Virus record (IMG/VR): IMGVR_UViG_3300043773_000274
Location: 1-41,313 of that record
Direction: 5' to 3' (one strand)
Source: a virus
Length of the DNA stretch: 41,313 bases
The position numbers were made by a program, and so were the translations under genes. The notes beneath the pieces were generated by a model. That model was not told where the DNA came from. It saw only the letters and a program-made list of their open reading frames with translations, and made no database searches. This document shows, piece by piece, positions 1 to 41,313 of this stretch; the stretch's first letter is position 1, and each line of letters begins with the position of its first letter.

Positions 1-3000
1 TAATCACTGCTTGGCTCTTCGCCTACGCTACGCAGATAAGCATTTAAATCAGCAACGGTGATTTCTTTGGTTAACTCCTGAGCAAAGTTGTCGCCGTGCT
101 TCTCAAAAAGCTTTTCAATTTGATTCAGGTTGTTCTCAAGCGCAGTCGCCCTACGCGAACCCGTGGAGACCATCTTTTTGCCACTTCGGAAGTCTTGGTA
201 GTAGCGGATGGCGCTCTTAATGTTTGAGCTTACGTCCTCGCCATTTGATGTAACAGCAACGATTGAAGAAAAGACGGAGCGAGCAACCGGGTTGTCGCTC
301 AACTCTGGAAAAACCTTGCCGAGTTTCTTGAGCGCATTGGGGTAGTTGTTGGAGTACCAACCTGTGCCAGTGCCAGTCTTTGCGGTAACGCGCAACTGAT
401 AACCAACCTCATCCGCCACGGCTTCAGCAAGGTCGGCGACTTCTTTTGCTGTAGGCGAATCCTTTTTGATCCCACCAAATTGTTCAAGCGTGTAACGGTT
501 TAGCTGCTTGCCAACGTCACGAACATTGTTGAGACCTGATTTGCCTTTAATCTTTTCCGTGTTAAGACCCAATTCTGACTGCGCAAACTTGGACGCGCTT
601 TCCATAATATTGCGCGTAGAGCGAGGTACGCCAGCACCAGCAAGGCTGTATTTCTCTTCGTCCCTTTTGCCAGACTCCTGATTCATCTGAACCATAAGGT
701 CGTTGGCCTTCTGCTCGTCTCCACCAACAAAGTCCATCACGGCTTTGTTTAAACGGCGAAACGACATTGTTTGGTTGCGTTTTAATGCGCCGAATGAGAT
801 TCCTGTGGTTCTAAACGCTCTTCCGGCAGCTTCGTCATCTGCTTGAATAACCTTTTCGTGCAAATCCCAAATTTTCTGCGGGATGCCTTTTGGCGCAAGG
901 CTGAGCTTTCCTTCTTTTTCGGCAGGCTTGGCTTCAGCTTTTGGCTTGCGCGACTTCAACTCACCACGCTCAACGCGCTCAAAGATGTCCTCAGACGATT
1001 CAAAGCCAGCACCACGCAGGGCTTGGCCAAAGTTCTTGAAGAAGTCCTTGAGCTTCTTAAACAGGGCGGCAATCAATCCGGGTGGCGGTTTAACGCCACG
1101 ATCATAAGCACCGAAGGCATCGGCCACAGCCTCCTCAATAATCGCCTCCTGCGAGTATCCGAGCTTCTTGTAGGCGTCAAGGCGACTCATGGTCTGCATC
1201 TTGCCGTCCACCTCAACCTCAGAGGTCTGGTCCTCGAGGTACTCTTTGATCCACTGCTTGTTGGCTCGCTCTGTGAGAGCGTTCCATTGCTGCGGGGTAA
1301 AGAATTCAAGATCCCTCAGTGCATGCATGGACTCATGACGCATCGTCTGGAGCGGCTTATCGCCGGTCATAGAGATCTCAATCAGCTTATCAATGCCCGA
1401 ATACGAGCCGCTTGCGTTGTTGGCGATCCTGTCAACTATGTTTAAACCTACATCTCCCAAGTTGAACTTGGCAACCAAGGGCCGGAGCAGCTCGTCCAAC
1501 CGGGCTGACTCTGCCTGCACACTGAGGGTTTTGGCCTCAATATCTGCCTGTTTAAACACCTCTGGCTCTGCCGCCCGCAGTGTTGCCTCGGCCTCTTCGA
1601 AGGTCGGATAAGACCCAATAACCTCGTTGCCACGGGTTGCAACAAAATCACTACGGATGTCGGTCTTCAGACCAATCGGGGCAAAGCTCAGGGGTGCTTG
1701 ATAGCTATTAAATTGGGCATCTATTTCTGCCAACCGGACTTCTGCTGCTTGCTGTTTTTGTGAAAACAGTGCTTTGGCTTGGACATACTCATCAGTGTCG
1801 GCCTTTCCTGTGGCCTCCATGACATCAAGCTTGCGGCCCTCCGCTTGAATCGTCTTTGTAATCTTGTCGCCTTCCTCCAGTAGACGGAGTTGTTCCTCCG
1901 CCCGGATCTCGGTAAGTGAGGCGATCTTGGCGTCTATATCAGCTTGTGTGGCAACTGTTGTGAGGGGCTTGTCCGAGCCTTCCGCAAAGATGCCAAAGGA
2001 CTCCGGCACATCCTCACGGCTGAGTTCTCTCTGAGTGATCGTGAAGCCGCCGGGTAGCTGTACCGGATCAGGGGCGGGGACATCTACGGGTGTGCCTTCA
2101 CCAAACTCTTTGGCGAATGCATCCCGCTCATCTTGTACCTGCGTAAGCGCTTCCGAGGGCTTGGCTTGAGGACGGGCAGACAAAGCTCCAGCAGCGCCAC
2201 CAATACCGGCAGCACCAAGGGTTGCCATGGCAGCAGCCTCACCAGTTCCCCCAAACAGTTCACGGTCAAGGCCAGCCTGTTGGGCTGCGATGTTTTGAGC
2301 GATCTTGCCACCAACTTCTTCGATGTTCTCGCTGGGAATTTCTTTAAGGGCCGTTATGGCTGCACTGCCAAGTCGAGAGCCGGTCAGTTTTTTACCAGCC
2401 AAAACCTCTTCCAGCGCCTTACCGCCGGGGAGGTATCTGTTGGCAAGAACGGAAAGACCGTAGCCAGAAACGCCAGCAAGACGGGCCTTGTTGATCGCTT
2501 CTTCTGCGGCTTGCTCCGGGGTGGAACCCTGCTCAACTAAACCTGCCACGATCTCGTCGTAAGAGCCTGCGCCAATGTCTGCGCCCTGCATGACCGCGCC
2601 AGTTTGAATGGCAGCAGTTGTTCCAGCCTGAAGAGCTTTCTTTTGAGCAAGACGCTGAGCCGCCTCTAGGGCAGCGCCTCGAGCGGCTGCGGCACTCATG
2701 ACGCCCTGTTTGGCTATGTAACCGGCACCACCGCCAGCCAGAATCATGGGGATAACCTGTGGAGCTTGTTCCGCAAGAAAGCCAGCAAGCAGGCCGGGAT
2801 CGGTAATCGTCTGACCCAAAGATGCTTTAAACGCAGCAAACTGGCCTTCCTTTGAGGCTTCCTCTACGGCTTTTGCACGTTCGGCTTCCCGGGCCTTGAG
2901 ACCCTCGGACTTCATCTCTTCGCCAAACTTGGACAGTCTTTCGCCAGCACCAAGTAATCCGGTTTTGGAGAAGTTGCCGGTAGCCAAACCATACACCTGA

Positions 3001-3200
3001 CCCGGCACCTGCACAATACTTCCAAGACCACCAACAAGGCCAGCGCCAACGTCTTTGATGGCCGCGCCTACGGTACGCTCTTTGTCTGCCTCCGTAACGG
3101 GTTTGGCGGCTGGACCAAATATTTCGTCAGACAGGTCTCGGCCTTGACCGCTACCATCTGCTGGACCGAAAATCTCCGCGCTTAGGTCTCTTCCGGCCAT
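1..3200 (-). CDS. giant internal virion-type protein with HExxH motif (3' end cut by window)
   Basis: The frame is open from an ATG at 3198-3200 to the left edge: about 1066 residues with no stop, so the C-terminus is missing. Residues 3-14 and 20-31 are a tandem repeat of GRDLS(A/D)EIFGPA. Gly/Ala-rich hydrophobic stretches follow at roughly residues 110-135 and 280-310. A zinc-peptidase-like HESMH motif lies at residues 622-626, and the rest is mostly charged and helical. It is the last visible gene of the virion block, after two other internal-virion-type genes. Very large multidomain proteins at this position in podoviruses are usually ejected with the DNA. Whether HESMH is catalytic, and what the missing end holds, cannot be seen. 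Three GTTTAAAC copies (747, 1440, 1550) lie inside it, in two reading frames. Confidence 0.75.
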   Translation of the reverse strand, partial: MAGRDLSAEIFGPADGSGQGRDLSDEIFGPAAKPVTEADKERTVGAAIKDVGAGLVGGLGSIVQVPGQVYGLATGNFSKTGLLGAGERLSKFGEEMKSEGLKAREAERAKAVEEASKEGQFAAFKASLGQTITDPGLLAGFLAEQAPQVIPMILAGGGAGYIAKQGVMSAAAARGAALEAAQRLAQKKALQAGTTAAIQTGAVMQGADIGAGSYDEIVAGLVEQGSTPEQAAEEAINKARLAGVSGYGLSVLANRYLPGGKALEEVLAGKKLTGSRLGSAAITALKEIPSENIEEVGGKIAQNIAAQQAGLDRELFGGTGEAAAMATLGAAGIGGAAGALSARPQAKPSEALTQVQDERDAFAKEFGEGTPVDVPAPDPVQLPGGFTITQRELSREDVPESFGIFAEGSDKPLTTVATQADIDAKIASLTEIRAEEQLRLLEEGDKITKTIQAEGRKLDVMEATGKADTDEYVQAKALFSQKQQAAEVRLAEIDAQFNSYQAPLSFAPIGLKTDIRSDFVATRGNEVIGSYPTFEEAEATLRAAEPEVFKQADIEAKTLSVQAESARLDELLRPLVAKFNLGDVGLNIVDRIANNASGSYSGIDKLIEISMTGDKPLQTMRHESMHALRDLEFFTPQQWNALTERANKQWIKEYLEDQTSEVEVDGKMQTMSRLDAYKKLGYSQEAIIEEAVADAFGAYDRGVKPPPGLIAALFKKLKDFFKNFGQALRGAGFESSEDIFERVERGELKSRKPKAEAKPAEKEGKLSLAPKGIPQKIWDLHEKVIQADDEAAGRAFRTTGISFGALKRNQTMSFRRLNKAVMDFVGGDEQKANDLMVQMNQESGKRDEEKYSLAGAGVPRSTRNIMESASKFAQSELGLNTEKIKGKSGLNNVRDVGKQLNRYTLEQFGGIKKDSPTAKEVADLAEAVADEVGYQLRVTAKTGTGTGWYSNNYPNALKKLGKVFPELSDNPVARSVFSSIVAVTSNGEDVSSNIKSAIRYYQDFRSGKKMVSTGSRRATALENNLNQIEKLFEKHGDNFAQELTKEITVADLNAYLRSVGEEPSSD

Positions 3201-3209
3201 AAACTTTCC

Positions 3210-4829
3210 TTATTGAACGACAAAGCCTTGGGCTTTTGCTGCGGCTAGAGTTTCCTGTACTGTTTTGCCTTTGGCTTTGGCGGTGGCCTCAATGTCGGCC
3301 ATGGTTGCCGTCTTAGCGGAAACAGAGGCTTTAGACATTCTAGCGATTTCAGCGTCAATATTTGCAAGCTGTTTAAGACCTAACTCGCTACCAGCAAGAG
3401 GTCCGCCTATGACCTTTGCTTTGTCGGCGAGCAACAGCTCTATATACTTTTTGTTGGGATCGTTCTTATCGCCAAATGCAAGGTTATACGCTTTCCGGGC
3501 CTCAATAGCGTTGCCGCCCTTTTCGGCAAGGAATTGATTAAAGGTTTGTTGCTCTGGCGTTTTGTCTTTTGCGCTAATCTGCCTCTCCAGTCTGCGGTCA
3601 GCGCGGTAATCTTTTTGTTCGTCAAGTCCCTGTCTAATCCGCAGATCAAGGATTTTAAGACCCTCTTCCTTGTCCACTTGATATTCGTCCATGACTGCTT
3701 TGAGCATGACTTTCTGAGATGCAATACCAACCTTTTTCTCATTTGCTCGCAGCTTGTTAAGCTCAGTGGCGTTCAACTCACCGCGCTGGGCCTCTGCTGC
3801 CTCAAGGCGGTCTCGGGATTCTGAAAGTTTGTCTCTTGCCGCAGCAACTTTATCGCGGTTGGCCAAGTAGCCTTTAATGCCAACCCCTGCATCGGGATTG
3901 CGCTTTGACATCAACTCGGCACCAAACAGCAGCAAACCAATCCCAATGCCTTGGTTGTCCATTGCGTCAATTGCTTTTTCTTTGGCCTCTTGACGCGACC
4001 TTTGGCCCTTGGTGATGTCGGCGTACTTCGCTTGTATCTTTTCCGTGCCAGCGGTCTCTGCCTGAGCAGCCTCTAATTCTGCACGAGCAATATCATCAAG
4101 TTTAGATTTATACCGGCTGTCTGTTACAGCGCGATCTTTTTTTGCCTCCTCAAACATGGCCTGTATGTCCATAGGTTTTAAGCTTGGCAGACCAGCACCC
4201 CTTGGGGCGGCGCTCATAGGGGCACTTGATGTGGCCGCAGGACTCACTTGCGAAGCCGCTGGCGGCAGGTCTATCACTTTAGGCGCAACAGCCGCAGGTT
4301 GGCTTGGAGCGGTAATCTTTCCTTCTTCAATGTCTCGATAGGTCGATAAACCAACAGTTTGCTTGTTATCGCGCAGAGCCTGCACTATGGCGTTAACTTG
4401 TTCTCTGGTTGGCTTTGGTGCCTGTGGGCGGTCATCTTCTATCACTCCACTAGAACCACCGAACTGAGGATCTGTAACTAGACCTTCGTCAGCAAACGCA
4501 ATGATGCCTCCGTTGGCTCCAAAATAGGTGTCATCAACTGGAATCTGGCCAATGCCAGAGTCTTCCGGCATGTCGAATTCGACCTCCTCCGCAGGCATGG
4601 TGGCTCTGGCCATTGGGGCTATGTTGTTAATCGCGCTGTCAACAACGGAACCCTGTGGTTGGGCTTTGGCCTGTTTAGACCTGTCCATTGCTTTTTGTTG
4701 ATCAGAAACAAACAGGGCCAGAGAAACGAGGTACGGATTTCCTGCGTTGCTCTGTGCGTATTCTTTCAACTGATCTTTGCTCAGTGTTGCCAAGAACTCG
4801 GCAGTGTTGGAAAAGTCTTGTATTCTCAT
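3210..4829 (-). CDS. putative internal virion protein, coiled-coil rich
   Basis: The 539-residue protein starts at the ATG at 4827-4829 with an AAGG-type ribosome site. The N-terminus is helical, and residues about 150-230 are low-complexity Pro/Ala/Ser. A long charged coiled coil follows from about 230 to 400, rich in Glu, Lys, Arg and Ala and interrupted by a short glycine/hydrophobic patch (GIGIGLLLFGAEL). No enzymatic motif is evident. It lies 8 bp downstream of the 374-residue virion protein gene and 9 bp upstream of the giant HExxH protein gene. I infer an internal core or ejection protein from composition and position; a scaffold-like role cannot be excluded. Confidence 0.55.
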   Translation of the reverse strand: MRIQDFSNTAEFLATLSKDQLKEYAQSNAGNPYLVSLALFVSDQQKAMDRSKQAKAQPQGSVVDSAINNIAPMARATMPAEEVEFDMPEDSGIGQIPVDDTYFGANGGIIAFADEGLVTDPQFGGSSGVIEDDRPQAPKPTREQVNAIVQALRDNKQTVGLSTYRDIEEGKITAPSQPAAVAPKVIDLPPAASQVSPAATSSAPMSAAPRGAGLPSLKPMDIQAMFEEAKKDRAVTDSRYKSKLDDIARAELEAAQAETAGTEKIQAKYADITKGQRSRQEAKEKAIDAMDNQGIGIGLLLFGAELMSKRNPDAGVGIKGYLANRDKVAAARDKLSESRDRLEAAEAQRGELNATELNKLRANEKKVGIASQKVMLKAVMDEYQVDKEEGLKILDLRIRQGLDEQKDYRADRRLERQISAKDKTPEQQTFNQFLAEKGGNAIEARKAYNLAFGDKNDPNKKYIELLLADKAKVIGGPLAGSELGLKQLANIDAEIARMSKASVSAKTATMADIEATAKAKGKTVQETLAAAKAQGFVVQ

Positions 4830-4837
4830 GACGCGCC

Positions 4838-5962
4838 TTACAACATTGAGATGGCCAACTCAGACAAGCCACCTGACTTCATCTTTTTGGTTGAGATTAA
4901 GCCGCCTTTTTTATTAAAGCCAAACGCTTTTGAAGCAGCCGCACCGCCTGCTGGACCCATCAAATATGCACCGGCTAAAGATGTGCCCAGACCCAACATC
5001 TGCTGACCAGCGGATGGGCCGGGTGTGTATGTGCTGGACGTTGTGCCATACGGCGTACCACGCATGATGTTCGACATGAACTCAAGCTGCTCATACGGAT
5101 ACTTTTTCCCCTTGAGATATTCTTCGTAGTCGGTTTGTAGCTTTGATTGCTCTTGCGTTTGCCGCTGGGCACCCGCTTTTTGTAGGGCGCCCAATGTATC
5201 TACTTCCTGAGAGAAACCGGCAGTGCCTAGCTCGCCCAGTCTGCCGGAGGCGGTCAAAGCAGATTCAAGCCCCTTTAAACCCAAGCCTTCGCCAAACTGA
5301 CGTGAACTCTCACGCATGGCCTCCTCTTTGTTAAATTGATCAAGTCCTTTTGCGTAAGATTCTTGTAATCCACGGGCTTGAATGTCACCCTTTTGCGTCG
5401 ATAGGTTACGGGCAGCTTCAGCATCCATGATGGCCTGTCGGCTACCACCAAAAGCACCTGACTTAACGGCGTCCGCGCCGCGTTGAGTGCCTTGAATGTC
5501 TGCCGTCCGCTGAGCTTCGCGCTGCTGAATGTCAACCACATTCTGCATGTACGGGTCCATGTACTCACTGGCTTTAGCACCAAACCCGCCCGTCTGGTAC
5601 GGGTCATAACTTATGCCCAACGCTCTCTTAGAAGCTTCTCCGGCAATATCTGAAGCTGCGCCAATATTTCCAGAGGGCCTTAGACTTTCAACTCCGGAGA
5701 AAAATTTGTTTTGCAGTGGGTCAAACTCAGCAATACGATTACCGGTATAGGCTGTGTATGGGTTTGCTGTAGTGTCCGTGAGTGCTCTGGCTTTGCCAAG
5801 CGACTCCTTTGCCGCCTCCTCCATAAACGGAGCAATTTCATTTTTGGACGTGGTCGTGGAGCCACCACCGCCGCCGTAGATGATGCGCCCAGCTTCTTTG
5901 CGGGTTACGCTGTCGCCTAGCGGCTCGCCAAATGCTTCGAGTTGTCTGCGTGAGAGGTTCAT
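4838..5962 (-). CDS. putative internal virion / tail-associated protein
   Basis: The 374-residue protein begins at 5960-5962, overlapping the end of the GNAT-like gene by 4 bp (ATGA), which argues for coupled translation. The middle is helical and Gln/Ala/Arg rich, with an AFGGSRQAI segment at about residues 170-178 that I associate with a family common in uncultured aquatic podoviruses. The C-terminal 80 residues are glycine-rich and hydrophobic, with a GGL..KKMKSGGL pattern. No catalytic motif is seen. Its place among the candidate ejection proteins suggests a virion component. Confidence 0.6.
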   Translation of the reverse strand: MNLSRRQLEAFGEPLGDSVTRKEAGRIIYGGGGGSTTTSKNEIAPFMEEAAKESLGKARALTDTTANPYTAYTGNRIAEFDPLQNKFFSGVESLRPSGNIGAASDIAGEASKRALGISYDPYQTGGFGAKASEYMDPYMQNVVDIQQREAQRTADIQGTQRGADAVKSGAFGGSRQAIMDAEAARNLSTQKGDIQARGLQESYAKGLDQFNKEEAMRESSRQFGEGLGLKGLESALTASGRLGELGTAGFSQEVDTLGALQKAGAQRQTQEQSKLQTDYEEYLKGKKYPYEQLEFMSNIMRGTPYGTTSSTYTPGPSAGQQMLGLGTSLAGAYLMGPAGGAAASKAFGFNKKGGLISTKKMKSGGLSELAISML

Positions 5963-6363
5963 AATTTGACTCCTACAATCCTGTATTTCTCTTCAAAGCC
6001 GTATCGGGTCCAAAGACGGGCCACTGAATCTCTCGCTGCGCCTTCGATGCAGGTTGCACCCATTGAGGCTGCGTATGATTTTAGCTGTTTAAACATTTCA
6101 TCGCTACTAATTAATTTACCGCCGATTGCCAAAATAAAACAGATCCTGTCATTGGGCCGGTTAAAGAACTGAACGATGGCCATACCGTGGATTCCATCGT
6201 CGTCTGTCGCAACAAGCAGGTGCCACTGGCCCGTGGTAACCATGACCTTGGCCTGTTCGGCTGTGTACTCGCCCTTCGAATAAGACAGCGCAGACTCAAC
6301 ATAAGACGCAACATGCGGCCATGTCTGGTTGACCCATTCGTTTGGAACATGCTGAACGTTCAT
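5959..6363 (-). CDS. GNAT-fold protein, T7 gp13-like internal virion component
   Basis: The 134-residue protein has a GNAT-like layout. Helical residues 1-45 are followed by strands around WHLLVATDD and GMAIVQFF, then a C-terminal ARLWTRYGFEEKYRIVGVKL segment that matches the usual end of acetyltransferase folds. T7 gp13, an ejection-associated protein, is also a small GNAT-fold protein encoded just before the internal core proteins. The arrangement here is the same: it overlaps both neighbours by 4 bp and precedes three large internal-virion-type genes. The acetyl-CoA binding loop is not convincing, so a structural role is as likely as catalysis. Confidence 0.6.
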   Translation of the reverse strand: MNVQHVPNEWVNQTWPHVASYVESALSYSKGEYTAEQAKVMVTTGQWHLLVATDDDGIHGMAIVQFFNRPNDRICFILAIGGKLISSDEMFKQLKSYAASMGATCIEGAARDSVARLWTRYGFEEKYRIVGVKL

Positions 6364-7358
6364 GCAGGCAGCATTTTATCTGCGCGGCTATTGACCGCTA
6401 CACGGCCTTGCCCAATAGACTTTTTACGGGCATTCTGCACCCGGGCCAGCATTTGGTAGAGCTTTCGAGCGCCAGCCTCGGTTGATCCGTTGCCCAACTC
6501 TGAAACAATCCTTGCGGGAACGACAAACTCGCCATCCGCAAGCCGAGCGGGTTGCTTGTTGGCAATTGTTGCGGGAATGCTGTCCGAGACGCCATCGCCG
6601 GGGCCACGCAGAAGTCTGCCGCCATCGGAGTAATCACCGAGGTTGGAGATGCCACCTTGGGCCAGCGCGGGAGTGTCTGCGCTTGCGCCGCTAATGTCTC
6701 CACCGCCAATACCTTCGCCTACGGCAGCAGACTCGCCGGGAATGCCAACCCCCGTATTCGGACTACTCATAGCAGCTTGCAGTGCGTTTTGTTCCGCAAA
6801 AGAAGCGCCGCCGTATGAGGCAAGGTCTGGGTTTAATCCAAAAGTTGCATAGTGCTCTCGCATTCCAAGATCAGGATCACGAGCGGCTTGCGCCCTACCA
6901 ACCGATGTAAGCCCAAATAGCGATTGCAGCCCCCTTGTCACCGCCCCCCTGCTGGGGTCTGCGCCGTAATAAGAAGCTTTTTCTGCGCCCGACCAACCGG
7001 GTTTTGAGCTTGGGTCATTGCCTTCACTTGAGCCGCCAGAGCCGGTATCTTCTTCCTTTTTCTTCTCAGTACTTGTGTCCAGTGTATAGCGCTGGGTTAT
7101 AGGGTCATATGTGTATTTGGGTACAGCATCACTAGAAACCGCCGCTGTAGTTTCGTCCACCGAAGTGTATTTTCCTGTGATTGGGTCATACGTGTATTTG
7201 GGAATGCCGCCTTCGGCCATTCTTTGAATATTAGAAATACCGCCTTCGGCGAAGCGCTGACCATTATTGGCCATCAGAGTTTCAGCCATGTTTCTGTCGG
7301 ACATGTTTTGCACGGTGTTTAAACCACCTAAACCGTAAGCCTGCATTGGATAGTTCAT
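6360..7358 (-). CDS. virion-associated protein with KYTYDPIT repeat and conserved C-terminal domain
   Basis: The 332-residue protein has two direct repeats of PKYTYDPIT(G/Q)(K/R)YT near residues 53-66 and 79-92. They are separated by a short linker and preceded by two (F/M)AEGGI segments. The middle is Gly/Ser-rich and disordered. The last 80 residues (GDGVSDSIPATI, ARLADGEFVVPARIVSELGNGS, then a basic helix) match a C-terminal domain I have seen in many aquatic phage structural proteins of unknown role. The start is the ATG at 7356-7358; the stop overlaps the GNAT-like gene by 4 bp. A GTTTAAAC copy at 7317 encodes Leu-Asn. Confidence 0.6.
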   Translation of the reverse strand: MNYPMQAYGLGGLNTVQNMSDRNMAETLMANNGQRFAEGGISNIQRMAEGGIPKYTYDPITGKYTSVDETTAAVSSDAVPKYTYDPITQRYTLDTSTEKKKEEDTGSGGSSEGNDPSSKPGWSGAEKASYYGADPSRGAVTRGLQSLFGLTSVGRAQAARDPDLGMREHYATFGLNPDLASYGGASFAEQNALQAAMSSPNTGVGIPGESAAVGEGIGGGDISGASADTPALAQGGISNLGDYSDGGRLLRGPGDGVSDSIPATIANKQPARLADGEFVVPARIVSELGNGSTEAGARKLYQMLARVQNARKKSIGQGRVAVNSRADKMLPA

Positions 7359-7368
7359 GTCTTTACTT

Positions 7369-7641
7369 TCATACTGAGGTCTTTATGCGGAGCATTTGAC
7401 TGTTTACCTGCACACCATCCTGCGTGTCTCTGTACACATCTCCAAGCCTTAAAGTGGCGAGATCGGCGTCCGTTGGAAGCGTGTCAAGGTTTAAGTTTAA
7501 CGCAGCCCCAGCTATGTCGCCGGGGTTGTCCAACTGGTTGAAATACAGGCGTAGAGAGCTAACCAACGCCTCCATGTACTGCTGGTTGTACTCAGGCGTG
7601 GGGCTGGTTAGACGTGGGGCACGGACTAAGGGATTGCTCAT
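7369..7641 (-). CDS. small conserved phage protein, probably structural
   Basis: The 90-residue protein begins MSNPLVRAPRLTSPTPEYNQ. It resembles a small family commonly found beside tail genes in aquatic phages: a helical YMEALVSSLRLYFNQLD stretch, then a beta-rich part with LPTDADLATLRLGDVYRD. It sits 3 bp after the 718-residue tail gene and 10 bp before the repeat-containing virion gene, so it is in the same transcript. No enzymatic motif is present and the specific function is unknown. Confidence 0.6.
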   Translation of the reverse strand: MSNPLVRAPRLTSPTPEYNQQYMEALVSSLRLYFNQLDNPGDIAGAALNLNLDTLPTDADLATLRLGDVYRDTQDGVQVNSQMLRIKTSV

Positions 7642-7644
7642 GGC

Positions 7645-9801
7645 TTACCTCCGTCCGTCTGGACGTACGTCGAGGGATGGCACACCCAACTGCCACTGCA
7701 CCCCAAGGGTGTCCGAGCTAATTCTGAACGCCATTTGACGGCCACGGACACGTACATACACGATCTGAGTGAACTGCTGCACCTCGTAATTGCGGGTGGA
7801 CTGGTAGTTCTGTGTGCTGGTGACCGTAGGGATAGCCGATGTGCTGTAGTTTGAACCGGGGTTCTGCCGAGGCCGCAGCGTAAAGGTAACTGCGGGATTG
7901 TTTACCGTAGAGCCGTTGAACGTAACGTCCGGGATCATCCGGTAACCAAAGCCGTAGTTGTGCCCGTCCCCGATGTTGATGTCGGCGGATTGGCAGAAAG
8001 ATGTAATGGCGGTGGGCGGATTGGTCGTACCGTCGTCTACACCGCTTTCGTGATATATAAGCTGGCTGTTATATCCAGTGGCCATTGGAGTGGCTCGCAG
8101 CGATGAGTCCAGCCACGCCGTTCTCCCAAGATTTCCGTAAGACCAGATTTTTTCTAAGTGGTTGTAAATTACGTATCGGTCAATATCTGTAGAGTTGGCG
8201 GAGCAGTAGAACCACCAGACCTCGTTGTATCCCTCGTTAGTACCGGAATAAAACTGAAACGCTTGCGATAGATTAATGTCGTTAAAAATATACTGGCGAA
8301 GGGGACAATATAGAGTTTCTACCCGTCCAGAATACATATAGAACTTGTCAACGCCCATCCAGTAAGTGATGTTGTTAACGGTAGACGCCGCATTTGGACC
8401 AACAATAGATAAGTTGTCGGCGAGAATCTGAAAGCCCCAAACGTATGGGGGTCCGAGATATTGCATTGAATACAGCGCAGAGTTTGTCCAAACCAGAATT
8501 TCTTGTCGGGCTTGCGTAGCGGTAATAATGATGGAGCCTTCACTAAGTGTGAAGCTACCAGCTTGATTGGTAATGGCGGGTGTCCACTGCGTGTAATCTT
8601 CTTGGTCTGACCAGCGTATCAACATGGGATTCTGTACGGCGGAGCCGTAGTCGTTTACGCCAAAACCAAGGACAAAGCGCGAGGAGTCCGACACCATGAC
8701 AAAGTTGCAAACGTCTGGGGTGTCCCCGGAAGTGAGCAAAGCGCCACGGTCAAAAATGTTTGGGTTGGCGTTGGTTTCCCAGAGGTACAGCCCGCCGCCA
8801 CGGGGGTTGAAAATTAAGTCTTCACCGTAGTTAGACTGGCTCCACAAGCGAAGCTGAGAACCAAGGCCGACACCGGCGGGGGCAGGGCTACCCCAACCAG
8901 TAGCACTAGAATTGTCTTGTACCAAAGCGCCGGTCAAGTGCGAAACTGCCAGTGTTCCAGACTGACCCCGTGTGCATCCAGTCAGCGTATTACCGCCGCC
9001 TATTGCCGCATACGTAATGATCTCCGCGTCAATTATGATTGTGCCTGAAGCAGCAAACGGCACGGTAGAAACTAACGTAATGGTTGTAACGCTGTTATTA
9101 ATTGCACCATTAAGCGTAGACGATACTGGGGCCGGTGGGTTAATGCCGCCCCAGCCGCCAGAACCCCAGCCCACGCTAACCGTATTTACCTCAGAGCCAG
9201 TTGTGATTTGATACACACCAACGGTAGAACTGCCACCAGCACCAACATCAGAAACGTTTGCCGCAACGGTAGAAGTAATTGTGTAGCTGTTATTGCTGAT
9301 GACGGCCAATACTTGATACTCTTTATTAAGCACGGCAGCGGTAATTGCCCCGCCAAGGCTGGCTGCGCCACTGTACGTAACAAAGTCGCCAGCTTGCGCT
9401 CCGTGCGCTGCATCGGTAACCGTCAAGGTAGTTGAGCCGCTGGAGGCCGCAAAAGTTACATCGCCAGCAGAGGTTGTGCTGCGAATTGGGGTTACGTCGT
9501 AGAAAGAGCCGCCAGTGCCGTTCTGGATATAGAACTTGAGGTTTGTGCCAACGCCCAGCAGGTTGTAGCTAGACAGCGTGATCCAGTTGAACAGTGACCG
9601 GCAGGTCCCCCAGAACGATCCCGTAGTAGGAGGTAAAGTGGATGTAGCGGCGGGACCCGTATCAGCAACCCAGCCGCCAATTTTCTCAGGATAGCCGGAA
9701 CGAAAGCGCACCTTGTCCATCTCGAACCAAGTACCCTCGTTGGCCAGAGTTGTGGACTCTTTGTTGATTCCCGGTCTTAGCTGGAGTTTCTGTAGCGTCA
9801 C
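7645..9801 (-). CDS. large beta-rich tail protein (P22 gp10-like stabilisation / tail-tube candidate)
   Basis: The 718-residue protein has an N-terminus of the type LQLRPGINKESTTLANEG. Two beta-rich insert modules follow: one around residues 110-200 with TLTVTDAAHGAQAGDFV, and one around 225-295 with TTITLVSTVPFAASGTIIID. The remainder has many Trp/Tyr strands (WSDQEDYTQW, NNITYWMGVDKFYMYSG), as in propeller-like podovirus tail proteins annotated as DNA stabilisation or tail tubular proteins. The second insert closely resembles one in the adaptor at 19370-20302, hinting at shared partners. Gene order after the fibre and lysis blocks fits a tail hub component; the exact slot is uncertain. Confidence 0.65.
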   Translation of the reverse strand: MTLQKLQLRPGINKESTTLANEGTWFEMDKVRFRSGYPEKIGGWVADTGPAATSTLPPTTGSFWGTCRSLFNWITLSSYNLLGVGTNLKFYIQNGTGGSFYDVTPIRSTTSAGDVTFAASSGSTTLTVTDAAHGAQAGDFVTYSGAASLGGAITAAVLNKEYQVLAVISNNSYTITSTVAANVSDVGAGGSSTVGVYQITTGSEVNTVSVGWGSGGWGGINPPAPVSSTLNGAINNSVTTITLVSTVPFAASGTIIIDAEIITYAAIGGGNTLTGCTRGQSGTLAVSHLTGALVQDNSSATGWGSPAPAGVGLGSQLRLWSQSNYGEDLIFNPRGGGLYLWETNANPNIFDRGALLTSGDTPDVCNFVMVSDSSRFVLGFGVNDYGSAVQNPMLIRWSDQEDYTQWTPAITNQAGSFTLSEGSIIITATQARQEILVWTNSALYSMQYLGPPYVWGFQILADNLSIVGPNAASTVNNITYWMGVDKFYMYSGRVETLYCPLRQYIFNDINLSQAFQFYSGTNEGYNEVWWFYCSANSTDIDRYVIYNHLEKIWSYGNLGRTAWLDSSLRATPMATGYNSQLIYHESGVDDGTTNPPTAITSFCQSADINIGDGHNYGFGYRMIPDVTFNGSTVNNPAVTFTLRPRQNPGSNYSTSAIPTVTSTQNYQSTRNYEVQQFTQIVYVRVRGRQMAFRISSDTLGVQWQLGVPSLDVRPDGRR

Positions 9802-9808
9802 GCTTACC

Positions 9809-10399
9809 TCACGCAGTTAGTACGTTAAGGGCGGAGTTGATGTGCGCAACCCTGTCGGCAAGGCCGATTATCCCACCGTTTATCTTTTTTGTCATCCCCG
9901 TGAAGTCCTTGGCGTCGGCTTCTTTGTTTAAACTGCGCTTGTTCCAGTACCAAGCTGCGGTTAGAGCTGCGTATTCTTTGGTCAGGACAAGGTCTGGATC
10001 GGCGATGAAATCCACGCCCAAGGCGTCTGAGGCCATGCGGTAGTTGTCTTTACCTGTCAATTGGATGAGGCCACGACCACGGTACTTCCAGCCATCACCC
10101 TCATCGGTGTTGCCCATCCGGCCAGAGTAGACCTTGTTGGCAATCTTCTCGGGCTGGCGGTGAAACGGCTGCGCTGCGTCCTCTGACGGGAACCGACTGG
10201 GCCACGTGGCGTTTAAACCCTTTGCGCTGTAGTTCAGGTTCTCTTGCAGCGTCTTGAAGTTGGCCGACTCATGGGCGCATTGCCCGATAAACGCAGCTTG
10301 GCGCTCAGGGGTGTTGATCTCAAAGCGGTTAAACGCCGCCGTCAGCGGCTCGAGCCATGACGGATCGATGTGCATTTGCTCAAGTTGGTCTTCAGTCAT
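9809..10399 (-). CDS. endolysin, glycoside hydrolase family 19
   Basis: The 196-residue protein looks like a complete single-domain GH19 lysin. The first catalytic glutamate lies in CAHESANF (E44), a second acidic site in GNTDEGDGWKYRGRG (E100), and the family signature YRGRGLIQLTGKDNY follows. GH19 enzymes cut the glycan strands of peptidoglycan, here for lysis. There is no signal peptide, so export would need the holin encoded immediately upstream, whose stop overlaps this start by 4 bp (10396-10399). Two GTTTAAAC copies (9926, 10211) lie in the gene, both coding Leu-Asn. Confidence 0.93.
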   Translation of the reverse strand: MTEDQLEQMHIDPSWLEPLTAAFNRFEINTPERQAAFIGQCAHESANFKTLQENLNYSAKGLNATWPSRFPSEDAAQPFHRQPEKIANKVYSGRMGNTDEGDGWKYRGRGLIQLTGKDNYRMASDALGVDFIADPDLVLTKEYAALTAAWYWNKRSLNKEADAKDFTGMTKKINGGIIGLADRVAHINSALNVLTA

Positions 10400-10893
10400 T
10401 TAACTGGCCCTGCCTTAGAAAGAAGGTCTGTCTTGGCTTGTGAGCCAGCGCTTGACCCAAAATAATATGCGATTATCCCCGTCCAAGCGGTGGACAAACT
10501 GCCCAACATCATCAAGATAGTTGGGTTGTTGCCGTCCACTTTGCCAAACAGCATCATGCCTAAAATGCCAAAGAACCCAACAGTGATGATCGCGGCCAAG
10601 GCTGGGGGGACAATTGATCTCGTGGCGGCTTGCATATCCCGCGCAGACTTCCTGTCCTCTACAGACAGCTTTTCAAAGTTGAGGCCAAGCTCCTGCGCTT
10701 GTTTCTGCAACTCGATCTCGGCCATTTTGACTTGAGCAATCTGCTCGGCGGACAGCTTGTTGCTGGAGATCAGGTCGCCCACTTTGTCGGGGTCTACGCC
10801 GATTGCCTTGGAGATAGCCGAGACAGCCATCCCCGCCAGTGGACCGCCCATTGCCGTGGCAATTGTGGGCGCGATTTGTTTAAGCCAATCCAT
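10396..10893 (-). CDS. putative holin (3TM-type)
   Basis: The 165-residue protein has an amphipathic Gly/Ala-rich N-terminus (TAMGGPLAGMAVSAI) and a charged helical middle. Two strong membrane segments lie near residues 92-116 (SIVPPALAAIITVGFFGILG) and 123-148 (ILMMLGSLSTAWTGIIAYYF), followed by a short polar tail. This matches the three-segment holin family first named in gene transfer agents. It overlaps the endolysin gene by 4 bp, the usual holin-lysin pairing. It would form the inner-membrane lesion that releases the lysin. Confidence 0.8.
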   Translation of the reverse strand: MDWLKQIAPTIATAMGGPLAGMAVSAISKAIGVDPDKVGDLISSNKLSAEQIAQVKMAEIELQKQAQELGLNFEKLSVEDRKSARDMQAATRSIVPPALAAIITVGFFGILGMMLFGKVDGNNPTILMMLGSLSTAWTGIIAYYFGSSAGSQAKTDLLSKAGPVK

Positions 10894-11501
10894 TACTGTT
10901 TACTCCTTGAAAGCATAGTTGCTGCGATTTGAAGCATGGCGCGGGTGTTCTCAAGGTCTTCAGGCTGAGTAGCCCATCCGACTGTGATCTGCCCAACAAA
11001 CCTGCCCGGCTCCGGCGGAACACTGATGCGGCACGTGTAGGTAACGCCCTTGGCGATGTACCACAAACCCATTTCCGACTGCGCTGACTTGTACTCGCTG
11101 CATGGAATCTCGTTTGCCATGAGCTTGACCACATCCGAATTGTTGCCTGCGTTCTGTGTAAACAGCCCCACGTCCAGCCCGTCGTTTGTCTTGTCTCTGC
11201 CGTCTTTGGCGTAGGCCCGGTGCAGGATGCGTGTGCCAAACATCGAGTTGACCTTAAACACCGCCACAATCTGTGCGCCAGACTGTTTAAACAGATGGGC
11301 TGCTGCGTCCTCTACGCGGTCTTCGGCAATGCTGGGAATTTTCTTGGACTCCTTGTACGCCCCTATCAACAACTCTTGGTTTGTATATACAAAGTAGCCA
11401 GCAAACGTGAGCACGGCCATCAGCACCATCGCAAAGAGACGGAACGGGCTGGAAACATACGCCAGCACCTTGTCAACTAGGTTTAAACGCTCGTCGCTCA
11501 T
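10893..11501 (-). CDS. membrane-anchored lysis-cassette protein of unknown function
   Basis: The 202-residue protein has a cytoplasmic N-terminus of about 20 residues, one membrane segment at about 21-41 (LFAMVLMAVLTFAGYFVYT), and a soluble domain that would face the periplasm. Two cysteines (in EIPCSEY and TYTCRISV) could form a disulfide there. Its stop overlaps the holin start by 1 bp (TAATG) and its start overlaps the next gene upstream by 4 bp, so it belongs to the lysis block. A lysis regulator or host-membrane factor is possible; no family is recognised. Confidence 0.6.
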   Translation of the reverse strand: MSDERLNLVDKVLAYVSSPFRLFAMVLMAVLTFAGYFVYTNQELLIGAYKESKKIPSIAEDRVEDAAAHLFKQSGAQIVAVFKVNSMFGTRILHRAYAKDGRDKTNDGLDVGLFTQNAGNNSDVVKLMANEIPCSEYKSAQSEMGLWYIAKGVTYTCRISVPPEPGRFVGQITVGWATQPEDLENTRAMLQIAATMLSRSKQ

Positions 11502-11968
11502 CTTTGCTGCCCAAGGATGCCCAAGGTGAAATAAATAATAGCGCCTACCAAGATAAAAAAGACAAGCGCCATCAGCACAAGCTCAATGACCTCATCCATC
11601 TCTTTCTTGCGATTGGCCGCAGCTTCTTTTTCACGTCTAGCGTCATGGGCAGACTCTACATCCAACGCCGCTGCTCTGGACTTGATCTTGTTCCAGACGT
11701 CCATCTTGCCTGACTGCATGAACAGGAGTTGCAACTCATCTTCAAACCGCTTGGCCTGATCCAGCGCCATCTCGATCTGGATAGCAGTGCCCATGCTGGA
11801 CTTGGACTTCTTGGCCTGAACAACCGCCTTGGTGGCCGTGGACTTCGCATCAAAGTACTTGCCCAAAACTGGGCCGAGCGAGGACACATCGTCAACAGTC
11901 TTGCTGACCTTCTTAATTAGCGCAACCGCCGCCTGTATACCTGCTAGGGCTGTTAGGGGATCAATCAC
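11498..11968 (-). CDS. coiled-coil protein with C-terminal membrane segment
   Basis: The 156-residue protein has a hydrophobic N-terminal helix (LTALAGIQAAVALIKK) and a long charged helical region with many Lys, Glu and Gln. The last 30 residues contain a clear membrane segment (LVLMALVFFILVGAIIYFTLG). This tail-anchored arrangement and its place in the lysis block suggest an envelope-acting protein. Typical inner-membrane spanins have the anchor at the N-terminus, so a spanin assignment is not supported. No family was recognised. Confidence 0.6.
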   Translation of the reverse strand: MIDPLTALAGIQAAVALIKKVSKTVDDVSSLGPVLGKYFDAKSTATKAVVQAKKSKSSMGTAIQIEMALDQAKRFEDELQLLFMQSGKMDVWNKIKSRAAALDVESAHDARREKEAAANRKKEMDEVIELVLMALVFFILVGAIIYFTLGILGQQR

Positions 11969-12155
11969 TTTCCGCTACTTTCTTTGGTTCAGGCTTGCCT
12001 TTTTCACGCCACTTCAAGCACCACACCAACAGCCTATCAGAAGACCATGACCACCTTATGCACTCGAATACAGGCGCGGGGGCTTGCGCCACTGGGGGTG
12101 GAGGTGGTAGGGCGTCCATACATGCTAGAGCGTCTTCGGGCCGTTTACCCAACAT
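11961..12155 (-). CDS. small proline-rich protein
   Basis: The 64-residue protein has a PPPPPVAQAPAP tract at about residues 17-28, then FECIRWSWSSDRLLVWCLKWREK and a basic/acidic tail. It overlaps the preceding oxygenase gene by 31 bp if the ATG at 12153-12155 is used. An in-frame ATG at 12117-12119 would remove the overlap, and neither has a strong ribosome site. Small proline-rich proteins like this are frequent next to lysis genes in aquatic phages. There is no signal peptide or lipobox that would support an outer-membrane spanin. Confidence 0.5.
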   Translation of the reverse strand: MLGKRPEDALACMDALPPPPPVAQAPAPVFECIRWSWSSDRLLVWCLKWREKGKPEPKKVAESD

Positions 12156-12667
12156 GTAGCTGAGTAACGGATACCGCTGGTTACAGGCGTCACTTGATGG
12201 CGAACAAACGACGGGAACACAATTAATGTCCCGCGTTTCATTTCTACAGGCCCGTTGCCTTCAAACTCAAACTGACCGCCCTCAAACTCTTCTGAGTTAG
12301 ACAGCAATAAAACTGAACTTATTTTTCTAATATTTGGCTTTTTAGCTAACGGGGTCCAGTCTTCGTGCCAGCTATAAAACCCACTTATATCGTAGGCCGC
12401 AAGTTGCACGCGCTCTGGGCGACCCATTTGAAACGCCCACCCTGCAAGCTCATTGGCGTACAAAGAATGATTGTACATAACGGACTCAATCCAGTGGTTT
12501 GTTTTTACCCAACAAACTTTTGAATCGCGTACAGAAATAATTTCTTTATCCTCGCCAACAGTACCATTTGTTTCTTGTAAAACTTTGCGTTCTTCTAAAA
12601 GAATATCGCACATAGCGGGAGAAACAGCATCATCCCATTTCCAAAACTGTGGCAATGATTCGGTCAC
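12125..12667 (-). CDS. 2OG-Fe(II) dioxygenase (prolyl-hydroxylase-like fold)
   Basis: The 180-residue protein carries the complete metal triad of the family: H101-x-D103 in YSWHEDW and H157 in FVRHQVTPV. R167 (GIRYS) is the expected 2-oxoglutarate contact. Strands such as SSVLLLSN and GTLIVFPSF fit a double-stranded beta-helix. The start is a GTG (12665-12667) with an AGGA element upstream. Such oxygenases hydroxylate protein or nucleic-acid targets; no substrate can be read here. The gene sits between the fibre genes and the lysis block, next to a cupin gene, so modification of a virion or surface component is one hypothesis. Confidence 0.82.
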   Translation of the reverse strand: MTESLPQFWKWDDAVSPAMCDILLEERKVLQETNGTVGEDKEIISVRDSKVCWVKTNHWIESVMYNHSLYANELAGWAFQMGRPERVQLAAYDISGFYSWHEDWTPLAKKPNIRKISSVLLLSNSEEFEGGQFEFEGNGPVEMKRGTLIVFPSFVRHQVTPVTSGIRYSATCWVNGPKTL

Positions 12668-12703
12668 GCAAGTATTCCTATACTGTAAGAGTTTTAATCT
12701 GGG

Positions 12704-12994
12704 TCATGTTTTGCCTTCGGCAAATACATTTACAAACACCGTTCCATCTTCTAACGCTTCAATCTCATGCCATTCGTCGGCTTTAAGATTTACGGGTTGC
12801 GTGTCTTTAGTCATTACAAGCTCGCGGCCTTCTTTGCGAACAATACATTTTCCCGCATGGCACATGGTTAGGTGCGAATAAAAATGCCCATGCTTAGGCA
12901 AACCCTCACCCGCATTAGCATGATAGACCGACATAACGGCGCCATCATAAGTAACCATGTGGCGAGCTTTAATGTTAATGACGTCAGTGCCCAT
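12704..12994 (-). CDS. small cupin-fold protein
   Basis: The 96-residue protein fits a single cupin barrel. A histidine-rich first motif, KHGHFYSHLTMCHAG (H35, H37, H41, H46), is followed by a second part with EWHEIEALEDGTVFVNVF. The histidines could bind a metal. The start overlaps the stop of the upstream gene by 1 bp (TAATG at 12994), so translation is probably coupled. It lies 36 bp before the 2OG oxygenase gene. The two metal-binding double-stranded beta-helix proteins side by side may act on the same substrate; that is inference. Confidence 0.65.
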   Translation of the reverse strand: MGTDVINIKARHMVTYDGAVMSVYHANAGEGLPKHGHFYSHLTMCHAGKCIVRKEGRELVMTKDTQPVNLKADEWHEIEALEDGTVFVNVFAEGKT

Positions 12995-13296
12995 TACATC
13001 TCCTGAGCGCCTTCTGAGGACGGTTGGGCGGCTAATACCAGTGTAGGGGCTATCGTACTTGGCGCAGTAATTAAACCATTTGCGCCAATATCCGGAACAG
13101 TAACGTTCAAACGGTTTTCTCTCCAGTAAGCTACAGGTGAGAAGATTGCAATTACATCTTCTAAAGATTCATTTTCAAACGGAAGTCTTGCGCCAATGTG
13201 CATTGTCGGATACCCCTCTGACGTGTAAATAACCTCCATACACCTAGCTTCTTTGTCAACAGCAATAATTTTGTATGAATAAGTAATTTCGTTCAT
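12994..13296 (-). CDS. small conserved phage protein (fibre-adjacent)
   Basis: The 100-residue protein begins MNEITYSYKIIAVDKEARCM. I chose the ATG at 13294-13296 because it overlaps the fibre stop as ATGA; the longer open frame upstream lies entirely within the glycine-rich fibre gene and has Arg/Trp-rich shadow composition. The N-terminal half looks like a small beta-rich domain (MEVIYTSEGYPTMHIGARLP). The C-terminal 30 residues are Ala/Pro/Thr-rich. Position suggests a fibre assembly factor, chaperone or structural accessory; no family was firmly identified. Confidence 0.6.
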   Translation of the reverse strand: MNEITYSYKIIAVDKEARCMEVIYTSEGYPTMHIGARLPFENESLEDVIAIFSPVAYWRENRLNVTVPDIGANGLITAPSTIAPTLVLAAQPSSEGAQEM

Positions 13297-14228
13297 GATA
13301 TTGACCCCAATCGCGTTCCTGTTGACACGTATGTTATGTTTGAATTTCCGGTAATACAACCTCCGGCAGCGCCGCCAGCGCCGCCAGAACCATGAGGTGC
13401 AAATGTTGTTTGACCAGCGCTTCCGGCAGAACCCCAACCCCCGCCAGTTCCGCCCGTACCACCACCGCCAGTTCCGGACCAAAAAGCGCCGTTTCCGCCA
13501 GTACCAGCAGACGATACAGTCCCTGCACCTCCCGCTTGTGAAGGCGTAACAACACCGGGGGAAAGGCCTTGACTAGATGGTGAACCACCAGAGCCGCCGC
13601 TTGAGTTGGCTGCGTTGCTTGACCTACCGCCGCCACCGCCGCCGCCAGCTAAATAACCAGTACCACAATTTTCTAATTGGGCAGGTCCGCCGCCACCGCC
13701 ACCGCCACCGCCACCAGCAATAGTTCCGCTAGCATTGGTTATGGTAATAGCCGTAGAAACGGCCAATGCCAAACCAGCCGCAGACCCCGCTGTCGCCGTA
13801 GGGCTATTAGTGGCGCCCGCCCCATTTCCCCCTGCGCCGCCCATACCAACAATAAAACCGTTATTTACAAGCGAGACACCGCCGGGGAAAGAGCCGTTAA
13901 CTGTAAGTGCGGCTGTTCCTGTTGAGTTTGACGAAATGTATATGCCAGAGCCAATTGTGGCAGCAACTTTGGTGCTTTGATTCCAGCCAGCATTTACTGC
14001 AAGTGTTCGCAGATTGGCATTAGTTTGACCACTGGAAATAGTAAAAGCAAACTCGTTGGATTTGCCGCTTAAATTGGTAATGGCAATAGTCGCGGGGCTT
14101 GCGCCGACGCCAGCTAAGGTACGAACAGCGGCGTCATTTAAAGAAATTGTCGCAGTTGAAGATAGTCCCAACTCAGTGTTAATCTGAGAGAACGACATTG
14201 AATTGCCGGGTACGACTGGTAGCGTCAT
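13293..14228 (-). CDS. glycine-rich tail fibre tip / adhesin
   Basis: The 311-residue protein opens with a fibre-type N-terminus (SMSFSQINTELGLSSTATISLND). The C-terminal half is extremely glycine-rich, with runs of up to 10 Gly and many GGxGG blocks separated by variable loops (AQLENCGTGYL, FWSGTG, TTFAPHGSG). Glycine-rich distal adhesins with polyglycine-II sandwiches are known from T-even-like phages (S16 gp38), where the loops between Gly motifs decide the receptor. A good AAGGAG site precedes the ATG at 14226-14228. It is the last of the fibre genes, which fits a tip. The homology is by architecture only. Confidence 0.7.
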   Translation of the reverse strand: MTLPVVPGNSMSFSQINTELGLSSTATISLNDAAVRTLAGVGASPATIAITNLSGKSNEFAFTISSGQTNANLRTLAVNAGWNQSTKVAATIGSGIYISSNSTGTAALTVNGSFPGGVSLVNNGFIVGMGGAGGNGAGATNSPTATAGSAAGLALAVSTAITITNASGTIAGGGGGGGGGGPAQLENCGTGYLAGGGGGGGRSSNAANSSGGSGGSPSSQGLSPGVVTPSQAGGAGTVSSAGTGGNGAFWSGTGGGGTGGTGGGWGSAGSAGQTTFAPHGSGGAGGAAGGCITGNSNITYVSTGTRLGSIS

Positions 14229-14237
14229 GCTTGCTCC

Positions 14238-15002
14238 TTACGGTGTGCCGTAGGCGGTAATGTTTGTCAACGCAGTAAAGTTGCCCGAAGAGTCCATCGA
14301 AGCAATATTTGTAGCCCCGTATTTGAAGTACAGCTTGCCGCCGGACTCAATGATAGAGAAACCGGCTGTAACAACCGTTGTTGCTGCCGCAGCCGTAGTG
14401 GCGTTGCCCGCCGTTAGACTTGCTGCGGTGCCAGTGATATTTGTTCCAACCAAAGCGGTGGGCGTACCCAAAGCGGGAGTTACCAGCGTTGGGCTGGTGC
14501 TTAAAACTGTGTTGCCAGTGCCGGTGGATGTGGCTACGCCTGTGCCGCCGTTAGCTACGGGAAGAATACCGGAAAAGCTGGCAGCATCGGTGGTGCGGAA
14601 GTTGGTTCCGTCACTGAACATCGCCACTTTGCCCCCTGCGGCTACTGCGACTCCTAAGCCAGCAGCCGTGGTATTACCCAGCACCGTGGAGTTATAGACC
14701 GTCGCTACGTATGCAGTGGTGTTGTAGATAACGTAGGTCTTTTCCTGCGGGGGAGCGTAGACGGCAAAGGGCGCACTTGTTGAAGTAGTCAGTGCAATGA
14801 CAGCATTTCGCGCTTGGTCAGCAGCACCGTCCAGCGCAGTGAAGGCTTGGTTGGCCGAAGTAACGGACACTGCCACGTAACCAGCAATAGCCGACTCAAT
14901 GATCGTGCCAAGGTTGGAATTGGTTGTGGTGTTCCACGTACCGGCTTGGTCGCCTGCGCCAATCAGTTCGATCCGCAGTGAGGGGGAGTAGGTGCTTGCC
15001 AT
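14238..15002 (-). CDS. tail fibre / collar module protein
   Basis: The 254-residue protein has an N-terminus (LRIELIGAGDQAGTWNTTTN) typical of phage fibre proteins. A beta-rich region and the linker LPVANGGTGVATSTGTGNTV follow. It also has TSPTLVTPALGTPTALVGTNITGTA, a module that recurs in the next fibre gene. The C-terminus (KYGATNIASMDSSGNFTALT) looks like a short trimeric head domain. An AAGGA site precedes the ATG. The shared modules suggest the two fibre proteins recombine or co-assemble. Confidence 0.75.
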   Translation of the reverse strand: MASTYSPSLRIELIGAGDQAGTWNTTTNSNLGTIIESAIAGYVAVSVTSANQAFTALDGAADQARNAVIALTTSTSAPFAVYAPPQEKTYVIYNTTAYVATVYNSTVLGNTTAAGLGVAVAAGGKVAMFSDGTNFRTTDAASFSGILPVANGGTGVATSTGTGNTVLSTSPTLVTPALGTPTALVGTNITGTAASLTAGNATTAAAATTVVTAGFSIIESGGKLYFKYGATNIASMDSSGNFTALTNITAYGTP

Positions 15003-15004
15003 GA

Positions 15005-16165
15005 TTATCCTTGCGTTGATTTTGCCACTACTTGCTCTAGCGCGGTGACCTTGGCGTTCAGTTCTTTGATGGCCTCAATTAACAAAGGGACCAAGCGCTC
15101 GTAGCGAACAGTCAAGTAATTTTCGTCAATTGGGGCCGGGGCCACAACTTCTGGCTGAACTGCTTGGACTTGCTGCGCGGATACACCAACTTCCAAAATC
15201 TTCTCGTAACCAAACGACTGTGCAAGCTCGTTGGCCTCGTAGTAAAAGCCGTTGAGCGTCAGTACTTTAGCCAGCGCATCAGGGATGTTGCCAAGGTTTG
15301 TCTTAAAGCGATCATCTGAGTAGTAGGCTGTAATGTTGTTGGTTGCGCGAATTTCGCCGGTAGTGCCAGAAGCAGCAGTTCCAACACCAAGAGAAGTTAC
15401 TTGAGTAGAAGCATTTGGAACGGCGTAAAGAACTGTGCCGCCAGCACCGAAAGCGACTGAAGAAGCATCAGTTCCAGTAAATGTTAGGGTGTTAGAAGCG
15501 GTAAGTGTTTTACCATTAGCAATAGTCAATGTAGCACTGGTTGCTGGAGCAGTAAGCGCTACCTTGTTAATAGAGGTTGCCGTCGCAACACCAAGAACAG
15601 GAGTTACCAGCGTGGGGCTGGTAGCAAACACCGCTACCCCCGTGCCCGTCTCGTCAGTCAAAGCCCCAATAAGCTGCGACGATGTAAATGAACCCAGAGA
15701 CGCGGCATTGCCAACGGATGTAACCGCGCCGGTCAAGTTGGCGTTTGTAGTTACGTTGCCAGCAGTTAAGCCAGAAGCCGTGCCTGTAATGTTTGTACCA
15801 ACGAACGACGCAGGCGTACCCAAAGCGGTAGCATTGCCAGAAGCATCAAGATTGACTGATTTGCTAGAGGGGTAGGTAACAAATACGTCTTTTGTGCCTG
15901 CCGAAAATGTAAGCGCGGTTGGCTGTGTTCCTGCGCTGTTTGACAGCACCGTTGTTCTGGCCAGCGTAGTTCCAGAAGAAGTGTACGTACCAATACCGAC
16001 TTCCCACTCAGATGTGGTTTGACCGGCAATCGTGTAGTAGGTGGTGTTGGCGTCGCCAACTACCGCAAAAGACTGAAAGCCCGGTGCTGCGCCAAGCAGA
16101 GTTACTGTTCCAGTACCCGCCGTGGTGGTTGATTCTTTTACGCGATCCGCAAGTACGAGTGCCAT
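15005..16165 (-). CDS. tail fibre with C-terminal S74 intramolecular chaperone
   Basis: The 386-residue protein is fibre-like at its N-terminus, with low-complexity Thr/Ala/Gly strands in the middle and the TSPTLVTPVLG / VGTNITGTASGLTAGN modules shared with the neighbour gene. The last 104 residues match Peptidase_S74. S283 begins SDDRFKTNLGNI, the usual self-cleavage site with its Ser and following Lys, and the chaperone ends in a coiled coil (LIEAIKELNAKVTALEQVV). These domains trimerise the fibre and are then released by autocleavage before Ser283. A strong AAGGA site precedes the ATG at 16163-16165. Confidence 0.88.
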   Translation of the reverse strand: MALVLADRVKESTTTAGTGTVTLLGAAPGFQSFAVVGDANTTYYTIAGQTTSEWEVGIGTYTSSGTTLARTTVLSNSAGTQPTALTFSAGTKDVFVTYPSSKSVNLDASGNATALGTPASFVGTNITGTASGLTAGNVTTNANLTGAVTSVGNAASLGSFTSSQLIGALTDETGTGVAVFATSPTLVTPVLGVATATSINKVALTAPATSATLTIANGKTLTASNTLTFTGTDASSVAFGAGGTVLYAVPNASTQVTSLGVGTAASGTTGEIRATNNITAYYSDDRFKTNLGNIPDALAKVLTLNGFYYEANELAQSFGYEKILEVGVSAQQVQAVQPEVVAPAPIDENYLTVRYERLVPLLIEAIKELNAKVTALEQVVAKSTQG

Positions 16166-16173
16166 ATATGTCC

Positions 16174-16941
16174 TTAATCCGTCTCAACCAATTCCCAGTT
16201 GGGTGTTTGAGAAGTATTTACCAAAATCCAGTAAACGGCGGTTGTGGTTCCAACTGCGCCCGAAGCTTGAACGCCAGACAAAGCAAGCGACCTTGCAGCA
16301 AGCCCAACCGTGCCAACGGCCCCTGCTGCTGCGACACTAGTTAACCCAATTTCTTGGCCTTGCGTTACTGTACCTACCGCCCCGGAAGCTGCCACACCTG
16401 ACAAGGCAACAGAAAGTGCGGAGGATGCCGTACCAACTAAACCTGACCCCGTTACACCTACTACCGCTACAGACTGGCTTGGAGTTACTGACCCTACAGC
16501 GCCTGAAGCGTCTACGCCCGTAAGTGGGACGCCAACAAAACCTAAAACGCCAGCAGCCTCTACGCCCGTCAAGGCAATTGAGCGCTCCGCCCCAATAGAC
16601 CCAACACTGCCAGATGCCGCTACACCTGTAAGAGACTCACTCACAAGTCTTTCAACAGACCCAACCGCCCCAGATGCAGCTACGCCTGTCAGAGCAACCG
16701 TAAGAGCCGGAGTTGCTGTACCAACAAACCCGCTAGCTACAGCGGTAAGTACTGCGTCCGACTCGTTATAGATCACCCCACCAACAAGGCCGGATGCCGC
16801 TACGCCTGACAGCGCAACAGCGTTTTCTTCTGCTACAGACCCAACTTCTCCAGACGCAGACACGCCCGTTAGGGCGGCGGCGACTACAAGTTTGTCAAGC
16901 GCAGCAAACGGAACCTCTGCAAATGCGGATATACCAAACAT
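16174..16941 (-). CDS. virion repeat protein with eleven ~20-residue repeats
   Basis: The 255-residue protein starts MFGISAFAEVPFAAL. About 11 repeats of roughly 20 residues follow, with consensus (A/S)L(T/S)GVAASGAVGSV and a variable 6-8 residue tail. It ends with a short Trp-containing tail (WILVNTSQTPNWELVETD) that I associate with aquatic phage fibre proteins. Repeats with small residues at fixed spacing fit a beta-solenoid or stacked-turn shaft. It is the first gene of the fibre block, 8 bp before the S74 fibre. Function is inferred to be a shaft or decoration. Confidence 0.65.
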   Translation of the reverse strand: MFGISAFAEVPFAALDKLVVAAALTGVSASGEVGSVAEENAVALSGVAASGLVGGVIYNESDAVLTAVASGFVGTATPALTVALTGVAASGAVGSVERLVSESLTGVAASGSVGSIGAERSIALTGVEAAGVLGFVGVPLTGVDASGAVGSVTPSQSVAVVGVTGSGLVGTASSALSVALSGVAASGAVGTVTQGQEIGLTSVAAAGAVGTVGLAARSLALSGVQASGAVGTTTAVYWILVNTSQTPNWELVETD

Positions 16942-16966
16942 GGTCTACGGCTTACGCCGCCTCCGC

Positions 16967-17458
16967 TTAGGTTGTTGCCAAGCGAATTAACGCAGCCGAA
17001 GTTGTGTTGGCAGGCATGGTCAGTGTAAACGTGCCAGCCGTAATGGTTTGGGAACCAAACGTGTGGACACTGATAGCCTTGTTGCTCTGAGTTGAGTTGT
17101 ACAACAACACAGCGTCAAACGCTGTAGACAGTGTCACTGTGGTGTAGGTAATAGACGCTGAAGGCGTGAAGAACGCTACGCCAGCAGTTGCTGAAGCGTT
17201 GGTTGAATTTGGTGCCGTGGCATTTGTCACCGTTACGCCGCCAGCAACATAGTTCGTACCAGAGACTTCGTTAACTGCCGTATACGCAGTGGCAGAGGCG
17301 TTCATTGTTGCTGATGCCAAGTACAGCGCCGCTTTAAGCGTATCTGTGGTCGGGGCGGTCAAACTGGTGCGCGAGACAAGCGTTGCAGCGCCGAGTTGAT
17401 GCTCTCCCAGCATAAGCTCTTCCATAAACGAAGTGCACATTGATTGAGTATTTGCCAT
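16967..17458 (-). CDS. beta-rich virion protein, paralogue A
   Basis: The 163-residue protein shares its framework with the gene at 17665-18081: LK.ALYLA, YTA..E.SGT.YVAGG, NKAI..(H/L)(T/D)FGS and a closing MP.NT.SAALIR. The two copies flank a 62-residue gene, so they look like an old tandem duplication. The family is common beside fibre genes in aquatic phages and is probably a virion surface component. An AAGGAAAT site precedes the ATG at 17456-17458. Confidence 0.65.
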   Translation of the reverse strand: MANTQSMCTSFMEELMLGEHQLGAATLVSRTSLTAPTTDTLKAALYLASATMNASATAYTAVNEVSGTNYVAGGVTVTNATAPNSTNASATAGVAFFTPSASITYTTVTLSTAFDAVLLYNSTQSNKAISVHTFGSQTITAGTFTLTMPANTTSAALIRLATT

Positions 17459-17467
17459 GATATTTCC

Positions 17468-17656
17468 TTAAAAAGATGCCACTGAGCTAGTGAGCGTTAC
17501 GGTTTTCTTCAGTCGAACATGCGCGGATCGATGTACAAGCTCTTCCTCCAGCCAGTACTCAACCCACGTTGTGGTTTCGTTGTCATTATCCACTGTACCC
17601 TCTCGCTTTTCAAGCAGCGAGTCGTCCATTTCGCCTCTAGTTGTGGTTACAAGCAT
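17468..17656 (-). CDS. small acidic protein between paralogous virion genes
   Basis: The 62-residue protein starts MLVTTTRGEMDDSLLEKREG. It has an acidic middle (TVDNDNETTTWVEYWLEEELVHRSAH) and a Thr/Ser-rich end. It is 9 bp upstream of paralogue A and 8 bp downstream of paralogue B. Its conserved-looking WVEYWLEEELVHR segment and tight spacing support a real gene. I do not recognise a family. Confidence 0.55.
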   Translation of the reverse strand: MLVTTTRGEMDDSLLEKREGTVDNDNETTTWVEYWLEEELVHRSAHVRLKKTVTLTSSVASF

Positions 17657-17664
17657 GTTGATCC

Positions 17665-18081
17665 TTATGAAATTCTAATTAACGCAGATGACACCGTATT
17701 GGATGGCATTTCAACAACAAAGGTGGTGGTCGCCACCTTGTCGGAACCAAAATCCAATATGGCAATCGCTTTGTTGCTTTTGGTGACGTTATAGATTAAC
17801 GCGCCTCGGGCTGTGAAATTGGCGGGATTCCATGTGGGGTCGGCAAAATCGACAAAAGCTGTTGTGCCCGAGGTTTGAACCGTAACGCCCGTCAACACAT
17901 TTCCTCCGGCTACATAGCCGGTACCGGATGTTTCACCCGTTGCCGTGTAAACGGTGGTGTCCGCGCCAAGATCGGCTGTTGCCAAATACAAGGCCATCTT
18001 AAGCGTGTCGGTGTCGAGGTCGTGTACACCCAGCAAAATATCTTCTTTAAAGCTTGTGGTGAGCGTCTGGTCAAATGCCAT
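17665..18081 (-). CDS. beta-rich virion protein, paralogue B
   Basis: The 138-residue protein starts MAFDQTLTTSFKEDILLGVHDL. It is the shorter partner of the gene at 16967-17458, with the same ordered blocks (LKMALYLATADLG, TGETSGTGYVAGG, KSNKAIAILDFGSDK, VEMPSNTVSSALIRIS). It lies 1 bp from the stop of the tail adaptor, so it is co-transcribed. A decoration or fibre-attachment role is inferred from position. Divergence between the copies is substantial, suggesting they no longer substitute for each other. Confidence 0.65.
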   Translation of the reverse strand: MAFDQTLTTSFKEDILLGVHDLDTDTLKMALYLATADLGADTTVYTATGETSGTGYVAGGNVLTGVTVQTSGTTAFVDFADPTWNPANFTARGALIYNVTKSNKAIAILDFGSDKVATTTFVVEMPSNTVSSALIRIS

Positions 18082-18082
18082 A

Positions 18083-18769
18083 TCAGATCACCTTTTGCTT
18101 GTATTGACCGTCCCGATACGCATCTCCGCGCTCGAGTCCATCACCAAGTCGCTTGGCCTGCGCCAGAGCTTCTGTGTACTTGCCGTTGTACAAGGCGGTC
18201 ATGTCGGCTTCACCCTTCATGAACGTGTTCGCTTCTACCAGAGAGCCGTACAACAGGACGGGATCGTAATTGTCGCCCAGCCAAGATGTTCCTGCTGTGA
18301 CAATCGAAGTTGGATAGTAGAAGTACTGCAACTCTACGTAGTACGCAGCGTCCGGAGTTGGGCCGAGGATGAGTGATAGCTCAGTGGTAATCGCTGAATT
18401 CAGAATCGTTGGCCCAAACAAAGCGTAATATTTTGGCTCGCCCGTGTCGTTTGGACTTGGATACGCCTGACGGATAAAGTTTACATCTTTGTTGAGCAAG
18501 TACTCGTACGTGCCGGTGTCTAAGTTTGCGCCGATAACACCTGTTATCAAAGCCAAAGAAAACACAGACAAGAAGTCGTTCGGCAAAGATATGTACTTGT
18601 TGTTGAGCGTTATCAATGAGTACTGATTCTTACGAAGCGCCGGAAACTGAACGGTGTTAAAAATGCGTTCTTCGGCCTGCTCCACAAACACCGGAATGTT
18701 GTTTACGAAGTCAGTGTCGAAGTTCTGCGTGTAATCGCAGATCGCATCTGTTAACTGGGTGTAGTTCAC
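18083..18769 (-). CDS. tail adaptor (head-tail connector) protein
   Basis: The 228-residue protein has the features of the phage adaptor family: an N-terminal helical part (YTQLTDAICDYTQNFDTDFVNNIPVFVEQAEERI), then ISLPNDFLSVFSL. A beta region with ELQYFYYP follows, and a C-terminal helix with LLYGSLVEANTFMKGEADMTALYNGKYTEAL. Such proteins form the ring below the portal. It starts with GTG (18767-18769), overlapping the previous stop as GTGA; no in-frame ATG lies nearby. Confidence 0.75.
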   Translation of the reverse strand: MNYTQLTDAICDYTQNFDTDFVNNIPVFVEQAEERIFNTVQFPALRKNQYSLITLNNKYISLPNDFLSVFSLALITGVIGANLDTGTYEYLLNKDVNFIRQAYPSPNDTGEPKYYALFGPTILNSAITTELSLILGPTPDAAYYVELQYFYYPTSIVTAGTSWLGDNYDPVLLYGSLVEANTFMKGEADMTALYNGKYTEALAQAKRLGDGLERGDAYRDGQYKQKVI

Positions 18770-18969
18770 GCCATTGGTCCCCGTGCAGTGATGCCTTTAG
18801 TGGCTGCGCCATTGCCACGGGTCACTATGCCTGTGGTCTTGGTTGGCTTGTAATCGTTGCTGCGGTTGTTGCCAACAGACACGTTTAAATCTTTCATGTA
18901 CTGATTGTTGTCCGTCGGCTTGATTACCGCCTTTGTTGGGGCTGGTCTGGTTTTATACGATATGGCCAT
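18766..18969 (-). CDS. small basic protein with C-terminal RGNGAATKG-type tail
   Basis: The 67-residue strongly basic protein ends TRGNGAATKGITARGPMA, a tail seen in many small proteins of aquatic phages. It resembles the Gly/Lys/Arg tails of the basic proteins at 20.8-22.8 kb. No membrane segment or cysteine is present. Its stop overlaps the adaptor GTG start, so translation is probably coupled. The function is unknown; a virion or DNA-associated role is possible given the charge. Confidence 0.6.
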   Translation of the reverse strand: MAISYKTRPAPTKAVIKPTDNNQYMKDLNVSVGNNRSNDYKPTKTTGIVTRGNGAATKGITARGPMA

Positions 18970-18979
18970 TTTTAACTCC

Positions 18980-19369
18980 TTAAGTTACTGAGATTGTTAC
19001 TTGCCCTACCGCTGTAGTCAACACCAGATTGTTTGGCGTCAGCAACTCGGTGAAAAAACTTGCGCCGCCAACCGGTGCCCAACCCCACTGGATGTCCCGG
19101 CTACCCCCGGTATTGAACCCTGCTGCGTTTAAACCTGCCACTACATACGTTGAGTCCCTGCGCGGGTTGCGTACCGCTTGCGGGTCATCTACTGGATACA
19201 TGCCCAACTGAAGCTGGGGCTGATCCGGGTCAAAACAGGACGGACAAACCAGCATGTTGACCACTTTGGTCTTGACGATCTCTTTTCTCAGGTTGGTCAG
19301 TTTAAACTGAAATCCACACCTGTCGCACATGGCAATGCTGTTCTTGCCAGATGCGTAACGATTGCCCAT
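18980..19369 (-). CDS. zinc-ribbon-containing phage protein
   Basis: The 129-residue protein has a four-cysteine ribbon: C15-x2-C18 (MCDRCGF) and C42-x2-C45 (VCPSCFD), separated by a basic stretch (LRKEIVKTK). The C-terminal half is beta-rich and hydrophobic (WGWAPVGGASFFTELL, LVLTTAVGQVTISVT). It lies between two adaptor genes, and its ATG nearly abuts the upstream stop at 19370. A zinc-stabilised head-tail connector accessory is plausible. One GTTTAAAC encodes Leu-Asn (19127) and another Phe-Lys (19300). Confidence 0.65.
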   Translation of the reverse strand: MGNRYASGKNSIAMCDRCGFQFKLTNLRKEIVKTKVVNMLVCPSCFDPDQPQLQLGMYPVDDPQAVRNPRRDSTYVVAGLNAAGFNTGGSRDIQWGWAPVGGASFFTELLTPNNLVLTTAVGQVTISVT

Positions 19370-20302
19370 TTAAGTCCCGCTCCCCAGATACTGACGGCGT
19401 GGAACAAACCTGATAGCCGCCTTTTCGCGGTCTTCATCCGAGGCAAGCTGCCATGCCTCGTCGTATTGCTGTTTCAGCATGGGCAGGCGCTCGTATCCCG
19501 TAGGGATCTTGCCAGCTATGTAGTACGACAAACCCGCCGCCATGCACGGAACGAACCTGAAGGGCACGTCCATGATGTTGACACCCCCACCAGCATCCTG
19601 TGTCCTGCGAAGGCGCCAGTAAGCCAGCGTATAGGTCTGCGAGCCGTCCGGCGTTGGCCAGACGGTAACCGCAGGCAACTGCTCCCAGTACACGGCTGTA
19701 CCTGTGGTATGGGAGGCAGCGGTGGTGTCATTTTGAGCACGGAAGCAGTTATTCAGGGTATTCCCTGAGATGTAGCTGTAGTTGATGGTCTCGTTGTCAA
19801 TTTTAATGAAGCCGGATGCAGGAAGGCCCACCGTAGAACTGAGGGTAATTGTTGTTGCCGTCGAAGTAATAGTGCCGCTCAGCGTCAGGCCGGTAGGCGA
19901 GCTTTGTGCGTTGTACCGCTGGATCCAGATTTGGATGGGCCGCGCCTGTTGAATCTTGTTTGGGATCGTGGCGTAGGTTGATACGCTGATTCGGGTGATC
20001 GTCAGGTCTGCCTGTGTAGAAGTCGAGTTGGCGCCAGTGCGGATGACGTGCTCGAGCAGGTCAATGGTGTCAGATGGCAGGGCGTACGTGTTCTGGCCCT
20101 GCACGAAGGTGATGGTTCCCGGCTCAATCGACCACATGTTGATGCCGCGATTGGCCCAGTCGGCAAACATGATGTTTAAACTGCGTCTGGCGGTACGAAG
20201 GTCGTAACCAGTGCGCAGCTCTCCACCAGCGCGTTCAAACGCCTCCTCGACCAGATCAGTCAGGTCAAGGTTAAACGCGGAAGAGCCGGAAGTGTTTGCC
20301 AT
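19370..20302 (-). CDS. head-tail connector / tail tubular protein A-like
   Basis: The 310-residue protein begins with the helical signature DLTDLVEEAFERAGGELRTG, YDLRTARRSLNIMFADWANRG, recognisable from many podovirus connector proteins. A beta-rich insert (TTITLSSTVGLPASGFIKIDNETI) spans about residues 145-210 and is nearly the same module as one in the 718-residue tail protein. The C-terminal helix (GYERLPMLKQQYDEAWQLASDED) is typical of adaptor folds. It overlaps the next gene by 1 bp (TAATG at 20302). One GTTTAAAC (20174) encodes Leu-Asn. Confidence 0.75.
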   Translation of the reverse strand: MANTSGSSAFNLDLTDLVEEAFERAGGELRTGYDLRTARRSLNIMFADWANRGINMWSIEPGTITFVQGQNTYALPSDTIDLLEHVIRTGANSTSTQADLTITRISVSTYATIPNKIQQARPIQIWIQRYNAQSSPTGLTLSGTITSTATTITLSSTVGLPASGFIKIDNETINYSYISGNTLNNCFRAQNDTTAASHTTGTAVYWEQLPAVTVWPTPDGSQTYTLAYWRLRRTQDAGGGVNIMDVPFRFVPCMAAGLSYYIAGKIPTGYERLPMLKQQYDEAWQLASDEDREKAAIRFVPRRQYLGSGT

Positions 20303-20535
20303 TATCTAAACCCTGCTGTTTTCTTTGCAATACGTTTTGGCTGAGCTACGAACTGCTTCCCGGCGGCTTTTCCTGCTCGCTTGGCTTTGGTCGTTGCAGC
20401 GTACTCAGAAGGGCTGAGACTTTTGATCGCAGCGCTTGGAAGGTATCTTTCGCCTGTTTCAGAAGATTTTTTACCACTTTTCGTTCTCCATTTTTGGTCG
20501 CCCCAGTCCTTGAGGGATTTCTGCGGTGCCTTCAT
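20302..20535 (-). CDS. small basic conserved protein (TGERYLP family)
   Basis: The 77-residue protein is very basic, with the ordered motifs LKDWGDQKWRTKSGKKS, TGERYLPSAAIKSLSPSEYAAT and a Lys/Ala tail. It resembles a short domain of unknown function that recurs in phages and some large viruses. No catalytic signature is visible. Its stop overlaps the connector start by 1 bp and its start follows the previous gene closely. A DNA-binding or head-internal role would fit the charge. Confidence 0.7.
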   Translation of the reverse strand: MKAPQKSLKDWGDQKWRTKSGKKSSETGERYLPSAAIKSLSPSEYAATTKAKRAGKAAGKQFVAQPKRIAKKTAGFR

Positions 20536-20536
20536 A

Positions 20537-20779
20537 TCAGTCTTTGTAGCCGCCGCCAGCGGCTTTGTAGCGTTTAGCCATCAATTGGGCCTTACGGGCT
20601 GACCACTGACCTGCGCCTGTGCCCTGCACTGCGGCAGCTTTGATGCTGTTAAAGATGCGCTTGCGAAGACTGGGCTTGGTGTAGTTGCCAGCAGCGTTGA
20701 CCTTGCCACCTGCCGCCATCTTGGCAGCTTTGGGCAATTTCTTGAGGTTTACGGCCCCCATGCCACGGCTGGCCATCAT
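20537..20779 (-). CDS. small basic conserved protein (GNYTKP / QWSARKAQ family)
   Basis: The 80-residue protein is Lys/Ala/Gly-rich with AAGGKVNAAGNYTKPSLRKRIFNSIKAA and GQWSARKAQLMAKRYKAAGGGYKD, a short family I have seen in many aquatic phages, usually beside the TGERYLP protein as here. Two ATGs stand in tandem (20777-20779 and the next codon). The GTTTAAAC copy at 20780-20787 sits between this start and the preceding gene's stop, supplying that stop codon. Function unknown. Confidence 0.7.
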   Translation of the reverse strand: MMASRGMGAVNLKKLPKAAKMAAGGKVNAAGNYTKPSLRKRIFNSIKAAAVQGTGAGQWSARKAQLMAKRYKAAGGGYKD

Positions 20780-20781
20780 GT

Positions 20782-21165
20782 TTAAACCATCCGCCCTTTT
20801 GTGCCGCCCTTGGTAATGCAGCCATCAGCACGAGTGACTCCGCCTTTTGCCATTTCACGAGGAGATGGCGGCTTGCCCTTTTCAGACGTGTAAACACCAG
20901 CGTCTTGTTTGTCTTCGTACTGTTTGAGTTCTTTGGCTGTGGCTCCGCCCTTGCCGCCAGAACGACCACCGCCAACGCCGGAACCCAGAAGGCCAGACAA
21001 ACTATCGTCTTTGATGTAGCGCATAGCTTTTTGGTCAGGCACGTCGCTATCCATCAGACGAGCTTCACCTTTTTTTAGGGCTTCAGCGTCAAACTTATCG
21101 TCAGCCGTTTTACCGGCGCCCTGTGTGGACGCATAACGTGGGCCTGTGTATTTTTTAGTCGCCAT
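20782..21165 (-). CDS. basic glycine-rich protein with KGGVTRADG C-terminal tail
   Basis: The 127-residue protein starts MATKKYTGPRYASTQGAGK, has a charged middle and ends AKGGVTRADGCITKGGTKGRMV. This tail is clearly related to the ends of the two following genes (…DGIALRGKTRGKIY and …GGIESRGKTKGKII). The start has a good AAGGACT site. The stop codon TAA lies inside GTTTAAAC. I expect a virion-associated protein, with the conserved tail as a docking or processing signal; that is inference. Confidence 0.65.
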   Translation of the reverse strand: MATKKYTGPRYASTQGAGKTADDKFDAEALKKGEARLMDSDVPDQKAMRYIKDDSLSGLLGSGVGGGRSGGKGGATAKELKQYEDKQDAGVYTSEKGKPPSPREMAKGGVTRADGCITKGGTKGRMV

Positions 21166-21174
21166 GTTGAGTCC

Positions 21175-22239
21175 TTAATAGATCTTGCCGCGAGTTTTGC
21201 CACGCAATGCGATGCCGTCACCACGCTTAGAGGCCGCAGACACAGAGCTTTTGACAGATCCGCCATGAGCCATCTTTTTGACTGCGCCGCCGCGTTTTTT
21301 AGCTACAACATCGGTTATGGGTGAAGGCAGGGCCTTCTGGGGAGCTTTCGCTGCGACATCTTTAACAATTTTACCGTCACGCATAACAAAACCCTCGCCG
21401 GATACTGTTCCGGGGCGATCCAGTCGTAGACGATCTTTCATTGCCGATTTACGATTTGCCAAATTTTTAGCAAGATCAGCAATCTTTTTTAAGGTAAAAC
21501 CAGCGCCTAAAGTGCCAGCCTCTAAGCCCTTTTGAATTTGTTCATCTGAAGGCGGTTTGAAAGCTTGGTCAATGCGAGCTTGTCGTTCTTCTCTAGTGGT
21601 TGCCGCACTAGTTGCAGCCGGTTTGGCAGCAGGAGCCGCAGCCGAAGAAGAAGCCGCAGGAGCCTCATTAGATAAAGCGCCACGTTTCATGGCGCCACCG
21701 GGGGCACGAGTTGGAGTTGGCCCACTTGGCACTTTGCGATCAATCCTAGCGAGATCACCTGTTGTTGTGCCAGAGGATGTAGTGGACCTTGGTTTACTCG
21801 CAAGAATTGCCGCATTCTGAGCCGCAGCAGCCGGTTTGGCAATCGGTGTGTAATCCCGATACTTGTCAGCGCTATCAACTACCTCACCTGCTATACGGCC
21901 ACGTTGCATCATGTCAGACTGCCGCATGGCGTCCATCACGTCAGCCTCTGATTTTCCGTAGGCTTGATTCTGCCGAGAGGCATTCATGTCATCAACCATG
22001 CGGTTGGCAGCAAGCTCACTCGCTGCATCACGATCCATCTTTGCACGGCCAGCCCCAAGGCGGTTGTATGCCTGTGAGCCTTCTTGATCGATGTTGCCCA
22101 TGCGAAGACGCTCAAAGAAACCCATGGGAGCATCCTTGTTCGAGGCGGCAAGGCCAGCCATCTTGTCGGCAGTTTCTCCGCCCTCTTGAAAGCGACGAAC
22201 GCGCTTAACGGGTTTTTTCATTGGTTTCTTTGTAGCCAT
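21175..22239 (-). CDS. long basic low-complexity protein with conserved C-terminal tail
   Basis: The 354-residue protein uses the ATG at 22237-22239, which has GGAG 9 nt upstream just after the previous stop; an open frame runs further upstream but inside that gene. The N-terminus is basic (MATKKPMKKPVKRVRRFQEGGE), the middle is helical and Met/Asp/Arg-rich, then Ala/Pro/Ser-rich linkers. It ends KMAHGGSV…SKRGDGIALRGKTRGKIY. The RRFQEGGE and HGGSV glycine pairs recur in other virion proteins here. A head-internal or DNA-binding role is possible. Confidence 0.6.
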   Translation of the reverse strand: MATKKPMKKPVKRVRRFQEGGETADKMAGLAASNKDAPMGFFERLRMGNIDQEGSQAYNRLGAGRAKMDRDAASELAANRMVDDMNASRQNQAYGKSEADVMDAMRQSDMMQRGRIAGEVVDSADKYRDYTPIAKPAAAAQNAAILASKPRSTTSSGTTTGDLARIDRKVPSGPTPTRAPGGAMKRGALSNEAPAASSSAAAPAAKPAATSAATTREERQARIDQAFKPPSDEQIQKGLEAGTLGAGFTLKKIADLAKNLANRKSAMKDRLRLDRPGTVSGEGFVMRDGKIVKDVAAKAPQKALPSPITDVVAKKRGGAVKKMAHGGSVKSSVSAASKRGDGIALRGKTRGKIY

Positions 22240-22252
22240 CTTGTACTCCAAG

Positions 22253-22798
22253 TTAAATGATCTTGCCTTTGGTCTTGCCGCGAGACTCAATGCCGCCGCC
22301 TTTGGCATAGCTCATGCCGCCGCCCATCATCTTCTTGACGCCGCCACTGGAATAACCCATGCCGGTAACCTTTTTGTTGACGGGGCCACCTTTTTTCATC
22401 TTGCCTTCGCCATCTGCGGCAAAGGCTGGGACCTTTTTGCCATCTTTCATGACCATAGGCATGCCACCCTCTTTGAGGCCAGCGTGAGCTTTAGAGGCGG
22501 GTTTGGCTGCGTGTTTGGCAAGTGCAGCAGGCATGCCGCCCTTTTTCATGCCCATTTCAGCCTTTTCGTGCTTGATCATGGACTTGGGGGCACCAGCTTT
22601 TTTCATGAAGCCGATTTCCTTCTTCACCATTGCTTTGGATTCTTTCATGTCGCCACCTTTTGAAAATTTACGGCCCTTGTCCGCAGTTGAAAAATCTTTG
22701 CCCACGGACTGTGGGACGCCTACCTTTTTGGCAAACGATGGGTTATTCGCCACCGCAGCCATGAAATTGTGTTGCTTCTTACTCGTGCTTGGCATCAT
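22253..22798 (-). CDS. Lys/Met/Gly-rich basic phage protein
   Basis: The 181-residue protein begins with STSKKQHNFMAAVANNPSFA and VGVPQSVGKDFS, which resembles a short N-terminal domain found in many phage and bacterial small proteins (DUF3008-like). After that it is almost entirely Lys, Met, Gly and Ala with repeated MKKGG / KEGG blocks. It ends SYAKGGGIESRGKTKGKII, the shared tail. The start overlaps the next gene by 4 bp. High charge suggests nucleic-acid or capsid-interior association. Confidence 0.65.
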   Translation of the reverse strand: MMPSTSKKQHNFMAAVANNPSFAKKVGVPQSVGKDFSTADKGRKFSKGGDMKESKAMVKKEIGFMKKAGAPKSMIKHEKAEMGMKKGGMPAALAKHAAKPASKAHAGLKEGGMPMVMKDGKKVPAFAADGEGKMKKGGPVNKKVTGMGYSSGGVKKMMGGGMSYAKGGGIESRGKTKGKII

Positions 22799-23034
22799 TT
22801 CCCCGCTTGAATAAGCTGGTCAATCTTTGCTTCAAGGCGGTTAAACCGCTGGTCAATGTGTTCAGTAATCCGCTGAACCTCTGCTTTAGTTGTGTAATCA
22901 CGGGCGATTTCCTCTCGTGTTATGTTCAAAAGCCGCTCAAGACGCTTTATGTCTTCAAACTTCTCTCGTACAAAGAACCACAGTGCGCCCATAAAGAGCG
23001 ATAGCGCACCCGACCAGATGATGTTGATGTCCAT
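22795..23034 (-). CDS. small membrane protein with coiled coil
   Basis: The 79-residue protein has one membrane segment at residues 4-22 (IIWSGALSLFMGALWFFV), followed by a charged coiled coil with heptad-like spacing (FEDIKRLERLLNI…HIDQRFNRLEAKIDQLIQAGK). The layout resembles inner-membrane spanins or small anchored phage proteins, but it lies far from the lysin gene. Its stop overlaps the following ATG by 4 bp. The start is at 23032-23034, next to the previous stop. Confidence 0.65.
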   Translation of the reverse strand: MDINIIWSGALSLFMGALWFFVREKFEDIKRLERLLNITREEIARDYTTKAEVQRITEHIDQRFNRLEAKIDQLIQAGK

Positions 23035-23035
23035 C

Positions 23036-23293
23036 TCAGCACTTCCATCTTTTCAGAGCAGCCGCCTTGCGGGTTGGCTGGCCTTTTTCATCTTTGAGCG
23101 GCCCCGGCATGCCTGACATGCGAGCGCAGAACGAATCCTTGCGCTTGCCGCCTTGGGGCTGCGGGGCTTTCAGGTTGCTGCCTGTAGCTGCGTTGTACTT
23201 GGCACGGCCTTTGGCAGTCAAGCCTGCTCCCTTGGAGATCGGTAGCTTTTCGCCTCGACCAACCGAGAGAACCGGGCCTTTTTTCTTAGCCAT
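23036..23293 (-). CDS. small basic conserved protein ending in KRWKC
   Basis: The 85-residue protein has the ordered motifs GEKLPISKGAGLTAKGRAKYN, TGSNLKAPQP and RKDSFCARMSGMPGPLKDEKG, finishing with RKAAALKRWKC. It matches a widespread short phage family of unknown function (the name DUF6321 comes to mind, unverified). Two conserved cysteines could bind metal or pair. Its start overlaps the end of the preceding beta-rich gene by 8 bp. Confidence 0.72.
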   Translation of the reverse strand: MAKKKGPVLSVGRGEKLPISKGAGLTAKGRAKYNAATGSNLKAPQPQGGKRKDSFCARMSGMPGPLKDEKGQPTRKAAALKRWKC

Positions 23294-23777
23294 AAAATAC
23301 CGTTGCGGTTACTGAGCCACCAACGCCTACAAACATACCGTTTTTACAAAGTATGCCTTCCCCGGGAATGGTGACCGGCAAGCCAATGATGTTGTACGTA
23401 TCAAGCTCCAACAGAATGCTGCTGTAGAACGTCACCGCGCCGCTGGTTGCGGTACTGGCTGCGGTTGTTACAGTAAAAACGTTTGCGTTGGTCTTGGTAA
23501 TTGCATAGACCCCATCCACTGCTGTGCCGGTGGTGAAGTCCATAAAGACCCTATCGCCCGTCTCTAACCCGTGCGCCGTAATCGTCACTGTAACAGTGGT
23601 ACTGGCGGCAAGCCTAGCGTATGTGCCCGTCTTAGAAAATGTAGGGTCAGCCACTGCCGAACTACGCAAAGATGCCGTATTCGGAGACACCGTGATGCTC
23701 TTAAGGCGTACTTGGCTGGTAGTTACCGTCCTAGACGTTGTTACGTGATAGGACTTGACGTCGGTTTGCATGGTCAT
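23286..23777 (-). CDS. beta-rich virion protein, tandem paralogue 2
   Basis: The 163-residue protein begins MTMQTDVKSYHVTTSRTV. It shares its frame with the next gene: MTMQ.DVKSYH, VRLK.I.VSP, an AHGLETGDRV block (…NHGLAVGDRV… in the partner), IPGEG(I/V)L and a closing (V/I)FYG. The AHG…GD block is also seen in the 718-residue tail protein. It is likely a capsid or tail surface protein. Starts MTM allow either Met. Confidence 0.68.
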   Translation of the reverse strand: MTMQTDVKSYHVTTSRTVTTSQVRLKSITVSPNTASLRSSAVADPTFSKTGTYARLAASTTVTVTITAHGLETGDRVFMDFTTGTAVDGVYAITKTNANVFTVTTAASTATSGAVTFYSSILLELDTYNIIGLPVTIPGEGILCKNGMFVGVGGSVTATVFYG

Positions 23778-23786
23778 GATGCAATC

Positions 23787-24275
23787 CTATCCGTAAAATA
23801 TGGTCGTTGTTACCGTAGCAGACGGCAAGAACACATAAATACCTGCCGATGCCAATACGCCCTCGCCGGGAATCAGTGTGTAGAACGATGTTCCAGTAGC
23901 GCAATCAATCTCAGCCAACACATCCGAATACATTGTCACATTACCGCTGGTGGTTAATATGGCTGTAGTAACAGTAAATGTGCCTGTCGTTGGGACTGTA
24001 ACAACGGTGTATGTGTCTGGTACAGCCGAGCCAGTCAGGAAATTCAGAACAACTCTGTCTCCCACAGCTAGACCGTGGTTAGCATACGTAACCGTGCAAA
24101 CCGCAGTGCCGGGGATGTCGTAGGTGGCGGCTGCTGCAACATTGTTTGCAAACGCTACATTCAGGGTAGAAGTGGTGGAAGGCGAAACCACAATCCCTTT
24201 CAGGCGTACGCGGTATGGCACAGCCACACCCGTCACTGTGTTGTGATACGACTTTACGTCATACTGCATCGTCAT
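23787..24275 (-). CDS. beta-rich virion protein, tandem paralogue 1
   Basis: The 162-residue protein begins MTMQYDVKSYHNTVTGVAV and is the tandem partner of the gene at 23286-23777, of almost equal length, with the same block order and a (V/I)FYG C-terminus. The pair is separated by 9 bp. The start lies within the last 17 bp of a 57-residue gene (24259-24432), which suggests coupled translation. Head decoration is a reasonable guess. Confidence 0.68.
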   Translation of the reverse strand: MTMQYDVKSYHNTVTGVAVPYRVRLKGIVVSPSTTSTLNVAFANNVAAAATYDIPGTAVCTVTYANHGLAVGDRVVLNFLTGSAVPDTYTVVTVPTTGTFTVTTAILTTSGNVTMYSDVLAEIDCATGTSFYTLIPGEGVLASAGIYVFLPSATVTTTIFYG

Positions 24276-24432
24276 GTTGCTGCTCCGGTTCTGCTCGGTT
24301 GAGTTCTGTTAACAAAACATCCACCATTGCAATTGCTCCGTTAGCCTGTTGGATGAGGTCCAGATACTTTTGCCGTTGCTCAAGTGCCTGACCCCTCAAC
24401 CCCAACAGGTAGTCCTTATCTAACTCGGCCAT
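24259..24432 (-). CDS. 57-residue helical protein
   Basis: An ATG at 24430-24432 opens a 57-residue frame, MAELDKDYLLGLRGQALEQR…, predicted mostly helical with charged and Leu positions spaced like a short coiled coil, ending EQQHDDAV before TGA at 24259-24261. It fills an otherwise empty gap. It begins by a 1-bp TAATG overlap with the preceding stop and overlaps the next gene start by 17 bp. Those overlaps are the main evidence that it is translated. Function unknown. Confidence 0.6.
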   Translation of the reverse strand: MAELDKDYLLGLRGQALEQRQKYLDLIQQANGAIAMVDVLLTELNRAEPEQQHDDAV

Positions 24433-25004
24433 TAGGCGTTGAAGTTAGCGGCAGTAGCTGCCAGCAGGTAATAGTCACTGCCAGCAATCTTTACACGAAG
24501 ACCGTGCGTAATCTCGTTGACGTTGGTAATTGTGCCGGTAGCAGCCAATTTGGCACCAGCAACAGTTACACCAGCGAGATTCAGCAGGTAGCCGTTGGTA
24601 TCGACAGTAGCAGCGCCAGCGCCATTAAGCGAAGCGTAAATCATCGAAGTGGCTGCGCCAGTAGAAGCGCCAGAGCCAGCGTTCAACTCGATTTCAACAG
24701 GAGCGTAGGTTCCAGAAGATGTACCGGCAGACAGGGTCAACTCAGCAACAAAGGCTGAACCCAGACCAGTTGTGCGACCAGTAGCACCGTAAGTGACTTC
24801 GGCTTTCAGGGCGTTAGAAAACGAACCCAAGGCAACGTTAGTGTCCATCTGGAACAGCGTGCGTCCGCCTGTGCCGCCAACGCCCGTCATCGTGACGGCA
24901 GTTGTGCTCGCATTGAAAGCGGCGGCTCCAGTGGAGGAATTGGAAATTGTGGTGATAAAGCCGTTTTGCGAAGCAACTGGGCCGGAGAATGTGGTCAATG
25001 CCAT
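24432..25004 (-). CDS. virion protein downstream of the major capsid gene
   Basis: The 190-residue protein is Thr/Ala/Gly/Ser-rich and beta-prone (MALTTFSGPVASQNGFITTISNSS…EITHGLRVKIAGSDYYLLAATAANFNA). A similar style of protein, with 'LRVKIAGSDYYLL' near the end, follows capsid genes in many aquatic phages and is probably a capsid surface or fibre component. It is the first gene after the terminator/promoter pair at 25.1 kb, and an AAGGACC site precedes the ATG at 25002-25004. Confidence 0.6.
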   Translation of the reverse strand: MALTTFSGPVASQNGFITTISNSSTGAAAFNASTTAVTMTGVGGTGGRTLFQMDTNVALGSFSNALKAEVTYGATGRTTGLGSAFVAELTLSAGTSSGTYAPVEIELNAGSGASTGAATSMIYASLNGAGAATVDTNGYLLNLAGVTVAGAKLAATGTITNVNEITHGLRVKIAGSDYYLLAATAANFNA

Positions 25005-25093
25005 GATATGGTCCTTACATGCAAGTTAGGCGTATCAGTCTGCATGTCGTCAGCCGGGACTGTCTGATACACCGGAAAGCCCGGGGTGGCATC

Positions 25094-25122
25094 TTTATAT
25101 CATGCCGTTTAAACAATTGCAA
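25094..25122 (-). promoter_or_regulatory. sigma70-type promoter with extended -10 and GTTTAAAC spacer
   Basis: On the minus strand TTGCAA (25117-25122) is followed by 17 bp and TATAAA (25094-25099), with TG one base before the -10 (extended -10). It lies directly behind the T-tract of the terminator that follows the capsid gene and about 90 bp before the ATG at 25004. GTTTAAAC (25107-25114) sits in the spacer. It would give the small virion and tail genes their own transcript. Confidence 0.6.
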
Positions 25123-25147
25123 GAAAAAAGGGGCCGAAGCCCCTTTT
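25121..25147 (-). terminator. rho-independent terminator after the major capsid gene
   Basis: A perfect 9-bp stem (AAAAGGGGC / GCCCCTTTT) with a 4-nt loop occupies 25126-25147 and, read on the minus strand, is followed by a T-run (25124-25129 and adjacent). It starts 12 bp beyond the capsid stop. The stem alone is symmetrical, but the T-run placement favours minus-strand termination, with weaker function for plus-strand reads. Confidence 0.85.
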
Positions 25148-25158
25148 CTCATTTTCCC

Positions 25159-26088
25159 TTACGCGCCGGGTGATCCGAAGATGCCCAGTGGGTCAGAGAA
25201 GCCGAAGCTGTAACGCTCGCGGGCTTTGTAGCGGACGTTGCCGGTGTCAAAGTCACCATCCATCGATGTTGTCATCGCAGCACGTTCGAAGTGCTTCAAA
25301 CCGTTAGGAACGTCTGTGGTCAGGAACCAAGCGTTTGTGTCGGTCAGATAGTGGTTAACGGTGTAACCAGCAGAGATGGTGCCCATTGACTTCAACGCAT
25401 TGATGTCGTTGTCAGCGGTAGCAACTCGCAGTTCGGTGTCCAGCAAACGCTTTGCCACGAACATCAAAGATGGTGGGATCACCAGTTTGACGGGCTTGGC
25501 AGCGATCAGCAGACCACGCTCATCCACCCAAGCTGCGATCTGAATGGTAGCGGCTTCCAAGGAAGTCTCATTCAAGTCAGAAGCTGTGGATGGTGTGTTG
25601 CCGTTGGTGCCACCAGAAATCAGAGGGTGGTTAACCAGAGTGGCAGAGCTATTGAAACCAAACAGAGACACGCCGTCACCGCCGAGGGCAGTACCGGAGA
25701 AGCCTGTATTCAGAACAGCAGCAGCCTTGACCTGCTTGGTGTACGCCATACCGCGAGCCAGAGCTTTGGTGTAGCGGCCAGACAGACTGTCGTACAGGTT
25801 GTCTTCCACTGCTTCTTCAGTGATGGAGAAGCCCAGAGCGATGGTTTCGTGGGTGTAGCGAGCGGTAAAGGCTTCCTGCGCGTTGTCGAAAGCGATGGAC
25901 GAACCCTCGTTTTTAACAGGTGCAGCGCCGAAACCGGACAGCTTGGTCTCTTCTTCGAATGAACGCTCAGAAGATTCTGTTTCGTACAGTTCTTTGTGCT
26001 CTTCGCCGTAGCGAGCGTACTCTAAACCGAACAGTGCATTCAAACCCGGGAGGAGTTCTTTAAGTAGTTGTGCGCGTGAAATTGCCAT
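25159..26088 (-). CDS. major capsid protein
   Basis: The 309-residue protein has the look of an HK97-fold major head protein. There is an N-terminal helical region with LLKELLPGLNALFGLEYARY, an E-loop-like acidic stretch (EEHKELYETESSERSFEEETKLSGFG), then KNEGSSIAFDNAQEAFTARYTHETIALGFSITEEAVEDNLYD. The domain ends in beta-rich sequence with KHFERAAMTTSMDGDFDTGN and YSFGFSDPLGIFGSPGA. Mu gpT-like head proteins share the FSITEEAVEDN region. An AAGGAGT site precedes the ATG, and its own terminator follows the stop. Confidence 0.85.
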   Translation of the reverse strand: MAISRAQLLKELLPGLNALFGLEYARYGEEHKELYETESSERSFEEETKLSGFGAAPVKNEGSSIAFDNAQEAFTARYTHETIALGFSITEEAVEDNLYDSLSGRYTKALARGMAYTKQVKAAAVLNTGFSGTALGGDGVSLFGFNSSATLVNHPLISGGTNGNTPSTASDLNETSLEAATIQIAAWVDERGLLIAAKPVKLVIPPSLMFVAKRLLDTELRVATADNDINALKSMGTISAGYTVNHYLTDTNAWFLTTDVPNGLKHFERAAMTTSMDGDFDTGNVRYKARERYSFGFSDPLGIFGSPGA

Positions 26089-26099
26089 GATTTAACTCC

Positions 26100-26702
26100 T
26101 TACAGGCCGACGTTGTTCAAGAACGAATGGGCACTGGGGTTGAACTTAACCAACACATCAGTGAACGCATCGCCGGGAGTGGACGCGAAGCCCACAATAC
26201 GAAAAGCCGCAGCACTAGCCTGCACACTAGCCGATAAAGAGCTAGTTGAGTTACCAGTCTGGGTTGAACCAGTGCTAGTGCTCTGTACGGCAGTAAAGAA
26301 GGTGTTGGTGCCCAAAACTGATTGAGCGCCAGAACCACTTAGCTGAGCTTGGAAGGTAACGAAAGGATCAGTAATCACGTATGCAGTCACCACGCCGGTT
26401 GTGCCGGAGGGGTAGTACTGGCCGTAAATTTGCTGGCCTTGTGCGTTGATATAGGAAGCACCGACGAAAACGCCGACTGCACCGATACCATTGCCACCAA
26501 GGTTGTTGGTGGTAATGTCTGCGCCGGTAGCGGTAGACAGAGCGATATAACCGTCTGAGCCGATGATGACGACTTGCCCGTAAAACAGGTTTGTGCCTTC
26601 GCCAGCGGGATCGATTAGGAACTGACTCGTGGCGCCAGCATAAGGCATGCCGTCGACACGATTAATGGGACGTAGCCCATAGGGAGAAGCAGTAGCGGCC
26701 AT
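26100..26702 (-). CDS. putative capsid decoration / cement protein
   Basis: The 200-residue protein begins MAATASPYGLRPINRVDGMPYAG, a start typical of a family encoded just upstream of capsid genes in aquatic phages. It is beta-rich (QYYPSGTTGVVTAYVITDPFVTFQAQL) with a Ser/Thr/Ala linker and ends KFNPSAHSFLNNVGL. An AAGGAGT site precedes the start. It is 11 bp before the capsid gene. A decoration role is inferred from position and composition. Confidence 0.65.
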   Translation of the reverse strand: MAATASPYGLRPINRVDGMPYAGATSQFLIDPAGEGTNLFYGQVVIIGSDGYIALSTATGADITTNNLGGNGIGAVGVFVGASYINAQGQQIYGQYYPSGTTGVVTAYVITDPFVTFQAQLSGSGAQSVLGTNTFFTAVQSTSTGSTQTGNSTSSLSASVQASAAAFRIVGFASTPGDAFTDVLVKFNPSAHSFLNNVGL

Positions 26703-26716
26703 TTAAGGACTCCTTG

Positions 26717-27172
26717 TTACTTTGAACTTGAACCAAATCCGCCACGACTTGTTGTTGACTTTCGGTCAGCAAACAAAGGCATGCGCGGATCACTATTTCG
26801 CATGAAGCTGTTATCTACAGAACTCATCTGGTTTTGTGCCTGTTTGTCGTAATACTCGTTCCGGGCCTGTACGCGATCAATGGCTTGCTTACAAAGCATG
26901 AGGCCACCTGTCTCGACATTTCCGGTCTTAGCATCACCTTCCAACAGCAACTCCGGGTGATCCACTGCCTTCACTGGCTCCCAGCCTTCACGCATCATTT
27001 TTGATACGTGCGTAGGTTGTGCCATTCCATTGATGCTCGTCATGATGTAACGATACCTATAGTTGGCGTCTGGAAGCGGATCTGGCAAGGAACTCGAAGG
27101 TACATAGACATAACGAGTTGTTTTAGCGCGTGACTCAAGATCACGAGGGTTCCGGTTTGTATTTTCAGCCAT
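26717..27172 (-). CDS. conserved head-region protein of unknown function
   Basis: The 151-residue protein has a basic start (MAENTNRNPRDLESRAKTTR), then PLPDANYRYRYIMTSING, a helical EGWEPVKAVDHPEL region and a Ser/Gly tail. I have seen similar proteins between scaffold and capsid genes in uncultured phages. It overlaps the scaffold stop by 8 bp. It may be a head assembly accessory; no motif decides this. Confidence 0.6.
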   Translation of the reverse strand: MAENTNRNPRDLESRAKTTRYVYVPSSSLPDPLPDANYRYRYIMTSINGMAQPTHVSKMMREGWEPVKAVDHPELLLEGDAKTGNVETGGLMLCKQAIDRVQARNEYYDKQAQNQMSSVDNSFMRNSDPRMPLFADRKSTTSRGGFGSSSK

Positions 27173-28109
27173 TTGATTTCTCCAATTTTGCTACTTCGTT
27201 TGCGTACTGCTGCGGTGTAAGTCCATACCTCTTTGCCAACGCTACTTGCGTCGGTGTCAGTTGTATCTTTCTTGCGCCCGTAGAGCGAGTTGCTGGTGCA
27301 ACCACCGAAGTAGGTCGTTTGGAGCCATCGCCGGAACGTGGCTTGTCTTCACTGCCGAAAACTTCCGGAAATGTCGACTTCATGCGAGCATCAATGCGCT
27401 CGAAATATTCATCAGAGCGGGGGTCAAGTCCCGAGTTGACTAGTTTTTGGTGCAGCCCTAGTGCAAAGCTGGTGTGTTCCTCGTATCCCGTAGAACCGAA
27501 CCACTGGTTTTTAGCCTGCCAGCGAACAGTTTTTTCGTCGATTTCTGGACGCGATACTTGTGGTTGAGTTTGTACAGTAGTTTCAGCGTCTTGTAAAGGG
27601 GGTGCGCGAAAGTTTTTTGCAGCCTCGGTTCGCATCTTGGCGTCCGTCATGGCTTCTTGGGCTGCAACTAAGGCATCTGCGTCTCCGGATTCATACGCTG
27701 CTTTGTATTGCCGCTTGGCGTTTTCCAGCTCGCCGTCCGCCACCTGTTTAATGGAGGCTGCGTATTGTTCAGTGCCAGACTTAACATACTGTTTAAGTTT
27801 GGTGTTCTCACTGACCATGTGCTGAGCGAGGCGCTCAAGCTCCTGCTTTTCACGGAACAGGGACTCTTTGGCCCTGCGCTCATCGTGGCGGGCATGAGTT
27901 AGCTCTTTGATCCGTTTTTTGACACCGTCCGAATAGCTTTCGATCTCCTCATCGGTAGGATCTTCCACATCGCGGTCCAGTGGCTTGCGGCCACGGTCTT
28001 TTTCGGGGGTGTCATCAACGATCTCGACCTCTACTTCATCACCGGAAACGGTGATTTCAACGTCTTTATCGTTATCGTCAATCTCATCTGGAAATTTAAA
28101 AGCAGGCAT
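27165..28109 (-). CDS. putative scaffolding protein
   Basis: The 314-residue protein is strongly acidic at the N-terminus (EIDDNDKDVEITVSGDEVEVEIVDD). A long charged coiled coil occupies about residues 60-170, and a basic, Thr/Gln-rich C-terminal domain ends LAKRYGLTPQQYANEVAKLEKSNG. Acidic-coil-basic order with the location between portal and capsid is the usual scaffold signature. It has a good AAGGAGC site before the ATG at 28107-28109. Confidence 0.8.
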   Translation of the reverse strand: MPAFKFPDEIDDNDKDVEITVSGDEVEVEIVDDTPEKDRGRKPLDRDVEDPTDEEIESYSDGVKKRIKELTHARHDERRAKESLFREKQELERLAQHMVSENTKLKQYVKSGTEQYAASIKQVADGELENAKRQYKAAYESGDADALVAAQEAMTDAKMRTEAAKNFRAPPLQDAETTVQTQPQVSRPEIDEKTVRWQAKNQWFGSTGYEEHTSFALGLHQKLVNSGLDPRSDEYFERIDARMKSTFPEVFGSEDKPRSGDGSKRPTSVVAPATRSTGARKIQLTPTQVALAKRYGLTPQQYANEVAKLEKSNG

Positions 28110-28118
28110 TTTTGCTCC

Positions 28119-28544
28119 TTAAGCGCGGGTGTAACCCCGGGGATCTTGCACAACACATTCAATTTGGTCGTCGTTCAGTACCCTGAACTCTTTACCAAAC
28201 ACTCGAAAGCGCGTACCGGTGTAGGTACGCACGAGCACAAAGTCACCCTCTTTACACCATGCTCCTGATGGAAATTTGGCGGTATCTTTGTACGCATCTG
28301 GCCCGAGCTTCATAACCCAAAGCACGGTTGTGGCGCTCTCTTCAAGGCGCATGGTTGCGGCATCTCGGATGAGGTCCAGAGATGTTCCCGCAAGCTTCTC
28401 GTCTACGGCAGGCACGATACACAGCATCTTGTAGCCCGTCGGTATAGGCAAGGCGGACGCTTTATCGTCGTCATCCTCGGGTTTATCTAGGGGCTGGATG
28501 TATTTGGGTAAGGTAATACCCGGGGGCAGAAGGATTTCACTCAT
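28119..28544 (-). CDS. GroES-like co-chaperonin-fold protein
   Basis: The 141-residue protein has a GroES-like core. YKMLCIVPAVDEKLAGTSLDLI matches the roof/base region with its mobile-loop position, and TTVLWVMKLGPDAYKD and WCKEGDFVLVRTYTGTRFRVFGKEFRVLNDDQIECVV match the barrel strands. Phages such as T4 (gp31) encode a co-chaperonin so that GroEL can fold the capsid protein; this gene lies between portal and scaffold, which fits that use. The N-terminal 35 residues are acidic and extra to the fold. It overlaps the next small gene by 8 bp. Confidence 0.7.
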   Translation of the reverse strand: MSEILLPPGITLPKYIQPLDKPEDDDDKASALPIPTGYKMLCIVPAVDEKLAGTSLDLIRDAATMRLEESATTVLWVMKLGPDAYKDTAKFPSGAWCKEGDFVLVRTYTGTRFRVFGKEFRVLNDDQIECVVQDPRGYTRA

Positions 28545-28731
28545 CTGATTGTTCGGCTTTCTTCACAAGGTCTAGGAGATGGCGCTCTGCAAGAGCCAGA
28601 CCCTGAATGGTCCCGCAGAGTTTTTGGTATTCCTCAAATGAGCGACATGCTCCGCTGGCGGCATCATCCGCATAGTTGTTCATGTCGGTGCGTATTAGTT
28701 CGCGCAATACGCGGGCGAAATCCTGAATCAT
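28537..28731 (-). CDS. small helical protein between portal and GroES-like genes
   Basis: The 64-residue protein (MIQDFARVLRELIRTDMNNYADDAASGACRSFEEYQ…) is predicted helical throughout. Similar short proteins occur after portal genes in aquatic phages. It overlaps the portal stop by 4 bp (28728-28731) and the GroES-like start by 8 bp. No domain is recognised. Confidence 0.6.
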   Translation of the reverse strand: MIQDFARVLRELIRTDMNNYADDAASGACRSFEEYQKLCGTIQGLALAERHLLDLVKKAEQSDE

Positions 28732-31079
28732 GGTGTTTTCCTCAGTTTGGCAACCTCAATGGCTGTTTTGTCTTGCTGCGTCCGAGCTTGAAGCGCAAGT
28801 TCTTGTTCTTTGATTTGTGCATCGCTCTGAATCTTTTGACCTTTAAGCTGCAATTCGCCTTCTTTGATTTGCAGTGTTTTCTGTTGCATTTGTACAACAG
28901 GGTCTTCTGCCTGTTTCTGGATCTCTTGCTGAGCGGCCTGCGCTTGGTTTTGCTGCAAGAGTTGCTGAGAAGCCTGCGCCAGCATTTTGGACAGAGAGAT
29001 TTCGATCTCCGGAGGCAACTGTTCTCCCTCTGGAGGCAGTGGCATACCAAGCTGTTGCTCAATCTTCTGGCGATAACCAAAGCCAACGTGCTCTGCAATG
29101 TGGGCCATGGCCGCAGCCTGCATTGCCCCCGCCCTCGGGTTTTGACCAATCAATTCCATGATGATTGGGTCCTGCATCGCAGCTTGGTGAACCTGAATAT
29201 GGGCTTGGTGGTCCTGATGCTGGAAGGCTTTGACGGGCTTGCCCTTAAGCAGGTTCTGATTTTCAGAGACCGGATCTGTCGGTTTCTGGTCTTCGTCCAT
29301 AGGAACGAGTTTGTCGGCATTCTTGATGCCCAGAACGTCCAACATACCCCTGTGCAGCTTTGGCAGGTCGTAGATGTCCGGGGCAGATTGGGCCAGTTGG
29401 ATAACCGCCTGATACTGAACTACCCGCTGAGAAAGGGTAGCTGCGTTGGGGTCGCTGACCGGCAAGATGTCTACATGGCGGTAGTCGCCCTTTTTGGCCC
29501 TTGGGCCTTTCTCGCCGTCCGGCTCGTAGGTGTATTCGTCGTCGGTGTAATCTCGAATGATCACTGCCAAGAGTTGAAGTTCCTGCTTCAGGGCAAAATG
29601 GACCCGAGCCTGAACTGCGGTCATGACCTTGAGCTGTCTCTCGAGCAGAGCCAGAGTCGAACCCACGGGTGCGTTGGCGCCCATGTCGCTGATCTTCATA
29701 TCTGCGGTGGCTGCAAACCTGCGGCCCTCTTCCACAATATTGCTTAGCAGTGACATCAGAACCTGACTTGGTTCTTTGTATGGCAGCGGCAAGATGTTGT
29801 CTTTGATCGTGCCGGAACCCACATCCACGTCGCGGAACTCGCCCGGTGCGATTGGGGTATCGTCGCCCTTGATCCGCAGACCACGGGTCTTCAATCCACC
29901 GGGCAAGTTGCTCAAGGTGCCTGCGTCGATCAACTGACGCATCAAGCTGGTGGCAGAGTTTGCGAACCCGCCAATCAGGTGGAACAGGCCGAATCCATAC
30001 GCACCAAAGCCGGGGATGTACTGGTAGTGAACGAAGTGCTGGCGCTTAAGGTGGAGGCTGTCTTCCTCATTCCAGTTACGGCGGATGGCCATAACTGTGT
30101 TCGTTCCGCGAAGGAAGGTCACCACATACGGCAGAGCGATACCTGTAGGTTCGCCGTCATCGTCCTTATCACACAGGGGATCGTCTTTGATGCACAGCTT
30201 GACGTGGCTTTCGCACAATGTGAAGCGCTCGTCGTTTAAATCAGCAAAGCCTGTTTCTTTGTCCTTGGCCTTGTTAATCTCATCAATTGCTCGATCAGGA
30301 CTGCCAATATCCACATCGCAGTAGAACCCGGCCTGTTGTAGCTCCATGATCTCGTTCTTGGTCTTGCGCATAACATGCGTGACCCGGTAGCAACTCTGGA
30401 TGTCTGAGGTTCCATAGGGGAGGTATATATCCTCTGCCGGGATGAAGATCGAGGTCTGGCGCCCAATACTTGGGTCGTAATAGACCTTCTTGAAAGCCGA
30501 ACCCGTGGCCGGTAGGCTCCACAACATGCGCTCATGCTCTGGGCGGAACTCCTGCATGACCTCGGTCAATTGGAAGTTCATGTCATCCTGAACCCTCTGA
30601 GCGGCCTCTTTCTTCTCAGGGGTGTCCTTGCCCATGATTTTTGTACGTACAGGACCCTGCGCCGGAAATGTTTCGGTGATGGTTTCCGACTGAAAGCGGA
30701 CCACCGCCTCGGTGATCATGGGGTGGAAGACGCCGGAGGCACCGTCCCACGGCTCAGTGCGCTCTTCAATCTGTAGGCCAAGAAGCTTCAGGCCGGTGAC
30801 ATAAGCTTTCTCCCACTCCTTGCGAGAGTTCTTGTCATTGTCAATGTCGCTGGCCAGATCACTGACCAAAGCAGACATCGCACCCGAAGGCAGGTACTCA
30901 GCAAGGTTGGCATCAAAATCATCAACGCTTGGCTCATCCTTCTCGATACTGATCTCGAGATCGCCAATCCCAATGTTGACCTCTTCGGGGTCAATGATCT
31001 CAATCTCAATGGCCTCCTCTTCAGTGGCCTCCAGTCCCATTGGTGCTTGATAGAGAGCTTTGTCGATATTGGTAGCCAT
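28728..31079 (-). CDS. portal protein
   Basis: The 783-residue protein is a long podovirus-type portal. The N-terminus is acidic, and the core contains KNSRKEWEKAYVTGLKLLG, VRFQSETITETFPAQGPVRTKIMGKDTPEKKEAAQRV and a later helical domain. The last 110 residues are a Gln/Lys-rich coiled coil, resembling the barrel helices of P22-type portals. It forms the dodecameric ring through which DNA enters and leaves the head. It is 9 bp downstream of the large terminase gene. Confidence 0.88.
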   Translation of the reverse strand: MATNIDKALYQAPMGLEATEEEAIEIEIIDPEEVNIGIGDLEISIEKDEPSVDDFDANLAEYLPSGAMSALVSDLASDIDNDKNSRKEWEKAYVTGLKLLGLQIEERTEPWDGASGVFHPMITEAVVRFQSETITETFPAQGPVRTKIMGKDTPEKKEAAQRVQDDMNFQLTEVMQEFRPEHERMLWSLPATGSAFKKVYYDPSIGRQTSIFIPAEDIYLPYGTSDIQSCYRVTHVMRKTKNEIMELQQAGFYCDVDIGSPDRAIDEINKAKDKETGFADLNDERFTLCESHVKLCIKDDPLCDKDDDGEPTGIALPYVVTFLRGTNTVMAIRRNWNEEDSLHLKRQHFVHYQYIPGFGAYGFGLFHLIGGFANSATSLMRQLIDAGTLSNLPGGLKTRGLRIKGDDTPIAPGEFRDVDVGSGTIKDNILPLPYKEPSQVLMSLLSNIVEEGRRFAATADMKISDMGANAPVGSTLALLERQLKVMTAVQARVHFALKQELQLLAVIIRDYTDDEYTYEPDGEKGPRAKKGDYRHVDILPVSDPNAATLSQRVVQYQAVIQLAQSAPDIYDLPKLHRGMLDVLGIKNADKLVPMDEDQKPTDPVSENQNLLKGKPVKAFQHQDHQAHIQVHQAAMQDPIIMELIGQNPRAGAMQAAAMAHIAEHVGFGYRQKIEQQLGMPLPPEGEQLPPEIEISLSKMLAQASQQLLQQNQAQAAQQEIQKQAEDPVVQMQQKTLQIKEGELQLKGQKIQSDAQIKEQELALQARTQQDKTAIEVAKLRKTP

Positions 31080-31088
31080 AGATAATCC

Positions 31089-32579
31089 TTAGTAATACGC
31101 AGCTTTACGGCGAAAGCTTGGTTGATCTTCTTCATCGCTCTCGAGGCTTATAAAGCCTCCACGCCTAAATCTCAGTAACGCTTGGCTGGTTGAGTCAACA
31201 AGGTCGTCATGGTCCCCGTTCGGAAAGGACGCGACCTCTTCTATCAACTCATCTGCCCATCTGGTGTCTGGACACCAAACCACGCCCGACGCAAAAAGAT
31301 CGGAAATGGCGTTTACACGCGCAATCTTATCGCTTCCTTTGCCCGGTGTATATTCCGAAAGAGGAACACCTATCTGGCGAAGCTCATAAATGAGGGGGGC
31401 ACCTGCGGCTTTTTTCTCAATGATCAGGGTGTCCGGCTCCCATTCCTGATAAAGCTCCAGCGCCTTCTGTTTAAGCTCCGGAAACTCCATCCGGGCTTTG
31501 AAGGAGTCCAAACAGATGATGTTTGTTCGATTCTCGCCCTGATCGTTAGGGTGGTCGAAGACCCCCCACGTGGTGCAAGCTGAATAATCTGCGCGGTTTG
31601 ACTTCTCGAAGGCGGTATCCCAGCTTTGGATGACGTACTCACAGATAGGAGGGGTCTCCGACTGCCAGATCTTCCACATGTCGCGCTTGATGATCGCGTT
31701 TCCCTCGGATGTGGGGTTCTGTTGGTACTGCGCTTCCCATTTGGCGACTGGAATCTCAGCCTTGATGGCCTCCAGCTCTTCCTTTTTCCAAAAACCGGGC
31801 CATAAAGGGCTTCCGGACGGCAGAATTGCGGGGAATTCGATCACTTCCCAGTCGTTTACACCGTCTTTTTCGGAATTCTTGAGGATGGCGCCAGTCAGAT
31901 CTCTCTTGGCCCACCGGGTCATCACAATAATGATGGCTCCACCGGGCTGTAAACGCTGCCGAGGGCCAGATGTGTACCACTCATACACATTGTCAAACAC
32001 CGCAGGGTTGCCTTGCTTGGCCTCCTGCTCAGAATGAGGGTCATCAATGATCAAAAGATCCGCGCCCTTACCAGTGACAGCACCACCAACACCAATAGCG
32101 AAGTAATCTCCGCCCATGTCGGTATTCCATCGTCCTGCGGCTTTTGAGTCAGAGGAGAGCTTAGTGTCAAAGATCCGGCTGTAGGTCTCGGAAGAGACCA
32201 GATTCCTTACCTTCCTACCAAAACCCACGGCCAGTTCTGCGGTGTGAGCGGTCTGGATGATCTTCTTCTCCGGGAACTTGCCCAGAAACCAAGCCGGGAG
32301 CAGGAAGGAGGCAAACTCAGACTTGGTGTGCCGGGGAGGCATGTTGATGATCAACCTCTTCAACTCCCCCTTGGCCACACGCTCAAAAGCGTTGGCCATG
32401 ATCTGGTGGTGTTTCCCTGAAATAAACCCCGGCCACATGTGAGACGCAAAATAAATAAACGACTCATTGCACTTCTCAACCCTGTCGTACTCCAGAAGCA
32501 TCATGATCTTGGCTCGCTCAAGATCATCGACCAAGGGGATCAAGCTCTTGTACTTCTCGACCTCCTCGCGGCTCATCAT
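31089..32579 (-). CDS. terL: large terminase subunit
   Basis: The 496-residue protein has both terminase domains. The ATPase part has a Walker A-like NMPPRHTKSEFAS at about residues 97-109 and Walker B LLIIDDPHSEQEAKQGN with the catalytic acidic residue. The nuclease part has the RNase H-like triad positions SWDTAFEKSNRADYS, TLIIEKKAAG and NGDHDDLVDSTSQAL. The usual length is about 450-550, so it is complete. It starts at a tandem Met and overlaps the LexA-like stop by 4 bp. It packages DNA into the prohead through the portal. Confidence 0.95.
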   Translation of the reverse strand: MMSREEVEKYKSLIPLVDDLERAKIMMLLEYDRVEKCNESFIYFASHMWPGFISGKHHQIMANAFERVAKGELKRLIINMPPRHTKSEFASFLLPAWFLGKFPEKKIIQTAHTAELAVGFGRKVRNLVSSETYSRIFDTKLSSDSKAAGRWNTDMGGDYFAIGVGGAVTGKGADLLIIDDPHSEQEAKQGNPAVFDNVYEWYTSGPRQRLQPGGAIIIVMTRWAKRDLTGAILKNSEKDGVNDWEVIEFPAILPSGSPLWPGFWKKEELEAIKAEIPVAKWEAQYQQNPTSEGNAIIKRDMWKIWQSETPPICEYVIQSWDTAFEKSNRADYSACTTWGVFDHPNDQGENRTNIICLDSFKARMEFPELKQKALELYQEWEPDTLIIEKKAAGAPLIYELRQIGVPLSEYTPGKGSDKIARVNAISDLFASGVVWCPDTRWADELIEEVASFPNGDHDDLVDSTSQALLRFRRGGFISLESDEEDQPSFRRKAAYY

Positions 32580-32806
32580 AGGGAAGCTACTCCACGGACA
32601 CTGCGGTCAATCAGCTTGATCGAATTGAACTTGTGCGGCTTGATTACAAGCAAGCCCTCATCCTGAAGGATGTGGACAACCCTGTGGATGTTTGCCTTGC
32701 TCTTCAATCCCAAGCCCCGGGCAATCACGGCATACGACGGCGGCACACCGTGTAAACGCACGTAAGCACGGATGAAATCATAGACGAGTTGTTGTTTGGG
32801 ACTCAT
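32576..32806 (-). CDS. LexA-type winged-helix DNA-binding protein without peptidase domain
   Basis: The 76-residue protein starts MSPKQQLVYDFIRAYVRLHGVPPSYAVIARGLGLKSKANIHRVV, which matches the LexA N-terminal domain: helix 1 LVYDFIRAYVRLHG, the Pro-Pro turn, and the recognition helix KSKANIHRVVHIL. It is followed by the wing (LLVIKPHKF). The C-terminal S24 self-cleavage domain of LexA is absent. I prefer the ATG at 32804-32806, right after GTTTAAAC, over one 7 codons upstream. It is the first gene before terL, overlapping it, so it may regulate the late operon. Confidence 0.72.
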   Translation of the reverse strand: MSPKQQLVYDFIRAYVRLHGVPPSYAVIARGLGLKSKANIHRVVHILQDEGLLVIKPHKFNSIKLIDRSVRGVASL

Positions 32807-32815
32807 GTTTAAACG

Positions 32816-32844
32816 ATTGTACATCAAGGAGCGAACGTTCGCAA
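32816..32844 (-). promoter_or_regulatory. promoter for the LexA-like / terL transcript
   Basis: On the minus strand TTGCGA (32839-32844) is followed by 17 bp and TACAAT (32816-32821). The expected start of RNA is only about 3 nt before the LexA-like ATG at 32806, so the message would be nearly leaderless. The -35 overlaps the palindrome at 32831-32842. Confidence 0.45.
32831..32842. promoter_or_regulatory. 12-bp palindrome GCGAACGTTCGC, operator candidate
   Basis: A perfect 12-bp inverted repeat overlaps the -35 of the promoter upstream of the LexA-like gene. GAAC/GTTC half-sites are used by several LexA groups, though with a spacer that is missing here. It is a natural candidate for autoregulation. 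Confidence 0.4.
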
Positions 32845-33012
32845 GGGTCTCTTTTCCAAAAATATAGATCCCCCCGGGGGTCTGGAACGGGAAGAGAAGG
32901 GGGGGGTCTGTGGAAATAGTTTTGTTTGAGTGGATTAGAGCGTATAGGGTAGACGGGCCTGCACCGCCGCAAAAGGCGGGTGGGGAGTGGGTGGGGTGCG
33001 CGTGATGACCGT
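32845..33012. other. non-coding gap between small terminase and LexA-like genes
   Basis: The 168 bp hold no convincing gene. Seen are the palindrome CCCCCGGGGG (32871-32880), a run of seven or more G near 32900, and a hairpin CCGCC-GCAAAA-GGCGG at 32964-32979, 49 bp below the terS stop on the minus strand. The hairpin lacks a T-run, so it may only slow transcription. Confidence 0.4.
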
Positions 33013-33645
33013 TTACACGCTACGCATGGGCTTGACGTTGTCCAGTAGCTTGAGGTGGCCAGACAACTCTTTGCGTAGTTGCTCTGCGCTGGGTTTGTCT
33101 ACAGGCTTATCGGTGGCTATCTGGAACATGCCAGCCGCCCTGCCCATCAACTCCAGTGCTTTCAACCGTGATCCTTCCTGCTTGCCTCCTTTGGTCAGTG
33201 CCAACAACTCCTTCATCACATACCGTTTGGTAGCCGCCGTGTCTTCTGCCAGCACTTCGATGGTCTCACCCCATGCATCTTGCAGTGCCTTCTGGATACG
33301 TGGATCACGGCTCAGCCTGTAGGCACTTGACGTGATGACTTGATCTGATCCCTTTGCGTTGGGGTATGCGTCTCGATACGCTTGTCTCATGGTCTTGCCA
33401 GCGATACACCCTTTGGTGAATTCCATCTGGCTTGCGGTCAGTGGTTGGATCTTCCTGTAGTCCTCAGTGCCTCTTGGCTTTCCATCGACTCTCATTACTG
33501 GGGGTTCTGCGCGTGAGGCTAACCGTTCCGCTTCGCTGATCTCCGGCCCGTCATCTTCCGTGTCTGGCTCTTGTAGGTGAGCATCCTCCAGCGCTTGCAG
33601 TAGTTCATCTTTGCTTGCCCGTCCGGCCTTCTTTGTATCGTTCAT
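33013..33645 (-). CDS. terS: small terminase subunit (probable)
   Basis: The 210-residue protein has an acidic disordered N-terminus. A small-terminase-like helical core follows at about residues 70-130 (LTASQMEFTKGCIAGKTMRQAYRDAYPNAKGSDQVITSSAYRLSRDPRIQKAL), then a helical oligomerisation part (RLKALELMGRAAGMF) and a basic tail. Homologues of the core act as the DNA-recognising partner of TerL. It is the first gene of the leftward block, with an AGGA site before the ATG at 33643-33645, and lies 206 bp ahead of the LexA-like gene. Confidence 0.8.
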   Translation of the reverse strand: MNDTKKAGRASKDELLQALEDAHLQEPDTEDDGPEISEAERLASRAEPPVMRVDGKPRGTEDYRKIQPLTASQMEFTKGCIAGKTMRQAYRDAYPNAKGSDQVITSSAYRLSRDPRIQKALQDAWGETIEVLAEDTAATKRYVMKELLALTKGGKQEGSRLKALELMGRAAGMFQIATDKPVDKPSAEQLRKELSGHLKLLDNVKPMRSV

Positions 33646-33805
33646 GTCTCATGTCCTGTGGTTAATTACAGCCTGTTTAAACATCCAGTACCGTTCTCAG
33701 GGCAGAGTCTACCAGAGCCGTTTAAACCTGTACAGGCTACCCATGCACCAACCCATCCCTGATCGTGCCTTGTAGGCACTTCTGCAATACTTTCGTACTA
33801 GAAAG
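33646..33805. other. non-coding control region upstream of terS
   Basis: No gene is seen. There are GTTTAAAC copies at 33675 and 33720, a 10-bp palindrome CCTGTACAGG (33727-33736) abutting the second, and a hairpin GTGCCT-TGT-AGGCAC (33765-33779). On the minus strand the 33675 copy is followed after 4 nt by a TGTAAT box (a possible -10) before the terS ribosome site; no good -35 was found. Confidence 0.4.
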
Positions 33806-33867
33806 TTATCCACAATTCACTGAACAACCTTGAGTTATCCACAACCATCTGTGGATACTGTGGATAG
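33806..33867. other. cluster of four DnaA-box-like sites, putative replication origin
   Basis: TTATCCACA occurs exactly at 33806-33814 and 33835-33843 on the plus strand. Two near-exact copies on the opposite strand, GTATCCACA (33850-33858) and CTATCCACA (33859-33867), follow. Four sites in 62 bp in a non-coding divergent region fit a host-DnaA-dependent origin or a DnaA-titrating site. Confidence 0.6.
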
Positions 33868-33908
33868 ATTTCCTACTACTTATGCATTGCACAACCCCAT
33901 ACAAGCTC

Positions 33909-33922
33909 ACCGTTTAAACGGT
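33909..33922. repeat. 14-bp palindrome ACCGTTTAAACGGT
   Basis: This is a GTTTAAAC copy extended by three symmetrical base pairs on each side, between the DnaA boxes and the direct repeats. It is the longest perfect symmetry of any copy I found. Confidence 0.6.
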
Positions 33923-34073
33923 TGATACCAACCCAGCCTGTACTGCTTCCAACGCCTTGTAGACCATGTTGCCCAGAGTCTCCGGCTATCTATATAGAGC
34001 ACTGATCTCAGCACCAGTATCACCCCGTCCAGAGCACTGATAGCATCAGGCTATCGACTTCCGGTTCTTGATA

Positions 34074-34087
34074 AAAACAATTGTTTT
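34074..34087. promoter_or_regulatory. 14-bp palindrome AAAACAATTGTTTT, operator candidate
   Basis: A perfect inverted repeat ends inside the -35 box (34086-34091) of the early promoter, the usual place for a repressor site. The half CAATTGTTT also occurs next to the promoter at 25.1 kb. Confidence 0.45.
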
Positions 34088-34115
34088 GACACTGTTTAAA
34101 TGCTACTGATATTAT
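34086..34115 (+). promoter_or_regulatory. strong early sigma70 promoter
   Basis: TTGACA (34086-34091, consensus) is followed by 18 bp and TATTAT (34110-34115), with TG one base before the -10. RNA would begin near 34122. It is the only consensus -35 seen and points toward the early operon. GTTTAAAT, one base from the dispersed motif, lies in the spacer at 34094-34101. Confidence 0.75.
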
Positions 34116-34121
34116 TCTCCC

Positions 34122-34382
34122 CAGTGCAAGTGATTGCACCGCTGATCTCAGCAAGCCAAGACTCCGGTCTGACGCTACCTGCCACACGGTTTAGATGTGG
34201 ACAGTGAATGGCTCACTATAAAGTCGGTCTGAGGCGATACCCGCAAGGGAGCAAGTCAGACAGGGGTTCCGCCCTGTACCTGTCCACTGTGACGGTAGAT
34301 AAAACATCTCACATTAGATGCAACCGTGATGCCTTCTCTGAGGGCATTGCAGTGCCATCTTGCACTTCATTGGAAAGACACC
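34122..34382 (+). ncRNA. structured 5' leader of the early operon with cloverleaf-like element
   Basis: The 260-nt leader has no convincing gene. At the expected 5' end GTGCAA-GTGA-TTGCAC (34124-34139) makes a hairpin with a GNRA-type loop, and AGAC-TCCG-GTCT near 34160 makes one with a UNCG-type loop. From 34197 to 34287 a closing stem GTGGAC/GTCCAC (possibly two pairs longer) encloses three arms: AGTGA-ATGGC-TCACT (34203-34217), GTCTGA/TCAGAC (34227-34261) with an inner CCC-GCAA-GGG, and CAGGG-GTTCCG-CCCTG (34261-34276). It looks like a cloverleaf but lacks a canonical anticodon arm and T-loop. It may be a stabiliser, a regulatory leader or a processed small RNA. Confidence 0.5.
34329..34382 (+). 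promoter_or_regulatory. twin-hairpin leader element, copy 1
   Basis: A 7-bp hairpin (34329-34347, ATGCCTT / AGGGCAT with one G-T pair) is followed 3 nt later by AGTGC-CATCTT-GCACT (34351-34366), then TTGGAAA and the ATG at 34383. The order and spacing are repeated in front of the next gene. Confidence 0.55.
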
Positions 34383-34607
34383 ATGACCAAGACTCAAGTC
34401 AACAAAGCATTCGCCGCCCTGCAAGCTATCGGCGCTCCTGTGATCAACCGGCCTGATTGGTTTGTGATCAGCGCAGAAGACAACCACGACAAGGTCTGGG
34501 CTGTTGGCCCTGACTTCATGCACCCTGAGATCGAGGCCATCCTGACCGCCAATGGCCTTGACTACTGCTGGCATGACGCTGGTACAGCAGTGATCCACGC
34601 CGCCTGA
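34383..34607 (+). CDS. small early protein of unknown function
   Basis: The 74-residue protein starts MTKTQVNKAFAALQAIGAPV at the ATG preceded by GGAAAG and the twin-hairpin leader; a longer frame upstream lies in the structured leader and is not used. It has an N-terminal helix, then WFVISAEDNHDKVWAVGPDF and a C-terminal region with DYCWHDAGTAVIHAA. No known family was recognised. It is the first gene after the strong early promoter, so high early expression is expected. Confidence 0.65.
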   Translation: MTKTQVNKAFAALQAIGAPVINRPDWFVISAEDNHDKVWAVGPDFMHPEIEAILTANGLDYCWHDAGTAVIHAA

Positions 34608-34619
34608 CATTTCAGCCTG

Positions 34620-34668
34620 ATGCCCTTTGGGCATTGGAGTGCAATGTCGCACAACTTGGAGAACAACC
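34620..34668 (+). promoter_or_regulatory. twin-hairpin leader element, copy 2
   Basis: ATGCCC-TTT-GGGCAT (34620-34634) is followed by GTGC-AATGTC-GCAC (34639-34652), then TTGGAGA and the ATG at 34669. Stem order, loop length of the second hairpin (6 nt) and the closing TTGGA ribosome site match copy 1, while loop sequences differ. Confidence 0.55.
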
Positions 34669-34731
34669 ATGTTTCACATTCCCGCTCACCTCAATACCCA
34701 AACCCCTCCCGCTCAATTCAACCCAAAGTAA
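34669..34731 (+). CDS. 20-residue micro-ORF
   Basis: ATG at 34669 opens a 20-codon frame (MFHIPAHLNTQTPPAQFNPK, TAA at 34729-34731). It has one of the best ribosome sites in the region, GGAGA with 7-nt spacing, and sits behind the second twin-hairpin leader. The next gene starts 9 bp later. It may be a leader peptide coupling translation, or a short regulator. The peptide is Pro-rich and has no membrane segment. Confidence 0.5.
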   Translation: MFHIPAHLNTQTPPAQFNPK

Positions 34732-34740
34732 GGACGCACC

Positions 34741-35037
34741 ATGACTACTCGACTCACCTCCCCTCTCGCCTCCCACGTTTCATACACAAAGGAAATCCTT
34801 GCCGCCGCCCACAGGGCGTTTGCCAAGAACCCCTCTGCCACTCACTGGGACGTGCTGACCCGCGCCGCCATGACCTACCAGCAGATCGAATGGGCCAGCC
34901 GCACCCATACGATTGACCGCGAAAAGCTGGCCTTTGATATCGACTCCAACCCTATCGGCGAATGGCAGAACGTGATCTGCCGCGCCACGCTGGGCGTTGG
35001 GGTGCGTACCGCTCTGCGCGACTCTGCAATTATTTAA
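34741..35037 (+). CDS. small early helical protein
   Basis: The 98-residue protein (MTTRLTSPLASHVSYTKEILAAAHRAFAKNPSATHWDVLTRAAM…) is helical with a charged middle and ends GVGVRTALRDSAII. It begins 9 bp after the micro-ORF stop, with AAGGACG before the ATG. No known family was recognised. It is co-transcribed with the early genes. Confidence 0.6.
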   Translation: MTTRLTSPLASHVSYTKEILAAAHRAFAKNPSATHWDVLTRAAMTYQQIEWASRTHTIDREKLAFDIDSNPIGEWQNVICRATLGVGVRTALRDSAII

Positions 35038-35050
35038 CTGGAGACCAACC

Positions 35051-35296
35051 ATGAACCATCAAGACCGCACCGCCTACGCTCAGGCGTTTAAACGCAAGGC
35101 CAGCACCTATGACATGGGCACGTGCCGCCGCGCCATTGCTGACATTGACGCAACCCTGCTGATCCATGAATGCCGACAGACTGCCAATGAACCCAGCGAC
35201 TACGTCACCCGCCTATGGCTGGAGCGTGACGCCATGCTGGATCGTCAGTCTGACATCTGCCGCCAAATTGTTCGTGAACTTGAATCTGAGGAATGA
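35051..35296 (+). CDS. small early helical protein
   Basis: The 81-residue protein starts at the ATG at 35051-35053, preceded by CTGGAGACC. It is helical and charged (MNHQDRTAYAQAFKRKASTYDMGTCRRAIADIDATLLIHECRQ…), with one GTTTAAAC (35086) coding Phe-Lys in QAFKRK. A longer upstream frame lies in the previous gene and was not used. Function unknown. Confidence 0.6.
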   Translation: MNHQDRTAYAQAFKRKASTYDMGTCRRAIADIDATLLIHECRQTANEPSDYVTRLWLERDAMLDRQSDICRQIVRELESEE

Positions 35297-35298
35297 CC

Positions 35299-35442
35299 AT
35301 GTACGCAATTCTGACAACCATCGTAGCCGTGCTGACTATCTGCATGACCCTGCCCCTCGTTGACGGGGGCTGGCTCTTCATTGCTGGCCTCATCTGGGGC
35401 AGTGCCATGCTGGGCGGAGTCATCGCAACTGCTATCAAATAA
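35299..35442 (+). CDS. 47-residue membrane protein
   Basis: An ATG 2 nt after the previous stop opens 47 codons with two likely membrane segments: residues 2-20 (YAILTTIVAVLTICMTLPL) and 24-45 (WLFIAGLIWGSAMLGGVIATAI). GAGGAA in the end of the previous gene gives a ribosome site. It could act at the host membrane early in infection, for example in exclusion or as a small hole-former; no family was recognised. Confidence 0.6.
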   Translation: MYAILTTIVAVLTICMTLPLVDGGWLFIAGLIWGSAMLGGVIATAIK

Positions 35443-35464
35443 AAAAGACTAGCCCTTTTAAACA

Positions 35465-35473
35465 TGCTACAAT
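35465..35473 (+). promoter_or_regulatory. possible extended -10 promoter before the SprT-like gene
   Basis: TG-C-TACAAT (35465-35473) is an extended -10 and follows TTTTAAAC (35457-35464), one base from the dispersed motif. There is no good -35. The SprT-like ATG is 22 bp downstream. Confidence 0.35.
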
Positions 35474-35494
35474 TACCATCAAGGAGAAAATGAA

Positions 35495-36073
35495 ATGACT
35501 ACAACCAACCGTGAAGACTGGCTGAACGCCGCCGTCTCTGAATTACGCCCCTTCTTCGGGGCAGTGGGCAAGCCCCTGCCAGCGAACGTACGTGTCACGT
35601 GCGGCTTCCCATCGAACGCCAAGCGCTCCGGTGCAATAGGTGAATGCTGGGCTGACACCGCCAGCGCAGACAAGACTTTCGAGGTTTTGATCAGCCCCGT
35701 GCTGGATGACCCAACAAAGGTGTTTGAAGTGCTGGTGCATGAGTTGTGCCATGCCACTGCTGGCGCTATGAATCACGGGGTCAACTTCCAAAAGGTAGGC
35801 AACCTGATGCACCTTGCCCCATCCCCTACCAAGGCTGGCTGGAAAGCCACGGGTAAGGCCGCAACCTTCGATTCGGTTTACGGCGAGATCATCAAGTCGC
35901 TTGATGCGTACCCCCATGCCGCCCTGTCGATGACTACCAAAAAGACTCAGGGCACTCGCATGCTGAAAGCGGTCTGCCCCTCTTGCGGGTACACCGTCAG
36001 GCTTACCAGCAAATGGGCCGCTCTTGGCCTCCCGTCCTGCCCACAGGACTCTGACATCCTTAACCTTGTTTAA
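35495..36073 (+). CDS. SprT-like zinc metalloprotease
   Basis: The 192-residue protein has the SprT zinc motif HELCH at residues 82-86 in VLVHELCHATAGAMNHGVNF, with a third histidine at the NHG position. A C-terminal ribbon has C161-x2-C164 (CPSCGY) and C182. SprT/Spartan proteases cut DNA-bound proteins in other organisms. The start has an AAGGAGAAAATGAA site. It stops with GTT TAA inside GTTTAAAC (36068). It precedes the AAA+ gene by 12 bp and may clear proteins from phage DNA or serve in the neighbouring module. Confidence 0.8.
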   Translation: MTTTNREDWLNAAVSELRPFFGAVGKPLPANVRVTCGFPSNAKRSGAIGECWADTASADKTFEVLISPVLDDPTKVFEVLVHELCHATAGAMNHGVNFQKVGNLMHLAPSPTKAGWKATGKAATFDSVYGEIIKSLDAYPHAALSMTTKKTQGTRMLKAVCPSCGYTVRLTSKWAALGLPSCPQDSDILNLV

Positions 36074-36085
36074 ACGGAGCACCTT

Positions 36086-37564
36086 ATGACTGACGCACAA
36101 ATCAAATTGAGAATTCTTGCCCTGCCCTTCGCTGTTGTGATGGCGGCGTATGCGGTGAGGAACACCACTGTGTTGCAAGGTACGGATTCGGAAATCAAGA
36201 GCCAAGCCGCCGATTTTCTGGTGGGTATGGTGCGTGACGGGTCTATTGATCTGAACGCCATTCGGGGCACTTCCCCAGCGCCTGTGATCAGCAACGTGTC
36301 CACAGGCTCAACCGCCGTGCTGGACAGTGTCGTGAGAGGCCAGAGCGCTGACCGCGCCGTGTTGGATGCGGTACGGGTTGTGGCAGATCGTGCCGCCAGT
36401 GATGCGCTGAAAGGGCTTAACAGCCACAACACGCTGACCCAGACCGTCTCCCGCGCCTTGGCGGCGCTGGAGCAGGACATCGAGGCCAACCGCCAGAACA
36501 TTGACCGCCTCGCAGTTTCCACGGTTGATGACCGTAAGGTTGCCGCTGAGGTTGCTCTGGCCATCGACAAGGCGTTTGCCCCGTTTAAACAGTCAGTGAT
36601 TGATGCTGGCGCTGAGGCGGTGATTGCCAACGGCGTGAGCGCCAAGGTGATTGGGTCTGAGACCGCCCTCAACGTGTTTGGCGTGGACGTCAAGGATGCC
36701 AAGGGCCAGCCCCTGATGGTTGACATCTGGGATGCCGTGGACGCACCAACCATTGACCCCAACTTCGTTTGGACTGAGGGCATCATCAAGCACCTGTTGC
36801 TTTCCCAAAACACGGGCGAAAACCTGTGGTTTGGCGGTGAAAAAGGGACTGGAAAGAGCGAGACCGCCCGTCAGTTTGCCGCCAAAACAGGCCGCGCCTA
36901 CACCCGCATCAACTTCCACAAGTACACCACGACAGAGGACTACGTGGGTTGCACGGGTCTGGAGAACAGCGCCACGGTGTTCAAAATGGGTGCGTTCATG
37001 ACTGGCTTTGTCTCGCCCTCGACTGTGGTTTTGCTGGACGAGGTCAGCAACTGCGATGCTGGCGAACTGGCTACCCTGAACGGGTTTCTGGAGCCTAACT
37101 CTGCCGTGAGTTTTGGTGGTCAGGTTCGCCGCCGTGCGGCTGGGGTGCTGGTGTTCGCCGCTGACAACACCCTGACAAACGGCGACCAGTCTGGACGCTA
37201 CGCTGGCACAAGGCAGATGAACTCCTCTCTGGCTGACCGCTTTTCACGGGTCATTCGCTTTGAGTACCTGTCCAAGGCTGACGAGGTGACTGCGCTGGTG
37301 AGGCATACCCAATGCAATGAACTGCTGGCTGGGCACGTTGTGGATGCCATCAATGCCGCCCGTGCCAAGGTTGAGACCGGAGACGTTATCGATGCCCCGT
37401 CCATCCGCTCTGCCATTGCTTTTATCCGCGCACTGAACGTGCTGTCTGTTGACGAGGCTTGGGCCTCAGCAGTTACCGCCCGTCAGCCTAGCGAAAGTGC
37501 CGCCGCTCTTGACGCAATCAAAGCGGCTTACCTCAACCCTGCTCAAATTGAGAAATGGATTTAA
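36086..37564 (+). CDS. MoxR/CobS-like AAA+ ATPase
   Basis: The 492-residue protein has an N-terminal helical region of about 220 residues, then an AAA+ domain. Walker A is GEKGTGKS (251-258) and Walker B VVLLDE with D318-E319. YTRINFHKYTTTEDYVG follows Walker A, and VLVFAADNTLTNGDQSGRYAG with MNSSLADRFSRVIRFEYL provides sensor/arginine-finger regions, as in MoxR/CobS ATPases. Those ATPases remodel targets with a VWA partner, here encoded two genes downstream. GTTTAAAC at 36583 encodes Phe-Lys. Confidence 0.85.
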   Translation: MTDAQIKLRILALPFAVVMAAYAVRNTTVLQGTDSEIKSQAADFLVGMVRDGSIDLNAIRGTSPAPVISNVSTGSTAVLDSVVRGQSADRAVLDAVRVVADRAASDALKGLNSHNTLTQTVSRALAALEQDIEANRQNIDRLAVSTVDDRKVAAEVALAIDKAFAPFKQSVIDAGAEAVIANGVSAKVIGSETALNVFGVDVKDAKGQPLMVDIWDAVDAPTIDPNFVWTEGIIKHLLLSQNTGENLWFGGEKGTGKSETARQFAAKTGRAYTRINFHKYTTTEDYVGCTGLENSATVFKMGAFMTGFVSPSTVVLLDEVSNCDAGELATLNGFLEPNSAVSFGGQVRRRAAGVLVFAADNTLTNGDQSGRYAGTRQMNSSLADRFSRVIRFEYLSKADEVTALVRHTQCNELLAGHVVDAINAARAKVETGDVIDAPSIRSAIAFIRALNVLSVDEAWASAVTARQPSESAAALDAIKAAYLNPAQIEKWI

Positions 37565-37566
37565 TC

Positions 37567-38475
37567 ATGCGTAAATATTTTGGCTGGGAATTCAAACCCG
37601 CACTGACTACCGCCATCCACAAGATGGCCTCTGACCTTTCGATTCGGAGCGTAAATGTCCAATTCAAAGAATGGATCCCTACGGCGGCTATCAACCGCAA
37701 CGGGCAGATCTACATCACCAACATCAAGGATGATGCGGTGATGAGCCAGCTTGAGTTGCAAAAATTCACAGGCTTTGGTCTGCATGAGTTACTGCACCGC
37801 AAGTTTACTGACTTCGACCAGATCGACACAAGCAAGTCACCCTACCTGATTGGTCTGCACAATGCGATTGAGGATGCCTACATCGAGAACCGCGCAGTGC
37901 GTCAGGCACTGACCGGAAACGCGCAGGGTCTGCTGGGTCTGCTGATCGACACAATGGCGAATCAAGCCCTTGTCGAGGTCAAGGATTGGTCTGACCCTAA
38001 GCAGTACCCGTTCGCCCTCGCGGTGTATGCGCGTAAGCATGGTCAAGTGCGCGTACCACTGGCAAAGGGTCTGCGTCCAATCTTTGACGAGGCTTGCTCC
38101 CGTCTTGAACAGGCGAACGGGACTGCTGACACGTGGAAGATTGCTGAGTGGGTCTACAAGCAACTGATGACCCCGACCCCGCCAGAGCCGCCCGTTGGCC
38201 CAACAGAGCCGCCGGATGGCCCTACAGAGCCTCCAGACGGCCCTACAGAGCCTTCAAATGACGAGGGTGAGGGTGACCCACAGGACGAGGCTGACGAGGG
38301 CACTGGCGAGGCCAAGACTCCGCGCCGCGCCAACGGTAAGGACGTGAACCCCCGCTCCACTGAGCCTGACGTGGATCTGCCCCCAGAGTCAAAAAGCGGC
38401 GGCGCTACCTCTGATACCGACATTCGCAAAGAGGGCTACCACGTTGACACAAAGCGTTGGACTATTTCAATCTAA
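37567..38475 (+). CDS. HELLH metallopeptidase-like partner of MoxR/VWA, acidic tail
   Basis: The 302-residue protein (ATG at 37567, 2 bp after the ATPase stop) has HELLH at 73-77 in FGLHELLHRKF and N-A-I-E-D-A-Y-I-E at 99-107. That pair recurs in metallopeptidase-like and CobT-like proteins working with VWA domains, and E102 could be the third zinc ligand. The second half is a Pro/Glu/Asp-rich linker containing three 7-residue GPTEPP(D)-type repeats and a basic end. CobT-like proteins fuse such a linker to a VWA domain; here the VWA is a separate gene. Catalysis is unproven. Confidence 0.65.
   Translation: MRKYFGWEFKPALTTAIHKMASDLSIRSVNVQFKEWIPTAAINRNGQIYITNIKDDAVMSQLELQKFTGFGLHELLHRKFTDFDQIDTSKSPYLIGLHNAIEDAYIENRAVRQALTGNAQGLLGLLIDTMANQALVEVKDWSDPKQYPFALAVYARKHGQVRVPLAKGLRPIFDEACSRLEQANGTADTWKIAEWVYKQLMTPTPPEPPVGPTEPPDGPTEPPDGPTEPSNDEGEGDPQDEADEGTGEAKTPRRANGKDVNPRSTEPDVDLPPESKSGGATSDTDIRKEGYHVDTKRWTISI
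38197..38259 (+). repeat. three 21-bp tandem repeats in the HELLH gene
   Basis: Three direct units of 21 bp (38197-38217, 38218-38238, 38239-38259) encode GPTEPPD, GPTEPPD and GPTEPSN. The copies differ mainly at synonymous sites, except the third. They lie in the flexible linker, where length change would be tolerated. Confidence 0.8.
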
Positions 38476-38484
38476 GGAGACCCC

Positions 38485-39141
38485 ATGATCCCCGCAAAAT
38501 TACGCTACGAAATTCGCAAGATGTTTGAGAACAGCGGCACTGAGGAATTCAACATCAACCGCCGCACTGGTTCACTCAACATCAACGCCCTATCAAACAT
38601 CGGGCATAGTGACCGCCTGTTTAAACGCCGACATGAGGTGGCTGGTGTTGACTCAGCGGTGACCATTGTGCTGGACTGTTCGGGTTCGATGGAGCACTTT
38701 AGACGCATGCCCAATGCCGTCAACGTCTGCTACGCCCTGCTGACTGTGCTTGCCGCCTCTGGTGTAGCTACCAGCGTAGTTACGTTCAACCATGTGGTCA
38801 GCGTTCTAAAGCCTTGGTCAATGCCAGTGCCGCGCACCAAGGCGTTGCTTGAGTGCGTCTCGCCCAGTGGCAATACGAACGATTACGCCGCCCTTTCCTA
38901 CGCTCACGGCATGCTGTTACGCCGCCCAGAGGCGCGAAAGGTTTGCTTTGTCCTGACTGATGGCGAGGGTGACCCTGATGCTACCCGCGCACAGTGCCTG
39001 TCCGGTGCAAAGCTGGGCGTGACAACGATAGGGGTTGGCATTCTGGAGGGCGTGGGCCATGTGTATCCCAACGCTGTCTACGTCAACAAGGTTGAAGACC
39101 TTGGCACGGTGGCATTCAACAAACTAAAACTTGCGGCGTGA
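38485..39141 (+). CDS. VWA-domain protein with MIDAS motif
   Basis: The 218-residue protein has the metal-binding MIDAS DCSGSME at residues 64-70, preceded by the strand DSAVTIVL. A downstream CFVLTDGEGDPDATRA gives the TDGEG element, and GNTNDYAAL lies in the middle. These are hallmarks of von Willebrand A domains, which in the MoxR/CobS-CobT group bind the AAA+ ring. It starts 9 bp after the HELLH stop, with TAAGGAGA as ribosome site overlapping that stop. GTTTAAAC (38619) encodes RLFKRR. Target of the complex unknown. Confidence 0.85.
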   Translation: MIPAKLRYEIRKMFENSGTEEFNINRRTGSLNINALSNIGHSDRLFKRRHEVAGVDSAVTIVLDCSGSMEHFRRMPNAVNVCYALLTVLAASGVATSVVTFNHVVSVLKPWSMPVPRTKALLECVSPSGNTNDYAALSYAHGMLLRRPEARKVCFVLTDGEGDPDATRAQCLSGAKLGVTTIGVGILEGVGHVYPNAVYVNKVEDLGTVAFNKLKLAA

Positions 39142-39164
39142 GCCGCGCAACTAGGAGAAATGAA

Positions 39165-39416
39165 ATGAAAACACTGAACGAACTACGCGCCTTCTGCGAG
39201 GGCTACCGCTTTGGGCTTGTCAACGATCTGACCAATGAACTGGCTGGGCTTGACGATTGGATCGTTTGGGGAGACTACGACATCAACTTGTCGGGGTGCG
39301 AGGTCTCAGGCCACGCCAAAGAAGAAACCGATCTGCATGTGAACGCATACCCCGCCAACTGGGTGGACAACCTGCCCGAACCCATCCACAGTTTCACAAT
39401 AGGAGAAACAGCATGA
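39165..39416 (+). CDS. small early protein of unknown function
   Basis: The 83-residue protein begins MKTLNELRAFCEGYRFGLVND at 39165, with AGGAGAAATGAA just ahead; the longer frame upstream lies in the VWA gene. It has an N-terminal helix, then DDWIVWGDYDINLSGCEVSGHAK. No family was recognised. It overlaps the following ATG as ATGA, so translation is coupled. Confidence 0.6.
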   Translation: MKTLNELRAFCEGYRFGLVNDLTNELAGLDDWIVWGDYDINLSGCEVSGHAKEETDLHVNAYPANWVDNLPEPIHSFTIGETA

Positions 39417-39595
39417 AGACTTATCAAATTGAATTGAAACGCACCAGCTACATCAACGTCACCGTGGAGGCCAACAACGTGGAAGAGGCAGAGCAACTGG
39501 CATGGGATGAATTGCAATCGGACGGGTCTTACGAGTTGACCTATGCCGACTGGGAGATTGAGTCCATCGAACTAGATCAAGGAGATACAGAATGA
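39413..39595 (+). CDS. small beta-alpha early protein
   Basis: The 60-residue protein (MKTYQIELKRTSYINVTVEANNVEEAEQLAWDELQSDG…) has a strand-strand-helix pattern with a NVEEAEQLAWDEL helix. It is close to a short phage family that carries 'V.A....EAE..A' in the same place. It overlaps both neighbours by 4 bp. Function is not known. Confidence 0.6.
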   Translation: MKTYQIELKRTSYINVTVEANNVEEAEQLAWDELQSDGSYELTYADWEIESIELDQGDTE

Positions 39596-39780
39596 AAAAA
39601 GGCGACAACATTGTGGTCATCATTGATGGCAAGATCAGAGGCGCGGAAGTTATTGCGGTGCTGGCTGATGGCAGGATAGAAACATCCCTTAAGACGTATG
39701 ACGGGGATAACGCGAGAGTGGATCGTCACAAGGCGTTCACCGACTCCGAATGGGATCTGGTCAAAGGAGAATTTTTATGA
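39592..39780 (+). CDS. small beta-barrel-like early protein
   Basis: The 62-residue protein (MKKGDNIVVIIDGKIRGAEVIAVLADGRIETSL…) has short strands and turns like a small SH3-like barrel. It begins at an ATGA overlap and ends at another. Similar small barrels in phages bind nucleic acid or proteins; no specific function can be assigned. Confidence 0.55.
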   Translation: MKKGDNIVVIIDGKIRGAEVIAVLADGRIETSLKTYDGDNARVDRHKAFTDSEWDLVKGEFL

Positions 39781-40088
39781 AAACAACTGAACTGACAGGC
39801 ATAGCCCTTGATTGGGCGGTGGCGAAGTGTGCCGACCTTCCTTTTCCCATAGTTTATGACGAGGACGGGCGCAAAGTTTTAGTGTCCCCATCTACCAATT
39901 GGGCACAAGGTGGGCCGATTATTGAGCGGGAGATGATAGACCTCAAATGCTTGCCCACCAAGCAAGGCGGGTTTATTTGGCGTACGGCTTGTGCAGACGG
40001 CCCAACACCCCTTATCGCCGCAATGAGATGCTATGTGGCGAGCAAGTTGGGTGATGAGGTTGAGATACCGGAGGAATTAAATGTTTAA
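39777..40088 (+). CDS. ninX: NinX-like protein (DUF2591)
   Basis: The 103-residue protein matches the P22 NinX / DUF2591 pattern: TTELTGIALDWAVAKC at the N-terminus, SPSTNWAQGGPIIERE in the middle and GPTPLIAAMRCYVASKLGDEVEIP at the end. Function is unknown in P22, where it lies in the nin region; here it is also early. The start overlaps the previous stop as ATGA. The stop codon is the TAA of GTTTAAAC (40083), and the next ATG (40081) lies inside its end. Confidence 0.85.
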   Translation: MKTTELTGIALDWAVAKCADLPFPIVYDEDGRKVLVSPSTNWAQGGPIIEREMIDLKCLPTKQGGFIWRTACADGPTPLIAAMRCYVASKLGDEVEIPEELNV

Positions 40089-40170
40089 ACGAGAAGACCT
40101 GATCACCCGTGTTGTGTTCCTGCTTGCCATCATTGTGGTGGCGCTTGATCTTTTATATTGGAGACCATAG
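40081..40170 (+). CDS. 29-residue single-span membrane micro-protein
   Basis: ATG at 40081 gives MFKREDLITRVVFLLAIIVV and nine more residues, a basic start followed by one membrane segment (about residues 11-26). The ribosome site GGAGG lies in the end of the NinX-like gene, spaced 5-6 nt, and the stop is directly followed by the next gene's ATG. The start contains the GTTTAAAC copy, which at once encodes Phe-Lys here and the stop of the preceding gene. Confidence 0.6.
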   Translation: MFKREDLITRVVFLLAIIVVALDLLYWRP

Positions 40171-40401
40171 ATGATAGAACCCGCCACTGATGACCGTACC
40201 AATCCCGCTGACGTTTTGTACAGCGTGGTTGGTTTGCTTGAGGCATCCAACCTTGACCACGACATGGTCTGCGCTTTGCTCCACAAGGTGCTTGCCAGCC
40301 TCTCAGTCATGACAATAACCCGTGAAGAGTACTTGCAACGCTCTGCACGTTGCTACGATTTAGAAATGTTTTTAAACCCGCCACAAAAAGGAGTGCATTG
40401 A
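40171..40401 (+). CDS. small helical early protein
   Basis: The 76-residue protein (MIEPATDDRTNPADVLYSVVGLLEASNLDHDMVCALLHKVL…) is helical. It begins right after the micro-protein stop, with TTGGAGACC ahead, and overlaps the next start (TGATG). A NPADVLYSVVGLLEAS segment suggests a stable helix. No family was recognised. Confidence 0.6.
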   Translation: MIEPATDDRTNPADVLYSVVGLLEASNLDHDMVCALLHKVLASLSVMTITREEYLQRSARCYDLEMFLNPPQKGVH

Positions 40402-40661
40402 TGTCTTTACTACCAGTGATTGATTTGATACGCGAGACCGGATATGAGGTCACGATCCACGACTACGGCATGGACAGAGTTGCCTTCTGTCTGGCGGTCA
40501 TGTTTGATACGCCTGAAGACCTCTACTACATTGGCGAATTACTTGGCGATTTTGGTTTGGGAGCGGCCTTAGTTAAAGACAAGCTACTTTTCTTCCCAAA
40601 AGCCAAGATCGATGCTGGGCTGTACGAGTACATCTGTGCGGCTGATCAAGACGCTGACTGA
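40401..40661 (+). CDS. small early protein of unknown function
   Basis: The 86-residue protein uses the ATG at 40401 with AAAAGGAGTGC ahead; a longer frame upstream lies in the preceding gene. It has MSLLPVIDLIRETGYEVTIHDYGMDRVAF…, with DTPEDLYYIGELLGDFG in the middle. It looks like a small alpha/beta protein. Function unknown. Confidence 0.6.
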   Translation: MSLLPVIDLIRETGYEVTIHDYGMDRVAFCLAVMFDTPEDLYYIGELLGDFGLGAALVKDKLLFFPKAKIDAGLYEYICAADQDAD

Positions 40662-40869
40662 CCCGTGCCCTCACTTTGTCAGACAGACGGGGCTTTTCAG
40701 TCATCTTTTGGAACTCCATGCGACTACTCGACTGTTTAAAAAAGGTGAGCGATACATCCGGTACAACCCAGCAAAGCAACACTGGTGCGTCCTTTCGCAC
40801 AGTATCAGTCCTCAAGTAAGGGGGCGGTACACAACCGTGATGAGAGCGGTGTTTTATGCGTTGAAATAA
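40612..40869 (+). CDS. last early gene, small protein with uncertain start
   Basis: The frame to 40869 gives 85 residues from the ATG at 40612, but this overlaps the previous gene by 50 bp and has no ribosome site. A later start within the frame is possible, and the C-terminal 50 residues (RLFKKGERYIRYNPAKQHWCVLSHSI…) look the most protein-like. The terminator begins 2 bp after the stop, which supports a real gene ending here. Confidence 0.45.
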   Translation: MLGCTSTSVRLIKTLTDPCPHFVRQTGLFSHLLELHATTRLFKKGERYIRYNPAKQHWCVLSHSISPQVRGRYTTVMRAVFYALK

Positions 40870-40870
40870 A

Positions 40871-40914
40871 GAGGGGGGGGTGAAGCAATGACTTCATCCC
40901 CCCTCCCTTTTTTT
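40871..40914 (+). terminator. terminator of the early operon, probably bidirectional
   Basis: A GC-rich stem (GAGGGGGG…TGAAG / CTTCATCCCCCCTC, with two unpaired G) encloses a 6-nt loop and is followed by seven T (40908-40914). On the minus strand it is followed by TTTATTTC, so it may also end the convergent helicase transcript. Confidence 0.8.
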
Positions 40915-41134
40915 GTCTGTACTTGTACGTTTAAACAGCTCAGACCGTCAAAGCTACCAACCTGAAATACGGCGGTTTGAATGTCGCAACTTTGCACAAC
41001 TCTCGCAACTCTCACATTGTGAAATAAAAATCTTGTTATCTGACAATGACTTAGCTGTGTTTTGGCTTGATTCTGACCAATTTATCCTCCGCATCTGGCC
41101 CTAGTATTAGGGAGGGTGCTTGAGTTCTGTGCGT
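40915..41134. other. convergent intergenic region
   Basis: No convincing gene in either direction. The only plus-strand frame here begins at a TTG in the terminator tail. One GTTTAAAC lies at 40929-40936. Confidence 0.5.
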
Positions 41135-41313
41135 TTAAACGTCAAACGCATCTAGGTTCTCAGTGTAGTTTCCTGCGGTTTTGTTGTAGAGCAGGGTAGT
41201 CTCGCCCTGCGTCCCGACCCAGCGATACCTGCACTTCCAGACCGCAATCTCGACAAACCGATCCTGCCTGTGGACGGTGATGCCGCAATCGGTCTTCGCC
41301 CACCACGCCATCG
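41135..41313 (-). CDS. replicative helicase C-terminus (5' end cut by window)
   Basis: The last 58 full codons of a minus-strand gene read MAWWAKTDCGITVHRQDRFV, EIAVWKCRYRWVGTQGETTL, LYNKTAGNYTE and a short tail to TAA at 41135-41137. The KxDCGITVxR, then V.IxVWKCR.RWVG.QGxTTLxYN.xxGxY order is what I remember from the end of phage DnaB/gp4-like helicase and primase-helicase proteins. The gene extends out of the window, so the ATPase motifs are not visible. Its stop codon is inside GTTTAAAC (41133). It converges on the early operon. Confidence 0.6.
   Translation of the reverse strand, partial: MAWWAKTDCGITVHRQDRFVEIAVWKCRYRWVGTQGETTLLYNKTAGNYTENLDAFDV

Follow-up and report, generated by a model that had tools for sequence, protein, structure and literature searches.

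Genes annotated as cobS and cobT occur in tailed viruses of bacteria and archaea (PHROG_249, PHROG_1576, PHROG_17276), where, as in the locus described here, an AAA gene adjoins a gene for a CobT-like VWA protein. Liu et al. (2021, PMC8651126) called the tailed-virus cobST B12 genes and regarded the label 'peptidase' as a mis-annotation, and a split cobT, that of HHTV-2, is on record in the same study. The group 2.2 jumbo phages (Iyer et al. 2021, PMC7824862) encode the same three domains, and there the N-terminal domain was likewise taken as a metallopeptidase. Among cellular systems, CobS-CobT (PDB 9uka, 21vt; TIGR01650, TIGR01651) has a homologous ATPase, a VWA domain with MIDAS and an N-terminal domain with an acidic linker, and the MoxR-vWA ternary conflict systems (PMC7159879) have the MoxR and vWA core in common with our locus. 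The 'cobST' of tailed viruses and MoxR-vWA systems with an N-terminal metallopeptidase are thus already known. New here are the HExxH...NxxED motif, kept in phage CobT-like proteins and missing from the cellular CobT that was read, a SprT subunit that lacks its catalytic site in part of the family yet is retained, and a location of the genes close to replication and recombination genes and opposite to the virion block. We propose, with a probability of about 0.52, that the four genes described below encode a phage ATP-driven protein-remodelling machine, probably proteolytic and probably early, which is not part of a cobaltochelatase.

The window is the whole analysed stretch of viral DNA, 41,313 nucleotides long. 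Positions 35495-39141 of its + strand hold four consecutive ORFs in the order SprT-like zincin, AAA+ ATPase, HELLH protein and VWA protein, with the motifs that the original prediction had placed there. The order was repeated in 31 of 31 AAA relatives, to the extent of each contig, at identities of 35-98%, and is therefore not due to chance; the suggestion that other phages would share it was borne out. SprT adjoined AAA in all 170 relatives with sufficient sequence, including loci retrieved by the CobT-like query alone. All four genes are under purifying selection (dN/dS 0.01-0.38 in all gene pairs tested). A scan of genome contigs for bacterial or prophage copies gave 79 pattern matches, none of them a relative of the module.

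The AAA+ ORF (36086..37564, + strand, 492 aa) encodes an ATPase of the MoxR/CobS class with intact Walker motifs. Walker A (GEKGTGKS, residues 250-258), Walker B (VVLLDE, residues 314-319), N361 and R385 can be recognised downstream of an N-terminal region of about 220 aa of its own, and the Walker and Arg residues are invariant in 20 relatives. The ORF matched Pfam AAA_5 (2.5e-13), PHROG_249 ('porphyrin biosynthesis', cyanophage CobS; 4e-33) and the CobS model TIGR01650 (3e-13, 49.7 bits against an equivalog cut-off of 558.55), and its best PDB sequence match was midasin (5e-15), with CobS at 1e-11. These Pfam, PDB and TIGR matches support the kinship to CobS-CobT that had been claimed for the MoxR-VWA pair.

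The HELLH ORF (37555..38475, + strand, 306 aa) corresponds to the N-terminal half of a CobT-like protein. It contains H77, E78 and H81 of HELLH, N103, E106 and D107 of NAIED, E111, and an acidic and Pro-rich linker at about residues 206-306. Our numbering starts from the ATG at 37555; the H73/E74 given earlier fit the next ATG, at 37567. The HExxH...NxxED motif was invariant in 24 of 24 aligned relatives and intact in 90 of 90 distinct family modules of sufficient length. A Pfam search of this ORF gave no match, and PDB sequence searches with the HELLH profile alone, or with the SprT profile alone, returned low-complexity or chance matches only. In the AlphaFold2 model, the domain has a pLDDT of about 90 and the linker is disordered. 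Foldseek placed selecase, abylysin and M1 aminopeptidases at the top of the PDB matches, all weak (best E 0.06); in BFVD it found phage CobT/VWFA proteins at E values from 1.8e-10 to 1e-3, with a phage CobT at 1.6e-6. We describe the domain as gluzincin-like. The original prediction had named a lack of structural similarity to CobT/VWA families, or of conserved gene order in related phages, as grounds for giving it up; both similarity and order were found, and it therefore passed its own tests.

The VWA ORF (38485..39141, + strand, 218 aa) corresponds to the C-terminal half of CobT. Its MIDAS is complete (DCSGSM, GNTND, TDG), and the MIDAS residues are invariant in fused homologues. Pfam matches were VWA_2 (9e-10) and CobT_C (7e-10), and the CobT equivalog model TIGR01651 scored 23.5 bits against a cut-off of 759.05. 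PHROG_1576 matched both the HELLH and the VWA ORF, and a profile of the fused family matched the solved CobT 9uka at 2.6e-20. The two ORFs together make up one CobT-like protein, which is split here, as originally described, and fused in most relatives; the split is a derived variant. At the fission junction (38473..38487, + strand, TAAGGAGACCCCATG), the HELLH stop codon overlaps the Shine-Dalgarno sequence of the VWA ORF. A TAAGG-type junction was seen in 7 of 8 split relatives and TGAGG in the remaining one, L014. Readthrough or frameshift joining the two ORFs was rejected because the second ORF lies in frame 0, 1 or 2 in different relatives and a separate Shine-Dalgarno sequence is present at every junction. 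Sequencing error was rejected since the same split recurs in several independent contigs.

The HExxH...NxxED motif of the HELLH protein aligns across phage CobT proteins; of 12 further 'CobT' proteins from phages or phage-plasmids that were checked, 11 have it intact. HExxH is present in those of ICP2, T5S1, Rhizobium, Microcystis, cyanophage, HCTV-1, Mbo2, CRP-810, the E. coli and Klebsiella phage-plasmid-like elements and Gordonia Jumbo. In the Acinetobacter plasmid homologue it is replaced by QEVAK, so cleavage cannot be a universal requirement. At the aligned site, the cellular CobT of Sphingomonas and Methylobacterium reads AFALR or SMALR, with no HExxH. The Pfam CobT N-domain PF06213 nevertheless matches the E. 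coli element protein (3e-27), which does bear HExxH.

These findings bear on the proposal that the module is an auxiliary cobaltochelatase, in which phage CobS and CobT would join the host CobN, insert cobalt and boost cobalamin for host nucleotide metabolism. The homology of the module to CobS/CobT speaks for it, and after the archaeal tailed viruses (PMC8651126) the idea was repeated for Microcystis phage Mae-Yong1326-1 (PMC9503304) and for Roseobacter phage CRP-810 (PMC11288001), where the function was called uncertain. However, HExxH is kept in phage CobT and missing in cellular CobT, the equivalog scores fall well short of their cut-offs (for CobS, 50 against 559 bits), and SprT has no part in chelation. 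CobN was not found in 9 family records, in 10 other phages or plasmids, or in the E. coli control genome, and ribonucleotide reductase was not found in the family records. Related pairs also reside on E. coli and Klebsiella elements, although E. coli has no CobN. We consider a chelatase role highly improbable, and the earlier suggestion of metal-cofactor handling is not supported.

The SprT ORF (35495..36073, + strand, 192 aa) carries HELCH (residues 82-86), a downstream His (H94) and a C-terminal zinc ribbon, CPxC...C (C161/C164/C182). It matched PHROG_6361 (5e-39), a phage SprT-like protease family with 163 GenBank phage records, and, aligned along almost its full length, is about 36-44% identical to SprT-like proteases of Microbacterium and Arthrobacter phages. 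Spartan, a protease of the SprT-like kind, acts on DNA-bound proteins. The match to SprT-like PF10263 (9e-4, score 19.5) lies under the cut-off of 25.6. The AlphaFold2 model has a pLDDT of 81, and its top Foldseek match was proabylysin, with a probability of 0.94 but E=0.024. In GardenState, the only neighbourhood of this family that was read, SprT stands alone near primase and polymerase in a genome without this AAA, whereas in the present family it goes with AAA-VWA and its catalytic site is lost in some lineages. A Pfam search found no SprT in 9 of 10 other cobST phages or elements, so SprT is a family-specific addition. In HCTV-1 a SprT gene lies four genes upstream of AAA; in the present family the SprT-like gene is always adjacent, HExxH is the conserved state of the CobT-like protein, and a distinct junction marks the split.

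The SprT catalytic residues are missing in 19 of 87 modules. In these, E83 is gone in 19 of 19 (Gln in 18), the third His is mostly gone, and the ribbon Cys residues are retained unless the protein is truncated. Pairs of dead SprT genes have dN/dS values of 0.06-0.21. By its residues, SprT in these modules is a predicted pseudoprotease, still retained in place under constraint. The description of SprT as a working protease thus holds for the site in this window, which is intact, but not for the family, where about a fifth of the relatives carry a dead homologue. The loss requires 8 changes on the AAA tree and 4 on the SprT tree, and a single dead clade was not rejected on the latter (p=0.26). 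Many independent losses were therefore not accepted; exchange of SprT genes between lineages would be an at least equally good account.

The strand of the module is opposite to the terminase, portal and head genes. A sigma-70-like promoter, TTGACA-18-TATTAT with TG (11/12 match), at 34086..34115 (+ strand) is a candidate for driving the + strand early cluster, and a candidate end of the cluster is a strong intrinsic-terminator-like hairpin at 40873..40904 (+ strand; 13 pairs, 8 of them G-C, then CCCTTTTTTT). Neither sigma-70-like promoters in the region nor terminator-like hairpins were more numerous than in shuffled sequences. A similar promoter element occurs 1.1-1.8 kb upstream of SprT in four relatives (L012, L015, L019, L027), but L002 and L003, the closest relatives, have no recognisable one; a family-wide early promoter is thus only partly seen, and the element is no more than suggestive. 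In G001, a near-identical relative, genes nearby encode a primase/helicase, an exonuclease and a Sak annealase; in ICP2 they encode a primase, a helicase and a polymerase, and in the cyanophage gp46, gp45 and gp44. The pair is adjoined by dnaE in the E. coli and Klebsiella elements and has PolIII alpha nearby in the Rhizobium phage. No clear replication genes were found nearby in Mbo2 and Gordonia Jumbo. This proximity could be mere clustering of early genes. The early expression claimed at the outset is plausible on indirect grounds: the strand, the near-consensus promoter and the replication and recombination neighbours.

The same arrangement was weighed against a chaperone-protease for virion assembly, in which a MoxR-vWA pair with a metallopeptidase would assemble and trim structural proteins. 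Such a role was proposed for the MoxR-vWA of group 2.2 jumbo phages by analogy with Acidianus two-tailed virus (PMC7824862); the AAA plus metallopeptidase-vWA architecture is the same, and the core status of our module in its family fits an essential function. However, our module is on the strand opposite to the virion genes with replication genes nearby, has a SprT-like subunit, and keeps peptidase and vWA separate. No virion gene was annotated beside the pair in any of 12 further phages and elements whose neighbourhoods were read, and the cultured terminase relatives 023Pt_psg01 and DSL-LC04 have no AAA, so AAA is not needed to build related virions. We regard virion assembly as quite unlikely.

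A machine for host takeover or counter-defence, unfolding or cleaving host or defence proteins, was the reading of the original prediction. It would suit the probable early position of the module and the MoxR-vWA cores of cellular conflict systems (PMC7159879); the bpMoxR model PF20030 scored 27.8 bits on the AAA+ protein against a cut-off of 27, and host proteins were proposed as targets of the SprT homologues in jumbo phages (PMC7824862). Rapid turnover is usual for conflict genes, but this module is strictly kept and its dN/dS values stay under 0.4, even though its SprT gene is exchanged between lineages. No specific defence or anti-defence family was matched, and PADLOC gave weak AAA matches only. 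Unlike the cellular conflict systems, the module is phage-borne and has no VMAP, iSTAND, FtsH or beta-propeller domain in its four proteins or the scanned neighbouring ORFs. This role is also unlikely, although the results speak neither for nor against counter-defence itself.

In the remodelling machine that we propose, the AAA+ protein would form a ring. The MIDAS of the VWA protein may dock on this ring and couple ATP hydrolysis to pulling of a bound protein, as in midasin or CobS-CobT. RavA-ViaA and midasin have an AAA of the MoxR/midasin clade and a MIDAS VWA partner in common with the module; they are not known to have a peptidase domain. The HELLH domain would cleave or grip the pulled protein; a peptidase action is suggested by its motifs and by a fold with weak PDB E values (best 0.06). 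As a guess, we assign substrate recognition, possibly on DNA, to the SprT-like ribbon protein, whose own protease site would then be dispensable. The machine probably works early, in the neighbourhood of phage replication and recombination.

More tentatively, and at somewhat less than even odds, we suggest that the 'cobST' genes of many unrelated tailed phages and phage-plasmids are not B12 genes but one ancient replication-associated AAA+/gluzincin remodelling protease. The N-domain of cellular CobT would be a dead relative of it, and the present family would have added a SprT-like subunit, which is interchangeable and can turn into a pseudoprotease without loss of the machine. The invariant HELLH and the dispensable SprT catalytic site, both in one cassette, indicate which residues to mutate first. 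In many phage surveys cobS and cobT are counted as auxiliary metabolic genes, and cobalamin roles are argued from the label. There are direct grounds for reading phage cobS and cobT afresh: an intact protease site in the phage proteins that the chelatase lacks, no CobN, and related pairs on E. coli elements.

In the 41,313-base IMG/VR virus record, the terminase, portal and head genes lie on the - strand, and the four-gene module (35495-39141) lies past the terminase on the + strand. Its four ORFs and their motifs were present as the original prediction had described them. The SprT-like ORF (35495-36073) matched PHROG_6361 (5e-39). The ORF of the MoxR/CobS-type AAA+ ATPase (36086-37564) matched AAA_5 (2.5e-13) and PHROG_249 (4e-33), and midasin and CobS are the solved structures closest to it in sequence. 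The VWA ORF (38485-39141) matched CobT_C (7e-10) and VWA_2 (9e-10), and no Pfam match was found for the HELLH ORF (37555-38475). PHROG_1576 matched the HELLH and VWA ORFs alike, indicating that fused homologues exist. The module transcript may run from a near-consensus candidate promoter at 34086 to a candidate terminator, the strong hairpin at 40873; counts of promoter and hairpin sites were not above those of shuffles, and the promoter was recognizable in some relatives only. On the 3' side of the module are a small DpnD/PcfM-like protein (39407-39592; PF14207, 2e-4) and a NinX-like protein (39777-40085; PF10765, 1.8e-17).

The HELLH ORF encodes the N-terminal half of a CobT-like protein. 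The profile of the fused family matched the solved cobaltochelatase CobT (9uka) at 2.6e-20, and in this alignment its LHNAVEDAWIE stretch pairs with IFDAVEQARVE of CobT. AlphaFold2 modelled residues 5-205 of the window protein as a confident domain (mostly pLDDT ~90), followed by a disordered linker. Foldseek searches against viral models returned phage CobT/VWFA proteins (1.8e-10 to 1e-3). The top PDB matches of the predicted model are gluzincin-type metallopeptidases with weak E-values, led by selecase, abylysin and M1 aminopeptidases, none better than E = 0.06.

The HELLH and VWA parts are separate ORFs in the window clade (related loci L002, L003, L006-L011 and L014), and most other relatives have them fused. 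They are also separate in L090 and L098, a distant family branch with its own second split. The split versus fused state costs two changes on the AAA tree. At the junction (TAAGGAG...ATG) the stop codon of the first ORF overlaps the Shine-Dalgarno sequence, and the frame of the second ORF against the first varies among relatives (0, 1 or 2), so HELLH and VWA are genuinely separate proteins. An earlier record of a split cobT comes from the archaeal virus HHTV-2 (PMC8651126). The module belongs to a known kind and is a variant of it, marked by its SprT-like subunit and divided CobT.

Searching IMG/VR with the AAA protein gave 31 related loci, and the order SprT-AAA-HELLH-VWA was kept in every one with a long enough contig. 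Adding two scans, with profiles of the fused CobT-like protein and of SprT, raised the total to 91 distinct modules. SprT adjoins AAA in 170/170 loci with room for both, which are not all independent because several contigs were retrieved by more than one query. By query the adjacency was 30/31, 74/79 and 66/70, the remainder being cut by contig ends; loci found with the CobT-like query are unbiased towards SprT, and those found with SprT are likewise unbiased the other way. Across 12 larger relatives the terminase shows 77-97% identity, which places them in one phage group. The closest cultured phages by terminase (51-58%) are 023Pt_psg01, DSL-LC04 and Pelagibacter phages HTVC027P and HTVC023P; the AAA gene was absent from both 023Pt_psg01 and DSL-LC04. 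The 63,406-base contig of a near-identical relative, G001, repeats ~4.1 kb at its ends (L040 15810-19907 and L041 1-4098), indicating a probably complete genome of ~59.3 kb. This relative also encodes a 214-aa protein (L041 6358-7002) matching PHROG_3704 ("ferredoxin"; 2.9e-75) and, on the - strand, a 2918-aa ORF (L041 8196-16952), which may encode a large protein of the virion or one that is injected.

The SprT-like model is zincin-like, with proabylysin as best match (probability 0.94, E 0.024). H82, E83, H86 and H94 (window numbering) are all kept in 68 SprT modules. The 19 others lack the Glu (replaced by Gln in 18) and, for the most part, the His residues; the ribbon Cys and YPH motif persist wherever the sequence is not truncated. 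Purifying selection acts on these dead copies (dN/dS 0.06-0.21). The window SprT falls among active copies from the fused clade (79-82% identity), whereas the window AAA, HELLH and VWA group with the dead-SprT clade (75% identity for VWA, 45-47% for SprT). Given this conflict, the SprT gene was probably exchanged between lineages, and active and dead forms serve alongside related partners. The apparent swap concerns the SprT-like gene of the window clade (window 35495-36073 and loci L006-L011, L014, L028, L029 and L031). By Pfam, SprT was not found in 9 of 10 other phages and elements with cobST (the CobS-like AAA and CobT-like pair); HCTV-1 has one. The SprT family of the module occurs in 163 GenBank phages, and in GardenState, the one examined, it has no AAA partner.

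Residues H77, E78, H81, N103, E106, D107 and E111 of HELLH are invariant among 24 aligned relatives, and HExxH is present in 90/90 distinct modules long enough to show the site. HExxH also occurs in the "CobT" proteins of Vibrio phage ICP2, phage T5S1, a Rhizobium phage, a Microcystis phage, a cyanophage (annotated "peptidase"), halovirus HCTV-1, Rhodococcus phage Mbo2, CRP-810, Gordonia phage Jumbo, and E. coli and Klebsiella plasmids of putative phage-plasmid type. In an Acinetobacter baumannii plasmid homologue (L197 4388-6310) QEVAK replaces HExxH, apparently another loss of the site. HExxH was absent from the two cellular CobT sequences read directly, those of Sphingomonas and Methylobacterium (aligned residues AFALR and SMALR); the alignable part of the solved CobT lies wholly downstream of the site. 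The Pfam CobT N-terminal family recognized the HExxH-bearing E. coli element protein (3e-27), so the phage-type and cellular N-terminal domains are homologous.

Downstream of the module, G001 carries primase/helicase, exonuclease and Sak-like annealing protein genes. The cobST pair is near primase, helicase and polymerase in ICP2 and T5S1, PolIII alpha in the Rhizobium phage and the E. coli and Klebsiella elements, and gp46/gp45/gp44 in the cyanophage; these surroundings are less clear in Mbo2 and Gordonia Jumbo. Alongside the observed parts, their order, their intact or dead catalytic residues and their constraint, we propose that the AAA+ protein would form a ring onto which the VWA protein docks. 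ATP hydrolysis would drive pulling on a substrate protein, which the SprT-like ribbon may recognize and the HELLH domain may cleave, and the machine would act early, near replication. Of the three rival explanations to this machine, host takeover or counter-defence is the likeliest, a role in virion assembly comes second and chelation is the least likely. The original observation is confirmed and its interpretation supported in part: the split CobT-like protein holds, and metal-cofactor handling is not supported.

Phage genes of this type have been read as B12 genes and the peptidase annotation called mistaken (PMC8651126; PMC9503304), although the function of phage cobS is still described as uncertain (PMC11288001). 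Against chelation stand the protease site of the phage CobT-like proteins and CobS/CobT equivalog scores far under the cut-off. CobN, the third cobaltochelatase subunit, was not found in 9 records of the family or in 10 others. A CobT-like match occurs in 757 plasmid records, chiefly from Klebsiella, E. coli and Acinetobacter; those examined (109-121 kb) are putative phage-plasmids, which we take to resemble SSU5-like elements. CobN is absent from the E. coli control genome, yet E. coli plasmids carry CobT-like matches. The case against phage cobST as a cobaltochelatase is strong but not final, and the most useful outcome of this analysis is that the B12 reading of phage cobST now has a concrete case against it.
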